Assembly: GCF_017982655.1 (NCBI RefSeq)
Contig: NZ_JABXYX010000024.1
Coordinates: 1-64,000, forward strand
Reading direction: 5' to 3'
DNA length: 64,000 nucleotides
Source: Brasilonema sp. CT11
GTDB taxonomy: Bacteria > Cyanobacteriota > Cyanobacteriia > Cyanobacteriales > Nostocaceae
Shown: one piece after another, positions 1-64,000 of the stretch
Numbering within the stretch: the first letter of the stretch is position 1
Layout of the letters: each line of letters opens with the position of its first letter
Position numbers and translations under genes: made by a program
The notes under the pieces: model-generated
What the model saw: the letters and a program-made list of their open reading frames with translations, nothing else
Databases searched by the model: none
Told to the model about the DNA's origin: nothing

Positions 1-47
1 TTTTCGGCTTCTTCTGAACTGAGATTTATGGTATATTTTTTTAACAT
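1..47 (-). mobile_element. IS630-type transposase, N-terminal fragment cut by window edge
   Basis: Reading leftward from an ATG at 47, the 15 complete codons give MLKKYTINLSSEEAE. This resembles the N-terminus of cyanobacterial IS630/Tc1-mariner transposases, which often start with a short strand followed by an S/T-x-E-E helix. The rest lies outside the window. Support comes from the sequence at 101-127, 54 bases upstream of the start, which matches the terminal inverted repeat of a MITE-like element at 21063-21242. That is what the 5' end of a parent IS630 element would look like. Fifteen residues are few, so the family call is tentative. Confidence 0.45.
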
Positions 48-100
48 AATGTTACCCTAACCCTGAATTCGATTAGCTTACCAAAAATCTGCTTCACCCT

Positions 101-127
101 GCAAAGTTGACTTGATGGACTACTAGT
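101..127. repeat. Terminal inverted repeat of the IS at the left edge
   Basis: The 27 bases here match the right end of the element at 21063-21242 (bases 21217-21243) with only three differences, including the shared terminal GACTACTAGT. The repeat sits just upstream of the transposase start at 47 and ends in a TA dinucleotide, as expected for IS630-type insertion into TA. I infer that it marks the 5' boundary of the insertion sequence. Confidence 0.5.
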
Positions 128-146
128 ATCTAGTATCTAGTATCTA
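124..146. repeat. Short tandem repeat, TAGTATC x3
   Basis: Three perfect copies of the heptamer TAGTATC directly abut the IS end. Heptanucleotide tandem repeats of this kind (STRR sequences) are common between genes of filamentous cyanobacteria. Confidence 0.7.
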
Positions 147-212
147 ATCAGTAGGGAAAGAAGGTTGTTAATTATTACAATTGAGTGTTGAGTAATAAAC
201 GGCAGATGCTAC

Positions 213-370
213 AACTCACATCTTGCACCAAGAAAAGTTGATTTATTTTTAACACTCAATACAAAGCCTCAAGCGCTTATTATTACGAAAAAAGACAAGA
301 AAAACCATGTCACTTTCTTGCGCTGCTTTTAACAAAATGCGGGCTTATACGGTTAGGTGCAAGATCTGAG
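213..370. repeat. MITE-like element, diverged copy (family 1 ends)
   Basis: The left end reads AACTCACATCTTGCACC (213-229) and the right end GGTGCAAGATCTGAG (356-370). They form an inverted repeat with one mismatch and match the ends of the better-preserved elements at 30331-30517 and 30943-31118. The interior lacks the hairpins of those two copies, so this may be an older or different member of the same family. Confidence 0.45.
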
Positions 371-494
371 CCGACCACGGGCGCGATTAACGCTCCCGCA
401 AAATATGAAACAAGCACATTTTTATGATATTTCTCAAAGCCTTACTGTATAACGGTTCTAAAATGTGCTTGTTAAGAGACAACGCGCTTAACCC

Positions 495-524
495 GACGCC
501 CAACGGGAGAGCCAGTCTGGGCGT
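495..524. repeat. Hairpin-forming intergenic repeat
   Basis: An imperfect palindrome pairs GACGCCCA at 495-502 with TGGGCGT at 518-524. A related sequence occurs near 4028-4060. It lies about 70 bases upstream of the cysK pseudogene. Function unknown; it belongs to the small palindromic repeats typical of cyanobacteria. Confidence 0.4.
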
Positions 525-594
525 GGGAAACAAGGACTGCACCACTGGCGCAGCAACGCACTGCCTGGTAATGACTAAGGATTAAGGACTTCAG

Positions 595-1634
595 TATGCG
601 AATAGCTCGTGATATTACAGAACTTATCGGTCGTACTCCTCTGGTGCTACTCAATCGTATTCCTCAAGCTGAAGGCTGTGTGGCACAAATTGTGGTGAAA
701 TTGGAAAGTATTAACCCAACAGCATCAGTAAAAGACCGAATTGGTATAAGGTATGATTAACAAAGGCAAAGGCAGAAGGGTTGATCACTCCTGGGAAAAG
801 GCTCTTTTGTGGAACCCACCTCTGGAAATATGAAATCGCTCTAGCAATGGTTAGCAGCAAAGGGAATAGCGATTAATTTTGACAATGGCTGAAACAATAA
901 GCGCTGAATGAAGGGCAATGTTGCGCGCGTATGGAGAGCAATTAGAACTCACTACAGGAATTGAAGGCATGAGTGGGGCAATTCGACGGGCGCAGCAAAT
1001 CGTTGATACGACTCCAGATGCTTACATGTTACAGCAGTTGCGTAACCCAGCTAACGCCAAAATACACTGGGAGACGACAGCGGAGGAGATCTGGGAAGAT
1101 ACTGACGGACAGGTCGATATAGTAGTTGCTGGAGTCGGAACAGGTGGTACAATTACAGGTGTAGCTGAACTTATCAAAGCACGCAAACCAAGTTTTCAGG
1201 CGATAAGCCGGAGGACTTCGGCTTATCGCGGTTCCTGAGCCTGCCGAAGGGCAGTCGAACGCTTGACGCTCCGCGTATCGCAGTTGAACACGCAAACAGC
1301 CCAGTGTTATCTGGCAAAAGACCAGAACCTCACAAAATTCAAGGAATTGGTGCTGGGTTCATTCCTCAAGTGCTGAATGTCAACATTATAGATGAAGTCA
1401 TTTCGGTCACTGATGAAGAGGCGATCGCTTACAGGTGGCGTCTGGCAAATGAAGTTGGACTACTGTCTGGCATTTCCAGCGGTGCTGCTTTGTGTGCTGC
1501 TATTCGTGTTGCCCAACGCAAAGAGAACGAGGGACGCAAAATCCGTAATGATTCAGCCTAGTTTTGGAGAAAGGTATTTGAGTACACCGTTGTTCCAAGA
1601 CTTGGAACCAAAGCTAGCAGTTAGCATCAGCTAA
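595..1634 (+). pseudogene. cysK: Cysteine synthase A, decayed
   Basis: The gene would encode the PLP enzyme that makes cysteine from O-acetylserine and sulfide. The start at 595 gives [20 protein letters not shown] and continues to [11 protein letters not shown], which contains the PLP-binding lysine. The frame then breaks after about 54 codons. The rest survives in different frames: [20 protein letters not shown] from 918, [14 protein letters not shown] (the phosphate-binding glycine loop), then [13 protein letters not shown] from about 1340, [13 protein letters not shown], and finally [19 protein letters not shown] ending at 1634. There are at least three frameshifts, internal stops and a 72-base palindromic insertion at about 1205-1276. 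It cannot make an active enzyme. A functional copy probably lies elsewhere in the genome, since cyanobacteria often carry several cysK-like genes. Confidence 0.9.
1205..1276. repeat. Palindromic repeat inserted in cysK pseudogene
   Basis: About 72 bases interrupt codons for FQAIAVE, splitting what was probably a GCGATCGC (HIP1) site: GCGAT lies before the insert and ATCGC after it. The left part forms a hairpin (GCGATAAGCCG pairing with CGGCTTATCGC, 1200-1229). The next part carries CCTGAGCCTGCCGAAGG, a motif family also seen at 38368-38391 and near 45938. The insert contains an in-frame stop. Confidence 0.6.
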
Positions 1635-1649
1635 CGGTACATTGAATAA

Positions 1650-2351
1650 ATGGCAGATCAGACGAACCACTACCAAACACTCAAAGTTAGTCCAAACGCA
1701 ACCCAAGCGGAGATTAAGCAAGCTTATCGCCGCTTGGTTAAAATGTTTCATCCTGATAGCAATCAGGGTACCGCCGATCCTGAGCAAATTATCCGTCTCA
1801 ATGCAGCATATGAGGTTTTAGGCGACGTTCAAAATCGCCTAAATTACGACCAAAAACTGCGTCAACGCTCTCAACAAACCACTACCAATAGGCAACACCG
1901 TACAGCAGCAGCTCAACAGCAATACCAGGCGACAAAAAAAAGAGGAAAAGATGCCGATGAGCAAGTAGAGGAATGGCTGCGCCAAGTTTATCAGCCAGTG
2001 AATCGCCTGCTGTTTACCATTCTGGCTTCTTTACGCGAGCAAATTGAGAAGCTTGCTGCTGACCCCTTTGATGATATCCTCTTGGAAGAATTTCAGGATT
2101 ACTTACACGCGTGTCAAGCTGACTTCAAGCAGGCGCACCTGACTTTTCGTTCTTTACCAAATCCACCTAGTTTAGCAAGAGCAGCAGCCCATCTCTACTA
2201 TTGTCTCAATCAAATAGGCGATGGGCTAGATCAGTTAGCATATTTCCCTCTTAACTATGACGAGAGTTACTTGCACGCTGGTCAAGAAATGTTTCGCACT
2301 GCCGCTAATATGTACCGTGAGGCACAAGAATCTCTCGGTGCCTATGTGTAA
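1650..2351 (+). CDS. J-domain (DnaJ-like) protein
   Basis: This 233-residue protein has an N-terminal J domain (residues about 7-68) with the HPD motif in VKMFHPDSNQ, the element that stimulates Hsp70 ATPase activity. The domain is followed by a glutamine-rich linker (about 73-100) and a helical C-terminal region of about 130 residues that I do not recognise. It lacks the glycine/phenylalanine region, the zinc-finger repeats and the substrate-binding domains of full DnaJ. It is therefore a type III J-protein that probably delivers a specific client to DnaK. The ATG at 1650 lies 16 bases past the cysK remnant. The C-terminal part may set client specificity, but nothing in the neighbourhood identifies the client. 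Confidence 0.88.
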   Translation: MADQTNHYQTLKVSPNATQAEIKQAYRRLVKMFHPDSNQGTADPEQIIRLNAAYEVLGDVQNRLNYDQKLRQRSQQTTTNRQHRTAAAQQQYQATKKRGKDADEQVEEWLRQVYQPVNRLLFTILASLREQIEKLAADPFDDILLEEFQDYLHACQADFKQAHLTFRSLPNPPSLARAAAHLYYCLNQIGDGLDQLAYFPLNYDESYLHAGQEMFRTAANMYREAQESLGAYV

Positions 2352-2399
2352 CGGTTAATAATTAGTGATCGTAATAATTTCGTGACAGGATTTACCCAC

Positions 2400-2420
2400 T
2401 GTACAAATGCACCCACTTAT
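2400..2420. repeat. Left arm of a 21-bp inverted repeat flanking the FHA-PrsW gene
   Basis: These 21 bases are the exact reverse complement of 4126-4146. The two arms enclose about 1.7 kb holding a single gene (FHA-PrsW). The repeat could be the ends of a mobile unit or two copies of one intergenic repeat; no target duplication is evident. Confidence 0.6.
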
Positions 2421-2499
2421 AGCTATTTTATTTAACACAAATTAGAAACCATCATGATGTAGGTACGTCAATGCTACGCGCCTACAGTTAACTTGTCTT

Positions 2500-3774
2500 C
2501 TACCTATTGACTGATTTGTGTGAATGAGCGGGCGAAAGTTGATTGGCTTTGAGGATTGCTGCCATCAAAAATATGTAAGCCAGAGAGCCTATCAAAGCTA
2601 AGAGTACGTTACCGATGATAGGATTACCTAGTATACCCTCCTTTTGCAACTCAGAGATAATCGCTCCAATGGTATGTAGAGATGCTGAAGTCAGGTAGCC
2701 GATTCCTATAAACCGCCAAAGCTTTTTAGGTTTCATTGCACCCAATCCAATGAAGTAGCCAAAGTAGCCGCTATATGCCACCTGTCCACAAATATCTCCT
2801 AAGATCAGGGGAATTAAAAGTGTTAATCCCGCAAAATTACCTTTGCTTTGAGTTTCTTCATGCACTAGCATCAAACTCTCTACTAATGCAAATCCAGTGG
2901 CAGATGCTGTTGCTAAAAGGATTCCGTCCATAGGTTCCCATACCCCAATCAGTTCGCGCTTGGGTGATTGGAGTAGTCTGCCTAGGAAATAAACTAATAT
3001 CACTGGCAGCACTTTAAACAATTCTTCTAACAAACCTGCCTTGAAAAATTCTTTGACAATGATAGCAAGAATGCTCTCCTTGTGTTCCGAGGCATCTCCT
3101 GGTAAGATGTCAGAAAGAATATTTGTCAATTCATGACCGCCAGTTAAAAGCGGCAGAGCAGTAGCCAAACCTAAGCTAACTAGCAACCACCAGGGCTTAT
3201 GTTTATGGCAGAGTTTGTGAATAACATAGTGGCTTGCAAGAGCTAGGTAAGCTGCCAAGATGTAGAGGAAGTTATTGCTATTTTGAGTAGCGAACATTGC
3301 TACTACGAATATCACTGTGACAATGCCCGGAACAAGGAAACCTTTCTGATGTAAATCTAGCTTTCCTGAGACGACAGGAAATATATCGCTGATGCCAACA
3401 AAGCTAATCTGTTCACACTCAAAAACGAATTCTGGACCCTTGCGACCAAGTTTGATCTGGTCATGTACTTGCAAAATTTGAGAACCTTGTAAGCGCTGAC
3501 CATTAATATAAATACCATTACGGCTTTCCAAATCGGATATTTCCCATTGAGGCAGATCACTGGGAGACTCAGACGAGAGGGGAGAAATTTTTAAATGCTG
3601 ACGGGACACTTCCTCGTATTTCGTGGAATCTAAAACAATGTCACAGCAACTAGCATCTCGTCCAATTACTATTGGTTGATCAGATAAAACTATGTTCTCA
3701 GTTTGTTGCGAGTCACTTCCTGTACTAGAGTTGATTTGTATTAAAAAGCATTTGTAACGGTGAAGTCCTGCCAT
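2500..3774 (-). CDS. FHA domain - PrsW-type intramembrane protease fusion
   Basis: The N-terminal third (residues about 32-115) is a forkhead-associated domain: VIGRDASCCDIVL, then SRQHLKI, then SRNGIYINGQRL. Such domains bind phosphothreonine peptides. About eight hydrophobic segments follow, with PrsW-family motifs: LLEELFKVLP (EExxK, about residues 248-257), TGFALVES (about 293-300) and an SLHTIG histidine near 365. PrsW proteins are membrane metalloproteases that cleave anti-sigma factors in Bacillus. The fusion suggests proteolysis gated by Ser/Thr kinase signalling, which is inference. I chose ATG 3774 because the purine-rich GAGGAG lies 8 bases upstream; a TTG five codons earlier is also open. 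Two inverted repeat arms flank the gene. Confidence 0.82.
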   Translation of the reverse strand: MAGLHRYKCFLIQINSSTGSDSQQTENIVLSDQPIVIGRDASCCDIVLDSTKYEEVSRQHLKISPLSSESPSDLPQWEISDLESRNGIYINGQRLQGSQILQVHDQIKLGRKGPEFVFECEQISFVGISDIFPVVSGKLDLHQKGFLVPGIVTVIFVVAMFATQNSNNFLYILAAYLALASHYVIHKLCHKHKPWWLLVSLGLATALPLLTGGHELTNILSDILPGDASEHKESILAIIVKEFFKAGLLEELFKVLPVILVYFLGRLLQSPKRELIGVWEPMDGILLATASATGFALVESLMLVHEETQSKGNFAGLTLLIPLILGDICGQVAYSGYFGYFIGLGAMKPKKLWRFIGIGYLTSASLHTIGAIISELQKEGILGNPIIGNVLLALIGSLAYIFLMAAILKANQLSPAHSHKSVNR

Positions 3775-4273
3775 CAAATTACTCCTCAAGTTGTGTTTTT
3801 TATCAAGAAAAATGCTACTGAAACGTTGTTTGTTTCATAACCTCAGAAAGATTTGCAACCACTATATACTTTGAGAACTTAGGCATTAACAAAAGTTTGA
3901 TTTTCACAGAAGTTAAGCATAAAGAAGCTTTTCTTCTGTATTCTTAATAGGTGTAAGCAAAGTTATTTTATGCAGAAGAACGTTAGCCTCACAAACTAGA
4001 AGTCTGTAGATAAACAAACTGCAAAGCGCCCAAACTGGGGCAATCCAAGCTGGGCGTGTTGCAAGTGATGTCAATGTCGTCTAGGTTGTGCCAAACATGC
4101 CGACAAAGATAACTTGTTTGAATACATAAGTGGGTGCATTTGTACAGCGCGTAAGTCCTAAGTGAAACCAGGAATGTTGACGAACAAGCAACAATTAACA
4201 ACTTACACCAGAATTTGTTTATACTGGAAGCAGTAAGATTTAAGAAATTTTAAATTTTACTCCCAGCTTGCTT
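3775..4273. other. Intergenic region between divergent genes
   Basis: About 500 bases separate the FHA-PrsW gene from the QueD-like gene, so both promoters should lie here. I see the right arm of the 21-bp inverted repeat (4126-4146) and a short imperfect palindrome near 4028-4060 related to the one at 495-524. I cannot make a convincing promoter or RNA call. Confidence 0.5.
4126..4146. repeat. Right arm of the 21-bp inverted repeat
   Basis: Exact reverse complement of 2400-2420. It lies about 130 bases upstream of the QueD-like gene. Confidence 0.6.
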
Positions 4274-5146
4274 ATGCAATGTATTATAAGTCGTCGCGCT
4301 CAGTTTTCAGCAAGTCATCGCTATTGGTTGCCAGAACTGAGTGAATCAGAAAATATTCAGAAATTTGGTGCTTGTTCAAGATTTCCCGGATATGGACACA
4401 ATTATGTCTTATTTGTCTCCCTGGTTGGAGAATTGGATGAATATGGCATGATTCTCAACTTGTCCAACGTCAAACACGTTATTAACCGAAAAGTGACCAG
4501 TCAACTGGACTTTTCCTATCTCAACGATGTATGGTTAGAGTTTCAACAAACTCTACCCACCCCAGAAAACATTGCACGGGTAATTTGGCAACGGCTTGCA
4601 CCCGATTTACCTTTAGTGCGTATACAGCTTTTTGAACATCCCGAACTTTGGGCTGATTATTTAGGAAACGGCATGGAAGCATACCTCACTGTCAGCACTT
4701 ATTTTAGCGCCGCCCATCAGCTAGCTCATCCTCGTCTTAGCGGCGAAGAAAACTTTAAGATTTACGGTAAGTGCGCTAATCCCAACGGTCATGGGCACAA
4801 CTATCATTTAGAAGTGACTGTAAAAGGGGAGATTGATCCACGCACTGGGATAATTGTTGATTTGGGCGCTTTGAATCAAGCTATAAAAGAGTACGTTATT
4901 GAGCTATTTGACCACAGCTTCTTAAACAAAGACGTTCCATACTTTGCTGAAGTTGTTCCCACTGCTGAGAATATTGCACTTTGTATCAGTCACCTGCTGC
5001 GATCGCCCATTCAGGAATTAGGAGCGACACTATACAAAGTAAAATTAATGGAAACTCCGAATAACTCCTGTGAAATTTATTGCACTGAGTCAGATTCCAA
5101 CTCAGTTAATGGTGCACAAAATCAACCTGTGTTAGTACGCTTGTAG
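4274..5146 (+). CDS. Two-domain 6-pyruvoyl-tetrahydropterin/6-carboxytetrahydropterin synthase-like protein
   Basis: This is a tandem duplication of the PTPS/QueD fold in 290 residues. The C-terminal domain has intact zinc-ligand and catalytic motifs: FSAAHQL, CANPNGHGHNYHLEV and the later FDHSFLNKD and PTAENIA segments. The N-terminal domain keeps the general pattern (FSASHRYW, CSRFPGYGHNY, DFSYLND, PTPENIA). Single-domain QueD makes 6-carboxytetrahydropterin for queuosine and deazapurine synthesis, while PTPS makes tetrahydropterin. Cyanobacteria carry long forms like this one, so it is probably a normal member of that group. The start is ATG 4274; the upstream TTG at 4268 is less likely. 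No other queuosine genes lie nearby, so the pathway stays open. Confidence 0.85.
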   Translation: MQCIISRRAQFSASHRYWLPELSESENIQKFGACSRFPGYGHNYVLFVSLVGELDEYGMILNLSNVKHVINRKVTSQLDFSYLNDVWLEFQQTLPTPENIARVIWQRLAPDLPLVRIQLFEHPELWADYLGNGMEAYLTVSTYFSAAHQLAHPRLSGEENFKIYGKCANPNGHGHNYHLEVTVKGEIDPRTGIIVDLGALNQAIKEYVIELFDHSFLNKDVPYFAEVVPTAENIALCISHLLRSPIQELGATLYKVKLMETPNNSCEIYCTESDSNSVNGAQNQPVLVRL

Positions 5147-5214
5147 CGAGTCAAGATTTGTTCACAAGTATTTCAAAGGGGCGCTTTAGTTTCACTAGTT
5201 GCCCCAATTCATGC

Positions 5215-5550
5215 TTATTCCACAGCAAAACCCGATAACTGACGCATTTTCGGTGTATTAAATCCAATAACAATATTTTGTTTAGGTACGCCCATTTCGA
5301 TCAATTCTGAGGCTATATTAACTTCAGTTGTATTTTGCTGAATCCAAATTTTATCATTCTTGATATCAAGATGCATTATCGGACCATAAACCCGTTTTTG
5401 ATTGTTCCATCCAACGCTAATAATTTGATAGTGGTCGCGTTCGGTATCAAATATTTGTTCGACTTCAACATCTCCGTAGCTAGGTTTGTACTGTACATAT
5501 TTGGTTAGCAGTTGCTTAACTTTCGTCCGGTATTCATCTAATTTATCCAT
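5215..5550 (-). CDS. xisI: XisI family protein
   Basis: The 111-residue protein starts MDKLDEYRTKVKQLLTKY and has the conserved middle of the family: the DTERDHYQIISVGW strand pair, then GPIMHLDIKNDKIWIQQN and the C-terminal GVPKQNIVIGF. XisI was named as a controlling factor for excision of the fdxN element in heterocysts of Anabaena. Most cyanobacterial copies, including this one, are not next to an excision element or xisF recombinase. The start overlaps the end of xisH by 13 bases, so the pair is translationally coupled. Its role here is unknown; regulation or a toxin-antitoxin-like behaviour are both possible. Confidence 0.9.
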   Translation of the reverse strand: MDKLDEYRTKVKQLLTKYVQYKPSYGDVEVEQIFDTERDHYQIISVGWNNQKRVYGPIMHLDIKNDKIWIQQNTTEVNIASELIEMGVPKQNIVIGFNTPKMRQLSGFAVE

Positions 5551-5951
5551 TGCACAACTTCCTCCGTATCAACGTTATAAATAATAAGTTTCAATTGGTT
5601 TTCGCATACTACAGTTTGGGTAAACGGCAAGTTAAAGAAATCGTTATAAATTGCCAGCGGAATAGCTAAATATAACGTTCTATTTGGGTCTTCACTACGC
5701 AACGCAGTGCGATAGTTGATAAATTGCCCCAGCGCCATGTGAAATTCAGAAATCTTCGAGGCGCTAACAAAATTTTTAATTTCAACCGCTATCTTTTCTC
5801 CAGCTTTCTCTGCAGCAAGAAGGCGCTCCGCACCCAAATCAATTTGAATATCAACTCCACCACAACGAATATTTAAAGGATCATTTGTAATCATCCAACC
5901 ATCTTTCTCTAGTGCAGACCTAACAATATTGTGGAATAAATCGCGAGCCAT
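5538..5951 (-). CDS. xisH: XisH family protein
   Basis: This 137-residue partner of XisI has a pattern reminiscent of PD-(D/E)xK nucleases: GGVDIQIDLGAERLLAA followed by KIAVEIKNF, with the acidic residues and lysine in the expected order. Later conserved segments are FHMALGQFINYR and LYLAIPLAIY. The fold similarity suggests a nuclease-derived protein, but activity has not been shown for the family as far as I know. It lies upstream of xisI with an overlap and about 35 bases downstream of the PrsW-type gene, so all three minus-strand genes could share transcripts. Confidence 0.9.
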   Translation of the reverse strand: MARDLFHNIVRSALEKDGWMITNDPLNIRCGGVDIQIDLGAERLLAAEKAGEKIAVEIKNFVSASKISEFHMALGQFINYRTALRSEDPNRTLYLAIPLAIYNDFFNLPFTQTVVCENQLKLIIYNVDTEEVVQWIN

Positions 5952-5987
5952 ACCTTAACAAATGTTACGTTATGCAAATTAAAAATC

Positions 5988-6950
5988 TCAACGACGTGCT
6001 GAACGTCGCAAAGAGGTATAAATCACCCATGCTACAAGTCCAGAACCTGTATTTAGCAATAAGCGGCTAAGTATAAATGACACAACATCACGGTCAAAAA
6101 GCTGAGATATATTCAAGAAGCTCAGACTTTTGACTAAAAGAAATAGCCCAAAAAGAGCATTTCCAGCCAGCAACAAAGCTAACAGCACCAAGGTACGTTG
6201 CCGGAAGCGCTGTTTAGGTGTGTATCCAGAAATCAGCATGATTGGAAGTTCGCCTTGCACCCTTTGCAGTAACTGCTGTAGTCGCCAAAACATCCACAAC
6301 AGAAACGGGAACAAGCCATAATTGAGCAAATTTAGTGGTATTGGATAGCGAGCGCTCATAGATAGAACATTCACTAAACCATGACAAATCACAGCATTGA
6401 GCCAAGCCGCAGGCAAAAACTGCCGAGCTCCATACAAAGAAATGTTTTCGCTAATACATATTGCCAGGACATACCCCCAAGGGGCAGAAAACATGGCATG
6501 AATTGGTGTGCTGATAATTCGCTCAAAAATTGGTGCCGTGTTGTGAGAAAGGTAAATCCAATTCTCTTGGGCAGTGAATCCAAGGGCAACCGCTATGGTA
6601 AATAGAAAAACAGAAGTGGGGCGAAATCGGTATCGAGGTTGGAAAAGGTAAGTTGGGACAATCACCGCTACCAGCTTACAGGTTTCTTCTACAGGACCGA
6701 TTTCTATAAGTTGTCGCAGAACAACACCTGCGAAAACACGCTGCATTCTTTCCCAGTCAACAAAATTATTGGCGACTGTTTCAAAAACCCCTTCCAACGC
6801 CAGAGCAAGAACACCAGATATTGCTCCTAACACAAAGAAAAACAGCAGCCGCATCAAAGAAGGGGCAGAAGGGATGCGGTAATAGTAGTAGAGCAGAAGC
6901 AGTAGCGGTGGTATGGCTGCACACAACAATTCCATGTAGGAACGTAGCAT
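5988..6950 (-). CDS. PrsW family intramembrane metalloprotease
   Basis: The 320-residue protein is mostly hydrophobic, with about eight predicted membrane segments. It carries all PrsW signatures: PVEETCK (EExxK, residues about 87-92), GFTAQENW (124-131), HAMFSAPWGY (151-160) and CHGLVN near 199. These residues form the presumed zinc site for regulated intramembrane proteolysis. It has no FHA or other soluble domain, unlike the protease at 2500-3774, so the window holds two distinct family members. Its substrate cannot be told from the context. The start ATG is at 6950, 8 bases past the stop of the upstream methyltransferase gene on the same strand, which suggests co-transcription. Confidence 0.88.
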   Translation of the reverse strand: MLRSYMELLCAAIPPLLLLLYYYYRIPSAPSLMRLLFFFVLGAISGVLALALEGVFETVANNFVDWERMQRVFAGVVLRQLIEIGPVEETCKLVAVIVPTYLFQPRYRFRPTSVFLFTIAVALGFTAQENWIYLSHNTAPIFERIISTPIHAMFSAPWGYVLAICISENISLYGARQFLPAAWLNAVICHGLVNVLSMSARYPIPLNLLNYGLFPFLLWMFWRLQQLLQRVQGELPIMLISGYTPKQRFRQRTLVLLALLLAGNALFGLFLLVKSLSFLNISQLFDRDVVSFILSRLLLNTGSGLVAWVIYTSLRRSARR

Positions 6951-6958
6951 CTACGTCT

Positions 6959-7873
6959 TTAGGCTTGAGCAATAATAGTGCGGTGACGGGGACTGTTAGG
7001 AGTGACGGTGGGAGTTTTAAACCCCGCCTCTACAATCACTTGCTCAATATCCAACGTAAAATATTCATCAAGATACGGTTCAGTACTTTTGAGCAGCGTC
7101 AAAATGTAAGGCGGCATTTTTTTGTAAATTTCAGACTTGGGATTCATATCCATAATTGCCAGATGTCCACCCGGACGCAGTAAACGTCTCGCCTCAGCAA
7201 ATATCTCTTTAGTTGCTGCTTGAGGCAGTTCGTGGCACATCAGAAAAATGGAAATGAGATCAAACGAGCCATCTGGTAGCCCAGTAGATTCAGCAGCCGC
7301 ATGAATCCAGTTAACGTTAACATGGCGCTGCTCGCTACGGTAGTGAGCAACGGCTAAGAAGTAGGCAGATAAATCTAAACCCGTAATTTTGGCATCGGGA
7401 TAAACTTTTTGTAGAGCAAAAGTACTCAAACCCACACTGCACCCCAAGTCTAGGATGTCTTGTGGTTCTTGGGGAATTTGCTGTTTGATGATGTCATGGT
7501 AACTTTGGCGCAGCATGCGATCGCCCTTTGCCCCAGCATCTTGCCAAATTCTGGCATGGACAGCATAAGCCGCCGACTCTACTTCCGAAGCCGCTTCCCA
7601 ACTGAGATTTCCTGTTTCGTAAGCGTGGAATGACCGCAGGTAGTATTCTGGGTAAGAAAGCTTGGGATTTTGTACTTTAGCGAAGTCAGCTTGCCAATTA
7701 CGCGCTTGTAGGGTTTGTGCTTCTTCGAGCCAATTTACTCCTATTTTCTTAGCACGTTTAATCATCATTTGCCTAGCTTGATGCTTGGCTAAACTGGCTA
7801 AAGGCTTGATTGCCAGAACGCCATTTACAAAACGCGAAGCTAATCCAGGAGTATTTTTTACAGCCGTGTTCAT
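6959..7873 (-). CDS. Class I SAM-dependent methyltransferase
   Basis: Residues about 138-250 form a Methyltransf_11/25-type fold with motif I ILDLGCSVGLSTFAL, an acidic loop GLDLSAYFLAVA, and ARRLLRPGGHLAIMDM after strand 4. The first 130 residues are an extra helical region (PKLSYPEYYLRSFHAYETGN) also present in cyanobacterial relatives. The protein at 31133-31933 is a clear paralogue, sharing the LDLS-Y-L-VA-Y and LLRPGG segments and the N-terminal YP-YY motif. Substrate unknown. I chose ATG 7873; a GTG one codon upstream is equivalent. It lies 8 bases upstream of the PrsW-type gene. Confidence 0.82.
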   Translation of the reverse strand: MNTAVKNTPGLASRFVNGVLAIKPLASLAKHQARQMMIKRAKKIGVNWLEEAQTLQARNWQADFAKVQNPKLSYPEYYLRSFHAYETGNLSWEAASEVESAAYAVHARIWQDAGAKGDRMLRQSYHDIIKQQIPQEPQDILDLGCSVGLSTFALQKVYPDAKITGLDLSAYFLAVAHYRSEQRHVNVNWIHAAAESTGLPDGSFDLISIFLMCHELPQAATKEIFAEARRLLRPGGHLAIMDMNPKSEIYKKMPPYILTLLKSTEPYLDEYFTLDIEQVIVEAGFKTPTVTPNSPRHRTIIAQA

Positions 7874-8002
7874 CACTAATGTTGATCAAATGAATTGTCT
7901 ACCTTTGCAATCAGGAGAAAGCCTGTCTATATGAATCATATTGCAGAAGTATGTATTTAGAAGTGAGAACCACCAGATCAACACCAGATGTACACAGTCC
8001 TC

Positions 8003-9673
8003 CTAATTCCCATTTTTCGGCTTGAGTGCGAGCAACATCTCAACTTCGGTAGTTGTTTTGTCGGGGCTAGTAGCAGTCAAACCCAAACCGCGAATGGAAC
8101 TTATGATCGCACTTGTTTCAGGAGTCATCGGCTGCTGTTGTGCAGTGGCAAGACGATTTAACAGAGGTACAGTTTTGTCCATATCTAAGTAAAAATATCC
8201 ACCGTTAGGCTTTTGGAGAGTGCTAGTAACGGCTTTGAAATTGTTGCTATCATCTAAAGACTCACCTTTACGATCTGCTAGAGTCTCAGCTATAGGACCA
8301 CCAAGAGTGACAAATACGGAGTCATTATCTAGCCACCCGTGTGCTAATAAAGCTCCTTGTTGAGGAATCAGCCATTCTGTAACTTCTTTACCGCCGATAC
8401 TTCTTTTTGCTACATTAACTGATTGTGCTTTAACAAAGTCATCCAGTTTGTTGAGAGTACCTTCAGCCATTTTGCGATCGCTTGTGTGGAAAACTAACGC
8501 TCCCCCAAAACCAATCTGCGCCAACACACCTTGATTTGATGGAATAGCAGCAAAACCGAATTCTCCATCCATCCACCCGAAAATTTCTTTATCCAGGTCA
8601 ATATTGACTAATTTCAGTTGCGATCGAGCTTGTTCAAGCGTAAGCTTCAACTCAGGAGTATCTTTTGATTGTTCCACAAGTGCTGACCACCAGTTGCTGA
8701 TCCCTTTTCCGCTCAACATGGCGATTGTATCAGCAGGAAATTGAGATACCACATCAGCAGAACTGTTTTCATACTGATATTTGACCAATTCTGGGTCTAA
8801 CTTGGCAATGGCTTTCATCCGCACACCCGTATTATCAATTCCTACATTCGCCACCATAGATTTCATCTGCTTTAACTGCTTCATGCTTTCTGGAGAAATC
8901 GGCGTGGCGTTCGGATTTGCGGTTATTAATTGCTGTACCATGCTGCGATAATCAGGTACATAAATTTGTGCCAAGGTATTGTCTACATTGACACCTCTTG
9001 TTAACATATTGTTTGCACCTTCTTTACTTGCAAAGGAAGGTTCACCTTTGTAAGTGTCAATTGCGTGCTCTACAGATTGCTTTTCCGGAGCAATGACAAC
9101 ATAAGTCGTATTTAAAACAGCAGTATAATTGTGATCATTCTTACCAGTTGTTTCTATGATTTTTTCGCCTTTATAGTCAGTTTCCTCTACTTTGACTTCT
9201 TTTTGTGCCTTCAATTTATTAGCAAAATTCAAGGCACCCAATTTATCTTTGATTCCCACCACAATCAAAATTTTAGGTTCCTGTGCTGCTTGCAGAGTAT
9301 TCTGTGCAACAGGTTTTGCTGGACTTGAGGGTAGCATGGCAACCATAACACCACCAACCCAAGGTTTTAAATCTTGTTCGTAAGAAATATTGCTATCAGT
9401 AGACAGTTTTTTCTTTAAGTTTTCCAAATTTTGTGCGACTATCTGTTGTGCTTCAGGAGTGCCAAATTGCTCTAACTTTGCCCAAACTTTTGGCTCAGTA
9501 GAAATGTAAGTTGCCAAAATTGCTTCATCTGGCACGATTTTAGCAGCGCCCAAAACATCAGAAATATCTCCAGAGGGACCACCCTTCAAATACATATACG
9601 CTGCTATTCCTCCTGCCACAACTATGGCAGTACTAACAGCAGGAATTATAAATTTTGACCGACTTTCGGGCAT
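8003..9673 (-). CDS. DUF3352 domain protein, membrane-anchored
   Basis: A 556-residue protein with one N-terminal membrane segment (about 9-29, KFIIPAVSTAIVVAGGIAAY) and a large region outside the membrane. It matches the cyanobacterial DUF3352 family: early VPDEAILATYISTEPKVW, repeated lipocalin-like segments such as LNTTYVVIAPEKQSVEHAI, and a C-terminal TSPDKTTTEVEMLLALKP. The function of the family is unknown to me. The protein probably faces the periplasm or thylakoid lumen. It is transcribed divergently from the M1 aminopeptidase gene, and the next gene on its own strand is 130 bases away. Confidence 0.82.
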   Translation of the reverse strand: MPESRSKFIIPAVSTAIVVAGGIAAYMYLKGGPSGDISDVLGAAKIVPDEAILATYISTEPKVWAKLEQFGTPEAQQIVAQNLENLKKKLSTDSNISYEQDLKPWVGGVMVAMLPSSPAKPVAQNTLQAAQEPKILIVVGIKDKLGALNFANKLKAQKEVKVEETDYKGEKIIETTGKNDHNYTAVLNTTYVVIAPEKQSVEHAIDTYKGEPSFASKEGANNMLTRGVNVDNTLAQIYVPDYRSMVQQLITANPNATPISPESMKQLKQMKSMVANVGIDNTGVRMKAIAKLDPELVKYQYENSSADVVSQFPADTIAMLSGKGISNWWSALVEQSKDTPELKLTLEQARSQLKLVNIDLDKEIFGWMDGEFGFAAIPSNQGVLAQIGFGGALVFHTSDRKMAEGTLNKLDDFVKAQSVNVAKRSIGGKEVTEWLIPQQGALLAHGWLDNDSVFVTLGGPIAETLADRKGESLDDSNNFKAVTSTLQKPNGGYFYLDMDKTVPLLNRLATAQQQPMTPETSAIISSIRGLGLTATSPDKTTTEVEMLLALKPKNGN

Positions 9674-10117
9674 TGTAAATGTTCCCTTTTGCTCAACGAA
9701 TTATCCTAGATCTTAGTAAGAATGTCATTGTGGATTTTGCGGATTCACTAAATTTGGCTGCACGCTATTTATCACGATTTAGTGATCAGATTGTCAATCG
9801 GAGAAAAGATGAGTATAATAGCGATCTAAGTAGTACTTCAAAAGCGTCAAGAACAAATCCACAAATGATATTGTTCTTTATCTGAAAAATATATACCTTT
9901 TGGTGGTAACAAGCTATTCTAAGCTATATAAAACCATCAGGATATTATTACAGAATTTAAATTGCTTAGGGGCAAAACACTGTATGTTCAATGACAACAG
10001 TGTACAAAATGTTTAGGGTGTATCCTAAGTTGACATAGGGATAACACGCGATCAAGCTGTTTTTCCTTACAACATTCATAAGGAATTTTCAGGGTTACCA
10101 AGATTCAGTAAAAATCA
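9674..10117. other. Divergent intergenic region
   Basis: This 444-base gap must hold the promoters of both the DUF3352 and aminopeptidase genes. A TTGACA hexamer lies near 10030 in the + direction, but I see no convincing -10 box at the right distance. A 68-codon open frame at 9679-9885 has no recognisable features and is probably not a gene. Confidence 0.4.
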
Positions 10118-12742
10118 ATGTCACAACATTTTTTTGATACAGAAAAAACACAGTATAAAACTTTTGAGTTACCTGGGGCAAAACCGCATTACAATCCAGA
10201 TCATCCGGGACTTGTAGAGCATATTTTTTTAGATCTCAGTCTGGATATCGTTAACAAAAAATACCAAGGTCGTTGTAGCATAACACTTAAACCAATCCGC
10301 TACGGTATTGACCGTTTAAATTTAGATGCTGTCAACTTAGGTATCGAATCAGTACAAGTGGATGGAAAAACGCAAAACTTTGACTACGATGGACAACAGT
10401 TATCTATCCAACTCGAACCACTTACACAAGTTGACAAGTCCATTGTCATTGCGATCGATTACTCAGCAGACAAACCACAACGCGGTTTGTACTTTATCCA
10501 AAGCGACAAACACTATCCTCATAAACCCTCCCAAGTTTGGACTCAAGGAGAAGACGAAGACTCCCGCTTCTGGTTCCCTTGCTTTGACTACCCCGGACAA
10601 CTTTCTACTTCTGAAATTCGCATCCGCGTCCCCAAACCCTTGATAGCAATTTCTAACGGGGAACTTATTGCTACAGATGAACTTGGTAACGACAAAATCT
10701 ACCACTGGTCACAGCAGCAAGTTCATCCGACCTACTTAATGACTTTAGCAGTTGGTGATTTTGCCGAAATTCGTGATGAGTGGAACACAATACCCGTCAC
10801 CTACTACGTTGAAAAAGGTCGCGAAGAAGACGCCAAACGTAGTATGGGCAAAACTCCCCAGATGATAGAGTTTTTGAGCGAAAAATATGGCTATCCATAC
10901 CCTTACCCCAAATACGCTCAAGTCTGTGTTGACGACTTCATCTTTGGGGGAATGGAAAATACATCTGCTACACTGTTAACTGACAGATGTTTGCTAGATG
11001 AAAAGGCTGCATTAGATAATCGCAATACAGAAAGCTTGGTTGTCCACGAACTGGCGCACCAATGGTTTGGCGATTTGTTGGTCATTAAGCACTGGTCTCA
11101 TGCTTGGATCAAGGAGGGGATGGCTTCTTACTCCGAAGTTATGTGGACAGAGCATGAGTACGGTACTCAAGAAGCGATATACTATCGTTTACAGGAAGCT
11201 CGCAGTTATCTGGCTGAAGATAGTGCTCGCTATCGCCGTCCAATGGTCACCCATGTTTACCGGGAAGCGATTGAACTTTATGACCGCCACATCTACGAGA
11301 AAGGGTCATGTGTTTATCACATGATTCGGACCCAATTGGGCGAAGAACTGTTTTGGAAAGCAATTCAGACATTTGTACGGGATAATGCCCACAGAACTGT
11401 GGAAACAGTTGATTTACTGCGGGCGATTGAAAAAGCCACTGGACGCAATCTGTTATTTCTTTTTGACCAGTATGTTTATCGAGGTGGTCATCCTGATTTT
11501 AAAGTCGCTTACTCTTGGGATTCTGATAGTAAGCTGGCTAAAATAACCGTGACTCAAACTCAAGCAAGTGTCGGAAATAACAGCGATTTATTTGACTTAA
11601 AAATCCCTATCGGTTTTGGGTACGTTCAACAAGCAAACAAAGAGACTTGCTCGTCCACTCCTTCACAGACTACATCTTGTGACCTTAAAACTTTTACAGT
11701 ACGAGTGAATGAACACGAACAAAGCTTCTACTTCCCTCTTGCGCAAAAACCTCAATTTATCTGTTTTGATGTGGGGAATCACTACCTGAAAACGGTGTCT
11801 CTGGAATACCCACTACCAGAATTGAAAGCGCAGTTGGAATTTGATCCTAACCCCATCTCCCGCATCCAAGCAGCGGAAGCTTTGGCAAAAAAAGGCGGTT
11901 TAGAAGCCCTAAAAGCCCTGTCTGCTGCACTCAAAAATGAACCCTTCTGGGGTGTACGCGTCGAGGTGGCTAAACAACTCGCAGAAATCAAGCTTGATCA
12001 AGTCTTTGATGAGTTGGTTGTTGGTTTAAAGGATGAGAGCTCATACGTGCGGCGTGCTGTGGTGGAAGCACTTGGAAAAATCAAAACTAATGAAAGCTAT
12101 AAGGCGTTGAAAGAACTGTTGGAGGTGGGTGATCCTAGCTACTATGTAGAAGCTACAGCAACTCGTGCTGTAGGAGTCATAGCGGCTGGGACAACAGAAG
12201 ATAAACCAAAGGAAGCAAAGGTGATCAAGCTGCTAAAATCCGTTTTGCAAGAGAAGGCGGGTTGGAATGAGGTCGTACGCAGTGGTGCGATCGCAGCTCT
12301 TGCCGAACTCAAAACCTCAGAAGCCGCTTTAAATCTCCTCATGGAGTACACCCACCTTGGTGTACCACAACCCTTGCGTTTAGCCGCGATTCGTGCTCTT
12401 GGAAAGATTTCTGTTGGTCAAAATAGTGCCAATGTGGAACGGGTTTTAGAACGATTGACAGAAATTTCCAACGAAACATTCTTTTTAACTCAAATAGCAG
12501 TAGTCGCAGCCCTTGGACAAATGGAAATCGCCAAAGCAATTGGAATTTTGCAAGCTTTGGCTGACCAAACACCAGATGGGCGCGTACGTCGCTACGCTGA
12601 GGAAGAGATTTCCAAGGTGCAAACCAACATTGGTTCCGAAAATGCGCTTCGTCAGTTACGTTCTGAACTTGACCAACTTAAACAACAAAACCAAGAACTC
12701 AGAAGCCGCTTAGAAAACTTAGAAGCAAAATCTAAGCCGTAA
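10118..12742 (+). CDS. M1 family aminopeptidase with C-terminal HEAT repeats
   Basis: This is a zinc aminopeptidase of the M1 (PepN/LTA4 hydrolase) family, 874 residues. The exopeptidase motif GGMENTSAT lies near residue 276, and the zinc site HELAHQWFGD near 310, with the third ligand glutamate in WIKEGMASYSE near 330. The catalytic half ends around residue 560. It is followed by about five HEAT/PBS-lyase-type repeats (for example VEALGKIKTNESYKALKELL) to residue about 840 and a short coiled coil (SELDQLKQQNQELRSRLENL). Many M1 enzymes end in a helical domain; a HEAT-repeat tail is typical of cyanobacterial members. No signal peptide is seen, so it is probably cytosolic. It is a single gene with its own promoter region. 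Confidence 0.9.
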   Translation: MSQHFFDTEKTQYKTFELPGAKPHYNPDHPGLVEHIFLDLSLDIVNKKYQGRCSITLKPIRYGIDRLNLDAVNLGIESVQVDGKTQNFDYDGQQLSIQLEPLTQVDKSIVIAIDYSADKPQRGLYFIQSDKHYPHKPSQVWTQGEDEDSRFWFPCFDYPGQLSTSEIRIRVPKPLIAISNGELIATDELGNDKIYHWSQQQVHPTYLMTLAVGDFAEIRDEWNTIPVTYYVEKGREEDAKRSMGKTPQMIEFLSEKYGYPYPYPKYAQVCVDDFIFGGMENTSATLLTDRCLLDEKAALDNRNTESLVVHELAHQWFGDLLVIKHWSHAWIKEGMASYSEVMWTEHEYGTQEAIYYRLQEARSYLAEDSARYRRPMVTHVYREAIELYDRHIYEKGSCVYHMIRTQLGEELFWKAIQTFVRDNAHRTVETVDLLRAIEKATGRNLLFLFDQYVYRGGHPDFKVAYSWDSDSKLAKITVTQTQASVGNNSDLFDLKIPIGFGYVQQANKETCSSTPSQTTSCDLKTFTVRVNEHEQSFYFPLAQKPQFICFDVGNHYLKTVSLEYPLPELKAQLEFDPNPISRIQAAEALAKKGGLEALKALSAALKNEPFWGVRVEVAKQLAEIKLDQVFDELVVGLKDESSYVRRAVVEALGKIKTNESYKALKELLEVGDPSYYVEATATRAVGVIAAGTTEDKPKEAKVIKLLKSVLQEKAGWNEVVRSGAIAALAELKTSEAALNLLMEYTHLGVPQPLRLAAIRALGKISVGQNSANVERVLERLTEISNETFFLTQIAVVAALGQMEIAKAIGILQALADQTPDGRVRRYAEEEISKVQTNIGSENALRQLRSELDQLKQQNQELRSRLENLEAKSKP

Positions 12743-13415
12743 CAGATATAACAGCGCGTCGGTGTTTACTGATTCTATGGGGTAGCCAATATTACTTTTT
12801 CTTGACCACTAAACCGCAGATTTGGTGGTCAAGACTTTGAATGGGGGTTTGAATTCTCCACTCATGTTCTGACCTTCACTATAACTGCTTTGAATATTTC
12901 TACTTTCTTCAAGCATCTTTTCACATGTCGGCGTAGACAGAGTTTAAAACGTCCTTTTTTTTACAATTAGATTTATTAAGTTGCTGTAAATTTTGTCTTC
13001 TTTTTTTATAAGTGTATAAAGAAAACAGCATACCATAATGTTGATAGCAGTCGTGTAAAATTTATACAATCATTATAAAGATTTGATAAAGATAATATTT
13101 TTGAAGTAAAAATTGGCTTCAGAAATATTACTATTTGATAAATGTAATGAAACTTAAGTGTAGAAATCACATAGAAATTATGTGCCTTTTCTGAAGGTAG
13201 AAAACTCTTTATGCGTTTGTACGGCAGTGGTTATAAATCTTACAATATGCCAAGATGATACTGATATTTGAGCTACTTGATTATGACTATTGGAGGAATA
13301 CAAAAACGCTCAAATTTCTTTAATGTGTAGGAGGATATATTTAAAGTTTTTGAGTGCTTTCTGACAATTGAAAAACATTTGATCTGTTGTGCAAAAGTTG
13401 TGCAGAGTACTCCCC
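12743..13415. other. Long AT-rich intergenic region before the polysaccharide locus
   Basis: A 9-bp stem (CTTGACCAC at 12801 pairing with GTGGTCAAG at 12825-12833) follows the aminopeptidase gene, but no T-run comes after it, so a terminator call is weak. From about 12950 to 13380 the sequence is strongly AT-rich and probably holds the promoter of the exopolysaccharide genes. A perfect AGGAGG at 13329-13334 has no usable start codon behind it. Confidence 0.4.
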
Positions 13416-14633
13416 ATGCGTAAACCTGTGATCACGATATTTTACCAATTTAATCCTTGGAACGCCACAATAGGAGGTATACAAACACTCATAAATACAT
13501 TCATCAAATACGCTCCCAGCCAGTTTGAGGTAAAACTCGTAGGAACTAATACTGATCCAAAAAAGCCTGTTGGTAAATGGCAACAAGCAGAATTCGCAGG
13601 TAGAGAAATTGCTTTTTTGCCCTTATTTACACTGGAAGATGATAACGTCCGAAGCTTAATTCCAACAACCCTAAAATATACAGCAGCTCTTTTAGGGCAT
13701 CGTTTTGCTTCCGACTTTATGCATTTTCACAGGATAGAGCCAACAATAGCAGCTCTTAATTGGCAGGGGGAGAAAACTCTGTTTATCCATAATGATATAC
13801 AGACGCAAATGCAAGCGCGTGGTGAGAAAAAAGCAATTCTTTGGCGAAGATTTCCCGCTGCATATTTTGCATTGGAAGGTTTGTTAGTTCGCCAGTTTAA
13901 CCAAATTCTCTCGTGTAATACTGATGCAGCGCAACTATATAAGCAGCGTTATCCTCGCTTGCAAGACCGAATTGCGTACATCAAAAATTCTTTTGACAAT
14001 GGAATTTTTTACCCGTTAAGAGAAGATGAACGAGAAATTAAAAGGCGAGAACTGGCGTCTCGGCTAGGCGTGGATGAACAGACTCGTTTTATTTTATTTG
14101 CTGGGAGGCTTCATCCTCAAAAAGACCCGATTCTGCTGCTACGTGCGTTTGCTACTTTAAACGAGCCTCATATTCATCTACTTGTAGCGGGGGATGGCGA
14201 GTTAGGAGTAGAAATGCGTGCGGAAATTGCAAGATTAGGACTTGTAGATAAGGTTACGATGCTGGGAGCAGTGACTCAAAGTCAACTCGCACAGCTTCAT
14301 CGTGTCTGCAATGTTTTTGTCCTCAGCAGTGCATACGAAGGTCTACCTTTGGTGGTTTTAGAAGCGCTTGGGAGTGGGACTCCAGTCGTCACGACTCAAT
14401 GTGGTGAAACCCCAAAATTACTAACTGCTGAGAGTGGGGTTGTTTGTTCTGAACGAACGCCTAGGTGCATAGCAGATGCTTTACGGAAAGTGCTTCTGCA
14501 TCCAGGAGATTATCCGACAGAATCTTGCGTGCAGACTGCGAAGCCTTATGCAGCTAGTACGGTTGTTGAACAGGTTTACAGCCAAATGTTAAATCGCTGG
14601 GAACAGCGCAATAGCATTGCTATTCAGCTATGA
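13416..14633 (+). CDS. GT4 family glycosyltransferase
   Basis: The 405-residue protein has the two-Rossmann GT-B layout of family GT4. The N-terminal acceptor half begins ITIFYQFNPWNATIGGIQTL, containing the glycine-rich loop. The C-terminal donor half begins RFILFAGRLHPQKDPILLL and carries the E-x7-E motif in SSAYEGLPLVVLEALGSGTP. It should transfer a nucleotide-activated sugar to a growing polysaccharide; the sugar cannot be told. It is the first gene of the + strand exopolysaccharide locus. I chose ATG 13416 because the family pattern starts right after it; a GTG at 13389 would add nine residues. Confidence 0.88.
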   Translation: MRKPVITIFYQFNPWNATIGGIQTLINTFIKYAPSQFEVKLVGTNTDPKKPVGKWQQAEFAGREIAFLPLFTLEDDNVRSLIPTTLKYTAALLGHRFASDFMHFHRIEPTIAALNWQGEKTLFIHNDIQTQMQARGEKKAILWRRFPAAYFALEGLLVRQFNQILSCNTDAAQLYKQRYPRLQDRIAYIKNSFDNGIFYPLREDEREIKRRELASRLGVDEQTRFILFAGRLHPQKDPILLLRAFATLNEPHIHLLVAGDGELGVEMRAEIARLGLVDKVTMLGAVTQSQLAQLHRVCNVFVLSSAYEGLPLVVLEALGSGTPVVTTQCGETPKLLTAESGVVCSERTPRCIADALRKVLLHPGDYPTESCVQTAKPYAASTVVEQVYSQMLNRWEQRNSIAIQL

Positions 14634-14857
14634 AGAAAATTTGCACATCATACAAAAACTAGGAAATAAAAAAGACGAAAAATTATAGTTATCAGGGAGA
14701 GGCAATGCTTTTTTAGAGTTCAGAAATTGAAACAGAGAAACAGAGATTTTTTGTGTTCCCATCTTCTGTATTCTTGTTGTTGTATGTGTTACAAAATGTA
14801 ACTTAATTTCGATTTGTACATGCTTTTACATCACAAAACTAGCACGACTTAACTAGT

Positions 14858-16048
14858 ATGAAAATTGCTGTCATTGGTGCAAAAGGTCTACCTCCCAAAC
14901 AGGGCGGCATTGAGCATTACTGTGCAGAAGTGTATCCTCGTATGGTAAAACAAGGACACTCTGTTGATTTATTTGCCCGCTCCTCTTATACGGACAGTTC
15001 CTGGCAAGACCGTTACGACTATCAGGGCGTCCAAGTTATCTCTTTACCTGGTTTCGGTTTAAGAGGAGTGGATGCTTTTGTGACGTCAGCACTAGGAGCA
15101 CTAGCAGCTTCCACCACAAAATACGATATCATTCATTTTCACGCTCTGGGTCCATCTCTATTCACTTGTTTACCAAAACTTATCAATAGTGCAAAGGTTG
15201 TCGTAACCTGTCAAGGTTTAGATTGGCAACGTGCTAAGTGGGGGAGTTTTTCAACTCGCGTTATTCAAATGGGAGAAAAGGCCGCAGTTCGTTTCGCTCA
15301 CGGACTGATCGTCGTGTCTAATGTCCTCCAAACCTACTTTTCACAAACTTATGGTAGGGACACAGTCTACATCCCCAACGCCCCAGCCAGGTATGGTGAA
15401 TCTGATCCCAATTTTGGTTACGGTACTCAATTAGGTCTTGAGCAAAAGCGCTATATTGTCTTTTTGGGTAGACTGGTACCAGAAAAATGTCCTGACTTGC
15501 TAGTTGACGCCTTTAGTGCTTTGAATCCTCCTGGATGGAAACTTGTTCTAGCGGGTGGTGTGAGCGATACGAAATCATTCACTTCACAACTATTACAAAA
15601 GGTCGCAAATAATCCAAATATTGTCTTTGCAGGCGAACTAAGGGGACGACGTCTTTGGGAAATTGTCCGGGGAGCAGGGTTATTTGTCCTTCCCTCTAAT
15701 CTAGAAGGACTACCTCTAGCAATGTTAGAGGCGATGGAGGAAGAGATACCAGTTGTTGCAAGCGACATCCCACCTCACAAGCAATTAATTAGTGGAGGTC
15801 GAGGAAAATTGTTTGAAGCTGGAAACCTCAACTCTTTAACTCGCACTTTAAACTGGGCAATAGATCACCCAGAAGAACTAAGAGCAATGGCTGTACATGC
15901 AAAAAAACATGTACAACTGAACTATAGCTGGGATCACATCACGAACGAAACCCTAAAACTCTATACAACACTTATTACCTCCCCCGAACCAGTACATATT
16001 TACCAACAAAACCAAACTGGACTTGCGGAGGTTATGGGAAAAAAATAG
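14858..16048 (+). CDS. GT4 family glycosyltransferase
   Basis: A 396-residue GT-B enzyme. The start MKIAVIGAKGLPPKQGGIEH resembles DUF1972/rhamnosyltransferase-type N-termini. The middle motif VVVTCQGLDWQRAKWG fits the same subgroup. The donor-binding half has RYIVFLGRLVPEKCPDLL and the E-x7-E motif in PSNLEGLPLAMLEAMEE. It probably adds a sugar, possibly rhamnose or another deoxyhexose, to the repeat unit; the exact sugar is a guess from subgroup likeness. It follows the first GT4 gene by 224 bases and precedes the wzc-like gene by 268, so a separate promoter is possible. Confidence 0.86.
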   Translation: MKIAVIGAKGLPPKQGGIEHYCAEVYPRMVKQGHSVDLFARSSYTDSSWQDRYDYQGVQVISLPGFGLRGVDAFVTSALGALAASTTKYDIIHFHALGPSLFTCLPKLINSAKVVVTCQGLDWQRAKWGSFSTRVIQMGEKAAVRFAHGLIVVSNVLQTYFSQTYGRDTVYIPNAPARYGESDPNFGYGTQLGLEQKRYIVFLGRLVPEKCPDLLVDAFSALNPPGWKLVLAGGVSDTKSFTSQLLQKVANNPNIVFAGELRGRRLWEIVRGAGLFVLPSNLEGLPLAMLEAMEEEIPVVASDIPPHKQLISGGRGKLFEAGNLNSLTRTLNWAIDHPEELRAMAVHAKKHVQLNYSWDHITNETLKLYTTLITSPEPVHIYQQNQTGLAEVMGKK

Positions 16049-16263
16049 TGGTTTGTCATTTGTGATCCTACAGCACCAAGTAAGTTTCCAACTGGACAGC
16101 AACTGGTCAGATTTGTCCAAAAGGAGGCTGTTGTGACCTCTTAGGCGACTGGTGAGTAAGGCGTGGCGTCAGCCGGCGCTGATCGCAGCGTATACTGTAG
16201 AACTTACGGCACACCCGTGTCGTAAGTATAGGGTGAACTCTACCAAGTTATTTGTTCAAATTT

Positions 16264-16297
16264 TCATGAGTCATGAGTTATGACTCATGACTCATGA
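16264..16297. promoter_or_regulatory. 15-bp stem palindrome before the wzc-like gene
   Basis: A perfect inverted repeat has arms of 15 bases (TCATGAGTCATGAGT and its complement) and a 4-base loop TATG. Each arm is itself a tandem duplication of TCATGAG. It ends four bases before the probable ribosome binding site (AAGGGAG, 16301-16307) of the kinase gene. It could act as an operator or a translation-blocking hairpin, or it could be a repetitive element. No T-run follows, so it is not a usual terminator. Confidence 0.55.
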
Positions 16298-16316
16298 AAT
16301 AAGGGAGAAAGATGTA

Positions 16317-18500
16317 ATGGAAAAAGGAATATCAAGTGTACTAGCAGTGCTGACGCGACGAAGTATTCCCGCAATAGCTGCATTTGTTGCTGTTATTGGT
16401 GGGGCGGTCGCATATCTCGCAGTCACCCCAAGTAAATATGAAGCTTTGGCGCGACTGATGCTGGACGACAAAAGGGTGAGTGTCTCAGAATTAGGTCGTG
16501 ATCTCACCCAAGTATCTGCAAACGCACCAGGAATAAGTCCCTTGGCTGACCAAGCAGAACTGATCAAGTCGCAACGTGTTCTTGAACGAGCGCTCGCGAT
16601 TGCTTTTCCTCAGACAAACGGTGATTTATCTAAAAGTCCTGTATCAACTACAGAACTTGCTCGTAATTTAAAAGTTAAAATTGTTCCAGCAACCAATATT
16701 TTGGAACTAAGTTATCAATCTCGCAATCCTCAGCTTGCGGCGAAGGTACTCAATGCCATTTCTCAAGCGACGGTTGAGGACAACACAAAAAGTATTGGTC
16801 TTGAGGCTACAAAGGTTAAGCAATTTTTGGAACGCAAACAAGTACCCGAGGCGGAAAATAAGCTGCTACAAGCTGAAGCGCAAGAAAACAAATACAGAAA
16901 ATTGAGCGGTATTGTCTCTGTTGAAGAACAAACAAAAAGTTTGGTGGAAAGTATAGCAACTGTGGAAGACCAAGAGCGTACTCTCTCGGCCCAACTTCAA
17001 GAGATAAAAGCGCGAGATGCATCCTTGCAGCAAGTTACCAAAACTACAAACCTGAACAACGCCTATTCATCCGTTCGCAGCGGACAAGACGAAGAAATTA
17101 AGAAACTGCGAGCTAAGTTATCAGAACTGGAAAATAAAATCATCGAAGCTCGTTTACGCTTCACAGATGATCATCCAGCTGTGGCAAACTTAGTTGGAGA
17201 ACGGGATGCCTTGCGTGCAGTATTATCACAACAACTGGGTCGCGTGTCCTCAAAAAATCAAAGCGACTCCACAAATAATTTCGCTGGTGATCAACTCTCT
17301 CAAGATTTAAACTCTAAATTTATCCTCAATAGAATCGAAGAGTCTGCAGTTAATGATAGGCTGAAACTTCTCCAGCAAAAGAAAGTTGAACTCCAGAATC
17401 GTCTGTCTCAACTACCCATGAAACAGCAACAACTCACTGTACTAACCCGCAAACGGGAAGAAGCAGCAGTATCTTTGAAGTTCCTACAAGGCAAACTGGA
17501 AGAAGCACGGCTGACAGAAGCACAAAAAGTGAGCAACATTCGTGCGATCGAGAATGCTGTAGCACCATCATCACCATCACAACCCAAGCAGAAAGTGGTA
17601 TTAGCACTTGCTGGTGTGTTTGGAACAATGCTAAGTGTTGGCGTTGTATTACTTTTAGAGGTGATGGATAATACACTACGCGATCCTGCCGAAGCCGAAG
17701 AACTACTACAGCTACCATTGCTAGGAATTTTACCACGTTTACCTGCCAAGATGCTTGCTCTTGAGCCAGCCAGTCACTTCTTAGATAATATGGAGTTGAT
17801 TGAACCTTACCGCACACTCTTCAAAACTTTGGAGTTTCGCAAATCGGAACAATTGCGGGTAATTGTTGTCAGTAGTACTATATCTGGCGAAGGTAAATCT
17901 ATAGTCGCATCACACCTTGCTGCTGTTGTAGGTATGCTATCTTGGCGAACATTGATTATTGATGCAGATTTGCGAAGACCTTCCCAGCACACACTGTTCA
18001 ACCTAGCCCCTGGTCCAGGGATTACCGATGTGTTAGAAGGAAATGTATCCTTGCTGGATGCTGTGCAGCCAACAGATATTGAGAACCTAGATGTATTGAC
18101 TTGTGGCAATCAACACGCACGTCCCTCACAATTGCTAGAGTCAATTGATATGAAATCCTTAATGGCAGAAGCATCGGAAAATTATGATTTAGTTATAATA
18201 GATACACCCCCATTAACTGCTTGTGCGGATGCATTAACATTAGCTCAAGAAGGTAATGGACTTATGCTGGTTGCACGTCCAGGCTTCACGGATAAAGAAG
18301 TTCTCTCAAGATGTGTACGGGATTTAACACAAAATCGGATATCTATCCTGGGAGTCGCGGTGAATGGAATGACACATTTGACACAAAGTTACCGTTATCC
18401 TAGTTATCGTTACCGACCTCGATTACCCAAATCTCAGAAGCAATTGATTGGTGCAAGATATGAGACTAGAGATTCTGCGAACAGTATGAGGCAGAGGTAG
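16317..18500 (+). CDS. wzc: Wzc-like polysaccharide co-polymerase / BY-type tyrosine kinase
   Basis: This 727-residue inner-membrane protein controls chain length and export of exopolysaccharide. It has an N-terminal Wzz domain with membrane segments near 18-40 and 426-450 and a long coiled coil between them (about 180-420). The C-terminal cytoplasmic kinase has Walker A GEGKS (about 524), Walker A' LIIDADLRRP (about 546) and Walker B LVIIDTPP (about 627). The end is tyrosine-rich (SYRYPSYRYRPR), the usual autophosphorylation cluster. Kinase and Wzz parts are fused, as in Gram-negative Wzc. I chose ATG 16317, 9 bases after AAGGGAG; an ATG at 16287 lies inside a palindrome. The Wzy-like gene follows after 2 bases. 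Confidence 0.92.
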   Translation: MEKGISSVLAVLTRRSIPAIAAFVAVIGGAVAYLAVTPSKYEALARLMLDDKRVSVSELGRDLTQVSANAPGISPLADQAELIKSQRVLERALAIAFPQTNGDLSKSPVSTTELARNLKVKIVPATNILELSYQSRNPQLAAKVLNAISQATVEDNTKSIGLEATKVKQFLERKQVPEAENKLLQAEAQENKYRKLSGIVSVEEQTKSLVESIATVEDQERTLSAQLQEIKARDASLQQVTKTTNLNNAYSSVRSGQDEEIKKLRAKLSELENKIIEARLRFTDDHPAVANLVGERDALRAVLSQQLGRVSSKNQSDSTNNFAGDQLSQDLNSKFILNRIEESAVNDRLKLLQQKKVELQNRLSQLPMKQQQLTVLTRKREEAAVSLKFLQGKLEEARLTEAQKVSNIRAIENAVAPSSPSQPKQKVVLALAGVFGTMLSVGVVLLLEVMDNTLRDPAEAEELLQLPLLGILPRLPAKMLALEPASHFLDNMELIEPYRTLFKTLEFRKSEQLRVIVVSSTISGEGKSIVASHLAAVVGMLSWRTLIIDADLRRPSQHTLFNLAPGPGITDVLEGNVSLLDAVQPTDIENLDVLTCGNQHARPSQLLESIDMKSLMAEASENYDLVIIDTPPLTACADALTLAQEGNGLMLVARPGFTDKEVLSRCVRDLTQNRISILGVAVNGMTHLTQSYRYPSYRYRPRLPKSQKQLIGARYETRDSANSMRQR

Positions 18501-18502
18501 TA

Positions 18503-19969
18503 ATGTTGACCAAACAACGCTTTAGTCCTTCTTCTCGTCTGGGACTCTTGATTGGGTTAGCAGGTGTGGTAGTTGGTTTGGTAACAGGATTCCTGATCGG
18601 AAGTACCAAACCTCTTTACTTGGGCTTAGCTTTGGGTGCAATACCATTTCTTTTTTACTTTTTTACCAGCTTTGAACAAGTCGTTCTCGGACTTTTAATT
18701 TTACGTACCTCTCTAGATCCTTTCTCTGGGCAACAACTACCAGCGATGTTTGCTCTTGGGCTAGATGTTCTGACTTTGCTTTACGTAACAGTTATGTTAT
18801 TGAGAGGGCAAATTGTACGCACGGATCGCTTTTGGTGGTTCTTTGCTGGCTGGGTGATCCTACAAGGCTTATGGGTGGTACTTCTGTGTTTGGGAGGGTT
18901 GGGATTAGCTGCTGGGTATTTGTCAGACAGCATCCGTGAATGGATTCGTCTTTTTTCGTGGTTGATGGTTTATCTGTTGGTGATGCAGCTCAAAGACCGA
19001 ATTCCTCCTGAGAAAATGATCTCTGTGCTGTTCTTAGCTTTGGTAGCACCACTCGTTGTAGGGTTGATGCAGATGTTCATACCTTCTGTCTTACCCGCTT
19101 TTCTCTCAGCGCAAAACTATGATAGTGATTCATTGACATCTGAAGGTTTTCGCATCAAAGGGACGATCGGTCACCCTAATGGGTTTGTCACTTTGCTGTT
19201 ACTATTTATTGGTTTAACCTGGTGGAAACTCAAGCAATCAAGACAAAGCTTTGTGTGGTTATTGTTGCTAGGTTTACTAGCATTTTTTTATGTGAGTACT
19301 AAGGCATTATTTGGCTTGATGATGATTGCTACCTTTGTTGTGGTTTTGGTTGCTCCCAAATTAAGCCCAGTAAACCTCATAGGTGGAGTTTTATTTGTAG
19401 CGCTTGTGTTGGGACTATTTGCCAGCACCGAGTTTGGACGAGAACGCCTAAGTTCACTCGCCAATACACCCCTACTCAATCAAAATATCGATGTATCGCG
19501 AGCTATTCTACTTTCACAAAGCGATAACAACAGTTTTAACTGGCGAATTTCCCAATGGTATACATTGCTAAATGCTTGGCGTCTGCATCCCTTTTTAGGT
19601 TACGGTTTGGGATTGAGTATCAATGTATCTACTAATGGGTTACTTCCTCACAATGATTATGTCCGAGCTTTAGTAGAAGGTGGGATACTTGGTTTTGTAA
19701 CTTTTTTAGTGTTTCTTGTAGCTCAAGGTGTGCGTCTTATCCAGCTTATGCGATCGGCACCACCTGGCAGCGCTCAACGTGAGTTATGTTCAGTTATGTT
19801 CGCTATTTGTCTAGCGATCCCTGTAGGAATGATTACAGAAAATATCTGGAGTCATACAACTCTGTTTTTTTATTGGTTCACTTTAATGGCAGTCGCAGGG
19901 TGGAACTGGAATGAACACCCTGTAGAGAGCAGTACTACGTTGATCCGTTCTCCAAAGCGTTTTTACTGA
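18503..19969 (+). CDS. O-antigen ligase/polymerase family (Wzy-like) membrane protein
   Basis: A 488-residue protein with about 12 hydrophobic segments and the O-antigen ligase (Wzy_C/WaaL-like) region. Typical features are IKGTIGHPNGFVTLLLLF, the short motif LPHNDYVRALVEGG with the histidine found in this superfamily, and a large loop in between. It probably polymerises lipid-linked repeat units on the periplasmic side, working with the Wzc-like kinase two bases upstream and the flippase at 25128. WaaL and Wzy cannot be told apart from sequence alone; context favours polymerase. Confidence 0.87.
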   Translation: MLTKQRFSPSSRLGLLIGLAGVVVGLVTGFLIGSTKPLYLGLALGAIPFLFYFFTSFEQVVLGLLILRTSLDPFSGQQLPAMFALGLDVLTLLYVTVMLLRGQIVRTDRFWWFFAGWVILQGLWVVLLCLGGLGLAAGYLSDSIREWIRLFSWLMVYLLVMQLKDRIPPEKMISVLFLALVAPLVVGLMQMFIPSVLPAFLSAQNYDSDSLTSEGFRIKGTIGHPNGFVTLLLLFIGLTWWKLKQSRQSFVWLLLLGLLAFFYVSTKALFGLMMIATFVVVLVAPKLSPVNLIGGVLFVALVLGLFASTEFGRERLSSLANTPLLNQNIDVSRAILLSQSDNNSFNWRISQWYTLLNAWRLHPFLGYGLGLSINVSTNGLLPHNDYVRALVEGGILGFVTFLVFLVAQGVRLIQLMRSAPPGSAQRELCSVMFAICLAIPVGMITENIWSHTTLFFYWFTLMAVAGWNWNEHPVESSTTLIRSPKRFY

Positions 19970-20003
19970 TGATAAAAATTATGGCTTGGAAACTTTAGAA
20001 TTT

Positions 20004-21065
20004 ATGTCAGCGAAAAGACTAAATCTTATTCAGGTTTATCGAGGGTTGGCAGCAGTACTTGTAGTACTTGCCCATACAGATCTCATATATAACCAGAATT
20101 TGAATCAAAATTTTTTATTTAAAATAACCACTTTTGGAGGGTCAGGAGTGGACTTTTTCTTTGTCTTAAGCGGTTTTATCATGTTTTATATTCATCAGAA
20201 GGATATAGGTCATCAAAACCAATTAGGAACATTTTTGTTTAAACGCTTTACACGCATTTACCCGCTTTACTGGGTTGTCTTAACAAGTAAAATCTTTGCA
20301 TCTTTCATATTGTTTGAGAAATCTAATATCAAGGATATTGGTATTGGAGAATTTCTCAAAGCTTTTCTGCTCTTTCCCCAAGACAGACAAATTCTTTCAT
20401 CAACCTTTCTTGGAGTGAGTTGGACACTCAGCTTTGAGATTTTCTTTTACCTTATGTTTGCACTCTTGATTGCGTTGAAACCTCAGTTTTCTTTTCCGAT
20501 AATTATCGCTTGGTTATCAGGCGTCTTTTTTCATTTTATTGGTATTCTTCAATTACCTCAAGATAATATATTACTTCAATTTGTCTTTTCGGAGTACAAT
20601 CTAGAATTTGTTTTAGGTTGCTTAGCTGCCTATGCTTTGTTAAGCAAAAAAATCAGTAATGGAATACCATTTCTATATGTAGGGATTTTTCTCTATACGT
20701 TATCAGCTATCGATTATTTCTACAAATTTTTAGGAGTATCATCTGTTATGACATTCGGCATTGCTTGTACACTTCTTGTTGTCGGTGGTGCTTCTTTGGA
20801 ACTGAGAAAAACTATTAACGTCCCTAATATTCTTTTATTTTTAGGCAATGCATCATACTCTATCTATCTAGCACATGGTTTTTTCATCAACCAGATAACG
20901 AAAGTTTTGAAAAAATTACCATTTAATATTTTTCAAAACCTGGTATTCTCAGATGTTTTAGGATTTATTTTTGCCATTATAGCTATCATTTGTGGATGTT
21001 TGATATATTTCTATATCGAAAAACCATTACTCACTTTTTTCAAGCCAAAAGCAGTGACAACCTAG
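20004..21065 (+). CDS. Acyltransferase 3 family membrane protein
   Basis: This 353-residue protein has about ten membrane segments and belongs to the acyltransferase-3/OafA group, which adds acetyl or other acyl groups to surface sugars. The N-terminal RLNLIQVYRGLAAVLVVLAH carries the R-x-x-A and histidine signature. FTRIYPLYWVVL and GVSWTLSFEIFFYL are further family landmarks. It probably decorates the polysaccharide made by the neighbours. ATG 20004 was chosen over a TTG at 19986. Its stop codon TAG overlaps the TA end of a MITE-like element (21063-21242). Confidence 0.88.
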   Translation: MSAKRLNLIQVYRGLAAVLVVLAHTDLIYNQNLNQNFLFKITTFGGSGVDFFFVLSGFIMFYIHQKDIGHQNQLGTFLFKRFTRIYPLYWVVLTSKIFASFILFEKSNIKDIGIGEFLKAFLLFPQDRQILSSTFLGVSWTLSFEIFFYLMFALLIALKPQFSFPIIIAWLSGVFFHFIGILQLPQDNILLQFVFSEYNLEFVLGCLAAYALLSKKISNGIPFLYVGIFLYTLSAIDYFYKFLGVSSVMTFGIACTLLVVGGASLELRKTINVPNILLFLGNASYSIYLAHGFFINQITKVLKKLPFNIFQNLVFSDVLGFIFAIIAIICGCLIYFYIEKPLLTFFKPKAVTT

Positions 21066-21242
21066 TAGTCTGTGAAGCGAAGTTTGAGGGGTAAAGGAAC
21101 GAACCGCAGAGGAAGCAGCGAAAAGTATGAGCGGAGGTTTCCTCCGCTCATACCTTTTCAAGAGAGAGAGCGCAGAGTGAAGAGAAAAGAGGATGAGTCT
21201 AAAAATGAGTTTACTTGGCAAAGTTGCCTTGACAGACTACTA
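21063..21242. mobile_element. MITE-like element, family 3 (IS630-type ends)
   Basis: The ends form an inverted repeat: TAGTAGTCTGT on the left (21063-21073) against ACAGACTACTA on the right (21232-21242). Weaker similarity runs inward for about 15 more bases. Both outer ends carry TA, the target usually duplicated by IS630/Tc1 elements. The right end closely matches the IS end at 101-127. There is no transposase, so it is non-autonomous. The left TA lies in the acyltransferase stop codon; removing the element leaves TAG intact. Confidence 0.65.
21125..21154 (+). terminator. Hairpin inside the MITE, possible terminator
   Basis: A perfect 13-bp stem (GTATGAGCGGAGG and its complement) has a 3-base loop TTT and is followed by CTTTTC. 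It lies 60 bases after the acyltransferase stop and could end that transcript in either direction. The T-run is short, so termination is plausible rather than sure. Confidence 0.45.
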
Positions 21243-21293
21243 GTCGAAATCAGTTTCCATAATTTATTTTATTGTCTGTAAAATCGTATAAGA

Positions 21294-22484
21294 ATGACCA
21301 CAAAAACTATTAGTCCCATCAATAACACTCAATTAAGTAAAAGAGGTGAACGACCGTACCGAGTTGTCTTAGTCCATCCCAGCACCGGAGTTAACTGGAG
21401 TGGTGGATCCGAAATTGTGGCGATTGAGCTGACTCGTCGTCTGAGTTCCTACTTTGAAGTCGAACTGCTTAGTGGCGCTGATTGTGGACCTTTTAGCCAC
21501 CCCATTCCATGCATTCCCCGTTCTCATGCTTATCATGCTGTGCGTCACCCTCTGGTTGCTCCACTGATGGGTAGATTCTCAACTCCTGAGATTGTGGTGG
21601 AACATCTAACGAGTTTTTTTCCTTGCTTATTCCATTTGCTTAGACATCCTGCTGACCTGATTTTTCCTCACAATGATTATGGTGGATTGGCAATGGCTGC
21701 TTGTGTCAGAGCGCTGAGAGGGACACCGATACTGTTTACTGAACACAATAGCTCAAATGCAGAGGGAAAATGTTTGCAGCGCAATCTTCGTTTTCGTCCA
21801 GATCATCTCGTTGTGTTGGATGAAGCGACAGCAGCATTCGCCCATAATTTGAAACCGACGCAACCTGTGAGTGTAATTCCCAATGGTGTGAATCTTGAGC
21901 GATTTACACCAAAAGGAACAGCGATTAATCTTGATTTACCAAAACCAATCGCCCTGTGTGTGGCTAGTTTAAGCCGGAAGAATCATAAGCGAGTTGAACT
22001 CGCCATTCAAGCAGTAGCTAGCTTAAGCGAGGTTAGTCTTTGTATATGTGGAGATGGACCCGATCGCTCATACTTTCAAGCGCTGGGAGACGAGTTGCTG
22101 GGATCGCATCGGTTTGCGATTCGGACTTTCCCCCATGATCAGATGCCTGAAGTTTACCGCAGTGCGGATGTCTTTACACTCCCTTCCATTAACGAGCCAT
22201 TCGGACTTGTCTACTTAGAAGCTATGGCTAGCGGGTTACCCGTTGTCGCTACTGACGATGAAATGCGGCGATATCTTGTTGGTGATAGTGGTATTCTATG
22301 TGATGTTACTAATTTGGATAGCTACACAACTGCCATCAAAGACGCGCTTTGTGGTGACTGGAGTCAACGTGCTAGACAGAATGCTGCTCGCTTTAGTTGG
22401 GATGCGATCGCATTACGTTATCGCGATCTGATTTTAGAAATGATTTTGCAGTCCAAGAAAAAAGTGTCGTTACCAACTCATTAA
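21294..22484 (+). CDS. GT4 family glycosyltransferase
   Basis: A GT-B glycosyltransferase of 396 residues. The N-terminal half has YRVVLVHPSTGVNWSGGSEI with the glycine loop, and the acceptor-side motif PILFTEHNSSNAEG. The C-terminal half has PIALCVASLSRKNHKRVEL and the E-x7-E motif in PSINEPFGLVYLEAMASGLP. It should add one sugar to the lipid-linked repeat. A GT2 gene follows after 15 bases with its own ribosome site, so the two are likely co-transcribed. Confidence 0.87.
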   Translation: MTTKTISPINNTQLSKRGERPYRVVLVHPSTGVNWSGGSEIVAIELTRRLSSYFEVELLSGADCGPFSHPIPCIPRSHAYHAVRHPLVAPLMGRFSTPEIVVEHLTSFFPCLFHLLRHPADLIFPHNDYGGLAMAACVRALRGTPILFTEHNSSNAEGKCLQRNLRFRPDHLVVLDEATAAFAHNLKPTQPVSVIPNGVNLERFTPKGTAINLDLPKPIALCVASLSRKNHKRVELAIQAVASLSEVSLCICGDGPDRSYFQALGDELLGSHRFAIRTFPHDQMPEVYRSADVFTLPSINEPFGLVYLEAMASGLPVVATDDEMRRYLVGDSGILCDVTNLDSYTTAIKDALCGDWSQRARQNAARFSWDAIALRYRDLILEMILQSKKKVSLPTH

Positions 22485-22499
22485 ATACAAGAGGGTCAT

Positions 22500-23498
22500 A
22501 TGCCGAAAGTTTCTGTGATTATTCCAGCTTACAATGCTATGGCTTACCTAAAAGAAACTGTGGAGAGTTTGCTCAAGCAGACGTTCACAGATTTTGAAGT
22601 CTTAATTGTTGATGATGGAAGTTCTGATGGAACAGTTTGTTGGGTTTCTCAAATAAAAGATCCACGAGTTCGACTGATTTCGCAGCAGAATCAAGGTTCA
22701 TCTGGAGCACGCAACACAGGAATTTCTGCTGCGCTTGGAGAGTATATCGCGCTTTTGGATGCTGATGATATTTGGGAGCCAACCAAACTGGAAAAGCAAG
22801 TGCGATATCTTGAAGAAAACTCATTAGTTGGTTTGGTAGATACATGGACAGTTTTAATTGACCAACAAGGCAAGTCTACAGGAAGAGTTGTTGTTTCTCA
22901 CGCAGAGGGAGACGACGTATGGAAGCAGCTTGTTCAGTTTAAAACAGTATGCGCTTGTGATAGTACACCTTTGATTCGTCGCAGTTGTTTTGAAACGGTA
23001 GGGTTATTTAACCGAGAATTACCATTTCTTGAAGATTTAGATATGTGGATTCGCCTTGCTTCGCGATATCGTTTTGCAGTTATAAAAGAAGTCTTAGTTC
23101 GCTATCGCCAATATCCAGGTAGTAAGTCTACAAATTGTCAAGGAACTTTGGAAGCTTTTCGTACAATTGTTGAGAAAGCTTTTGAGTCAGTTCATGCAGA
23201 TTTATTACCTTTAAGAGAAAAAGGATATGGTCGGATTTCTCTCTACTTAGCTTGGAGAGCGATCAATAATAAAGATTATGAACAAGCTTGGCAGTTTAAT
23301 CGTCAGGCGATCGCTCATCATCCACAACTTATTTTTTCTTGGGACTTCATCCGCCAAATCATAGCTTTGACACTCTTGAAAACATTTGGGCATCAAACCT
23401 ATGACAAAATGAAAACACTTATACGAACACTGCGGCGACACACATCAACGGATAATGGACAGTGGAGAATAGGAAATAATTATAGCAATCCTAAATGA
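22500..23498 (+). CDS. GT2 family glycosyltransferase
   Basis: This 332-residue GT-A enzyme starts MPKVSVIIPAYNAMAYLKET and has the nucleotide-binding DDGSSDGT and the metal-binding DADDIWEPTKL. A second acidic motif FLEDLDMWIRLASRY fits the inverting GT2 catalytic base region. The C-terminal 90 residues are helical. ATG 22500 follows AAGAGGG by 4 bases, a good ribosome site. The protein at 23999-24958 is a close paralogue, so a local duplication seems likely. Confidence 0.9.
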   Translation: MPKVSVIIPAYNAMAYLKETVESLLKQTFTDFEVLIVDDGSSDGTVCWVSQIKDPRVRLISQQNQGSSGARNTGISAALGEYIALLDADDIWEPTKLEKQVRYLEENSLVGLVDTWTVLIDQQGKSTGRVVVSHAEGDDVWKQLVQFKTVCACDSTPLIRRSCFETVGLFNRELPFLEDLDMWIRLASRYRFAVIKEVLVRYRQYPGSKSTNCQGTLEAFRTIVEKAFESVHADLLPLREKGYGRISLYLAWRAINNKDYEQAWQFNRQAIAHHPQLIFSWDFIRQIIALTLLKTFGHQTYDKMKTLIRTLRRHTSTDNGQWRIGNNYSNPK

Positions 23499-23525
23499 GT
23501 TGTGAAATTACTCGTTGAGGTAGGG

Positions 23526-23550
23526 AACGCTTAACGCTTAACGCTTAACA
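23526..23550. repeat. Short tandem repeat, AACGCTT x3
   Basis: Three perfect heptamer copies and the start of a fourth follow the GT2 gene. It is another STRR-type intergenic repeat. Confidence 0.65.
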
Positions 23551-23671
23551 GAAAGTGTACCTAGCTTTGTCAAAAATCAAATATTAGTTCTATACCAAAA
23601 TTTAACTTATGAGTATTGCTAAACACTCAAAGCCTGAAGCTTATACTTAAAAATAGGCGTTTTTTGATAAT

Positions 23672-23777
23672 TACTCCCTTCCCGGTCTAAGATTACCTAA
23701 AATAATTAACTCCTCTCTCTGTGTTCTCTGCGCCTCTGCGGTTCAAAAATAGGTATTCTTCTGGCGGGAAGGGAGTA
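23672..23777. repeat. MITE-like element with 13-bp perfect ends
   Basis: TACTCCCTTCCCG at 23672-23684 and its exact complement at 23765-23777 bound 106 bases. Both ends carry TA, as in the other TA-flanked elements of this window. The interior includes CTCTGCGCCTCTGCGGTTC, a phrase common in cyanobacterial spacers and similar to bases 26919-26944. It lies between the two GT2 paralogues. Confidence 0.5.
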
Positions 23778-23998
23778 GCAACTTGGGTTACCTAATTTTG
23801 AGCGTCATCAGTCATTTTTCATTTTTTTATACAAAAGACCAATGAAGAATGACAAATGACAGCCGAAGTAACGGAATATTTCACGAATCATTTAGAATTG
23901 CTATAGGAACTCACATAGACGTCAGAAAAATCTCGAAATGAGATTTCATGAGATGAGTTGAAACAAAGTTAATCTCTCCCATGAGAAAGTTGAAAACT

Positions 23999-24958
23999 AT
24001 GCCTAAAGTTACTGTTATCATTCCGGCATATAATGCCATGAAATATCTTCCACAAACAGTGGAGAGTATTTGGAATCAGACACTCACAGATTTTGAAGTA
24101 TTAATCATTAATGATGGCAGTTCCGATGGAATTGTTGAATGGGCGTCTCAAATCACAGACTCGCGAATCAGACTGATTTCCCAAGAAAATCAAGGCACAG
24201 CTGCGGCAAGAAATAAGGGAATTGTTGAGTCGAAAGGCGAATATATTGCCTTTTTGGATGCTGATGATATTTGGGAACCAACTAAATTAGAAAAACAAGC
24301 CCAATGCTTAGATAATAATCCTTTGGTAGGTTTGGTAGACTGTTGGACAGCTTTTATAGATGAGAATAGCAAGCCCACGGGTTTAGTCATGAGGAACGAT
24401 ACAGAGGGTGATGTCTACAAAAAAGTTGTAGAATCATGTGACAGTCCTGTTTGCTGTGGAAGTTCACCAATGGTACGTCGTTCTTGTTTCGACATCTTGG
24501 GCTTGTTTGACCAGGAGAGTTACATTGAAGATGTAGATATGTGGATACGTATCGCCACTCGCTATCACTATGGAGTAGTCAAAGAACCTTTAGTGAGGTA
24601 TCGCCAGCACCCAAACAACAAATCAAAAGATTGCGAATCAATGTTAAGAGGTTTTCGCCAGTTAATTGAGAAAACCTATAGCTCTTTGCCCACAGATATT
24701 TTATACCTCAGACCGAGGAGTTATGGTCGATTGTATGTTTTTTTAGCATGGAGAGCTATTGACACAAAAAATTATGAACAGGCTTTTCATTATACTCAGC
24801 AAGCGTTTGCAATGTATCCTCAACTGATTTTGAAACCGTGGTTTACTCGCCTAAATATAGCGATCGCAGTCATGAGATTTCTTGGACCTGATGGATATGA
24901 GAAAGTGCGGTCTTTTAATCGCAGTCTACGCCGAGGTTTGTTCGCTCGTACAACATGA
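23999..24958 (+). CDS. GT2 family glycosyltransferase, paralogue of the gene at 22500
   Basis: The 319-residue protein aligns end to end with the GT2 at 22500: the same MPKV-VIIPAYNAM start, NDGSSDG, DADDIWEPTKLEKQA, then YIEDVDMWIRIATRY. The two should use similar donors or acceptors. I placed the start at ATG 23999 to match the paralogue; an ATG at 23981 would add six residues. About 500 bases with repeats separate the copies, so the second probably has its own promoter. Confidence 0.88.
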   Translation: MPKVTVIIPAYNAMKYLPQTVESIWNQTLTDFEVLIINDGSSDGIVEWASQITDSRIRLISQENQGTAAARNKGIVESKGEYIAFLDADDIWEPTKLEKQAQCLDNNPLVGLVDCWTAFIDENSKPTGLVMRNDTEGDVYKKVVESCDSPVCCGSSPMVRRSCFDILGLFDQESYIEDVDMWIRIATRYHYGVVKEPLVRYRQHPNNKSKDCESMLRGFRQLIEKTYSSLPTDILYLRPRSYGRLYVFLAWRAIDTKNYEQAFHYTQQAFAMYPQLILKPWFTRLNIAIAVMRFLGPDGYEKVRSFNRSLRRGLFARTT

Positions 24959-25127
24959 ATCAGAAAGAATTCGGAAAGGACTGCGTCCCGCTGCGCTAAC
25001 GCAATTATGAACAAAATTGTCCGATTATTTTTCGAGTTAACAAAACAACCCTTGAATTCATCTTTTTGGGATAACCTAAATTTTGAATTCTTTGCAAAAG
25101 TAAAACTTATTTATTATTGGAGTTGTC

Positions 25128-26525
25128 GTGGGACTTCGTAGTAAAGTCATTAAGGGTGGAGCCTTGATGGTCATACGTCAAGCTTTGGGTATCTTACTCA
25201 GTTTAATTGGCGTATTATTCATCACTAAAGTTATTGGGCCGGCTCAGTATGGACTTTATGGAGTGAGTTATGGAATTGTAAGTTTTCTGGGTGGCTTGGG
25301 TATATGGGGCTTGGATGTTTATTTACTACGTAAAACATCTAACCCAGACCAACAGGATTATAACCAAGTTTTTACTCTGTTGCTGTGTATTAGCAGTGTC
25401 TTTACACTCACTCTTGTCTTTGGGCAACACATTCTTGCCCAGATGCTGAACGTTCCAGAATCCGCACCACTGTTGGCAACTTTGGGTTTAACGTTACCTA
25501 TTTCGCTGTTAAATCTGCCTTTGACAATCAAACTGGATCGAGACTTAAATTTCCAGCGTGTTGCCTATATCGAGTTAATCAGCCAAGTTAGCTATTATGT
25601 AGCAGCTTTACCCCTGGCACATTACCTAGCACCTAAAGAACTTGGTGCTTGGGCACCTGCTGGTGGTTTGTGGCTGCAGCAAATCACTATGGTTTCACTA
25701 ACTATCTTTAGTACCGATCTACGCCCACGCTTATGCTGGAAACCCAGTTTAATACGGGAGATGTTGGTGTATGGTTTGAGTTACTCAAGTTCAACGTGGA
25801 TTTGGCAATTGCGATCGCTCGTCAATCCAGTTATTGTAGGACGTTTTGCTGGGCTTGAAGCTGTTGGTTTTATCGCTTTAGCGATTCGCTTAGCAGAAAT
25901 GCTTGCCTTTGCCAAGTCTGTCACCTGGCGTTTGGCTATGGCGGCGCTTGCGAAATTGGAGAATGATCCATTTCGCCTACGCAAGAGTATTGAAGAGGGA
26001 ATGCGTCTACAAGCACTAGCTGTTGGTTTGCCAATGGCTGCTTTTGCAATAGTAGCGCCTGTTGTATTACCAGTCGTTTTTGGGAAAGTTTGGACTCCAC
26101 TGCTGCAAGTTTTTCCGTTGATTGCAATTGGCTATATTGCTAATTCTATCTTCAACTTACATTCGTCAGTCCTTTATCTCTTAGGTAAAAATCTTCTGGT
26201 CACTTGGTTTCATACAGCACACATAGTACTTTTTGCTGGAAGTGCCTTTTTACTCGTACCGTACTTAGGGATGGTTGGTTATGGCTGGGCAGAAATAGTT
26301 GCATTAGGCAGTTATATAGTTATTCATATATTTATAGCAAAAGAAATAGGTAGTCCAAATTACACAGTAGCTCTTGGGTGGGTAACTATATCGGTTGCTG
26401 TTCTGATTTTGAGTACAGTGAATGAAACAGTCCGTTACCTATCTTGCGTGCTGCTGCTGCTTCCGCTGCTATCAAGTAAAGAGAGAAACAGCTTGATTGG
26501 CTATTTTAAAATACTGAGATCTTAG
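25128..26525 (+). CDS. Wzx-like polysaccharide flippase
   Basis: A 465-residue membrane protein with about 12-14 hydrophobic segments and the polysaccharide biosynthesis protein (MOP/Wzx) pattern. The start MGLRSKVIKGGALMVIRQAL is followed by GPAQYGLYGVSYGIVSFLGG, typical of these flippases. It should turn lipid-linked repeat units to the periplasmic face for the Wzy-like polymerase at 18503. The start is GTG 25128, supported by GGAG five bases upstream. It is the last gene of the locus. Confidence 0.9.
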   Translation: MGLRSKVIKGGALMVIRQALGILLSLIGVLFITKVIGPAQYGLYGVSYGIVSFLGGLGIWGLDVYLLRKTSNPDQQDYNQVFTLLLCISSVFTLTLVFGQHILAQMLNVPESAPLLATLGLTLPISLLNLPLTIKLDRDLNFQRVAYIELISQVSYYVAALPLAHYLAPKELGAWAPAGGLWLQQITMVSLTIFSTDLRPRLCWKPSLIREMLVYGLSYSSSTWIWQLRSLVNPVIVGRFAGLEAVGFIALAIRLAEMLAFAKSVTWRLAMAALAKLENDPFRLRKSIEEGMRLQALAVGLPMAAFAIVAPVVLPVVFGKVWTPLLQVFPLIAIGYIANSIFNLHSSVLYLLGKNLLVTWFHTAHIVLFAGSAFLLVPYLGMVGYGWAEIVALGSYIVIHIFIAKEIGSPNYTVALGWVTISVAVLILSTVNETVRYLSCVLLLLPLLSSKERNSLIGYFKILRS

Positions 26526-26560
26526 AGGCGATTTGTAAAGTGAATTGATGTTAATGTTGT

Positions 26561-26839
26561 ATGAATATGGGAATTATTGAACCTTTCAAAGACGGGTTTT
26601 TAGAAATTATCCCAGAAGGTGAGGGCAGTGATTACTGGCATATTACTGCAATCCATATTAATGGAGAAGTTTTTTGTCCTAGCCCCCGTATTTACCCTTC
26701 AACAAATGTTGCGCTCGCCAAAGCACGACGAATTTTTGATTGGATATACAATCATCAAATAGAAACTCTTGGCTTGGGATGCTATTGCGAGGAATTCAAG
26801 ATCACCTTGTGGCGTCAACCCAAATTGCATCCTAGTTGA
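26561..26839 (+). CDS. Small conserved hypothetical protein
   Basis: A 92-residue protein, MNMGIIEPFKDGFLEIIPEG at the start, with no domain I recognise. It is soluble, rich in aromatic residues (DYWHITAIHINGEVFCPSPR), with two cysteines in GCYCEE near the end. Its composition looks like a real protein and the reading frame ends cleanly. It lies 36 bases after the flippase gene on the same strand and may be co-transcribed with it. Confidence 0.6.
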   Translation: MNMGIIEPFKDGFLEIIPEGEGSDYWHITAIHINGEVFCPSPRIYPSTNVALAKARRIFDWIYNHQIETLGLGCYCEEFKITLWRQPKLHPS

Positions 26840-26979
26840 CTATTGTTCACCACATTTTAAAGGTTACAGCCTTCCTAAATAGGATATGAACATCATCCTC
26901 TTCTTCTCTTTCTTTTCTTTGCGTCCTTTGCGCCTTTGCGGTTCGTTTTTTTTGTTCACGACTTATCTAGGATTGCTGT

Positions 26980-27765
26980 ATGTCTGATTTAGAACAAACG
27001 CCGCCATACACTTGGAATCCACTCGCGAGATTTTGCGATCGCGCGCCAAATTATGCAAAGTATCGACCAAGTTATCCAGCAGCAGTAATTGATGTCATCC
27101 TAGAGGGAATGGAAACCCAGTCCCCAATAATAGCAGCAGACGTGGGCGCTGGAACAGGAATTTCCTCGCGGCTTCTTGCGGAACGGGAAGTGCGTGTCTT
27201 AGCAATTGAACCCAACGCTGATATGAGACAAGCAGCTGCATTCCATCCTCTAGTCGAGTTTCGGGAAGGAACAGCCGAAGCCACAGGTTTGAGTGATGCT
27301 TCAGTGGATCTAGTGACGTGCTTTCAATCTTTCCACTGGTTCAATCCGGAACCAACTCTTTTGGAATTTCACCGCATTTTGAAACCGTCGGGAAGGCTAG
27401 CTGCTGTTTGGAATACCTGGGATAAGAATGACGAATTTACAGGACATTACATTCAGTTGATACAAACAGCATCAAATTACCCTCAAGATGACAAGCATCG
27501 TACCGCAATGGAATCCTTAGCTAGTTATCACCTCATTGATATTAAACAGTGTGTGTTTACGTACACACAAGATGTGGATTTAACTGGACTTGTTGGTTTA
27601 ACACAGAGTCATTCCATCATACCGGCTACAGGAGTTGTACTCCAACAACTTATCTCTGACTTGCAACAACTGCACGCACAGTTTTGTGATCAACGTGGTA
27701 TGGTTAGGTTACTTTACAGTACTAGTCTGTTTCTTGCTAAACCAAAGGCGAATCTAGCAAATTAG
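26980..27765 (+). CDS. Class I SAM-dependent methyltransferase
   Basis: The 261-residue protein has motif I IAADVGAGTGISSRLLAE (about residues 50-67), the acidic AIEPNADMRQ, then DLVTCFQSFHWFNPEPTL and LKPSGRLAAVWNTWD. These features place it in the Methyltransf_11 group with many small-molecule enzymes. The early segment FCDRAPNYAKYRPSYP is common in this group. Substrate unknown. The aldo/keto reductase gene follows 19 bases later, so the pair may act in one pathway. Confidence 0.85.
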   Translation: MSDLEQTPPYTWNPLARFCDRAPNYAKYRPSYPAAVIDVILEGMETQSPIIAADVGAGTGISSRLLAEREVRVLAIEPNADMRQAAAFHPLVEFREGTAEATGLSDASVDLVTCFQSFHWFNPEPTLLEFHRILKPSGRLAAVWNTWDKNDEFTGHYIQLIQTASNYPQDDKHRTAMESLASYHLIDIKQCVFTYTQDVDLTGLVGLTQSHSIIPATGVVLQQLISDLQQLHAQFCDQRGMVRLLYSTSLFLAKPKANLAN

Positions 27766-27784
27766 CTCAGCAAGGATAGTAAAA

Positions 27785-28765
27785 ATGCAAATTTGTCAAG
27801 AACTCTCCCTCCCAAGCATGGGCTGCGGAACTTGGGCATGGGGTAACCGACTGCTTTGGGGATATGACGAAAGCATGGATGCCCAGTTGCAAGCCGTCTT
27901 CAACCTTTGTGTGAGCAACGGTGTAACTTTATTTGATACGGGTGATTCTTACGGAACTGGGAGATTGAATGGGCGAAGCGAGTCACTCCTGGGACGATTT
28001 TCTAGAGAATATCTCGGTTCAGGCAAAGAAAATATTTGCATTGCAACCAAGCTTGCTGCTTATCCTTGGAGATGGACACGCCAATCTATGGTGTCGGCTT
28101 GCAAGTCATCTGCCAAGCGGCTGGGAAAAAATGTGGATTTGGTACAAATGCACTGGTCTACGGCGAATTATGCTCCCTGGCAGGAAAAAGGACTTTTGGA
28201 TGGTCTTGCTGACCTTTATGAGCAAGGACTCGTCAAGGGTGTGGGCTTATCCAACTATGGACCAAAACGGCTCAAACGCGTACATCAAAGATTTGCAGAA
28301 CGAGGAGTACCAATCGCGACTTTGCAAGTTCAATACTCGCTGCTGTCCACGTATCCCGTTACCGAATTGGAAGTTAAAGATGTTTGTGATCAGCTTGGAA
28401 TCAAACTGATTGCCTACAGTCCTCTTGCATTGGGGCTGTTGACAGGAAAATACTCTGAAAAAGGTCCTTTTCCAAAAGGCATTCGAGGTTTGCTGTTTAG
28501 GCAAATGTTACCAGGAATCCGTCCACTTTTGGCAAGCTTACGAGAGGTGGCTCAATCTAGAAACAAAACTATGTCACAGGTAAGCATAAATTGGTGTATT
28601 TGTAAAGGGGCTATTCCTATTCCTGGCGCGAAGAGTATGGAACAGGCAAAAGAGAATATTGGTGCTTTGGGTTGGGAACTAAATTCTGGTGAAATAGCAG
28701 AGTTGGATCAAGCGGCTGCGAGTGCAGACAAAAAAATGGTGCAAAATATTTTTCAAACTCGATAA
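27785..28765 (+). CDS. Aldo/keto reductase
   Basis: An NADPH-dependent (beta/alpha)8 oxidoreductase of 326 residues. The catalytic tetrad is visible: Asp and Tyr in LFDTGDSYGTG (about residues 44-54), Lys in CIATKLAAYPW and His in LVQMHWST. The cofactor-binding C-terminal part has the AIPIPGAKSMEQAKENIGAL segment. The likely role is reduction of an aldehyde or ketone in secondary metabolism or detoxification; the substrate is unknown. It lies just downstream of a methyltransferase gene. Confidence 0.9.
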   Translation: MQICQELSLPSMGCGTWAWGNRLLWGYDESMDAQLQAVFNLCVSNGVTLFDTGDSYGTGRLNGRSESLLGRFSREYLGSGKENICIATKLAAYPWRWTRQSMVSACKSSAKRLGKNVDLVQMHWSTANYAPWQEKGLLDGLADLYEQGLVKGVGLSNYGPKRLKRVHQRFAERGVPIATLQVQYSLLSTYPVTELEVKDVCDQLGIKLIAYSPLALGLLTGKYSEKGPFPKGIRGLLFRQMLPGIRPLLASLREVAQSRNKTMSQVSINWCICKGAIPIPGAKSMEQAKENIGALGWELNSGEIAELDQAAASADKKMVQNIFQTR

Positions 28766-28814
28766 AATGTTGCCAGAAATCTCGCAAGATAGTTTATATG
28801 CTCAACAATCAACA

Positions 28815-28916
28815 GTGAACACTTGGACAAGCTCAGTGCAGCGCAGTGAACACTTGGACAAGCTCAGTGCAGCGCAGTGAACAGTGAAAACTGATAACTG
28901 ATAACTGATAACTGAT
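28815..28916. repeat. Tandem repeats before the DUF4336 gene
   Basis: Two perfect 31-base copies (28815-28845 and 28846-28876), each holding CTTGGACAAGCTCAGTGC, are followed by three and a half copies of CTGATAA (28891-28915). The 31-mer belongs to the same motif family as 38368-38391. The heptamers are STRR-like and reach to the start of the next gene. Confidence 0.75.
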
Positions 28917-30182
28917 TTGAGCATAATAGACGTGGTTCGAGGGCATCAAGTGGCTCAAACTAAGAAGAATGTGCAGGTAACGCAGGAACAACAGACTTAT
29001 CCAACGGACTTTTCATGGTCTTTTTGGTTTGCTTTGCCACTCTACCCCTTTGGCAAACGGCGGACTATTCGCAAAGAAGTTCTCAAAGATACAATTTGGA
29101 CTTTTGACCAGCTTCAGGGCATTTTCTATGTTGTCGTGCCGATTCGCATGACCATTATTAAGTTAAATGAAGGGGGTCTGCTTGTCTATGCACCTGTTGC
29201 ACCGACAACCGAGTGTATTCGCCTTGTGAATGAGTTGGTTACAGAACACGGCGACGTCAAGTATATCATTCTGCCAACTGTCTCTGGTTTAGAACACAAA
29301 GTCTTCGTTGGTCCGTTTGCGAGATGCTTCCCGAATGCACAGGTTTTTGTTGCTCCTAAGCAGTGGAGTTTTCCGCTGAATCTTCCACTTAGTTGGTTAG
29401 GCTTACCCTCCAAACGCACTCAGGTTCTCCCAGAAGACAGCAGCCAAACTCCCTTTGCCGAAGAATTTGACTATGCAATACTGGATTCTATAGAGCTTGG
29501 ACCGGGTCGATTTTCGGAAGTTGCGTTTTTTCATAGGCGATCGCACACCTTACTCGTCACAGATTCAGTGGTTTGTGTACCAGAAGAACCACCGGCGATC
29601 GTCCAATTAGATCCATACCCCTTGCTGTTCCACGCCAAAGACAAAGCATCTGACATAGTTGAAGATCATCCGGCAAATCGCCGTAAGGGATGGCAACGTA
29701 TTTCGTTGTTTGCTTTGTACTTTCGACCAAGTATGGTAGAGATTATGAAATGGGGCGAGGTATTTCGTAACGCCTTTCAAGCACCGGAACGTTCCAATAA
29801 AGCTTATTTCGGGTTGTTTCCCTTCCAATGGAACTCAGATTGGAAGTCCTCATTTGATGCACTGCGAGGGAATGGTCGTTTATTTGTCGCACCAATTTTA
29901 CGAACTCTCATTCTCAACCGCGCACCAAGAGAAACTATCAACTGGGTTGAGAAAGTAGCGAGTTGGGACTTTCAGTCGATTATTCCCTGTCATTTTGACT
30001 CACCAATTCAAGCACAGCCGCATCAGTTTCGACAAGCATTCTCCTTTTTGGAAGAGTCTTCTGGTAAAGGGTTCAGCAGTAGCAGTGATTCTTTACCAGA
30101 GGAGGACTTTAAATTACTCAGGCAACTTGATAAAGGTTTAAATAAGTTTGGTATTATACCACCAGCCAAGGAGTTGAAATAG
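28917..30182 (+). CDS. DUF4336 domain protein (metallo-beta-lactamase-like fold)
   Basis: A 421-residue protein of the DUF4336 family, widespread in cyanobacteria and plants. Landmarks are DFSWSFWFALPLYPFGKRRT and KDTIWTFDQLQGIFYVVVPI, then VKYIILPTVSGLEHKVFVGP. The order of strands resembles the metallo-beta-lactamase fold, but the full HxHxD metal motif is not obvious. Function unknown. The start is uncertain: TTG 28917 lies at the end of a repeat and GTG 28932 is an alternative. The stop TAG is completed by the first base of a MITE (30182-30304); without the insertion the stop would be TAA. Confidence 0.78.
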   Translation: MSIIDVVRGHQVAQTKKNVQVTQEQQTYPTDFSWSFWFALPLYPFGKRRTIRKEVLKDTIWTFDQLQGIFYVVVPIRMTIIKLNEGGLLVYAPVAPTTECIRLVNELVTEHGDVKYIILPTVSGLEHKVFVGPFARCFPNAQVFVAPKQWSFPLNLPLSWLGLPSKRTQVLPEDSSQTPFAEEFDYAILDSIELGPGRFSEVAFFHRRSHTLLVTDSVVCVPEEPPAIVQLDPYPLLFHAKDKASDIVEDHPANRRKGWQRISLFALYFRPSMVEIMKWGEVFRNAFQAPERSNKAYFGLFPFQWNSDWKSSFDALRGNGRLFVAPILRTLILNRAPRETINWVEKVASWDFQSIIPCHFDSPIQAQPHQFRQAFSFLEESSGKGFSSSSDSLPEEDFKLLRQLDKGLNKFGIIPPAKELK

Positions 30183-30304
30183 GGAGTATCCCCATTTTGC
30201 AAAAAAGACAGTAGTGGGAGCATCTTGCTCCCTACTTTAATTGAAAGCGGGCTGTCCGGCCCGCACTACAAAATCAAATAAATTGACACATTTGGGATGC
30301 TCTA
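30182..30304. mobile_element. MITE-like element, family 2, with 8-bp target duplication
   Basis: The 123-base element starts GGGAGTATCCCC and ends with an imperfect complement (TTTGGGATGCTC). It is flanked by direct repeats TTGAAATA at 30174-30181 and 30305-30312, an 8-bp target duplication. Inside lie two hairpins (GGGAGCATCTTGCTCCC and GCGGGCTGTCCGGCCCGC). A second copy sits at 36021-36144. It has no coding capacity, so it must be mobilised by a transposase elsewhere. The hairpins could end transcription of the DUF4336 gene. Confidence 0.8.
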
Positions 30305-30330
30305 TTGAAATAATTTATATGTATGTTTTT

Positions 30331-30517
30331 TAACTCAGATCTTGCACCAGTCGCATTACCCGCCTGGGGTTTAAACCCCAGGCTAACAGCTAAAGTCTTC
30401 GCGCATAAGACTGAGTAAGAATTTCAGTCCATTTCAATGGACTTGGGCTATGAGCCTTGAACTTAAGTTCAAGGCGGACTGTGGGGCGAACTTGAGAATG
30501 GTGCAAGATCTGAGTTA
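30331..30517. mobile_element. MITE-like element, family 1
   Basis: Perfect 18-bp ends (TAACTCAGATCTTGCACC and its complement at 30500-30517) bound 187 bases. Both outer ends are TA, as expected after IS630/Tc1-type insertion. The inside carries three palindromes: CCTGGGGTTTAAACCCCAGG, GTCCATTTCAATGGAC and GCCTTGAACTTAAGTTCAAG. The last two recur in the copy at 30943-31118. It lies directly beside the family 2 element. Confidence 0.78.
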
Positions 30518-30525
30518 AGAAATAA

Positions 30526-30837
30526 CTATGAGTCATCTTCTTTTTGAAACAATTCTAACAAACCAATTGTGCCGACAAAAAAAGTATAAATGCCATATTG
30601 TAGTGGCGTCTTTTTTCTGGAAGGTGCAAAAAAAGCTGCGACAACTCCTTCAAGGAAATGGATTGTGACTGCAAAACGTTCAATCCAAAAAACTGGATTC
30701 AGGCTGCTTGGTACTTTCGTGTTAGTTAGGACTGCATAAATATTCCATAATTCCAATCCAATTGCACTTGTTATGAGGACTGTAGATAGAACTTTTACAA
30801 AGGTAAAAATATTGTTGTTTTGATAGTTTAATTTCAT
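30526..30837 (-). CDS. Small membrane protein, unknown function
   Basis: The 103-residue protein has three likely membrane segments (about 13-33, 50-66 and 78-94). The sequence includes ELWNIYAVLTNTKVPSSLNP and ERFAVTIHFLEGVVAAFFAP. It looks like a conserved cyanobacterial integral membrane protein with no known function. It stands alone between two family 1 MITE-like elements, whose ends lie 8 bases from its stop and about 105 bases from its start. Confidence 0.65.
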   Translation of the reverse strand: MKLNYQNNNIFTFVKVLSTVLITSAIGLELWNIYAVLTNTKVPSSLNPVFWIERFAVTIHFLEGVVAAFFAPSRKKTPLQYGIYTFFVGTIGLLELFQKEDDS

Positions 30838-30942
30838 GGTACTTTATAGGATTTTGGTGTAAATTACTCTTAATACTCGCTGAAGTTATGAGCGGGTTAA
30901 TGCCTATTATCTAATATGTGGTTCAATTAACTGAAAAAACTG

Positions 30943-31118
30943 TAACTCAGATCTTGCACCTTCCCCTAAGTACGCCTTGAACTTCAGTTCAAGGCTCATA
31001 ATCAAAGTCCGTTAAAACGGACTGGAATGTATATTGAGTAAGCTAAAGCTTACTTGAAGCTCTGAGCCAAGAAATTTATTTATTGGCGGACGGAAAAGCT
31101 GGTGCAAGATCTTAGTTA
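30943..31118. mobile_element. MITE-like element, family 1, second copy
   Basis: The 176-base element has ends TAACTCAGATCTTGCACC (30943-30960) and GGTGCAAGATCTTAGTTA (31101-31118), one mismatch as inverted repeats. Inside are GCCTTGAACTTCAGTTCAAG and GTCCGTTAAAACGGAC hairpins, related to those in the first copy but with compensating changes. It ends 14 bases before the next methyltransferase gene, inside what should be its leader or promoter. Confidence 0.75.
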
Positions 31119-31132
31119 AGCGATGAAAACAG

Positions 31133-31933
31133 ATGACTGTGTCAACAAGTCAGAACCCAATAGGGCAGCTTTTGTTAAAATCGATCCTTCGCCTCCTGAT
31201 TGGAGAGAACAAACTGCAGTTTTATGAAACAATAGATTGGCAACACCAGAGCGATCGCTTCCGACAACCAAACTTAATTTATCCACATTATTACAGCAGT
31301 CAGAATTTTCACGGTATAGAAGGCGGGTACCTTAATTCTGTAGCAGCGATAACATATGATCCAGTCACAGCATTTGCTTCGCCACCAAATGAAGCGTGGA
31401 TTCGTCAGCAGTTAATTGCTGTTATTAAGAATCAGCCAAGGAAAATTCTTGATCTAGGTTGCGGCACAGGTTCGGCTACATTGATGTTAAAGCAAGCTTT
31501 TGCGCAAGCGAACGTTATTGGATTGGATTTGTCTCCTTATATGCTAGTCGTGGCGGACTACAAAGCGCAGCAAGCGGGGTTAAATATAGAATGGCTGCAT
31601 GGACTAGCGGAAGCCACAGGTTTTGAAGAAGCTTCTTTTGATTTGGTGACAGCTTCCTTTTTATTACACGAAACACCACCCAAAATTTCTCAGTTAATTT
31701 TGCAAGAATGTTTCCGCCTCCTGAAACCAGGAGGACAATTGATTATTTTGGATGGGAATCAAAAAAGGCTGCGTCATGCGAAATGGTTGATAAAAATCTT
31801 CAAAGAACCTTACTCGACAGTTTATGCTGCAGAGAGTGTAGACGATTGGATGAAGGCGGCTGGATTGGAAGAAGTGCAAACAGAATATGTTGGTTGGATC
31901 AATCAAGTTACGAGCGGTATTAAAATTAATTAA
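31133..31933 (+). CDS. Class I SAM-dependent methyltransferase
   Basis: This 266-residue enzyme has motif I ILDLGCGTGSATLML (about residues 102-116), then GLDLSPYMLVVADYKAQQAG, and FRLLKPGGQLIILDGNQ. It is a paralogue of the protein at 6959-7873: both share the LDLS-Y-L-VA-Y pattern, the ATGFEEASFDL/STGLPDGSFDL loop and an N-terminal YPHYY/YPEYY motif. Substrate unknown. The start ATG lies 14 bases past a MITE. The next gene overlaps its stop by one base (TAATG), so the two are translationally coupled. Confidence 0.84.
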   Translation: MTVSTSQNPIGQLLLKSILRLLIGENKLQFYETIDWQHQSDRFRQPNLIYPHYYSSQNFHGIEGGYLNSVAAITYDPVTAFASPPNEAWIRQQLIAVIKNQPRKILDLGCGTGSATLMLKQAFAQANVIGLDLSPYMLVVADYKAQQAGLNIEWLHGLAEATGFEEASFDLVTASFLLHETPPKISQLILQECFRLLKPGGQLIILDGNQKRLRHAKWLIKIFKEPYSTVYAAESVDDWMKAAGLEEVQTEYVGWINQVTSGIKIN

Positions 31934-32637
31934 TGCCAATCACAGCTAGACTCCTTTTTATGTTTGAACAACAACCAGAACATGTACGACTTCATATTAA
32001 AGAGTTAGCCACACAAGCCTCAGAAAAATCAGAGCCATCCGCATGGTTTGATGTCTTATATGTCGAAGCTAAAGGTGATGCGGCGCAAATTCCTTGGGCA
32101 AAGTTAGCCCCCCACCCCTATCTGCAAGACTGGTTGACTACTCATGCACCATCTGGTGAAGGGCTAAAGGCGCTGGTAATTGGCTGTGGCTTGGGAGATG
32201 ATGCAGAAGCTTTAGCAAAGCGAGGGTTTGAGGTAACTGCCTTTGATATTTCCCCCACAGCTATTGCCTGGTGTCAGCAGCGATTTCCCGATTCGACTGT
32301 GAATTATGTAGTTGCAGATTTGTTGGCAATTCCCTCACAATGGCATCTTGCCTTTGACTTGGTTTTTGAATGTCGCAATATCCAAGCTTTGCCCTTGAGT
32401 GTGCGCTCAAAGGTTATCTCCTCAGTCGCCTCTGTTGTTGCGATCGATGGAACGCTGTTAGTGATTACTCGTTTTCGGGAGACAGAAGCCGAACCCTCTG
32501 GTCCCCCTTGGGCATTGTCAAACTCCGAACTGGCACAGTTTGAAAATTTGGGATTAGACCAACTAGAGCGTCTTCTGTTTTTAGTGTCCGAGCAGATTGA
32601 CGTTAAACAGCTGCGGATTGAATATCATCGCAAGTGA
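31933..32637 (+). CDS. TPMT-like SAM-dependent methyltransferase
   Basis: A 234-residue methyltransferase of the thiopurine S-methyltransferase-like type. Motif I is ALVIGCGLGDDAEALAKRG (about residues 77-95), followed by VTAFDISPTAIAWCQQRFP and the acidic YVVADLLAIP. The early WFDVLYVEAKGDAAQIPWAK segment is typical of cyanobacterial members. TPMT-like enzymes act on thiols, halides or selenium compounds; the substrate here is open. The start overlaps the upstream methyltransferase stop by one base. An ATG at 31960 is a second possible start. Confidence 0.84.
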   Translation: MPITARLLFMFEQQPEHVRLHIKELATQASEKSEPSAWFDVLYVEAKGDAAQIPWAKLAPHPYLQDWLTTHAPSGEGLKALVIGCGLGDDAEALAKRGFEVTAFDISPTAIAWCQQRFPDSTVNYVVADLLAIPSQWHLAFDLVFECRNIQALPLSVRSKVISSVASVVAIDGTLLVITRFRETEAEPSGPPWALSNSELAQFENLGLDQLERLLFLVSEQIDVKQLRIEYHRK

Positions 32638-32861
32638 ATAATCTAAGACGCTTACAGGGTAAGACTTTTACCAAAAATCCTGATTTCAGGCATTCTGGAA
32701 CGAATAAGCTCAAGCGATCGCCTTTGTTATCTCACAACTGGTGTTCCAACAAACAAGTTTCGAGTCATCATGTGGAATGATCAAGCGATCAAGCGATCAG
32801 CGATCGCCTTCTTATACTTCAATACGGTTCAGTTAGGGCTGAATGATGGGAATTTCCAGTG

Positions 32862-32891
32862 TGTAGAGACGTTGCATGCAACGTCTCTACA
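32862..32891. repeat. 30-bp perfect palindrome
   Basis: TGTAGAGACGTTGCA followed by its exact complement. This palindrome is a familiar cyanobacterial intergenic repeat. It lies about 110 bases before the LRR-Roc-COR-TIR gene. The same gap (32638-33002) holds clustered GCGATCGC-like sites (32713-32812) and no gene. Confidence 0.7.
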
Positions 32892-33002
32892 AAGGTTAAC
32901 TTTTCCACGCTTCAACCTCTACACTTGACTTGTAGATGCAGCACTTATCAGTAGAATTTGGGCTACCTTTAATATATTGAATAATAGCTCAGTAGATTGC
33001 TG

Positions 33003-35981
33003 ATGACTCAGGAAGAATTGCTGCGGGTAATTGATGTGGCTGCGAGTAAGGGAGCGACAGAACTCGACCTCTCTGGCAATGAGTTGACAGTTTTACCGCC
33101 ATCTATTGGCAAGTTGACTCAACTCAAAAAACTGATTCTCGGCAAATATGAGTTGAATGACGCTGGCAAGATTGTTGGTACTATCGCGAATAACCTGAGT
33201 GCTTTACCTGCAGAAATTGGACAGCTTGATCATCTTGAAGAACTTCAGGTTGTTGATAATCGCTTAAGCTGTTTGCCAGCGGAAATTGGACAACTCACCA
33301 ACCTGCAATCGCTCGACCTGTGCTTCAATCGACTGAGCGCACTGCCAGCGGAAATTGTCCAACTCACCAAAGTGCAATCGCTCAACCTCAGCAACAATCA
33401 ACTCAGCGCACTGCCAGCGGAAATTGGACAACTCACCAAAGTGCAAACGCTCAACCTCAGCAGCAATCAACTCAGCGCACTGCCAGCGGAAATTGGACAA
33501 CTCACCAACCTGCAATCGCTCCACCTCAGCTACAATCAACTGAGCGCACTGCCAGCGGAAATTGGACAACTCACCAACCTGCAATCGCTCCACCTCAGGA
33601 TCAATCAACTGAGCGCACTGCCAGCGGAAATTGTCCAACTCACCAACCTGCAATCGCTCCACCTCAGCTACAATCAACTGAGCGCACTGCCAGCGGAAAT
33701 TGGACAACTCACCAACCTGCAAACGCTCGACCTCTGGGGCAATCAACTGAACAGCTTGCCAAAGGAAATTGGACGACTCACTAAAATCACAGACCTTAGG
33801 CTTGATGACAATCCCCTAACGTCACTTCCACCAGAAATCCGAACAAAAGAATCTAGAGCAATTCTGGAGTTTTACAGGCAACAGCTAGAACAAGAAACTG
33901 ATTACCTTTATGAAGCCAAATTACTCATTGTGGGAGAAGGTGGAGCAGGCAAAACTACACTAGCAAAAAAAATTCAAGACCAAAATTATCAGCTACAGCA
34001 GGATGAAATCTCTACCGAAGGTATTGATGTTATTCAATGGAAATTTCCATTCTCAACTGACAGAGAGTTTCAGGTTAACATATGGGATTTTGGCGGTCAG
34101 GAAATTTATCATACTACTCACCAATTTTTCCTGACCAAACGCTCCCTTTATGTTGTGGTCGCAGATACTCGTAAAGAAGATACAGATTTTTACTACTGGC
34201 TAAAAGTGGTAGAATTACAGAGCGATAATAGTCCTTTGTTAATTATCAAAAACGAAAAGCAGGAGCGTAAACGAGAAATAAACGAACGGGAGTTACGGCA
34301 TCAGTTCACTAATTTTAAAGAAACACTCACTACAAATCTTGCTACTAATCGTGGTCTTCCAGAAATTCTTAAGAATATTAAGTCTTACATTCAAAACCTA
34401 CCCCATGTAGGAACAGAACTCCCCAAAACCTGGGTTAAAGTCCGGGAAGCTTTAGAACACGATTCCCGCGAATATATTAGCTTGGAAGAATATCTCACTA
34501 TTTGTCAGAAATATGGGTTTACTACAAATAAGGACAAATTCCAACTCAGCGGCTATCTGCATGATTTAGGCGTATGTCTTCACTTCCAAGACGATGACTT
34601 GCTACGAAAAACCGTGATTCTCAAGCCTACTTGGGGTACAGATGCCGTTTACAAAGTTTTGGATAATTCACAAGTGATTGAAAACTTGGGTCAATTTGAC
34701 CGCAATGATTTAGCAAAAATTTGGCATGACAACAAATATACCGATATGCGGTCAGAACTGTTGCAGCTAATGATAAAATTTAAACTCTGCTATAAAATTC
34801 CCAATCGTCCTGACAATCTTCCTGACACCTATATTGCACCTCAACTGCTTTGTGCTAACCAACCCGACTACACTTGGGACGAAACCAACAACCTAATTTT
34901 GCGCTACGAGTATGATTTCATGCCCAAAGGTATCCTCACCCGCTTCATTGTTGAGACACACTTTTGGATTGAACAGCAAAAACTTGTTTGGAAAAACGGC
35001 GTTGTTCTCAGTAAAGATCAAACCCGCGCCGAAGTTATTGAAAACTACAATCAAAGGGAAATTAAAATTCGTGTCGCCGGAAACCGCAAGAAAGAACTAC
35101 TAGCAGTTGTCACCCACGAACTCGAAAAAATCCATCAGTCTTTCGAGCGTTTGAAGTACGAGACTTTTGTTCCCTGCAATTGCTCTAGCTGTCAAGGAAG
35201 TCAAACGCCTTATGCTTATCCTCTGGACGCACTGCACAAGCGCTTAAAAGCTGGTCGAAAACAAATTGAGTGCGAGAAAAGCTTTCAAATGGTAGATGTC
35301 CGAAAGTTGATTGATGATGCTTCATTCGATGCAGATAGGGAACTCAAGCCTCAAGCATCACCGTTGCAACCAGAACTGGATCGACAGAAAGAGAAATCAT
35401 TGGCATCTCCATTAGAATACGAAAAAGAAATTTTTATTTCCTACACCTGGCGGGATAAGGACAGCATGCCGTATGTCGAACAACTAGAGAAGACATTTAA
35501 AGAAAAAGGCATCAAAATTATTCGTGATACAAATGCCGTTGGTGACTACAAAGCAAGATTTAAAGAATTCATGCAGCGAATTGGTCGGGGAAAATGGATC
35601 ATTGCCGTTATTAGTGACCAGTATTTGAAGTCAGAAAATTGTATGTTTGAATTAGTTCAAATTGCAAAGAATGGAGATTTTTATAAGCGAATATTTCCCA
35701 TTATTCTATCAGATGCAAAAATAAATAAGCCGCTTGAAAGACTTAAATATGTTGAGTATTGGGAAAAGGAAACTAAAGATTTAGATGAAGGAATGAAAAG
35801 GGTTTCTGGAGCTAATTTACAAGGATTTCGAGAAGAGCTTGACTCATACACTGAAATTCGTCAATACCTACCGCGACTTGCTAACACTCTCAAAGACATG
35901 AATACTCTCACTCCAGAAATTCACAGTCAATCAGAATTTGAGGCATTGCTCAAAGCGATTGAAGAACGTTTAGATGAGTGA
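33003..35981 (+). CDS. LRR - Roc - COR - TIR multidomain protein
   Basis: The 992-residue protein combines four modules. Residues about 15-290 are leucine-rich repeats of 23 residues (LPAEIGQLTNLQSLHLSYNQ). Residues about 305-470 are a Roc GTPase with P-loop VGEGGAGKTTLAKK and switch NIWDFGGQEIYHTTH. A COR dimerisation region follows (about 480-790), with a CNCSSC cysteine pair near 725. The end is a TIR domain (about 806-940) starting KEIFISYTWRDKD, with a likely catalytic glutamate in SENCMFELVQ. TIR domains of bacterial immune proteins cleave NAD. The architecture suggests GTP-controlled sensing through LRRs and TIR output, as in STAND-like defence; this is inference. ATG 33003 was preferred over TTG 32997. 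Confidence 0.9.
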   Translation: MTQEELLRVIDVAASKGATELDLSGNELTVLPPSIGKLTQLKKLILGKYELNDAGKIVGTIANNLSALPAEIGQLDHLEELQVVDNRLSCLPAEIGQLTNLQSLDLCFNRLSALPAEIVQLTKVQSLNLSNNQLSALPAEIGQLTKVQTLNLSSNQLSALPAEIGQLTNLQSLHLSYNQLSALPAEIGQLTNLQSLHLRINQLSALPAEIVQLTNLQSLHLSYNQLSALPAEIGQLTNLQTLDLWGNQLNSLPKEIGRLTKITDLRLDDNPLTSLPPEIRTKESRAILEFYRQQLEQETDYLYEAKLLIVGEGGAGKTTLAKKIQDQNYQLQQDEISTEGIDVIQWKFPFSTDREFQVNIWDFGGQEIYHTTHQFFLTKRSLYVVVADTRKEDTDFYYWLKVVELQSDNSPLLIIKNEKQERKREINERELRHQFTNFKETLTTNLATNRGLPEILKNIKSYIQNLPHVGTELPKTWVKVREALEHDSREYISLEEYLTICQKYGFTTNKDKFQLSGYLHDLGVCLHFQDDDLLRKTVILKPTWGTDAVYKVLDNSQVIENLGQFDRNDLAKIWHDNKYTDMRSELLQLMIKFKLCYKIPNRPDNLPDTYIAPQLLCANQPDYTWDETNNLILRYEYDFMPKGILTRFIVETHFWIEQQKLVWKNGVVLSKDQTRAEVIENYNQREIKIRVAGNRKKELLAVVTHELEKIHQSFERLKYETFVPCNCSSCQGSQTPYAYPLDALHKRLKAGRKQIECEKSFQMVDVRKLIDDASFDADRELKPQASPLQPELDRQKEKSLASPLEYEKEIFISYTWRDKDSMPYVEQLEKTFKEKGIKIIRDTNAVGDYKARFKEFMQRIGRGKWIIAVISDQYLKSENCMFELVQIAKNGDFYKRIFPIILSDAKINKPLERLKYVEYWEKETKDLDEGMKRVSGANLQGFREELDSYTEIRQYLPRLANTLKDMNTLTPEIHSQSEFEALLKAIEERLDE
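33278..33770. repeat. 69-bp coding tandem repeats (LRR array)
   Basis: About seven consecutive 69-base units encode the LRRs and are nearly identical in DNA, with long runs such as CTGCCAGCGGAAATTG repeated in each. Synonymous sites are also conserved, so the array is recently expanded or homogenised. All six frames stay open here, which creates spurious reading frames on both strands. Confidence 0.85.
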
Positions 35982-36020
35982 GAAAGAGATTGTTTTGTAT
36001 AGAAAGTTAGCTATGAATTT

Positions 36021-36144
36021 GGGAGCACCCCAATGCATGCAAAGAAAACGGTAGTGGGAGCATCTTGCTCCCTATTTTATTACCAAAGCGGGCAAGATGC
36101 CCGCACTACAAAATAAAATGAATTTACACATTTGGGATGCCCCC
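36021..36144. mobile_element. MITE-like element, family 2, second copy
   Basis: The 124-base element starts GGGAGCACCCCAA and ends TTTGGGATGCCCC, imperfect inverted repeats. It is flanked by direct 8-bp repeats ATGAATTT (36013-36020 and 36145-36152). The inside shares GTAGTGGGAGCATCTTGCTC and the GCGGGC...GCCCGC hairpin with the copy at 30182-30304. Confidence 0.8.
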
Positions 36145-36194
36145 ATGAATTTCTTATTTTTTTTAAAATAAAAAACTTGCGATCGCCCCTTAAT

Positions 36195-36350
36195 CACTAC
36201 TATTTGTTTGTTCTTTTCTTCCTGCTCAAATTCAGCAGATATTGACTGAATTTCCTCTGGTGCAATATTTGTCTGCTCAGATACAGAGCGATCGCTTTAT
36301 AATTTACGTCCAACCATACCTTACAGTAGATGAGCAAGTCCCTAAAAAAC
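36195..36350 (-). pseudogene. Remnant of a RelE/ParE-type toxin gene
   Basis: Read on the minus strand, bases about 36195-36290 encode SVSEQTNIAPEEIQSISAEF and then EQEEKNKQ. This matches the C-terminus of the intact toxin at 41384-41764 (SKSEQEDIAAEEIQQILAEF, EQQEKDKQ). Further upstream the similarity continues in another frame (LLIYCKV against LIYYLKT), so a frameshift and loss of the 5' half have destroyed the gene. No antitoxin remnant is visible. Confidence 0.7.
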
Positions 36351-36386
36351 GCTATCACACGATAAGTGTTAGTAGGTAAGATTGTT

Positions 36387-36740
36387 ATGCATGAAATTTC
36401 ACCGCAGAGCGTGCAAGCCGCAGAGAAACACGCCTTGCAATCACTTAAGCATGGTAAATCGGTAGAAGAGGTTGGTAAGCGGCTGCAAACCAACGACCAA
36501 AATAAGCCGGAAATCGGTCAAAGCATTGAAGCGTCTGGAAAAATTATTCAGAAGCAGGCGCAGGAATCTTTGCAAAAGGCGCAGCAATTAAAAGAGAACC
36601 CTTCGGTGGAAGTATTTTCGGAATCTGCCCAGGCACATGTAAATGCTTCTCAAAATCATATTGAGGCTGTTAAAGAATTTCAAAAGCAACTGCGAACTCA
36701 TTTAGATGATCACAAGCGCAGTAAATCCAACCATGAATAA
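36387..36740 (+). CDS. Hypothetical helical protein
   Basis: A 117-residue, charged and alanine/glutamine-rich protein (MHEISPQSVQAAEKHALQSL) that appears all helical, with possible coiled coil (KIIQKQAQESLQKAQQLKEN). No family recognised. It carries many histidines and no cysteine. The start is ATG 36387; a GTG at 36366 would add seven residues. It stands alone on the + strand, facing a convergent oxygenase gene. Confidence 0.5.
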   Translation: MHEISPQSVQAAEKHALQSLKHGKSVEEVGKRLQTNDQNKPEIGQSIEASGKIIQKQAQESLQKAQQLKENPSVEVFSESAQAHVNASQNHIEAVKEFQKQLRTHLDDHKRSKSNHE

Positions 36741-36796
36741 ACAGAGCGTTAGCCGAAGGCTTTGGCGCAGCGATCGCCTCTGGTTTGGAGAATTCC

Positions 36797-37477
36797 TTAC
36801 TTCCGCTTAACCTTCACCGCCCTAGACTCCACTGTGAACCCTGGAATATCTTGCAGTTCAGTTTCACTCAAACTGTATTGTTCACAAACTAAGCTTAGAC
36901 GAGTCCCTGTGATTTTAACAGCATTCACCGAATGAGTCAGATCGCCTTGAAAATACAGTAGCGTGTTAGTTCGTGGTTTAATCTGCCCGACTTGTTGTTT
37001 ATGGCGACGCAGCACGAGTTCTCCGCCTTGCAAGTTTGGCTGTACTTGCACATAAAGAACACTAACCACCACAGGAGGCTCAACCGTTTTGCAATAAGAT
37101 CGCAAAGAGCGATCAATATGCGGATCGACGCGGGAACCTTCTTTGAGCAGCAGCGGGTTAAGATAGAAAGCGTTGCAGTTCGGCTCTAGCGCTTGGTCGA
37201 GATAGGGCTTGAAGAAAGGAAAGCGCCGTTCCACTTCCGCAATTTCTGAACGCTGGAATACCACAGAAAACCCCTTTGTGTCAACAAAGTCGCGGTTAAG
37301 GTTGTTGGTTGCAAAATAGGGGGACGCTAAAATTTCTCCTCGCAAGTCGTTGAGGTAAGTGATTGGGAAGGCGTCTTGGTGCTGAGAAAAGTAGTTCAAG
37401 TGTTCAAAAAGTTTAGGAGTTTCAAGGTGATGAGGCAAATGTATGGTATTGGGTAAGAGCGGCGGTGATACGATCAA
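36797..37477 (-). CDS. 2OG-Fe(II) oxygenase-like protein
   Basis: The 226-residue protein has the iron-binding facial triad of 2-oxoglutarate dioxygenases: HxD in SRVDPHIDRSLRS (about residues 118-120) and the distal His in GDLTHSVNAVKITGTRLSLV, with the arginine that binds 2-oxoglutarate in GTRLSL. GGELVLRR before it is typical of prolyl-4-hydroxylase-like folds. Substrate unknown; cyanobacterial relatives are annotated only as 2OG-Fe(II) oxygenases. No ATG is available near the start, so TTG 37477 is used and is uncertain. The start region overlaps that of the divergent NudC gene, with only about 20 bases between the two likely starts. Confidence 0.75.
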   Translation of the reverse strand: MIVSPPLLPNTIHLPHHLETPKLFEHLNYFSQHQDAFPITYLNDLRGEILASPYFATNNLNRDFVDTKGFSVVFQRSEIAEVERRFPFFKPYLDQALEPNCNAFYLNPLLLKEGSRVDPHIDRSLRSYCKTVEPPVVVSVLYVQVQPNLQGGELVLRRHKQQVGQIKPRTNTLLYFQGDLTHSVNAVKITGTRLSLVCEQYSLSETELQDIPGFTVESRAVKVKRK

Positions 37478-37497
37478 GGCAATTGTGTTCTACTGAT

Positions 37498-38310
37498 ATG
37501 CATCAAACCTTTATCCCTGGCATTACTCCATCCACAATACAGTCTCAACCTTCCTGGTGGTTTGCGTTTGTTGGCAATAAATTGCTGGTTCGCTTTGAAG
37601 GAAACGTCAGCCAAATTCCCAATTTAATCAGTTTAACAGAAATTGGCTTGGAGCCAGTGCGAACTCAATTCCTTGGCACGCTGGATGGTCAACCTTGTTA
37701 TTCGGCAGAACTGCCGAAAGATGCGATCGTCCCCGATGGCATGGTTTTGCAGGGATTACGCGAATTGTACGGAACGTTGGATGAACAGTTGTATGCGCTG
37801 AGTGGTCGCGCCATCCAAATCGTGGAATGGGATCGCACTCACCAATACTGCGGGCACTGTGCCACTCCCACAACCCAATTATCTCATGAGCGTGCCAAAC
37901 GTTGCCCCAACTGTGGATTAGTGAATTATCCTCGCCTCTCGCCTGCGATTATCGTTCTCGTTTCTCGCGGCGAAGAACTTTTGTTGGCTCGCGCCCCTCG
38001 GTTTCCACCGGGGATGTACAGCGTGCTAGCTGGCTTCGTGGAACCAGGAGAATCATTAGAAGAAACGGTGGTGCGCGAAGTCCGCGAGGAAGTGGGGATT
38101 GAGGTGAAAGATATTCGCTATTTTGGCTCGCAACCTTGGCCATTTCCCAACTCACTTATGATTGGATTCACAGCCACTTATGCAAGTGGTGACATCGTCA
38201 TCGAACCGCAAGAGTTGGTAGATGCTGCCTGGTTTAGTAAACACAACTTACCACAAGTTCCTCCTAGGTTGAGTATTGCCCGGAAGCTTATCGACTCCTT
38301 TGTACTCTAA
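37498..38310 (+). CDS. nudC: NAD(+)/NADH pyrophosphatase
   Basis: A 270-residue Nudix hydrolase that cleaves NADH to NMNH and AMP and can remove NAD caps from RNA. The zinc ribbon is present (CGHCATPTTQ then RCPNCGLVNYPR, about residues 120-145). The Nudix box GFVEPGESLEETVVREVREE is complete, and SQPWPFPNSLM is the NudC-specific motif downstream of it. The start is ATG 37498. The gene is divergent from the oxygenase gene, and their upstream sequences nearly touch. Confidence 0.93.
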   Translation: MHQTFIPGITPSTIQSQPSWWFAFVGNKLLVRFEGNVSQIPNLISLTEIGLEPVRTQFLGTLDGQPCYSAELPKDAIVPDGMVLQGLRELYGTLDEQLYALSGRAIQIVEWDRTHQYCGHCATPTTQLSHERAKRCPNCGLVNYPRLSPAIIVLVSRGEELLLARAPRFPPGMYSVLAGFVEPGESLEETVVREVREEVGIEVKDIRYFGSQPWPFPNSLMIGFTATYASGDIVIEPQELVDAAWFSKHNLPQVPPRLSIARKLIDSFVL

Positions 38311-38346
38311 CCAAGTCCCTATAGCGTTCCGCCACGCTGAGAGTAT

Positions 38347-38419
38347 TTCCCTGTTCCCTGTTCCCTGCGATGCACTGAGCTTGTCGAAGTGTTCCCTGTT
38401 CCCTGTTCCCTGTTCCCTG
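38347..38419. repeat. TTCCCTG heptamer array, interrupted
   Basis: Three copies of TTCCCTG (38347-38367) and four copies (38392-38419) are split by 24 bases containing GCACTGAGCTTGTCGAAGTG. That insert is a member of the small CTGAGC-x-GTCGAAG motif family found elsewhere in the window, so it looks like a tiny element inserted in a short tandem repeat. The array ends 6 bases before the peptidase gene. Confidence 0.8.
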
Positions 38420-38425
38420 TTAATA

Positions 38426-39256
38426 ATGATTCAAACAATTATTGTTTTTGTGATCATTGGGCTGATTATCACTGGGATTTTAGTCAGTCCCACCCTAGTT
38501 AAACAACGAAGAAACCGTCTTAAACATCGTCCTTTTCCCCCACTTTGGAATGCGATTATTGAAAATAATCTTCCCATTTATCTCCATCTTTCTCCCGCTG
38601 AACGCCGACAGGTTCAAGGACATATTCAAGTATTTTTAGCAGAAAAACAATTCATTGGCTGTGCAGGATTGCAGGTAACGGAGGAGATGAAATTGGCGAT
38701 CGCTGCTGTCGCCTGTTTGCTCCTGCTTAACGAGCGAGGAGAATACTTCCCTAAACTTCGTTCAATTCTGATTTATCCCAGCACTTATTTTGTTAATCAA
38801 ACGATTGCCACCGGCAATTATATTGTTGAAGAAAGGCGCGTGGCAAGACTAGGAGAATCATGGACTCATGACCAAGTTATATTATCTTGGGAACAGGTGC
38901 AACAAGACACTCAAAACTGGAGGGATGGACATAACGTTGTGCTTCATGAATTCGCCCACCAATTGGATCAAGAGGATGGGAAAGCTGAGGGTGTTCCTAT
39001 TTTGCAACGAAATTCAGACTATCCCATTTGGGCGCAGGTGATGGCACAAGAATATCAACAGCTGTGCAATGATGTTCAACGAGGCGCAAAGACCGTAATG
39101 GATAGCTATGGCACAACTAATCCCGCAGAATTTTTCGCCGTAGCGACTGAAACATTCTTTGAAAAACCGCAGCAATTGCTGAAGAAGCATCCGGCACTTT
39201 ATGAACTACTGCAAGGCTACTATCAACTAGATCCGGTGCAATGGGTGAGATATTAG
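38426..39256 (+). CDS. MtfA-like zinc peptidase (M90 family), membrane-anchored
   Basis: The 276-residue protein begins with a membrane segment (MIQTIIVFVIIGLIITGILV). It continues with the M90/DUF980 region: HIQVFLAEKQFIGCAGLQVT, then the zinc-binding VVLHEFAHQLDQEDG (about residues 172-186) and YGTTNPAEFFAVATETFFE, where the glutamate is the third ligand. E. coli MtfA regulates the glucose PTS by binding Mlc, but this cyanobacterial form is anchored to the membrane and its partner is unknown. ATG 38426 follows directly after a heptamer repeat, so its promoter must lie within or beyond that repeat. Confidence 0.87.
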   Translation: MIQTIIVFVIIGLIITGILVSPTLVKQRRNRLKHRPFPPLWNAIIENNLPIYLHLSPAERRQVQGHIQVFLAEKQFIGCAGLQVTEEMKLAIAAVACLLLLNERGEYFPKLRSILIYPSTYFVNQTIATGNYIVEERRVARLGESWTHDQVILSWEQVQQDTQNWRDGHNVVLHEFAHQLDQEDGKAEGVPILQRNSDYPIWAQVMAQEYQQLCNDVQRGAKTVMDSYGTTNPAEFFAVATETFFEKPQQLLKKHPALYELLQGYYQLDPVQWVRY

Positions 39257-39420
39257 ATTGAGTTGAGACGTAAGACCTAAGATCACATTGAGTAGTGAGG
39301 AGTTTTGTTGTTTAAGGCATCCTACAACGGTAGAGTTTGCTGCACTTAAACTAGTATAAGTTTATATTGAGCGACTATTCGTATAAACTATTAAATACAG
39401 TTAATATAGGTGTGATTCAT

Positions 39421-41244
39421 ATGAAGATGGAGCCTGCATACACTTCTGTGGGGAAAATTTTTGAATACAGACCGATGTTTTTTATCCCCAAGTATCAAAG
39501 AGCTTATGCATGGGAAGCTGAATCTGTTGAAGATTTTATCAAAGATTTGAAAAACTGTTTTGAGAGAAGAAAATCACATACGCCTGTTAATCATTTTTTT
39601 GGAGGGGTGCTCTGCGTTAGATATCCTGTAGCAGGAGCTGTTAATCAACACGAATATGAAATTATTGATGGGCAACAAAGAATTTCAACCTTTACGCTAT
39701 TAATGTCTTGTTTAATTAAGATATATAAGGAGTTACTTGAACAAGTAAAGCATTCAAAAGATGAAAATAATCAGTTTATTTTGGAGGGACGGATAAAAGA
39801 CCTCTCTGAGAGATTTCTAGAGTTTAGGCAGGAAGTTCAAAGAAAAGTAAACTCTGTCGAAGTTATGAGACTATCCAGAGTGGATCATCCCTTCTATAGA
39901 GAACTAATTCGTGGGATGAATCCATCTCCTTCAAGAGACTCGCATCAAAAGATTAATCACGCTTACCAAACTATACTAAAAGCAGTACGAAATATCATCA
40001 GTTCATCAAAGTTAGAAGGAAAGATGGACGATATTGAAATAATACAAAATATTATAGATAATGACTTTACCATACTATACATGGTAACTGATAGTAAAGA
40101 TGATGCATTTAGATTATTTCAAGTTATTAATGATAGAGGAACCAATTTAACAGTTGGCGATTTATTAAAAGCAAATACTTTAGAGATTTTAGAAGGATTC
40201 AAAGACTGTCAGGATAGTTGTGAAATATTCTGGGACAATATCCTTGCCGATTCTCCATCAAAAACAGCAAATTATTTGAACTGGATTTATGAATCGTATA
40301 AGGGTAAAAGAGCTAAACAAGATGAACTTTTTGACACACTTCTTGATAGCTTCTTTCCAGAACATAAAAAACAGAAAACAGAAAATTTTACCGATTATGA
40401 ATCTAAACAAGTATATCAAACAGTCAAAAATATACATGAAGATATCTTTAACTGTAGAAAATTGCTAGAAGGACAGTGGCTATATTCATCAAAACAACCA
40501 ATCACTAATTGGGATAGAACTCGCTTAAGTATTCTTTTGAAAGAACTCGATCATACTTTATCTGTACCACTCTTTCTAGCCGCTTCACTACTTGATCATA
40601 AGATTTTTTCGGAAATAGTGCAGATTGTAGAAAAAGTTTATTTCAGATATAAAATAATATGTAATCAGCACGCCACACCATTAAAAAATATTTATTATGA
40701 AGAATCGCTTGCTATCAGGGAGAATCCAAGCTCTTATAATGTATTAGGATTAAGGGAAAAGTTACAAAAGCTAATTCATTCTAAAGCATCAAATAGCACA
40801 TTTAAGAATTATCTTGAAATGTTAGAGTATAAAGACTCTGGAGGAAGTAATAAACCCCTTAAATATTACTTAATGACTACAGAATATTATTACGAATGGT
40901 ATCAAGCTGGAACTACAGAAACTCCCTTATGTAAAGATAAAAGCAGAGTCTATGACTTTGCCGGAACTTCAATTGAACATATATATCCACAAAATACAAG
41001 TAAGAAGTTTAGAAACGAAAAGTTGGAACCTCTAAAAAATACATTGGGAAATCTGACTATTTTAGACCCCGCGCAGAATACTATAGGCGGAAATGATCCT
41101 TTCGATGCAAAAAGGTCTCTTTATCAAGCATCATCAGTATTATTGACTAGAAATATAGCAACAAATCAAACTTGGGATGAACAAGAGATCAAAAATCATA
41201 AAAATTTACTTATAGATATTGCGCTCAAAGTTTTTTATCCATAA
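39421..41244 (+). CDS. DUF262/DUF1524 (GmrSD-like) protein, probable type IV restriction or defence nuclease
   Basis: The 607-residue protein has an N-terminal DUF262 (ParB/Srx-like) part with IPKYQRAYAWEAESVEDF and the nucleotide-binding IDGQQRISTFTLL (about 81-93). It ends in a DUF1524 HNH nuclease, TSIEHIYPQNTSKKF, with NTLGNLTILD after it (about 516-550). This is the layout of GmrSD, which cuts modified phage DNA, and of SspE and BrxU. It is AT-rich, with many AAA, ATA and AGA codons unlike the neighbours, which suggests transfer. ATG 39421 was chosen over a TTG 18 codons earlier. It is likely anti-phage, though not proven here. Confidence 0.87.
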   Translation: MKMEPAYTSVGKIFEYRPMFFIPKYQRAYAWEAESVEDFIKDLKNCFERRKSHTPVNHFFGGVLCVRYPVAGAVNQHEYEIIDGQQRISTFTLLMSCLIKIYKELLEQVKHSKDENNQFILEGRIKDLSERFLEFRQEVQRKVNSVEVMRLSRVDHPFYRELIRGMNPSPSRDSHQKINHAYQTILKAVRNIISSSKLEGKMDDIEIIQNIIDNDFTILYMVTDSKDDAFRLFQVINDRGTNLTVGDLLKANTLEILEGFKDCQDSCEIFWDNILADSPSKTANYLNWIYESYKGKRAKQDELFDTLLDSFFPEHKKQKTENFTDYESKQVYQTVKNIHEDIFNCRKLLEGQWLYSSKQPITNWDRTRLSILLKELDHTLSVPLFLAASLLDHKIFSEIVQIVEKVYFRYKIICNQHATPLKNIYYEESLAIRENPSSYNVLGLREKLQKLIHSKASNSTFKNYLEMLEYKDSGGSNKPLKYYLMTTEYYYEWYQAGTTETPLCKDKSRVYDFAGTSIEHIYPQNTSKKFRNEKLEPLKNTLGNLTILDPAQNTIGGNDPFDAKRSLYQASSVLLTRNIATNQTWDEQEIKNHKNLLIDIALKVFYP

Positions 41245-41383
41245 TTTTCAACAATGAAAGACGAAGTCACATCATAAATTAATTTTGATTACACTGTAAA
41301 AGTGCAATTGGGCAAAGTCCAGTGTGTTCTGCACTCAGGGTCCGATCTCACATTTGTAAAAACACGACTGGCGATGACTATCA

Positions 41384-41764
41384 TCAGTCACTATCTACTT
41401 GTTTGTCCTTTTCTTGCTGCTCAAACTCAGCCAAGATCTGCTGAATTTCCTCTGCTGCAATATCTTCCTGCTCAGATTTAGAGTAGATAGTAACTAAAAT
41501 AATCTTTGTACTGGTTTTGAGATAATATATCAGCCTATATCCAGCACTCTTACCCTTTTGGATATCGCTATTTTTTACTCTTAGCTTAAAAATGGTATAA
41601 CCTACTCCTGGTATTTGGTCACCTGGTAATTCTCCAGATTGAAGTTGTTCAATAATTGGCTGGATATCATTGCGAATACTGCGGTACTTTTTCGCCAAAA
41701 TCCGCAAATTGCGCTTGAATTTGCCAGTTACCTCAACCTGAATCAAAGGTGAATCATTCTGCAT
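41384..41764 (-). CDS. RelE/ParE-type toxin
   Basis: A 126-residue toxin of the RelE/ParE superfamily. The core has FKRNLRILAKKYRSIRNDIQ, GVGYTIFKLRVKNSDIQKGK and AGYRLIYYLKTSTKIILVTI, the usual order of helices and strands, followed by YSKSEQEDI. The C-terminal helix (IAAEEIQQILAEFEQQEKDK) is longer than in E. coli RelE. Such toxins cleave mRNA on the ribosome or block gyrase. The start overlaps the antitoxin gene by 11 bases. A decayed relative of its C-terminal half lies at 36195-36350. Confidence 0.88.
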   Translation of the reverse strand: MQNDSPLIQVEVTGKFKRNLRILAKKYRSIRNDIQPIIEQLQSGELPGDQIPGVGYTIFKLRVKNSDIQKGKSAGYRLIYYLKTSTKIILVTIYSKSEQEDIAAEEIQQILAEFEQQEKDKQVDSD

Positions 41765-42011
41765 CAATCCCTTCCCACAGTTGAGACACGGGTAAAGTAT
41801 TTCCCGTCATCGCATCATACCAACCCTGACGAAAACTTTCTGCGGCGGATTCAGATATTTCCTGATATTCTTCGTGGTTGTTTTCTTTATCAGGTTCTTC
41901 AGCAAGCAGTACAATGACTCTGACACGGGTATGCTTGTCCACACTCAGGGGTACATCTAAGGATAGTTGACCTTGCTCATCCACAGTTCCCATGATTTCA
42001 ATAGCTTTCAT
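41754..42011 (-). CDS. Antitoxin partner of the RelE-type toxin
   Basis: The 85-residue protein MKAIEIMGTVDEQGQLSLDV begins with a short beta-hairpin region like AbrB/MazE-type or cyanobacterial DUF2281-like antitoxins. It ends in an acidic, probably disordered tail (ESAAESFRQGWYDAMTGNTL) that could wrap the toxin. The exact family is uncertain. ATG 42011 has a strong GGAGGAG site five bases upstream, so I prefer it to an earlier start at 42038. The gene precedes and overlaps the toxin gene, the standard antitoxin-first order that supports autoregulation. Confidence 0.82.
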   Translation of the reverse strand: MKAIEIMGTVDEQGQLSLDVPLSVDKHTRVRVIVLLAEEPDKENNHEEYQEISESAAESFRQGWYDAMTGNTLPVSQLWEGIDAE

Positions 42012-42173
42012 GACTCCTCCAATGGGATTTGCTTTCACTACTTTATATCAAGTCCGGTTGATTAGTTGTGATTCTAGAATCTTCCAGATACTTCGCTACA
42101 CTGCGTTCCGCTCAGTATGACAGACGTTTTTTTACAAGTGATTAAACGGACATAATATTAATTCCAAATCGAC

Positions 42174-43622
42174 TTAAAGCAATGGGGTTAGCAACCGAGA
42201 TACTTTCACGGCTAACTTGAACCAGAAAGGTTTTTTATGGTATTCAGATAAATCAACATAAACAGAAGCAGCCAAATCATCTTGTAACATTTTGTCCACA
42301 CTTTCAACAAAGTGAGAATCAGCAACAAAGCCCATCACTTCAAAGTTAAGGAAGAAAGAACGATAATCCAAGTTGATACTTCCTACCCCTGCCATGTCCT
42401 CATCAATAAGTATGATTTTCTGGTGCATGAACCCATTTTTGTAGCGATACAGCTTAATACCACCTATTGCCTTTATCTCAGCATAGTACGAGAAAGAACA
42501 CAGATAAACGAATAAGTGATCGGGTCGATTTGGTAAGATAATACGTACATCTACACCGCGCATTGCTGCCAGTTTCAAAGCTTGAAGAGTTGACTCATCT
42601 GGTACCAAATAAGGAGTAGCAATCCAGAGGCGAGTCTGAGCTTGATTGATTACATTGATAAAGAAAAGGTTACAAACTGGTAATTGATCCGCAGGTCCAG
42701 TGGAAAGCACTAACGCGGTTTGGTTAGCTTCCCGATTAGCTTGAATCTGCCAGTTAACTTCCAGAATTTTTCGATTCGCCCAGTACCAATCTTGTATAAA
42801 AACACTTTGCAGACTGTGTACACTCGGACCTTGCAACATCATGTGAGTATCACGCCAAGGACTTAGGCGGGGATTTTTTCCCAAGTATTCGTCAGCAATA
42901 TTCAAACCACCGACAAATGCTGTTTCACCATCCACCACCAGAATTTTACGATGGTTTCGGAAATTGAGCTGAAAACGATTGCCTTTGCCTCTAGTGGTGT
43001 GGAATGCACTTACTTGAATGTTATTGTTGCGTAGAGACTTAATATAAGAGCGAGATAAGTTTTTTGAACCAATTTCATCGTAGAGAAAGTAGATGCGTAC
43101 TCCTTGCTTTGCCTTGGTAATCAACGCTTGCTTAAACTCGTTACCTGCTTGGTCATCACTGACGGTGTAGGATTCTAGCAAGATATAATCGGTTGCTTGT
43201 GCGATCACACTCAACATCGCTTCATAAGTTTGCTCAGCATCAATCAGCAATTGAGCTGCATTACCTGATGTGAAGGGAATTGCTATCAACGCTTCAGCTA
43301 TTGGTTGCAGCTGCGCTAACTTTTGGGGTGGTGCGATCTTAAATTTAGCAATTTCACCGTAAGCTTCTTGAACCAGCTTATAGTGTTGTGCGTAAACTGA
43401 GCGTAGGGCTTCGGTATATCCATGAAATTTAGTCCTGCCTAAAATCCAATACAATGGAATGGCTAGCCAGGGAAAGGTGATCAGAGAAATCCCCCAGGCG
43501 ATCGCCCCACTAGAAGAACGCACAGTCATCACCGCATGAGCAGCATGCAAAATCCCCAAAGCATGAACAACAACTACTATAATTCCACTGACAAGGGCTA
43601 AAACACGACTATCAACAAGCAT
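42174..43622 (-). CDS. cls: Cardiolipin synthase (phospholipase D family)
   Basis: A 482-residue membrane enzyme that condenses phosphatidylglycerol into cardiolipin. Two N-terminal hydrophobic segments (about 6-28 and 38-58) form the PLDc_N region. Two HxK catalytic motifs are visible: NHRKILVVDGETAFVGGLN (about 222-240) and MHQKIILIDEDMAGVGSIN (about 400-418). Each is followed by the expected glycine/asparagine pattern. The gene starts 1 base after the stop of the upstream EEP-family gene, so they form an operon. Other PLD-type transferases would look similar, but the length and membrane segments fit Cls. Confidence 0.9.
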   Translation of the reverse strand: MLVDSRVLALVSGIIVVVVHALGILHAAHAVMTVRSSSGAIAWGISLITFPWLAIPLYWILGRTKFHGYTEALRSVYAQHYKLVQEAYGEIAKFKIAPPQKLAQLQPIAEALIAIPFTSGNAAQLLIDAEQTYEAMLSVIAQATDYILLESYTVSDDQAGNEFKQALITKAKQGVRIYFLYDEIGSKNLSRSYIKSLRNNNIQVSAFHTTRGKGNRFQLNFRNHRKILVVDGETAFVGGLNIADEYLGKNPRLSPWRDTHMMLQGPSVHSLQSVFIQDWYWANRKILEVNWQIQANREANQTALVLSTGPADQLPVCNLFFINVINQAQTRLWIATPYLVPDESTLQALKLAAMRGVDVRIILPNRPDHLFVYLCSFSYYAEIKAIGGIKLYRYKNGFMHQKIILIDEDMAGVGSINLDYRSFFLNFEVMGFVADSHFVESVDKMLQDDLAASVYVDLSEYHKKPFWFKLAVKVSRLLTPLL

Positions 43623-43623
43623 C

Positions 43624-44472
43624 TTATATTTTTACTGAAGTATCGCCATAAGAAAATTCTGCCAGCAATGGCTTGTGATCGGATGAAAAAATATCATCTA
43701 GCACTTTAGCACTAGCTTTCTTTTGACTGAATCCTCGGTAAAAGATATAGTCTAAAGGAGGTGACAACAGGAATCGTTTAATTTTCTTGCTTTCATGCGG
43801 TGCAAAAACAACTGGTGCTAACCCCAGCCGAGTCACCGCTTCTTCAAGCAGAACCGCTCTTTTTCGACTCCAGGTATTGAAGTCTCCTGAAAATATCACA
43901 CAACCATGATGTGTAGACAGGGCAAACTCTAACTCATGCAGTTGTGTTTTGAATTTATTTAAATCCACAAAATTGATCAGATGACTATTAATAGCGAGGA
44001 GAGTCTCTTGTTTATCAGAGAGCGGATACTCAGTAATTAGGGAAACTTTAGGAGTTTTAACAATAGGTTCATGATGTTTTGTCAAAATCGATCTACAGCT
44101 GAGTGGACTGATTTTCGCTGCTGTTAAAATTCCAGAATAAGTCTGATGATGAGCATCGATAAAATTAGGGGCAAAATCCCAACTCATTTCTTTCAATGGA
44201 GCAACATGTTCGGCATTTATTTTCAAGCTAAATTCTTGCATAAACACAAGATCTGGTTTGTACTGCTCAAGAATTGCTAAAAAATCTTTCATCCAAATTT
44301 TGTCATAATTTCTCTTAGCAATGTTCCAACTCAGCACTTTAATTGAGCTACTATTTAGTTCTGTTTGGAGGACATGGCTTCTACTAATTGTGGATTTATC
44401 TGTGCGAATGAATCGATATGATGGAACAAATTGTTTTGTGAGAGTGGCTATGTGTTCTTTAGGACCAAGCAT
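43624..44472 (-). CDS. Endonuclease/exonuclease/phosphatase family protein
   Basis: The 282-residue protein has the EEP fold of DNase I-like phosphodiesterases: IKVLSWNIAKRNYDKIW, the catalytic glutamate in DLVFMQEFSLK, NSHLINF, GDFNTWSRKR and the C-terminal SSDHKPLLAEF. Members cleave nucleic acids, phosphoinositides or sphingomyelin. Coupling to cardiolipin synthase one base downstream suggests a lipid-related role, which is inference. The start is ATG 44472; the GTG before it is equivalent. Confidence 0.87.
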   Translation of the reverse strand: MLGPKEHIATLTKQFVPSYRFIRTDKSTISRSHVLQTELNSSSIKVLSWNIAKRNYDKIWMKDFLAILEQYKPDLVFMQEFSLKINAEHVAPLKEMSWDFAPNFIDAHHQTYSGILTAAKISPLSCRSILTKHHEPIVKTPKVSLITEYPLSDKQETLLAINSHLINFVDLNKFKTQLHELEFALSTHHGCVIFSGDFNTWSRKRAVLLEEAVTRLGLAPVVFAPHESKKIKRFLLSPPLDYIFYRGFSQKKASAKVLDDIFSSDHKPLLAEFSYGDTSVKI

Positions 44473-44614
44473 CACTAAAAATTAACGGAACTTCGGATAG
44501 CTTAACGTTATTGAATAGTCAACAGAGCCTATCATATCAGATGATGTGGTGATACCCCTTCGGGACTGAGCCTTGCCTAATTACTTTAAAGAAAGCAGAC
44601 TAATGCACTGCAAA

Positions 44615-45658
44615 TTATGATCGTCGCACAGATAAATCCATCAAATTCGCCAGCTTGTAAACAATCCGCGCACCAACATTACCATCCCACTCAGCATCAC
44701 CAACTTCGCACAGATCAAAACCAATAATTTTTCTACCACTATTTACCAATTCACGAAACAAACAAAAAGCTTGCTCTAATTCCAGTCCACCCGGAACAGG
44801 AGTTCCTGTACTTGAACAGTATTTTGGATCTAGACCATCTACATCAAAGCTAATGTAAACATATTCAGGCAAATGACTGATAATTTCTCGACACAACTCC
44901 ATCCAAGTCGTTCCCGAATACAGCTTTTGTTTTATGGCTGGGTCATAATAAGCGACAATTCGACCATGAGATTGGTTAATCATTTGCACTTCATCATGAC
45001 AAATATCACGCAAGCCTACCTGCACTAACTTGGAAATTTGTGGTAGCTTCATCGCATTGAACATGATGGACGCATGGGAAAACTCAAATCCCTCATAGGC
45101 GTCGCGTAAATCTGCGTGTGCGTCTATGTGCAAAATGCCATAGTTTGCGTAGCTGGCTGCTAATGCTTGGAAGTAACCGAATGGTGAACTGTGATCTCCA
45201 CCAATCACAGCAACTCGTTTACCATTTTCAATTGCTTGCTTAGACTGTTCAAACAACCATTGATTTACCTGTTGACAAGCTTGATTAATTTCTCCTAATA
45301 CAGGTGTTAAATCTGGTCTATCTGTCAGGGGTTTACCTTGTTGGAGTCGCTCGATAATTTTTGCCGCTAAACTTCGATAATATTCGTTCTTCTCTAAAAT
45401 ATCCTGAGGAATTTCTACCATGAAAATTCCCTGTTTCCATCCGTCAGGATTATCGAAATCGAACAAATCCACTTGAGCCGACGCATCCAGAACCCGTTGT
45501 GGTCCGTTAGCAGTGCCTGCGCCATAGGAAACGGTCACTTCCCAGGGTATACCAAAGATAATCAGGTTTGCAGACTCGTAATCAAATGGTAAAGCAAAAA
45601 GGTTGCCATTAATTTGACCTATGCTACTGGGATTGTACTCTTGGAGTTGATGGCTCAT
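44615..45658 (-). CDS. Agmatinase/arginase family ureohydrolase
   Basis: A 347-residue manganese hydrolase of the ureohydrolase family. The metal ligands are seen in VIGGDHSSPFGYF, HIDAHADLRDAYEGFEFSHA and SFDVDGLDPKYCSSTGTPVP. The early YGAGTANGPQRVLDAS fits the agmatinase branch. It would release urea from agmatine, arginine or a related guanidino compound; cyanobacterial members of this length have been annotated as agmatinase and, in some cases, as guanidine hydrolase-like enzymes. I cannot separate these. It is a single gene with a good ATG start. Confidence 0.87.
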   Translation of the reverse strand: MSHQLQEYNPSSIGQINGNLFALPFDYESANLIIFGIPWEVTVSYGAGTANGPQRVLDASAQVDLFDFDNPDGWKQGIFMVEIPQDILEKNEYYRSLAAKIIERLQQGKPLTDRPDLTPVLGEINQACQQVNQWLFEQSKQAIENGKRVAVIGGDHSSPFGYFQALAASYANYGILHIDAHADLRDAYEGFEFSHASIMFNAMKLPQISKLVQVGLRDICHDEVQMINQSHGRIVAYYDPAIKQKLYSGTTWMELCREIISHLPEYVYISFDVDGLDPKYCSSTGTPVPGGLELEQAFCLFRELVNSGRKIIGFDLCEVGDAEWDGNVGARIVYKLANLMDLSVRRS

Positions 45659-46014
45659 GTGGGTAGATAAAACACCGCTTAGTGGACACCTGCACTATTG
45701 TAGCGAACCATAGCTTATGGTATCTTGCTTGTCAGACGCAGCCTAGGCAATGTGGCTATCCACAATTATTAAGGTAGCGCGCGCCAAGAGCCTTGCCCTT
45801 CTTCGCCTAGAGACTTGGGTCTAAATGTGTAAAAATCCGGCAACCTATGCCAACTGATCGCTTGGCTATACGCCTTTATGCGTCTGTTGCTTTCCGTAAT
45901 CACCCTGATAATAGGTTTTGCACAGGGTTTACCCTGAGCGGAGCCGAAGGGTACTTCCCCTCCATAGTGCCACCCCTAAAAATCAGCTCGCCTTTATTTG
46001 TTTGCCAATCGCTT

Positions 46015-46335
46015 ATGTTTCGTACCAGGTCAGCCATCAACCTTAATATTATTTTTTCGTCATTATATAACTTTATATTAAGGAAGACAGAAAACAAGCA
46101 TAGTAAAACTTATGACTATACACAATATGTTAGTGGACGTGACTATATATTTGAATCGACTGATAATCAGGCAAAAGGTTATATGACTGGAATTCGCACA
46201 GGTATCCAACGCGGGGACTATATCATTTTATGTAACAGTTCTAATACTTGTCGATATCAAGTTGAGGAGATTGATTACTATTCTGAGCCACCCAATATGT
46301 GGATAGCTTTACTTAAAAAAGTTGACTCTGAATAG
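46015..46335 (+). CDS. Small hypothetical protein, start uncertain
   Basis: The last 75 codons give a protein-like sequence: VSGRDYIFESTDNQAKGYMT, then RGDYIILCNSSNTCRYQVEE and PPNMWIALLKKV. It resembles a small beta-rich cyanobacterial protein of unknown function. The start is doubtful. ATG 46015 gives 106 residues, while the frame stays open back to 45847 through sequence with a CTGAGC-x-GCCGAAGG repeat that is unlikely to be coding. A non-ATG start near 46130 is also possible. Confidence 0.45.
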   Translation: MFRTRSAINLNIIFSSLYNFILRKTENKHSKTYDYTQYVSGRDYIFESTDNQAKGYMTGIRTGIQRGDYIILCNSSNTCRYQVEEIDYYSEPPNMWIALLKKVDSE

Positions 46336-47308
46336 TAGAGATTTTCATTTTTCCAGGATTTAAAGCCGAAAGCTCACGACGCGTCTTTCCATATGCGCAC
46401 TAATATATCATGTGTGTGATCTTGTCAATATATTGAAACTCTATCGCTTTATGAGTAGAGTTCTCCTAACTCTACCAATTCGGAATTTTGACTCCTTTCA
46501 TTGAACTTTAAAATTCTTTCTCGTGAATTCCAAGACAAAGGTGAGAATTTATTTTCTCATAGAAAATACAAAAGCGATAATTATGTTGGGAAACATACAG
46601 TTTTTTTTGAAATGGAGAGACTCTTTTGAGTCATTGCAAAGATTAGATATGTCAACTGACACATACCTAACAGTATTGTGTTGTTTTTATGAAATTTCGG
46701 AAAAATACTAGCATGTTCTTGTAGAAAATATCGTAGAATATCGGGTAAGCATTCGTTGAAATAAGCATATACAAACTTAAGTACAATTAAGTTTGTTGGA
46801 AAAGCCATCTACCACTACAGATAAACAATCCAGTTTTTAATCTAAATTATTGCATGTTTTGAGATCAGGGACAGTTTTTAAGTAGGTAGACACAAGTAAA
46901 CCTAACGACGTAACATAATATAAAGTGGTCAAAACTATTGCGATTGCGCCAGATTTCGGGAAGCCCTCTCCGGGGTCTACGTTCCACTCGCAATAATATA
47001 CTGAAAAATTTTCCCGCTAACCTACTTAACAGTTAAGACTGTGACAGTTTTTCTTATCAGAGTAAAGCTTTGGAAACTCAAGAAATTGGTATAGTTCGGC
47101 TAGTCCAGTAGACAAGTAAAACCCTAGAAAATAGGGTAGAGTTAGTTGTTGTGTGTCAATCACTCATCTTGATTATTTCAAGTTGCATAAAATTTGAATA
47201 ATTAATGTACCTGTTGAGAGATTTCCAGTGTATTTACTGATTTGAAAATAAATTTCTACAAATAAGTTTTTGAATAAAATCAAGTATCAAAAGGAAATTC
47301 CTGTAATC
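46336..47308. other. Long AT-rich region upstream of the lasso peptide genes
   Basis: About 970 bases without a supported gene. It should contain the promoter of the RiPP operon. Near 46930-47000 a GC-richer segment carries ATTGCGA and, after some 60 bases, TCGCAAT, a long-range inverted repeat that may be a palindromic element. Two short open frames (46523-46711 on +, 46581-46808 on -) show no protein-like features. I see no clear promoter. Confidence 0.4.
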
Positions 47309-47623
47309 ATGACCTCAAAATCATTGAACTACAAGATCTCAGAGTCGTCGATAGTAGTAGCTGCTGTAGAGCAGATATCGTCAGATCTTGGTGGCGAAGC
47401 AGTCATTCTGAATCTCAGATCAGGAGTCTATCACGGACTCAATGAACTAGGGGCAAGAATTTGGAATTTAATTCAGCAACCCAAGGCAGTGAAAGATATT
47501 AAACACAAGCTTCTGGAAGAATATGAAGTAGAACCAGAAGTTTGCATGAGAGATATTTTGGCACTGCTGGAAGAATTGAAAGCTGTAGATCTGGTTGAAG
47601 TTAACAATGAAACGGTTGCGTAA
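47309..47623 (+). CDS. PqqD-like RiPP recognition protein (lasso peptide B1/E)
   Basis: This 104-residue PqqD-family protein is the RiPP recognition element of a split lasso maturation protease. GGEAVILNLRSGVYHGLNEL and GARIWNLIQQPKAVKDIKHK match the PqqD winged-helix pattern, followed by ILALLEELKAVDLVEV. Its job in lasso pathways is to bind the precursor leader and hand it to the B2 protease and the cyclase. ATG 47309 was chosen; a TTG at 47270 is also open. It is the first gene of the operon and overlaps the B2 gene by 17 bases. Confidence 0.88.
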   Translation: MTSKSLNYKISESSIVVAAVEQISSDLGGEAVILNLRSGVYHGLNELGARIWNLIQQPKAVKDIKHKLLEEYEVEPEVCMRDILALLEELKAVDLVEVNNETVA

Positions 47624-48062
47624 CTTTCTGAAACTTTCTGGGAGCGATCGCACCCTTTTAGCAATCACCTTTATCTTGCTAGGAGCAATTAGGTTGGGGC
47701 TGTTTTTTCTCGCCTTTCAGAATTTATTAAAGCTCTTGCAAAAGATAAATAAGCAAAATATTCGTTTCCCATTTGAGATTCAGAAAAGTCAAATTTCTGT
47801 AGGCAAGATTGTTTGGGCTGTTAACGTAGCAACACGCTATATGCCTGGTGGGGCAAAGTGTCTGGCTCGCGCCTTGACGACTCAATTTTTCATGAACCGC
47901 TATCATTACTCCTCTCAACTACGTATAGGTGTTGCTAAAGAACAGGGAGGACAATTAGAGGCTCATGCTTGGATTGAGTATCAGGGATGGGTTGCGATCG
48001 GCAATCTTCCGGATCTCTCACGCTTTATACCACTGCCATCTCTCGAAGGAGTTAAGCTATGA
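47607..48062 (+). CDS. Lasso peptide leader protease B2 (transglutaminase-like)
   Basis: A 151-residue protein of the lasso peptide biosynthesis B2 family. The cysteine-protease triad is visible: Cys in MPGGAKCLARALTTQFFM (about residue 93), His in LEAHAWIEYQGW (about 131) and the Asp in GNLPDLSRFIPL. It removes the leader once B1 presents it. An N-terminal hydrophobic stretch (about 14-38) may touch the membrane. It overlaps the PqqD-like gene upstream, and its TGA overlaps the cyclase start (ATGA), so all three are translationally coupled. Confidence 0.92.
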   Translation: MKRLRNFLKLSGSDRTLLAITFILLGAIRLGLFFLAFQNLLKLLQKINKQNIRFPFEIQKSQISVGKIVWAVNVATRYMPGGAKCLARALTTQFFMNRYHYSSQLRIGVAKEQGGQLEAHAWIEYQGWVAIGNLPDLSRFIPLPSLEGVKL

Positions 48063-50086
48063 GCGGAATTATGGGAATTTACTACCTTGATAATCGCCCT
48101 GTAGATCGAGAAGATTTGGGACAGATGGTCGATATTCTTGCTCACCGGGGACCTGATGGTGCAGACATCTGGGTTGACGGATCTGTCGGTTTAGGGCATC
48201 GAATGCTGTGGACAACACCGGAATCTCTGCTAGAAAAACTGCCATTGATTAAGCAGACAGGTGATTTAGTCATTACTGCAGATTGTCGAATAGATAACCG
48301 GGATGAACTTATTCATGTGTTACAATTTGATGAGCGCCCATCTGAAAAAATCACGGATAGCCAGTTAATATTGGCGGCTTACGAAAAATGGGGTGAGTTT
48401 TGTCCAGAACAACTTTTAGGGGACTTTGCGTTTGCGATTTGGGATGTAAAAAACCAAACTCTTTTCTGTGCGCGAGACCACATGGGCATTAAACCCTTCT
48501 ACTATCATCATCAGGCAGATCACGTCTTTGTTTTTGGTTCTGAGATTAAAGCACTTTTGTGTTTGCAGGAGATACCACACCAACTCAACGAAGTAAAAGT
48601 TGCAGATTATTTGGCAGTGATGCTCGAAGATAAAACCAGCACATTTTATCAAGGCATTTTCCGGCTTCCCCCTGCCTCCAGCATGACAGTGAGTTGCAAG
48701 GGAATACAAATACAGTCCTACTGGGCACTTGACCCAAAGCGCGAGCTACGGCTCAATTCTGATGAAGAGTACGCTAAAGCTTTGTGTGAAATCTTTACCA
48801 AGGCGGTGCATTGCCGTCTGCGTAGCGCTTTCCCCATCGGCTCCCATCTCAGTGGCGGGTTGGACTCTTCCTCGGTTACCTGCATGGCGCGACAACTTCT
48901 CCAACAAGAAAATCGTCCCTTACACACATTTTCCAACATTTTTGACACTGTTACCCAATGTGACGAGCGTTCTTTTATCAACCCTGTACTTGCCCAAGGT
49001 GGGATGATTCCTCACTATGTGCACGCAGACCAAATGGGTCCTTTGTCTGACCTAGACCAGATTTTTTCATACCACGAAGAGGTATTCTTTGGTCCTACCC
49101 ATTTTCTTCTTTGGGGTCCTAACCGTGCTGCTCATAGCGAGGGTATCCGAATTGTCCTGAGCGGTTTTGACGGCGATACGACTCTGTCGCATGGTGAGGG
49201 GTATCTTATTGAACTGGCACACCAAGGACAGTGGGCAAGCTTCGCAACAGAAGCTAATGAGATTTCTAAACTTCTCGGTAATTCACCCCTAGATATTCTT
49301 CAAGAATATGGTCTGACCTACCTGCAAGAGTTGGCACGTAAATCGAACTGGGTGGCTTTTGCCAAAGCAGCTAACGAAATATCTAAACATTTCGATATTT
49401 CACAGCGACATATTCTTTTGCATCATGGTCTAAAACCTTTACTCCCAAAGCTTCTGCGGCAAGCTTGGCGACGGCTACGCGGACGCAGCGAACCGATACC
49501 TGACATTGACTGGCTGTTTAACCCTAGCTTTGCTAAGAAAATTGGTTTGAAAAAACGTATTCAAGCTCTAAATGAATCCCAGTCGAACCCAGTTGTTACA
49601 GAAAGAGAACACCATTGGCGCGTTATGACTTCAGGTTTGGTAACGTATGCAATGGAAACCTTAGACAAATCGGCAGCAGCGTTTTCTATCGAAGCTCGTC
49701 ATCCTTTTATGGATAAACGATTGCTGGAGTTTTGTCTATCTCTACCTCCAGAGCAAAAGCTTAACCAGGGATGGTCTCGCTTGGTTATGCGCCGTGCCAT
49801 GAAGAATATTCTTCCTGAGCAAGTGCAGTGGCGACGAGGAAAATCCAACATGTCTCCTAGTTTTCTATACGGGCTACTAACACTTGACCGAAAGCTTGTG
49901 GATAATGTGATGCAAAATCAGCTAGAGAGCATTGCCGCCTATGTGGATACAAACGCCTTGCGTAAAGCTTATGAACAATTGATATCTGCAAGTAACTTTA
50001 AGTCTCTTGAAAGATCTATAGCATTAGATATCTGGAAAGTAGTCATGTTGACTCTTTGGCTAAATCGTACCCAATTAAAGCAGTAG
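48059..50086 (+). CDS. Lasso peptide macrolactam cyclase (asparagine synthetase-like)
   Basis: A 675-residue homologue of class B asparagine synthetase. The N-terminal glutaminase-like domain begins MSGIMGIYYLDNRPVDRED; the normal catalytic Cys2 is replaced by serine, so it should not hydrolyse glutamine. The C-terminal ATP-binding domain has GSHLSGGLDSSSVTCMARQL (about 258-277), the PP-loop used to adenylate an Asp or Glu side chain. In lasso pathways this enzyme joins that carboxyl to the N-terminal amine of the core. Overlap with the B2 gene and the precursor gene just downstream fit the assignment. Confidence 0.9.
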   Translation: MSGIMGIYYLDNRPVDREDLGQMVDILAHRGPDGADIWVDGSVGLGHRMLWTTPESLLEKLPLIKQTGDLVITADCRIDNRDELIHVLQFDERPSEKITDSQLILAAYEKWGEFCPEQLLGDFAFAIWDVKNQTLFCARDHMGIKPFYYHHQADHVFVFGSEIKALLCLQEIPHQLNEVKVADYLAVMLEDKTSTFYQGIFRLPPASSMTVSCKGIQIQSYWALDPKRELRLNSDEEYAKALCEIFTKAVHCRLRSAFPIGSHLSGGLDSSSVTCMARQLLQQENRPLHTFSNIFDTVTQCDERSFINPVLAQGGMIPHYVHADQMGPLSDLDQIFSYHEEVFFGPTHFLLWGPNRAAHSEGIRIVLSGFDGDTTLSHGEGYLIELAHQGQWASFATEANEISKLLGNSPLDILQEYGLTYLQELARKSNWVAFAKAANEISKHFDISQRHILLHHGLKPLLPKLLRQAWRRLRGRSEPIPDIDWLFNPSFAKKIGLKKRIQALNESQSNPVVTEREHHWRVMTSGLVTYAMETLDKSAAAFSIEARHPFMDKRLLEFCLSLPPEQKLNQGWSRLVMRRAMKNILPEQVQWRRGKSNMSPSFLYGLLTLDRKLVDNVMQNQLESIAAYVDTNALRKAYEQLISASNFKSLERSIALDIWKVVMLTLWLNRTQLKQ

Positions 50087-50190
50087 AACCAGTTGCATCA
50101 GCCGATTATATCGAATTTTTATCTGTACTGATATTAAAAATGGGTGGGTCTACCAACAAAACGCAACAAATCACACAAGGAGTTTTCACA

Positions 50191-50373
50191 GTGAAGAAAT
50201 CTTATGAAGCACCAAAGCTCAACAACTATGGCACAGTGGCTAAGATGACCGAATACTTTGGCATCTCAAGCACAGATACGTTATACGGTCCAACCGGAGC
50301 TCCCGCTGGCAATAGTACAGGCACAATCAACGCTTGTGCTACAGCGAATCAGCAAAACTGTCTCCCTAAATAA
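50191..50373 (+). CDS. Lasso-type RiPP precursor peptide
   Basis: The 60-residue peptide starts MKKSYEAPKLNNYGTVAKMT, matching the lasso leader pattern YxxPxLxxxGxxxxxT. The conserved threonine (Thr20) usually sits at position -2, which would put cleavage after Glu21. The core is then residues 22-60, YFGISSTD..., with Asp29 at core position 8 as the ring acceptor. The core would have 39 residues and two cysteines (residues 49 and 57), far longer than the usual 15-25. GTG 50191 lies 8 bases after AGGAG (50178-50182); an ATG at 50140 would add 17 residues. It follows the cyclase gene by about 100 bases. Confidence 0.85.
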   Translation: MKKSYEAPKLNNYGTVAKMTEYFGISSTDTLYGPTGAPAGNSTGTINACATANQQNCLPK

Positions 50374-50407
50374 GGAATGTCTAGACTCAATAGTCATTAG
50401 GCATCAG

Positions 50408-50485
50408 CCACTAGAAAGTGGTAGTCCTAAATCTGTCACGACACACCGTAAACATATTTAGGGTGTGCTGAGTGAAAAGCACTCA
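50408..50485 (+). promoter_or_regulatory. Stem-loops between precursor and kinase genes
   Basis: Three hairpins follow the precursor: CCACT/AGTGG (50408-50421), an 11-bp stem with one mismatch (50442-50468) and TGAGTG/CACTCA (50469-50485). None has a strong T-run. In some lasso operons a stem-loop after the precursor stabilises its mRNA or partly terminates, so that precursor exceeds enzymes. That role is a guess here. Confidence 0.4.
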
Positions 50486-50544
50486 CTGTTCCTGACACCT
50501 TTAGGGCTACCTACACACTCATGATGTAGTCAAACAATAATAAA

Positions 50545-51453
50545 GTGTTTACTTACTCTGCCTACAATCTCTGTATTCACTCCCAGTTGCCCTTACCGGA
50601 ACTAATGGCTGCACAGGAGGGTGACAAAACTGGTCAATCGCCAGATGTTGTCGTCCATGTGCGTGAGTTAAGTTCCTCGGAGCTTTCGGCAGTAAATGGA
50701 GGAAACTTGTTTCTGGGTGATTCCTTTCTGGGAAACCTAGAGGTCGGTAAGTTCTTAGTACAGAATGGACGGCAGATTGTAATTGAACCCGTTCCAGGAG
50801 TTGAGGAAGCGGTGATTCGTTCCCTCATCCTGGGACCTTCCTTGTCTGTATTGCTCCGACAGCTAGGATTTCTGGTACTGCACGCCAGTTGTGTCGCCAT
50901 TGATGGTACTACAATTGCCTTTTTGGGTCATTCTGGATGGGGAAAATCAACGCTGGCTGAAGTCTTCCATACCAAAGGCTACAGTATCCTCACGGATGAT
51001 TTGATGGCTATCAAAATGGATACTGACCAAGCCATCGTATTTCCTGGATTTCCCCAGGTGAAATTATGGTCTGATGCAGCCACTTCTTTGGGGCATACTC
51101 CGGAAAATTTGCCGTTACTACACTCAATGACGGAAAAGCTGGTTTACCGCTTTTCCGAAGGCTTTTGCCAAAGACCCCTGCCGTTAAAGCGTCTTTACGT
51201 GCTGGACAAAGGAACTCAACATAGCATCGAACCGTTGCATCCTGCAAATGCCTTCATGGAGTTGGTGCGCTATTCCCACGCTGTCAATTTATTACAAACT
51301 CCAGACTTTACCAAGACACATTTTGAGCAGTGCCAGAAACTAGTTAAGCACGTATCTGTGTGCCGACTGCGGCGGCAATTTTCTTTGGACGCTCTTCCGG
51401 ATTTAGTGAAGTTGATCGAGGAAGATATTAAAGAGGGTGTTTATACTAGCTGA
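50545..51453 (+). CDS. HPr kinase-like protein of the lasso cluster
   Basis: A 302-residue homologue of the HprK C-terminal kinase domain. The P-loop is AFLGHSGWGKSTLAEVFHTK (about residues 124-143), followed by YSILTDDLMAIKM, which holds the two aspartates of the family. HprK-like enzymes in other lasso clusters phosphorylate the C-terminal serine of the precursor. The precursor here ends in lysine, with serines and threonines only inside, so the target residue must differ or the protein has another role. GTG start at 50545; no clear ribosome site. Confidence 0.86.
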   Translation: MFTYSAYNLCIHSQLPLPELMAAQEGDKTGQSPDVVVHVRELSSSELSAVNGGNLFLGDSFLGNLEVGKFLVQNGRQIVIEPVPGVEEAVIRSLILGPSLSVLLRQLGFLVLHASCVAIDGTTIAFLGHSGWGKSTLAEVFHTKGYSILTDDLMAIKMDTDQAIVFPGFPQVKLWSDAATSLGHTPENLPLLHSMTEKLVYRFSEGFCQRPLPLKRLYVLDKGTQHSIEPLHPANAFMELVRYSHAVNLLQTPDFTKTHFEQCQKLVKHVSVCRLRRQFSLDALPDLVKLIEEDIKEGVYTS

Positions 51454-51545
51454 ATTGTCAAAAATAACTTTAATCTAACTTTAGATTCAACACTCGCAGC
51501 AGCTATTTAACCTCTTAATATTTTGTTTTGGTATAAAATTAAACT

Positions 51546-53363
51546 ATGCAAGCAGGCAAAATATTAAAACAAAAACTCCAGAATACATTACGCTTTTTGC
51601 CTGCATTGCGCTTAGTTTGGCAAAGCAGTCCCAGTTGGACGATCGCTCGCGTCGTCCTCTTGGTCATCCAAGGTATATTACCTTTATTGTCAATCTATCT
51701 AGCGAAACTTATCGTCGATACAGTAGCTACTAGCCTCACCGCCGCTGACAAAGCAGCAGCCTTTGGCCAGGTATTATTCTTAATTGTCCTAGCAGGTGTA
51801 GTCACCCTGGTCACTACGCTTTGCAACTCCTTAACAGAACTGGTCAATACCGCCCACTCGCAGCGGGTGAGTGACTATATGCAGGGTGTTATCCAGGCTA
51901 AATCAATAGAAGCTGATCTAGAATACTACGAAAATCCCCAATACTACGATACCCTACAACGCGCTCAACAAGAAGCTCCTTACCGCCCTCCCCAAATCCT
52001 GAATCGTTTGGCACAGGTGGGACAAAATAGTATTTCCTTGCTAGCGATGGTTGGCTTACTGCTGTCACTTTATTGGGGAATTGCCTTAATGTTATTTGTT
52101 GCTGGTCTTCCCTCAATGCTGGTACGGGTAAAATACACTCGTGTCTTGTACCGTTGGCAGCGTAAAATAACACCTCAAGAACGGCAGTCCATGTACTTAG
52201 CTTGGATGCTGACATCAGACCAGTTCGCTAAAGAAATTCGCTTGTTTAATTTAGGCTCCTACTTCAGTCAATGGTATCTGCGTATCCGACGGCAAATATA
52301 TAAAGAAAGCCTAGTCATTTTCACCGCACGTTCTCTGGCTAACTTTGCTGCTCAAGCTGTAGCAGCAATTTTAATGTTTGCTGTCCTTGCCTTCATCGTC
52401 AATCAAGCTATCCAAGGTGTTCTCAAACTAGGGGATCTGGTCTTGTATTATCAAGCATTGCAACGTGGACAGAACGATATTAAAGGTCTATTGAGTAGTG
52501 TGTCTGGTTTGTATGAAGACAACCTATTTCTCGCTAACCTTTATGAATTCCTTGACCTGAAACCCAAATTGGTTGAGCCTTTACATCCTGTGCCTATCCC
52601 CCGACCCATGCAAAGTGGCATTGTTTTTAATCATGTTAGTTTCCAATACTCTACCACTACCCGTCAGGCACTTAAGGATATTAACTTGATTATTCGACCA
52701 GGGGAAGTCGTAGCGTTGGTGGGAGAAAACGGTTCTGGTAAAACTAGCCTCATTAAACTCTTATGCAGATTATACGCTCCAACCTCTGGAAGTATCACTA
52801 TTGATGGCATTGACCTCAGCCAATTTAAAATTGCAGAATTACGTCAAGAAATTAGCGTGATTTTTCAAGACTATGCTAAGTACCACTTCACAGCGCAAGA
52901 AAACATTTGGTTAGGTAACATCGACTTACCACCGCACCGGGAAAGCATAATTGCTGCTGCCCGTCGTTCTGGTGCTGATGATGTTATTACTCATTTACCC
53001 CAAGGTTATGACACCATCTTGGGCAAGTTGTTTGAGCGAGGAGAAGAACTTAGCATTGGTCAGTGGCAAAAAATAGCATTGGCAAGGGCATTTCTCCGAG
53101 ACTCCCAGGTGATTGTCTTGGATGAACCCACCAGTGCGATGGACCCCAAGGCTGAATACGAGGTGTTTGAAAAGTTCCGCCAACTGATCCAAAATCAAGC
53201 TGCCATTCTGATTAGCCATCGCTTATCAACTGTCAAAATGGCGGATCGCATTTATGTGATGACAAATGGTTCAATTGTCGAAAGTGGAACCCATGACGAA
53301 TTAATGCAGTTGGGCGCTACCTATGCCCACTTGTTTGAAACCCAAGCCCAACAATATAGATGA
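51546..53363 (+). CDS. ABC transporter, permease-ATPase fusion (lasso exporter)
   Basis: The 605-residue half-transporter has about six membrane segments in residues 1-330 and a C-terminal ATPase. The motifs are Walker A VGENGSGKTSLIK (about 391), signature ELSIGQWQKIALARA (about 500), Walker B VIVLDEPTSAMD (about 520) and the switch histidine ISHRLS. It should export the mature lasso peptide and give self-immunity. There is no peptidase C39 domain, consistent with a separate B2 protease. It ends 7 bases before the phosphoribosyltransferase-PqqD gene. Confidence 0.92.
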   Translation: MQAGKILKQKLQNTLRFLPALRLVWQSSPSWTIARVVLLVIQGILPLLSIYLAKLIVDTVATSLTAADKAAAFGQVLFLIVLAGVVTLVTTLCNSLTELVNTAHSQRVSDYMQGVIQAKSIEADLEYYENPQYYDTLQRAQQEAPYRPPQILNRLAQVGQNSISLLAMVGLLLSLYWGIALMLFVAGLPSMLVRVKYTRVLYRWQRKITPQERQSMYLAWMLTSDQFAKEIRLFNLGSYFSQWYLRIRRQIYKESLVIFTARSLANFAAQAVAAILMFAVLAFIVNQAIQGVLKLGDLVLYYQALQRGQNDIKGLLSSVSGLYEDNLFLANLYEFLDLKPKLVEPLHPVPIPRPMQSGIVFNHVSFQYSTTTRQALKDINLIIRPGEVVALVGENGSGKTSLIKLLCRLYAPTSGSITIDGIDLSQFKIAELRQEISVIFQDYAKYHFTAQENIWLGNIDLPPHRESIIAAARRSGADDVITHLPQGYDTILGKLFERGEELSIGQWQKIALARAFLRDSQVIVLDEPTSAMDPKAEYEVFEKFRQLIQNQAAILISHRLSTVKMADRIYVMTNGSIVESGTHDELMQLGATYAHLFETQAQQYR

Positions 53364-53370
53364 AAACTCT

Positions 53371-54600
53371 ATGTGGCAAGAAACCCTCTCTCAACTTAGT
53401 GAAGCAGAATCACCACTTTCTAAGTCATTACCGAAAATCTATAGCATTCCCATTGCTGCCGAAGCCCTAGCTCATTACAGTCGTGAACTTCAAATAGCTG
53501 AACCTGCTGAGGCATTGTGTAGGTTAACTCAAGCCATTGCCTACAGTCCTAGTTGGGCAGAAATGCCTCCAAGCGTGTTGATTAGCCGACCGACTCCCCA
53601 ACCTGTACTAGCGGTGTTGGGCTGCTTTGATGAAGTTGCTAAATTCCGAATTTGGACACAGTTACAAAGCTTGAATCGGGATCTAGCTCGGATGCGCTAT
53701 GTTAGCTATGGTCAAGCTGAGCTAGACTGCCAGCGCTTGGCTTGTCAGTTAATTGCTCGCTTTGGTCATCAGGAACTGAAACGCTTTCACTTCACCGCCA
53801 TTCCTCGCGGGGGACTGATTGTACTGGGTATACTGGCTTATTGTTTAGGACTCACGAGCGAGCAATTACAGCCACCGAAATCGCCGGATGTACCTTGGGT
53901 AGTAGTGGATGACTGCGTGTATACAGGATCGCGATTCTACGGCTTTGTGCAATCCCACTCGCAGCAGAAGGTCATTTTTGCCCATCTGTACTCTCATCCT
54001 GAGTTGCGTTCGCGCATCATAACTTGTGAACCTCGCGTCCTTGCTTGTGTGAGTGCACATGATCTTTATGACTACGCACCTGAAGAGTTGGGCGATGATT
54101 ACCAAGCTTGGCAGAAACACTCGCTTTTCAAGCTTAGCGGTTTCCGCTATTGGGTTGGAAAAACTGACCATGTATGTTTCAGTTGGAATGAGCCAGATCG
54201 CTTTTTTTGGAACTCTATTACGGAAAAAATAGAAGGTTCCTGGTTGCTTCTTCCAAAAGACGTTTGCTTGAAAAATCAATTTAAGGCTGCTTCCAAGCTT
54301 CTGAATGTACAAATTCAGCCTGAGGCAACCGGATCCCTCAAGCCTGCAGCACAGGTTGTCTTTGGTCAGTATGAGGAACAAATTGTGATTGGTAACCTTG
54401 AAACACAGCAAAGCTTTGGACTAACTGATTTGGCTGCTGATATTTGGTTAGCTATTGTTGAGCACGGCAATTTGGAAGAGGTCATAACAGTGTTATTGAG
54501 AATCTACGACATTAATGAAACCACGCTACGCTCTGATGTGGATATTTTTATAGATCAGTTGTACGCCGAGGGTTTGCTAATTAAATTGAATGATCGCTAA
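53371..54600 (+). CDS. Phosphoribosyltransferase-like domain fused to a PqqD-like RRE
   Basis: A 409-residue two-domain protein. Residues about 90-250 resemble a type I phosphoribosyltransferase: FHFTAIPRGGLIVLGILAY followed by the PRPP-binding WVVVDDCVYTGSRFYGF (about 175-191). Residues about 328-408 form a second PqqD-like domain (NLETQQSFGLTDLAADIWLA then DIFIDQLYAEGLLIKL), which would bind a leader peptide. I do not know this fusion from described lasso pathways. It could modify the precursor with a ribose phosphate or nucleotide, or act as a scaffold. ATG 53371 lies 7 bases after the transporter stop. Confidence 0.8.
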   Translation: MWQETLSQLSEAESPLSKSLPKIYSIPIAAEALAHYSRELQIAEPAEALCRLTQAIAYSPSWAEMPPSVLISRPTPQPVLAVLGCFDEVAKFRIWTQLQSLNRDLARMRYVSYGQAELDCQRLACQLIARFGHQELKRFHFTAIPRGGLIVLGILAYCLGLTSEQLQPPKSPDVPWVVVDDCVYTGSRFYGFVQSHSQQKVIFAHLYSHPELRSRIITCEPRVLACVSAHDLYDYAPEELGDDYQAWQKHSLFKLSGFRYWVGKTDHVCFSWNEPDRFFWNSITEKIEGSWLLLPKDVCLKNQFKAASKLLNVQIQPEATGSLKPAAQVVFGQYEEQIVIGNLETQQSFGLTDLAADIWLAIVEHGNLEEVITVLLRIYDINETTLRSDVDIFIDQLYAEGLLIKLNDR

Positions 54601-54703
54601 TTCAAAATTATGCTCCTATCTTTACCCTTAAGCAAGCTTATACCCAAATATTGGCAATATTAAATAAAAGCCAAAAAGAAGAAACATTTATTACAACTTA
54701 TTA

Positions 54704-55828
54704 ATGAAAATGCAAACTTTACCAAGACCATATATCAGGAATTTCGAGACAAATATTCGCCCCGAAATAGAGCTACTTCTTTGTTGCGTCCGCCCACAGG
54801 TTGATGATGCTATTAGCGATCGCATCAAAGCTTTGGTTAAAGAAAACATTGACTGGGAATACCTAATTCAAACAGCACATGGACACGGTGTCATACCCTT
54901 AATATACACCCGCCTCAATGCTATCTGCCCAAAAGCTTTGCCCGACTCTGCTTTGAACCAACTACATAGTCTTTTTAGTGCGATCACTAGACGTAACTTG
55001 TTTTTGACTAGAGAACTCGTCAAACTCCTAGAACTTTTGAAGGAGCAAGGGATTATAGCAGTACCTTACAAAGGGCCAGTTTTAGCTACCTTAATATACG
55101 GTAATGTAGCTCTACGGCAATTCGGTGATTTAGATATTATTGTCGAAGTGCAAGATATTTTTGCAGTCAAGAAACTGCTGCTTGATCAAGGATATCGACC
55201 CAATGTTGAAATGACTCATGCAGAAGAAATTGCTTATCTGCAAGCTAAAACTGAGCATACCTATGACTTTATTCACGATGACAAAGGAATTTTTTTAGAA
55301 ATTCATTGGCGAATTGCACCAAAGTACATCACTTCCATCGAACCTAAACACTTGTGGCAAGACCTGGAACCATTCTCATTGGCTGGCACAACTATATCCT
55401 ACCTGCCCCTAGAAGACTGGCTACCAATTTTATGCGTACATGGGTCTAGACATATGTGGGAAAGGCTATCATGGCTGTGCGATATTGCTACACTCCTTCA
55501 CAAACACCCAGATCTAAATTGGGAAAAAGTCGTTAAACAAGCTACCATCTTTGGCTGTAGACGGATACTGTTTTTGGGGCTTTTCTTGGCACATGATCTT
55601 TTAGGAGTTGTCTTGCCAACAGAAATTTGGCAGCAGGTGAAAGCTGAACCGATGGTAAGTGCGATCGCCCCCCGAGTATACAATCAACTTTTTGATCAAG
55701 TCAGGACTTCCGATAGATTTATGGGCAGAACTCTCTACCATATTCAGGTGAGGGAACGCTTCCAAGATAAAGTTCTTTACATCCAATCTTTCTTCCACTG
55801 GTTAAGAAATAAGAATGCCTCAGTTTAA
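54704..55828 (+). CDS. Nucleotidyltransferase family protein (PF14907-type)
   Basis: The 374-residue protein belongs to the uncharacterised nucleotidyltransferase family often found with lasso clusters. The pol-beta-like motif is VPYKGPVLATLIYGNVAL then RQFGDLDIIVEVQD, with two catalytic-type aspartates (about 141-143). Later EIHWRIAPKYI and SRHMWERLSWLCDIATLLHK are family landmarks. It might add a nucleotide to the peptide or to another pathway protein. It follows the PRT-PqqD gene by about 100 bases and is probably the last gene of the operon. Confidence 0.87.
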   Translation: MKMQTLPRPYIRNFETNIRPEIELLLCCVRPQVDDAISDRIKALVKENIDWEYLIQTAHGHGVIPLIYTRLNAICPKALPDSALNQLHSLFSAITRRNLFLTRELVKLLELLKEQGIIAVPYKGPVLATLIYGNVALRQFGDLDIIVEVQDIFAVKKLLLDQGYRPNVEMTHAEEIAYLQAKTEHTYDFIHDDKGIFLEIHWRIAPKYITSIEPKHLWQDLEPFSLAGTTISYLPLEDWLPILCVHGSRHMWERLSWLCDIATLLHKHPDLNWEKVVKQATIFGCRRILFLGLFLAHDLLGVVLPTEIWQQVKAEPMVSAIAPRVYNQLFDQVRTSDRFMGRTLYHIQVRERFQDKVLYIQSFFHWLRNKNASV

Positions 55829-55929
55829 TGTGAGTTCAAAGCATCAAACATCACGGCTGATGAATTCTACAAATCTAGTGCTGAAGCACAAAGTATATTC
55901 TGACTCATTGTACTAATTAATTTCAAGCC

Positions 55930-55965
55930 CAAAATCTAAAATTTAAAATTTAAAATCTAAAATTG
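55930..55965. repeat. AAAATCTAAAATTT tandem/inverted AT repeat
   Basis: Alternating AAAATCTAAA and AAATTTAAA units lie before the lipoprotein gene. Such repeats are common in cyanobacterial spacers. Confidence 0.55.
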
Positions 55966-55972
55966 ACAATCG

Positions 55973-58045
55973 ATGAAACGACGATTTTTTTTGCTAAGTG
56001 CAGGTACATTAACATTCTCACAACTGCTTGTTAACTGTGCTGGCAATAACCAGGCAACCCCAATTAACCAGTCGCCAAAAGAGTCTAATGGTAAGCGAGA
56101 GCTTAATAAGTTTCGCAAGAACTTGAATCATTTTCCTAATGAAAATATTTCTTATCCAGCTGATGCTGGAGTGATTGACGTCATGAAGGACTATGGCGCT
56201 CGCGGAGATGGAAGGACAGATGACACTGCCGCCATTCAATCTGCTATTAGCGCTGCTGTTGGAACGAAAAGGATAGTATATTTTCCAAAAGGAATATATT
56301 TGGTTTCAAACACTATTTCTGCAAAAGATACTAATGGCGTTTGGCGCTGCCGCCTAATTTTACAAGGATACAACAAGCAAAATACTATTATAAAATTGAA
56401 AGATAACTGTGCAGGTTTTACTGACTCAAAGAACCCAAAAGATGTTTTACAGACTGGGAGTGATAATCCGATTGCTCAAGACGGTGCTCAGGCAGGAGGA
56501 GGTAATCAAGCATTCAACAACTCTGTTTTGAATTTAACTATTGATATTGGAATAGGTAATATTGGTGCAAGAGGGCTAGAGTATCTTGCAAATAATCAAG
56601 GGATTTTAGAAAATGTCACTATCAAATCCTCAGATCCTAAAATGTTGGGAGATACAGGACTTGCTATGATTCGCTTTGGTCCTGGTCCATGCTTGATTAA
56701 AAATGTCATAATAATTGGATTTAATTACGGGATATATGCTTTTGGGATGGAGTATGGATTGACTTTTGAAAATATCGCAATTGAAGGACAGCGAATAGCA
56801 GGTATATATAATAATGGACAAGTTATGGCTGTCCGGCGATTAATTAGCTACAACGAAGGGACTATTCCAGTCATTAAGCTTGATGGCGCAGGTTTTCTAG
56901 TTATGGTAGATTCTGAATTAATTTGTTCAGGAAATACTAAAAATTCAGTTGCTATTGATAGTGTGGGTGATAATTCAGAATTTTTCTTAAGAAATGTCAA
57001 AACCTCTGGTTACCGAGTTGTAAGCATAACAAAAAGGAGACAGCCTGAGAAGACAGAAAATCCTATGAGCGAGTATTCTTCACTACCTGTAAAACAACTG
57101 TTCTCCTCAACTCGAAAAAGCTTGAATCTTCAAGTAAAAGAAACACCAAATTACTACAATAACAAGTTCTCAGATTGGGCTTTTGTTGGTCTTCCAACAG
57201 GAGGAGATGACACCTCCAATATCCAAGCAGCACTAAATTCTGGTAAACCTGTTGTCTACTTTAAGTCAGGGGTTGGTTATTTTATAACAACAAGATTAGT
57301 GATTCCATCGACAGTCAAGAAAATTGTTGGTATGGAAGCAACTATACTGATTTCTAAAAACAACACTTACTTTAGAGACAAGAGTAAGCCAAAAGCGCTA
57401 TGGGAAGTCGTTGATGGTAGTGATTTGTTAGTCATTGAAGCTCTAGATTGCACTATTTTTAATACCAATACTGAAACAGCGGGTGGTTATTTTATGCACA
57501 ATAAATCCGCTAGAAGCATGGTGCTTAAAAGGATTCCTGCGGGATACGGTGCTTACAAAAATGAAAGGCCAGCATCAGGTGTACCACTTGGCGAGCTTTA
57601 TGTAGAGGACTATTCTGGAACTATCAGAATTAACGTTCCTCAAAAAGTTTGGGTGAGACAATTTAACCCAGAGAACTTTGAAGATGGGTACAACGCCAAG
57701 GTCACAAACAATGGTGGAGATCTCTGGATTCTTGGTTTCAAAATAGAAGGAGCAGGTTCCGCTATTGAAACAAATAACGGTGGTCGCACCGAAGTACTAG
57801 GCGGGGAAATATACGCATCAGGATATGTTCCTCCTGCTGGAAAAGCTTGTTTCCTTGTCAATAATTCTTCAGTCAGCTTTTCTGTTGGCACTTCGGGTGT
57901 AAATCAGTATCCAGTCATTGTCAGAGAAACAAGAGGCAAAGTGACTAAGGATTTGAATCATCGTGATTTGCCATCTAGAGGTGGTCCCTCTGTTGCCTTA
58001 CCATTGTACTCAGGGCAAGTAACACGAAAAAGAGGGATAAAATAA
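55973..58045 (+). CDS. Pectate lyase-fold (parallel beta-helix) lipoprotein
   Basis: The 690-residue protein begins MKRRFFLLSAGTLTFSQLLV and has a lipobox LLVNC at about 18-22, so it should be exported and lipidated. A Pectate_lyase_3 segment follows: DYGARGDGRTDDTAAIQSAI (about 71-90), then YFPKGIYLVSNTI. A second, weaker copy begins about residue 400 (PTGGDDTSNIQAALNSGKPV then VVYFKSGVGYFI). Such proteins bind, cleave or modify polysaccharides. It lies between the lasso genes and the second polysaccharide region, so it may act on the exopolysaccharide. Confidence 0.87.
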   Translation: MKRRFFLLSAGTLTFSQLLVNCAGNNQATPINQSPKESNGKRELNKFRKNLNHFPNENISYPADAGVIDVMKDYGARGDGRTDDTAAIQSAISAAVGTKRIVYFPKGIYLVSNTISAKDTNGVWRCRLILQGYNKQNTIIKLKDNCAGFTDSKNPKDVLQTGSDNPIAQDGAQAGGGNQAFNNSVLNLTIDIGIGNIGARGLEYLANNQGILENVTIKSSDPKMLGDTGLAMIRFGPGPCLIKNVIIIGFNYGIYAFGMEYGLTFENIAIEGQRIAGIYNNGQVMAVRRLISYNEGTIPVIKLDGAGFLVMVDSELICSGNTKNSVAIDSVGDNSEFFLRNVKTSGYRVVSITKRRQPEKTENPMSEYSSLPVKQLFSSTRKSLNLQVKETPNYYNNKFSDWAFVGLPTGGDDTSNIQAALNSGKPVVYFKSGVGYFITTRLVIPSTVKKIVGMEATILISKNNTYFRDKSKPKALWEVVDGSDLLVIEALDCTIFNTNTETAGGYFMHNKSARSMVLKRIPAGYGAYKNERPASGVPLGELYVEDYSGTIRINVPQKVWVRQFNPENFEDGYNAKVTNNGGDLWILGFKIEGAGSAIETNNGGRTEVLGGEIYASGYVPPAGKACFLVNNSSVSFSVGTSGVNQYPVIVRETRGKVTKDLNHRDLPSRGGPSVALPLYSGQVTRKRGIK

Positions 58046-58103
58046 ATTTGGGCGATCGCACTCGACTTTCTAATGTCAAGTTTTCTGTCAAATCTACTAC
58101 TTT

Positions 58104-59495
58104 CTAGACATTGTTTAAGGGGTGCTGACGTGCTTGTCGAGCCAGCCGCTGCTCATGCCATTGTAGACCAATCAAAATAGCCACAGTGAGGGTTTGACCC
58201 GCTTCTTCCATCTGCGTGAAAATCAGACCAAAGACAAACAGAGTCAGCGTCAAAAATTTGCAAAAATCATCGACACAAACACGAGACCATAAGACATAGC
58301 CAAGATACAGATAAGCCCCTAGACCTAAAAACCCTAAGTCTCCCCAGATGCCAAGCCAGCTGAATAAAGGCATAAACATTGAAGACTCCTTGGCAAGCCA
58401 ACTTGCATAAACTTTAACCCAGACTTCTGCACTCACAGGATGAGTTGTAGCCCCTAGTGGACTCAGTAGACTCCAATAATCGCGGAAAAACCACCCTCCT
58501 AACCGTCCCACGGTATGACCTGGTCCAAGACCAAACAACCAATTTAAGGGTGATTTATAGTAAGAAACAATCATGGGAACTGCTGCCATTTTAGTCCTAA
58601 CAGCCTCACCATCAGGACCGTAAAGTTCTGTTCTGCCAAACCAATATTTAAATGCTTCCAAGCCTTCTATTTCTAGGTTTTCCATGCACCAATAAAAACC
58701 TATAATAAACAAAGTAAAAATTATTATATACATTAGTGCTTTGCCAAAATCATTGTATTTAAAAAATACCAAAAACATCCAGGCTAGTACAAATACAATT
58801 AATACCTGCTTGGAGTCGGAAATTAATAATTGCCAAAACGCAAGGAGTAACAAAAATCCTCGTATCCAAATAGAGACAGTCTTAGCGTTAAGCAAATAGT
58901 ACAAACCAACAGCTAATGAAACGGAGCAAGATACATAATTGCCAGCGCCTGACAAATAAAAAACACCTTGAATAGCGTCCTGCGGAGTGTATTGGGCAAC
59001 ACTAATCTTACCCATATCTATCAGAGGTTTCTGAATTAAAGCTACTAATAAGTTAATTAAGGCAGAACCTAGCAGCCAAGCTCTCAACTTTTTAAAACTT
59101 GCTGGCGTTAGGGGTATACAAACTATCGTCACCAGCATCAAAAAAGGCTCACAGAGTATCATGAAATCCAAGAATACATTAATCGCACCTGCCTTATTCA
59201 AAAGCGCACTGGTAAGCATGACCCCAAGAAAGATAAAACACGCAGTTATAATTTCCCATGTAGTTGCTATTTGCTTGCTATCCTTGGTTCGGGTCTTGGT
59301 TATGGCAACTATGAGAGCAAATGGAACCAACAAAAAGTGTGCAAAATTGATGACTTTAGGGACACCGGCGGCACTAATAATACGAGGGTAGAAAATACTT
59401 ACAAAAGCAATTATTATGAGTGACAAACTAGTAATGTATACTTGTTTACGTGGTTTTAAAAAATATTGATTTATAGAGTTTTTTGTATTGAACAT
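58104..59495 (-). CDS. O-antigen ligase/polymerase family membrane protein
   Basis: A membrane protein of 463 residues (490 if GTG 59576 is used) with about 11-12 hydrophobic segments. Typical features are LSGAGNYVSCSVSLAVGLYY and a long loop GLGPGHTVGRLGGWFFRDYW before the last segments. It resembles Wzy/WaaL-like proteins at low level and may polymerise or ligate polysaccharide. It heads leftward from the end of a row of four glycosyltransferase genes on the same strand. I chose ATG 59495 because the first membrane segment starts soon after it. Confidence 0.75.
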   Translation of the reverse strand: MFNTKNSINQYFLKPRKQVYITSLSLIIIAFVSIFYPRIISAAGVPKVINFAHFLLVPFALIVAITKTRTKDSKQIATTWEIITACFIFLGVMLTSALLNKAGAINVFLDFMILCEPFLMLVTIVCIPLTPASFKKLRAWLLGSALINLLVALIQKPLIDMGKISVAQYTPQDAIQGVFYLSGAGNYVSCSVSLAVGLYYLLNAKTVSIWIRGFLLLLAFWQLLISDSKQVLIVFVLAWMFLVFFKYNDFGKALMYIIIFTLFIIGFYWCMENLEIEGLEAFKYWFGRTELYGPDGEAVRTKMAAVPMIVSYYKSPLNWLFGLGPGHTVGRLGGWFFRDYWSLLSPLGATTHPVSAEVWVKVYASWLAKESSMFMPLFSWLGIWGDLGFLGLGAYLYLGYVLWSRVCVDDFCKFLTLTLFVFGLIFTQMEEAGQTLTVAILIGLQWHEQRLARQARQHPLNNV

Positions 59496-59590
59496 TCTTA
59501 GGTTTCTATTCTTTAAGAAAATAAATTGTTGAGTATTTTTACTTTGTTTTTGAAGAAAAGTTAACTTATTGCTCACTCTAGTAATTATAA

Positions 59591-60715
59591 TTATATTAAT
59601 GTGGAATAAAAGTTGATATATTGATATGTAGCATTTGATTTAGAAAAAGAATAATCTGGAGATTTATAATCAGAATCAGGCTGAGCTAGGCATTGAAGAA
59701 TAGCTTGTGAAAGATTTTCGATGCTATCGTTTTGTAGTTCAAAATAAGTGCAGTTAGAGGAGCCTATTTCTCTAAAGATAGGAATATCTGAGCAGACTAC
59801 TTTACATGAAAGATATAGTGCTTCAGCTAGTGGTAGGCAAAAGCCCTCTGTTGAAGAAGGCACTACTAATAGTTCACAGTTTTGATACAGCCAACACAGT
59901 TCATCATCATCTATTGATGAAAGCATGAGTACACGCTCTTGTAGAGAAAGTGTCCTGATTTGATGACAAATGTTTTCTGTTTCAGGTCCAGAACTACCAA
60001 CGAGAATCAGCTTAGTTGAATCTTTTAGCTGATTATTTTTTAGTAATAGAGAATATGCCTGTATTAAGATATCTAAATTTTTGTTCTTACGATGCTGAGC
60101 AACAGCAAGTAAGAAAGGAGTATTAAAACTATTTTCTATATTATTGGGTACTCTTGGTTTAATCTGACTAAAATCTACATAGTTATAAACGACAGTAGTT
60201 TTTTTTCGTTGCTCAATGTGGGGGAAATAAATTTTTAATAATTCCAGTGTTTGTTTGGAAACGCAGGAAAGTCCATCGCTATTGTTGATGCACTGTTTCA
60301 AAAATAACTGATTGAATATAACATTTGGGTAGCCAAAGTTCTCTGGGCATTCATAGGGATATAGGTCATGAATAGTGGTAACGACTGGACAGGGAAAAAG
60401 TGAGCGAATAAATGGAAGTGGAAATGAAAGATGGACAATATTAGAATGGAGTTGTTTGGCGAGTTTTGGTAAACCGAATAAAAACCAGAGATTTCTAGAA
60501 ACTGAGCTATTTTTAATGTCTACGCTCAGTACATTAATTTTTTCTGAACAAATATTAAAAGTTTTTTCAAAGTAATCTTTTTGCCATGCTCCTACAACCA
60601 AAGTAACTTTGGTTACTTGGTCGGTATCGACAAGACATTGAGCAAGATTTGCAGCGTGTCTGCAAACGCCAGTCGGTTTTGTCGGTCTGTGTAAAGCAGC
60701 AATTAGGATATGCAT
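59591..60715 (-). CDS. GT4 family glycosyltransferase
   Basis: A GT-B enzyme of 374 residues. The N-terminal loop is MHILIAALHRPTKPTGVCRH. The acceptor half has PVVTTIHDLYPYECPENFGY, the donor half has FLLAVAQHRKNKNLDILIQA and the E-x7-E motif in PSSTEGFCLPLAEALYLSCK. It is AT-rich in comparison with the next two genes. The role is sugar transfer in the second polysaccharide region; donor unknown. Confidence 0.86.
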   Translation of the reverse strand: MHILIAALHRPTKPTGVCRHAANLAQCLVDTDQVTKVTLVVGAWQKDYFEKTFNICSEKINVLSVDIKNSSVSRNLWFLFGLPKLAKQLHSNIVHLSFPLPFIRSLFPCPVVTTIHDLYPYECPENFGYPNVIFNQLFLKQCINNSDGLSCVSKQTLELLKIYFPHIEQRKKTTVVYNYVDFSQIKPRVPNNIENSFNTPFLLAVAQHRKNKNLDILIQAYSLLLKNNQLKDSTKLILVGSSGPETENICHQIRTLSLQERVLMLSSIDDDELCWLYQNCELLVVPSSTEGFCLPLAEALYLSCKVVCSDIPIFREIGSSNCTYFELQNDSIENLSQAILQCLAQPDSDYKSPDYSFSKSNATYQYINFYSTLI

Positions 60716-60747
60716 ATTCGGGCGTTATTTTTAAAATTTGAATGTAT

Positions 60748-62040
60748 TTAGCGATACGCCTTTGGCGTCTGCGCTCCGCGCAATCGCAATTCAGGCTGCT
60801 TCGTTATTTTTTCTTTCTGAGCTAGGATTTGTTCATAAACCTCAGCCAAACGTTCTCCCTTAACTTGCCAACTAAAAGCCTCTGTTGTTAACTTCTGTCC
60901 GGCTTGACCGATACGTAGGCGTAGTTCTGGGTCTTTAGCGACACTAATCATTGCTTTAGACAAGTCATCGACTGCCTGATCCGGATGATTTGCAGAAATT
61001 TTGAAGCCAGTTTCCTCAGTAACCTGCAAAGCTGGTCCTCCTAAGTCCAGACAAATGACCGGACGCCCTGTTGCCATTGCCTCCATACACACCAACCCCC
61101 CAGAATCGTGTAAGCTGGGATGAACCAGCACATGGCACTCGCCTAGCTTTGCCAAAGTCTCCTCACGGGGTAACTCGCCCCAGAACTTTACCTGTTGAGC
61201 AATTCCTAAATCTTGAGCAAGGGTGTGAAGGCGATCGCGTTCCGAACCGTCTCCCAAAATCCAGTACTCAGCATCAGGCAGGTTTGCTTGGGCAAAGGCA
61301 CGCAGTCCTAGATGAAACCCTTTCCAATGCAACAGTCTACCGATGCTAATAAACCTTACTGGCAAAGCGTCTGGCATCCCGTACTCAGCAAGATGGGCTA
61401 TTTCTTCCTTCGTCAGCCCTATTGCAGATAAAACCTGCACATTACTTACACCCATTCTGTACAGTCGCTTAGCCGTATCCTCAGTTGTAGCGCTAACGAC
61501 AGCACTTTTTTTAGCAGTCAGATGCACAAACGGATCGAGTTCCCCTAAAAAGCGAACAAAGTCCCTGATAATTTCGTAAGTCTTTGCACGCCAGCTAAAA
61601 TCTCGCCAAAACTCCTTTGGCGCAGATTCGCCGCCACCTACAGGTCCCCACACAAAAGGAACTGGCAGCAGTGAAAGAAAGCTAGGATTTGAATACTTGA
61701 CAAAGGTAACGTGCTGTGTTATTTCAAAACCGATTTCACGATGTAGACGGCGGGCTACAAAATATGCCTGGATCTGCCAAAGATAGTAGTGGATTTGCAT
61801 CGCACCGCTTGACCCCCAGCGCCAGAGGCTACCGAATATGGGAAGATTGAAATATACGAAGTGTAAGTTAGGCACTGGGTTGCGGGCTAGCTCGGCTTCA
61901 ATTGCTTCCCCACTTTCGTCAAATCGAGTTAAAACCCAAACTTCGTGATATTTAGCAACTTCCCGAACAACATTCCAGCCCACGCCGCGTTCAGATCCTT
62001 TACCTGGTTCACACGAGTAGGCGGACATCAGAATTTTCAT
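60748..62040 (-). CDS. GT4 family glycosyltransferase
   Basis: This 430-residue GT-B enzyme begins MKILMSAYSCEPGKGSERGV, a pattern of a GT4 subgroup in polysaccharide loci. The donor half has VRFISIGRLLHWKGFHLGLR and the E-x7-E motif in PSLHDSGGLVCMEAMATGRP, where an aspartate replaces the first glutamate. The last about 12 residues (RLRGAQTPKAYR) are encoded by a GC-rich repeat near 60757-60790 rather than by normal gene sequence, so the original stop was probably lost to an insertion. Confidence 0.86.
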   Translation of the reverse strand: MKILMSAYSCEPGKGSERGVGWNVVREVAKYHEVWVLTRFDESGEAIEAELARNPVPNLHFVYFNLPIFGSLWRWGSSGAMQIHYYLWQIQAYFVARRLHREIGFEITQHVTFVKYSNPSFLSLLPVPFVWGPVGGGESAPKEFWRDFSWRAKTYEIIRDFVRFLGELDPFVHLTAKKSAVVSATTEDTAKRLYRMGVSNVQVLSAIGLTKEEIAHLAEYGMPDALPVRFISIGRLLHWKGFHLGLRAFAQANLPDAEYWILGDGSERDRLHTLAQDLGIAQQVKFWGELPREETLAKLGECHVLVHPSLHDSGGLVCMEAMATGRPVICLDLGGPALQVTEETGFKISANHPDQAVDDLSKAMISVAKDPELRLRIGQAGQKLTTEAFSWQVKGERLAEVYEQILAQKEKITKQPELRLRGAQTPKAYR

Positions 62041-62124
62041 ATCTAGAGCGCCTCTTTAAAATAGATTGAACAACGAAAAAATTAAGTTTTACTATAAAAA
62101 CACTAGTGCAAGATTTTTTAGCGA

Positions 62125-63261
62125 TTAAGTTTTAGCAACTCCTTTAAATTCCTTACAAGCCTGAACTTTCTCATAAATTTCAGCAATTTGTTCTCCTGCT
62201 TTTTCCCAGGTAAACAGTTTAGCTCTTGCAAGTCCCTTGTTGACTAATTCCTGATAAAAATCAGGATGATTGTGAAGATGACACACTGCATCTGCAATTG
62301 CTTGATAGTCGTTTGGATCAACTAATAATCCCGCATCTCCTACTACTTCAGGCATGGCTGAAACCTTCGAGGTAATAACTGGAATTCCGCAAGCCATTGC
62401 CTCTAGAAGGGTTATGCCAAATCCCTCATGGAGTGAAGGCGCTATTAACATATCAGCGGCGTTATAAATTTGAATGAGGGTAGATTTATCTGGCTTGCCT
62501 AAGTAGCTGATATGATTTTCTAGCCCTTGGGTTTGGATGAAGGTTTTTTGTTCATCTGTAAAGTCTGCACCCACTTTCCACAAGTGGATAGACAAGCCTC
62601 GCTGCTGCAAAGTTTCTATGACTTTGAGAATGCTAGAAAGATTCTTACGCGGATGATTGGAGCCTACATTCAGTAAACAAACTGTTTCTGGTGAAATTCC
62701 ATATTTTTGCCGTAAAAACTCAGCTTGTTCTTTTGGTAATGGTTGAAATGCGGCTTCAACTGCATTAGGTATTACAGAAATACGTGCAGGTTCAATATCC
62801 ATTATTTGAGTCGTATCTTTGGCTGTTGCAGAAGAAACAGCGACGACATGATCCGCGTACTTCATACCTTTGACAGCATGTATCCACATACCACGACTGA
62901 GGAAGGGCAGTTCCACTGAGCCTTGAAGATTATCGTGACAGTAAAAGTTGACGAGATCGTGACAGGTGACGACAACAGCTTTATTTTTCTTTTTTAACCA
63001 ATAAGTGATGTGCGCCTCGCTAGGGTCGATGATATGAAAGATATCCGCGACTTGCTGCTGCACTTGTTGAGGAAAGCGCCAGAAACGTTCGTAGTATTTC
63101 CAAACTCTGAGTAACAGAGAACGACTTTTTCTGTCAACAGGTTGCGGTTTGAGATCAACAATCTCCCAGTTTGGTCGGACAGATCGCAGTCCTGAAATTA
63201 TACCATCGGCATAGACATCCATGCTAGGTTCAGGCATCATCCGCGCAATCACTACACGCAT
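62125..63261 (-). CDS. GT4 family glycosyltransferase
   Basis: A 378-residue GT-B enzyme. Landmarks are [20 protein letters not shown], then [20 protein letters not shown] at the donor domain start and the E-x7-E motif in [20 protein letters not shown]. It resembles mannosyltransferase-like GT4 members, but the sugar is not certain. The gene lies 84 bases upstream of the previous GT4 and 50 bases downstream of the next, so the row is likely one transcript. Confidence 0.88.
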
Positions 63262-63311
63262 TGGTAATTTTTTACCCTCAAAACATCATCAAAGCTAGAT
63301 TTAAGGCACTG

Positions 63312-64000
63312 CTATATGAGCTTTTCGTGTCTCATCGCATATGCCGCATTGTTTGGCTCCAGTAATTTTTGCCATAAGTTAAGCAACCGCTCCGCAATCC
63401 GTTCGTGTGTGTAATGCTGATACACTCTGGTCATGCCATAGCGTCCAGTTTCTTCGCACCACTGTCGATCGCGGATCATGCGCTCCAATATTGCCGCTAG
63501 TCCCTGAGCATCTCCTTCTGGAAAGACTAAATCGGGTCGCCCAATCACGTTGGGAATTTCGCCAGAACTAGAACCAATCACTGGCACACCCATTGCCATT
63601 GCTTCAATTAGCACATGACCAAACTGCTCTTTCCAAGTTGGGGAAGTTCGTGAGGGCAAAACTAGGACATCAAATTTGCTGATTTCTTCTGGGGCTTTGT
63701 CGTGGGGTACTGCTCCTTGCCAAGTAACCAGATCGGCAATTTGATTAAGAAGCGCCTCTTGTTTGAGAGTTTCTTCAAAAGAACCAGAGCCACAAAGGAT
63801 GATTTGGCAGTTGAGTCCTTGCTGTTGGAGTTGGCGGACAGCTGCAAATATGGTATCTACGCCTTTTTCAGGTACTAACCGCCCCAGGAAACCAATGTGA
63901 AATTTATCTTTGTGCTGGTGCGATGGCGATCGCCTATCCGCAGTAAACAATTGAGTGTCTACTCCCATTTGGGGCATGACTTCCACTAACCCAGTGTAAC
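63312..64000 (-). CDS. GT4 family glycosyltransferase, cut by window edge
   Basis: The frame is open to base 64000, so the N-terminal acceptor half lies outside. The visible 229 codons form the donor domain: EVMPQMGVDTQLF, then HIGFLGRLVPEKGVDTIFAA and the E-rich segment PSRTSPTWKEQFGHVLIEAM. A GTG at 63986 is not a real start because codons YTGLVE continue upstream in the pattern of the family. It is the first of the four GT4 genes on this strand within the window. Confidence 0.85.
   Translation of the reverse strand, partial: YTGLVEVMPQMGVDTQLFTADRRSPSHQHKDKFHIGFLGRLVPEKGVDTIFAAVRQLQQQGLNCQIILCGSGSFEETLKQEALLNQIADLVTWQGAVPHDKAPEEISKFDVLVLPSRTSPTWKEQFGHVLIEAMAMGVPVIGSSSGEIPNVIGRPDLVFPEGDAQGLAAILERMIRDRQWCEETGRYGMTRVYQHYTHERIAERLLNLWQKLLEPNNAAYAMRHEKLI

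Follow-up and report, generated by a model that had tools for sequence, protein, structure and literature searches.

A complete lasso peptide operon in Brasilonema

The window that we analyzed is a 64,000-nucleotide stretch of Brasilonema sp. CT11 (contig NZ_JABXYX010000024.1, positions 1 to 64,000). Positions 47309-55828 of the + strand carry a complete operon in which all eight consecutive genes listed in a preliminary description are present, in the order B1, B2, C, A, K, D, F, N:

47309..47623, + strand: B1, discrete lasso-type RRE (PqqD-like), 104 aa; NF033536 5.6e-22, PF05402 1.3e-19
47607..48062, + strand: B2, transglutaminase-like leader peptidase; NF033537 5.3e-31, PF13471 3.7e-20
48059..50086, + strand: C, Asn-synthetase-like macrolactam cyclase, 675 aa; NF033535 (cyanobacterial lasso cyclase) 1068 bits, cut-off 525
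50191..50373, + strand: A, precursor MKKSYEAPKLNNYGTVAKMTE / YFGISSTDTLYGPTGAPAGNSTGTINACATANQQNCLPK; NF033528 lasso_cyano 3.9e-7, slightly below cut-off
50545..51453, + strand: K, HprK-like peptide kinase, 302 aa, GTG start; PF07475 Hpr_kinase_C 5.9e-6, below gathering cut-off
51546..53363, + strand: D, MsbA-type ABC exporter, 605 aa; PF00005 6.6e-34 and MsbA-type families
53371..54600, + strand: F, phosphoribosyltransferase (PRTase)-RRE fusion, 409 aa; AF2 model (pLDDT 83, pTM 0.79) and homologue alignments
54704..55828, + strand: N, PF14907 nucleotidyltransferase-fold enzyme (PsmN-like), 374 aa; PF14907 3.5e-63

The first three genes are coupled by overlaps, as that description had stated: B2, which starts at ATG 47607, overlaps B1 by 17 nt and C by 4 nt (ATGA). 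B1 scores slightly below the NF033536 cut-off and above the Pfam cut-off for PqqD, while B2 exceeds the NF033537 cut-off and has recognizable Cys/His motifs. The three proteins that define a lasso cluster (B1 RRE, B2 transglutaminase-like protease, and Asn-synthetase-like cyclase) are all present, and these family matches, together with the leader and core features of precursor A, bear out the assignment of a standard lasso core set.

We compared 19 related cyanobacterial loci. The same gene order is common to Nostocales relatives, and its recurrence indicates that the arrangement is not due to chance. B1 is kept in 18 of the 19 clusters; K and D lie downstream of the cyclase in every one and N in 16. 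The expectation that the downstream genes travel with the lasso core therefore held for K, D, and N, and also for F, which occurs almost only in lasso clusters. The B1-B2-C-A core and the precursor type are like those of known cyanobacterial lasso clusters (NF033535/NF033528; e.g., Cyanocohniella LLY [PMC9332814]), but F, present in Brasilonema, is absent from most of the cyanobacterial lasso clusters examined.

The precursor tail carries a conserved internal Ser/Thr

Two features of the precursor region were considered along with the genes:

50323..50325, + strand: core Thr24 in tail motif G-S/T-x-[D/N], predicted kinase site; motif conserved among 36 precursors
50374..50544, + strand: A-K intergenic RNA structure; MFE -54.7, z -4.6

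Translation of A most likely begins at GTG 50191, which is preceded by an AAGGAG Shine-Dalgarno-like sequence; ATG 50140 is an alternative in-frame start. The leader contains a YxxP motif (YEAP) and Thr at position -2, and the core has an acidic residue at Asp8, as a lasso precursor should. The core as encoded comprises 39 residues, the last of which is Lys; with the macrolactam closed, its calculated monoisotopic neutral mass is 3885.79, or 3883.78 if a disulfide is also present. When A was compared with 35 other precursors (36 in all), an internal G-S/T was found in the tail of 36/36 versus 22.3 expected from shuffling, and a tail GS in 33/36 versus 14.4 expected. Judged from these sequences, the internal G-S/T is likely the site of phosphorylation by K. 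The case for Thr24 of A in particular is weakened because its relatives carry Ser at this position and the kinase LppK refuses Thr substituted for Ser (PMC13381572).

Paeninodin-type kinases act on a C-terminal Ser (PMC9266682). We rejected such a residue as the general kinase site here: the Brasilonema precursor ends in Lys, and the encoded precursors carry the conserved Ser/Thr internally instead. A paeninodin-like acceptor would be regained if the tail past the G-S/T were trimmed before or after modification, leaving a C-terminal Ser/Thr as the target of K and consigning both Cys residues to the removed follower. The conservation of the motif, next to the variable sequence and length beyond it, would suit such trimming, as would the precedent of paeninodin-type kinases. 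However, the operon encodes no second protease, and each of the ten F+ cyanobacterial precursors examined retains the paired Cys; we regard trimming as improbable.

Of five F+ relatives tested, four have a structure resembling the one between A and K. It is probably a terminator or attenuator of the precursor mRNA.

K and N form a known tailoring pair

K has the Walker A and catalytic Asp of an HprK-like kinase, with GKST and the following DD retained in at least 93% of 39 homologues, and N is a PF14907-type enzyme with a conserved DxD. An HprK-like kinase together with a PF14907 enzyme is known as the tailoring pair of lasso peptides of the paeninodin/pseudomycoidin type, where a Ser is (poly)phosphorylated by PsmK and hexose addition requires PsmN (PMC9266682, PMC13381572, PMC7533575). 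The preliminary description had called the tailoring genes unfamiliar, which is true of F but not of K and N. Its suggestion of a phosphate- or nucleotide-based modification is well supported as to phosphate; nucleotidyl shifts are not the first expectation for N, since PsmN is required for hexose addition. With phosphate-based tailoring, the proposed modified lasso peptide family is well supported, and the product is probably a phosphorylated lasso peptide.

Three known systems resemble the cluster in part. The pseudomycoidin cluster of Bacillus pseudomycoides shares the lasso core genes, the HprK-like kinase PsmK, and the nucleotidyltransferase-annotated PsmN, but no PRTase-RRE fusion is reported for it and its acceptor is the C-terminal Ser, whereas in Brasilonema an extension with Cys residues follows the conserved, internal Ser/Thr. 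The paeninodin cluster is alike in its HprK-like peptide kinase (PadeK) and lasso core genes and differs in its C-terminal Ser acceptor and the lack of F. The system for linear polyphosphorylated peptides (LPP) has an RRE that reads a leader motif, an HprK-like kinase, an NTP-transferase, and an MsbA-like exporter; unlike the Brasilonema cluster, it has neither cyclase nor PRTase and uses a signal-peptidase-like leader peptidase (PMC13381572).

F joins a phosphoribosyltransferase fold to a lasso-type RRE

Homologues favor a start of F at 53371 over 53323. The protein comprises the following parts:

53425..53685, + strand: N-terminal domain, residues 19-105; separate model pLDDT 82
53686..54288, + strand: type I PRTase domain, residues 106-306, XGPRT/HGXPRT-like; Foldseek XGPRT 1.6e-5, Z 12.2 to HGXPRT
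53803..53814, + strand: PRGG pyrophosphate loop, residues 145-148, invariant; homologue and XGPRT alignments
53899..53934, + strand: PRPP-binding motif VVVDDCVYTGSR, residues 177-188; aligns with XGPRT VIDDLVDTGGT
54337..54588, + strand: C-terminal lasso-type RRE, residues 323-406; profile match to TbiB1 4.6e-9, Z 14.3

Family searches matched PqqD (1.6e-10) and, below the cut-off, Pribosyltran (0.0065). A sequence search for solved relatives likewise gave a convincing match for the RRE part only and none for the PRTase part; the PRTase assignment was confirmed by fold comparison, in which the AF2 model has structural matches of the type I fold, and by alignment to XGPRT. The RRE most resembles lasso B1 proteins whose solved structures include a bound leader (TbiB1). 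For the N-terminal domain, Foldseek returned no match with E ≤ 0.001 in the PDB or BFVD (viral), which does not imply a novel fold.

F shares with E. coli Gpt and Sulfolobus HGXPRT the type I PRTase fold, the RGG loop, and the DD..[ST]G PRPP motif, and differs from them in its extra N-terminal domain, its C-terminal RRE, and the lack of the catalytic Asp (Asp92 in E. coli Gpt), in place of which it has Tyr, Phe, or Leu. Purine specificity is unlikely. With this Asp replaced, F might catalyze no transfer and only bind PRPP or a nucleotide, or its chemistry might be unusual. One unlikely reading is that F is a PRPP/nucleotide sensor or scaffold whose RRE presents the leader to K and ties phosphorylation to metabolic state; PRTase-fold regulators of the PyrR type are among its structural neighbors, and it is paired with K alone in two genomes. 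Yet PRGG and DDC..[ST]G.R, the two ligand loops, vary little or not at all across homologues, as selection for PRPP/pyrophosphate chemistry would have it, and the Asp of XGPRT serves purine activation and would be dispensable for another acceptor.

F is nearly restricted to the lasso clusters of two phyla

Phosphoribosyltransferases are textbook enzymes of nucleotide salvage. A housekeeping role for F was rejected, as its whole-length homologues occur almost exclusively in lasso clusters; other cyanobacterial matches cover the RRE part alone. F was found in 22 genomes, and in 18 of them (9 Nostocaceae and 9 Halomonadaceae) a lasso cyclase adjoins it. The remaining four are two short contigs (D-F-N) and two K-F pairs without lasso genes, the latter in genomes of another family; a lasso cluster lies at a different place in one of these two genomes. 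F occurs in 9 of 151 Halomonadaceae genomes. Pseudomonadota samples yielded it in 1/369 and 2/398 genomes, all of them Halomonadaceae already counted, and on these samples we rejected a wide Pseudomonadota family. A tblastn search of PLSDB found no F on plasmids.

In the cyclase tree, F marks one cyanobacterial subclade (9/10 rows, support 80/99). This patchy distribution, an apparent loss within the subclade (L038), and a split copy (G491) are what would be expected if F were only carried along by one lasso lineage, neutral or in decay and without effect on the product. Such a passenger is very improbable, since Cyanobacteria and Halomonadaceae have both kept the active-site motifs and the RRE, at 31-36% identity.

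F commonly adjoins N in cyanobacteria, and one F+ cluster (L086) lacks K within the stretch read. F is missing from most lasso clusters with K and N, which indicates that it is not needed for their chemistry. The neighborhood with N also bears on a doubtful alternative, that the product of F is a small-molecule substrate, for instance a donor for N in the form of a nucleotide or sugar phosphate, and that F leaves the peptide itself untouched. LppN is inactive by itself, and an absent partner, of the type that F would then be, was proposed by the LPP authors (PMC13381572). Against this, the RRE of F points to a peptide substrate, Nostoc TH1S01 and the first Calothrix cluster have F but no N, and F is missing from most clusters that have N.

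A proposed route to the product

The reading that we favor, with slightly less than even confidence, is that the operon is a complete paeninodin/pseudomycoidin-type modified lasso peptide system in which F acts as a leader-guided, PRPP-using tailoring enzyme. B1 would bind the YxxP leader, B2 would remove it after ...MTE, and C would join Tyr1 to Asp8, giving an 8-residue ring and a long tail with two Cys. K would place one or more phosphates on the peptide; comparison of precursors suggests the tail G-S/T-x-[D/N], here Thr24, as its target rather than a C-terminal Ser. N would act on the phosphate added by K (hexose addition requires PsmN, a homologue of N), and D would export the product. 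The least certain steps concern F, which may use its own RRE to dock on this leader as well and transfer phosphoribosyl from PRPP to the peptide. The point of attachment would most likely coincide with or adjoin the site phosphorylated by K, a placement suggested by the bare K-F pairs of two genomes. More tentatively, F may represent a class of RRE-guided, PRPP-dependent peptide phosphoribosyltransferases that, with an HprK-like kinase, add a (phospho)ribosyl group in Cyanobacteria and Halomonadaceae.

We found no relevant literature linking a lasso peptide with a phosphoribosyltransferase or PRPP, or an RRE with a phosphoribosyltransferase; as far as we found, only F among K, F, and N is undescribed. 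That a phosphoribosyltransferase fused to a leader-binding domain is found almost only with lasso clusters, and in two phyla, suggests PRPP as a hitherto unused donor for peptide natural products, and F may decorate the lasso peptide in a manner not yet seen. It also bears on the need of PF14907-type enzymes for a partner or substrate after kinase action, raised for LppN (PMC13381572). The internal G-S/T motif, for its part, provides a concrete candidate kinase site for the little-studied cyanobacterial lasso peptides.

Organization of the lasso operon

The window, which lies in an 8.8-Mb draft genome, almost certainly contains a complete lasso peptide operon. The preliminary description had placed eight consecutive genes there, and all eight positions were borne out with small start-site corrections, those of note being as follows.

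47607 (ATG), + strand: B2, protease; overlaps B1 (RRE protein) by 17 nt
C, cyclase; overlaps B2 by 4 nt
50191 (GTG, most likely start), + strand: A, precursor; AAGGAG sequence upstream
53371 (start), + strand: F, phosphoribosyltransferase (PRTase)-RRE fusion

The remaining genes encode an HprK-like kinase (K), an ABC exporter (D), and a nucleotidyltransferase (NTase)-fold enzyme (N). Family searches gave matches above curated cutoffs for B2, C, and N and above the Pfam cutoff for the PqqD regions in both B1 and F; matches for the precursor, the kinase, and the PRTase part of F fell below cutoff, with consistent context. Active-site residues are conserved in K and N. The nearest known system, pseudomycoidin, resembles the window operon in its core, kinase, and NTase genes, but the window has F in addition, and the window precursor lacks the C-terminal Ser feature of that system. 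A literature search found no link of PRTases to lasso or RRE systems, which is weak evidence, as most subscription papers were outside its reach.

The spacer between precursor and kinase (50374-50544) folds into long hairpins far more strongly than shuffled sequence (z of -4.6); the same spacer gave z values of -4.8 to -6.8 in four relatives and -1.5 in a fifth (L060). This structure is probably a terminator or attenuator holding precursor mRNA in excess. Downstream on the same strand lies a gene for a lipoprotein-like protein of pectate-lyase/epimerase fold (PF12708; 55973-58045), followed by three glycosyltransferase genes on the opposite strand, all probably unrelated to the operon.

Distribution of F

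The cyclase was searched against 59 related genomes, and 17 kb was fetched around the 19 best matches, excluding the window. K and D lay downstream of the cyclase at all 19 loci, B1 and B2 were found at 18, N at 16, and F only at the two closest, counts biased by the choice of close homologues. Because of these counts, we regard K, D, and N as standard components of cyanobacterial lasso operons and F as accessory.

Among 218 Nostocaceae genomes, 11 encode F (Rhizonema, Calothrix, Westiellopsis, Scytonema, Nostoc, Hassallia, and Brasilonema among them), as do two genomes of one genus from another cyanobacterial family and 9 of 151 Halomonadaceae. A lasso cyclase adjoins F at 9/11 Nostocaceae and 9/9 Halomonadaceae loci (one, L082, reads N-D-C-A-F-K-B2-B1); the two remaining Nostocaceae contigs are short and show D-F-N. 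The kinase and NTase genes accompany the lasso core, and F is nearly confined to lasso clusters; the refuting pattern named in the preliminary description, in which the downstream genes would not travel with the core, was not seen. That F is a passenger is an unlikely alternative.

In both genomes of the non-Nostocaceae genus, F stands beside K alone (one contig, L105, is only 6.3 kb), and the other genome (that of L035) carries a B1-B2-C-A-K cluster on a separate contig. These pairs place F in closer association with the kinase than with macrocyclization. At one Halomonadaceae locus (L086), F and C are present, and the stretch read contains no K.

A maximum-likelihood tree of 37 cyclases, with long branches joining at its Halomonadaceae end, grouped the nine cyanobacterial cyclases from F-bearing clusters with one from a cluster lacking F (L038; support, 80/99). 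Presence of F required three changes over the whole tree, versus 12.6 for shuffled labels. This is compatible with a single gain among cyanobacteria plus a single loss, though the tree does not set the direction.

Several loci had unusual arrangements. In Rhizonema PD37, Calothrix NIES-4105, and a Scytonema MAG (L055, L057, and L060), two complete or partial lasso clusters follow each other head to tail, and F is present in only one of each pair. The F-lacking type at L053 and L057 has short cores ending in GITDITS or GITDVTS and, between C and K, a gene of ~400 amino acids that reads as cupin-like (JmjC-like). In Billgrantia ethanolica (L064 and L070), C-A-F-K is flanked by truA-like and trpF-like genes, and N, D, B1, and B2 lie on the far side of a fimV-like/truA-like pair; the lasso genes look inserted around these housekeeping genes, named by sequence reading. 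In one Halomonadaceae genome (L088, 8968-10175), F is broken into two reading frames that overlap, likely a pseudogene or a sequencing frameshift.

Structure and predicted activity of F

The AlphaFold2 model of F (pLDDT, 83; pTM, 0.79) has three parts: an alpha/beta domain without clear structural match (residues 22 to 105), a type I PRTase nearest XGPRT and HGXPRT (residues 106 to 306; Foldseek, 1.6e-5; VIA Z, 12.2), and an RRE (residues 321 to 408). The RRE is nearest the lasso B1 proteins TbiB1 (Z, 14.3; profile E value, 4.6e-9) and TfuB1 (Z, 13.6), both solved with bound leader. PRGG of F aligns with the SRGG pyrophosphate loop of E. coli XGPRT (Gpt), and VVDDCVYTGSR aligns with VIDDLVDTGGT (28% identity over 72 columns). 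Across the aligned F proteins, both acidic PRPP-binding residues and the Gly are invariant, and the position of Asp92, the catalytic residue of XGPRT, holds Tyr, Phe, or Leu. Given the invariant motif and the replaced Asp92, F likely binds PRPP, and a purine is an unlikely acceptor.

Homologues of K phosphorylate, and homologues of N are required for adding sugar onto phosphate; the product is probably phosphorylated. F would read the YxxP leader, the same leader as B1, and would use PRPP to attach phosphoribose to the peptide, with the phosphate as a possible acceptor. We propose this peptide PRTase role only tentatively, with the balance leaning against it; the combined interpretation of the operon has slightly less than an even chance. 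F might instead act as a PRPP-sensing scaffold for the kinase, with which it pairs in the non-Nostocaceae genus, or supply substrate for N.

Candidate kinase site in the precursor

Leaders of 36 cyanobacterial and Halomonadaceae precursors were cut after Thr-x. Every core has an acid at position 8, 9, or 10 (Asp8 in the window). Every tail contains G-S or G-T (22.3 expected when tails are shuffled, and no more than 30 in any of 2,000 shuffles), and 33 contain G-S (14.4 expected; maximum, 24), often extended to G-S-[ILV]-[DN]; the precursors are related, so the shuffling measures conservation and not independent origins. The C-terminal Ser that is the kinase acceptor in paeninodin and pseudomycoidin (PMC9266682) occurs in only 4/36 precursors. 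From sequence, the leading candidate for the kinase site is the conserved internal G-S. The window precursor has G-T in its place, a weakness of this assignment; the kinase of linear polyphosphorylated peptides targets Ser3 of the core and refuses Thr (PMC13381572).
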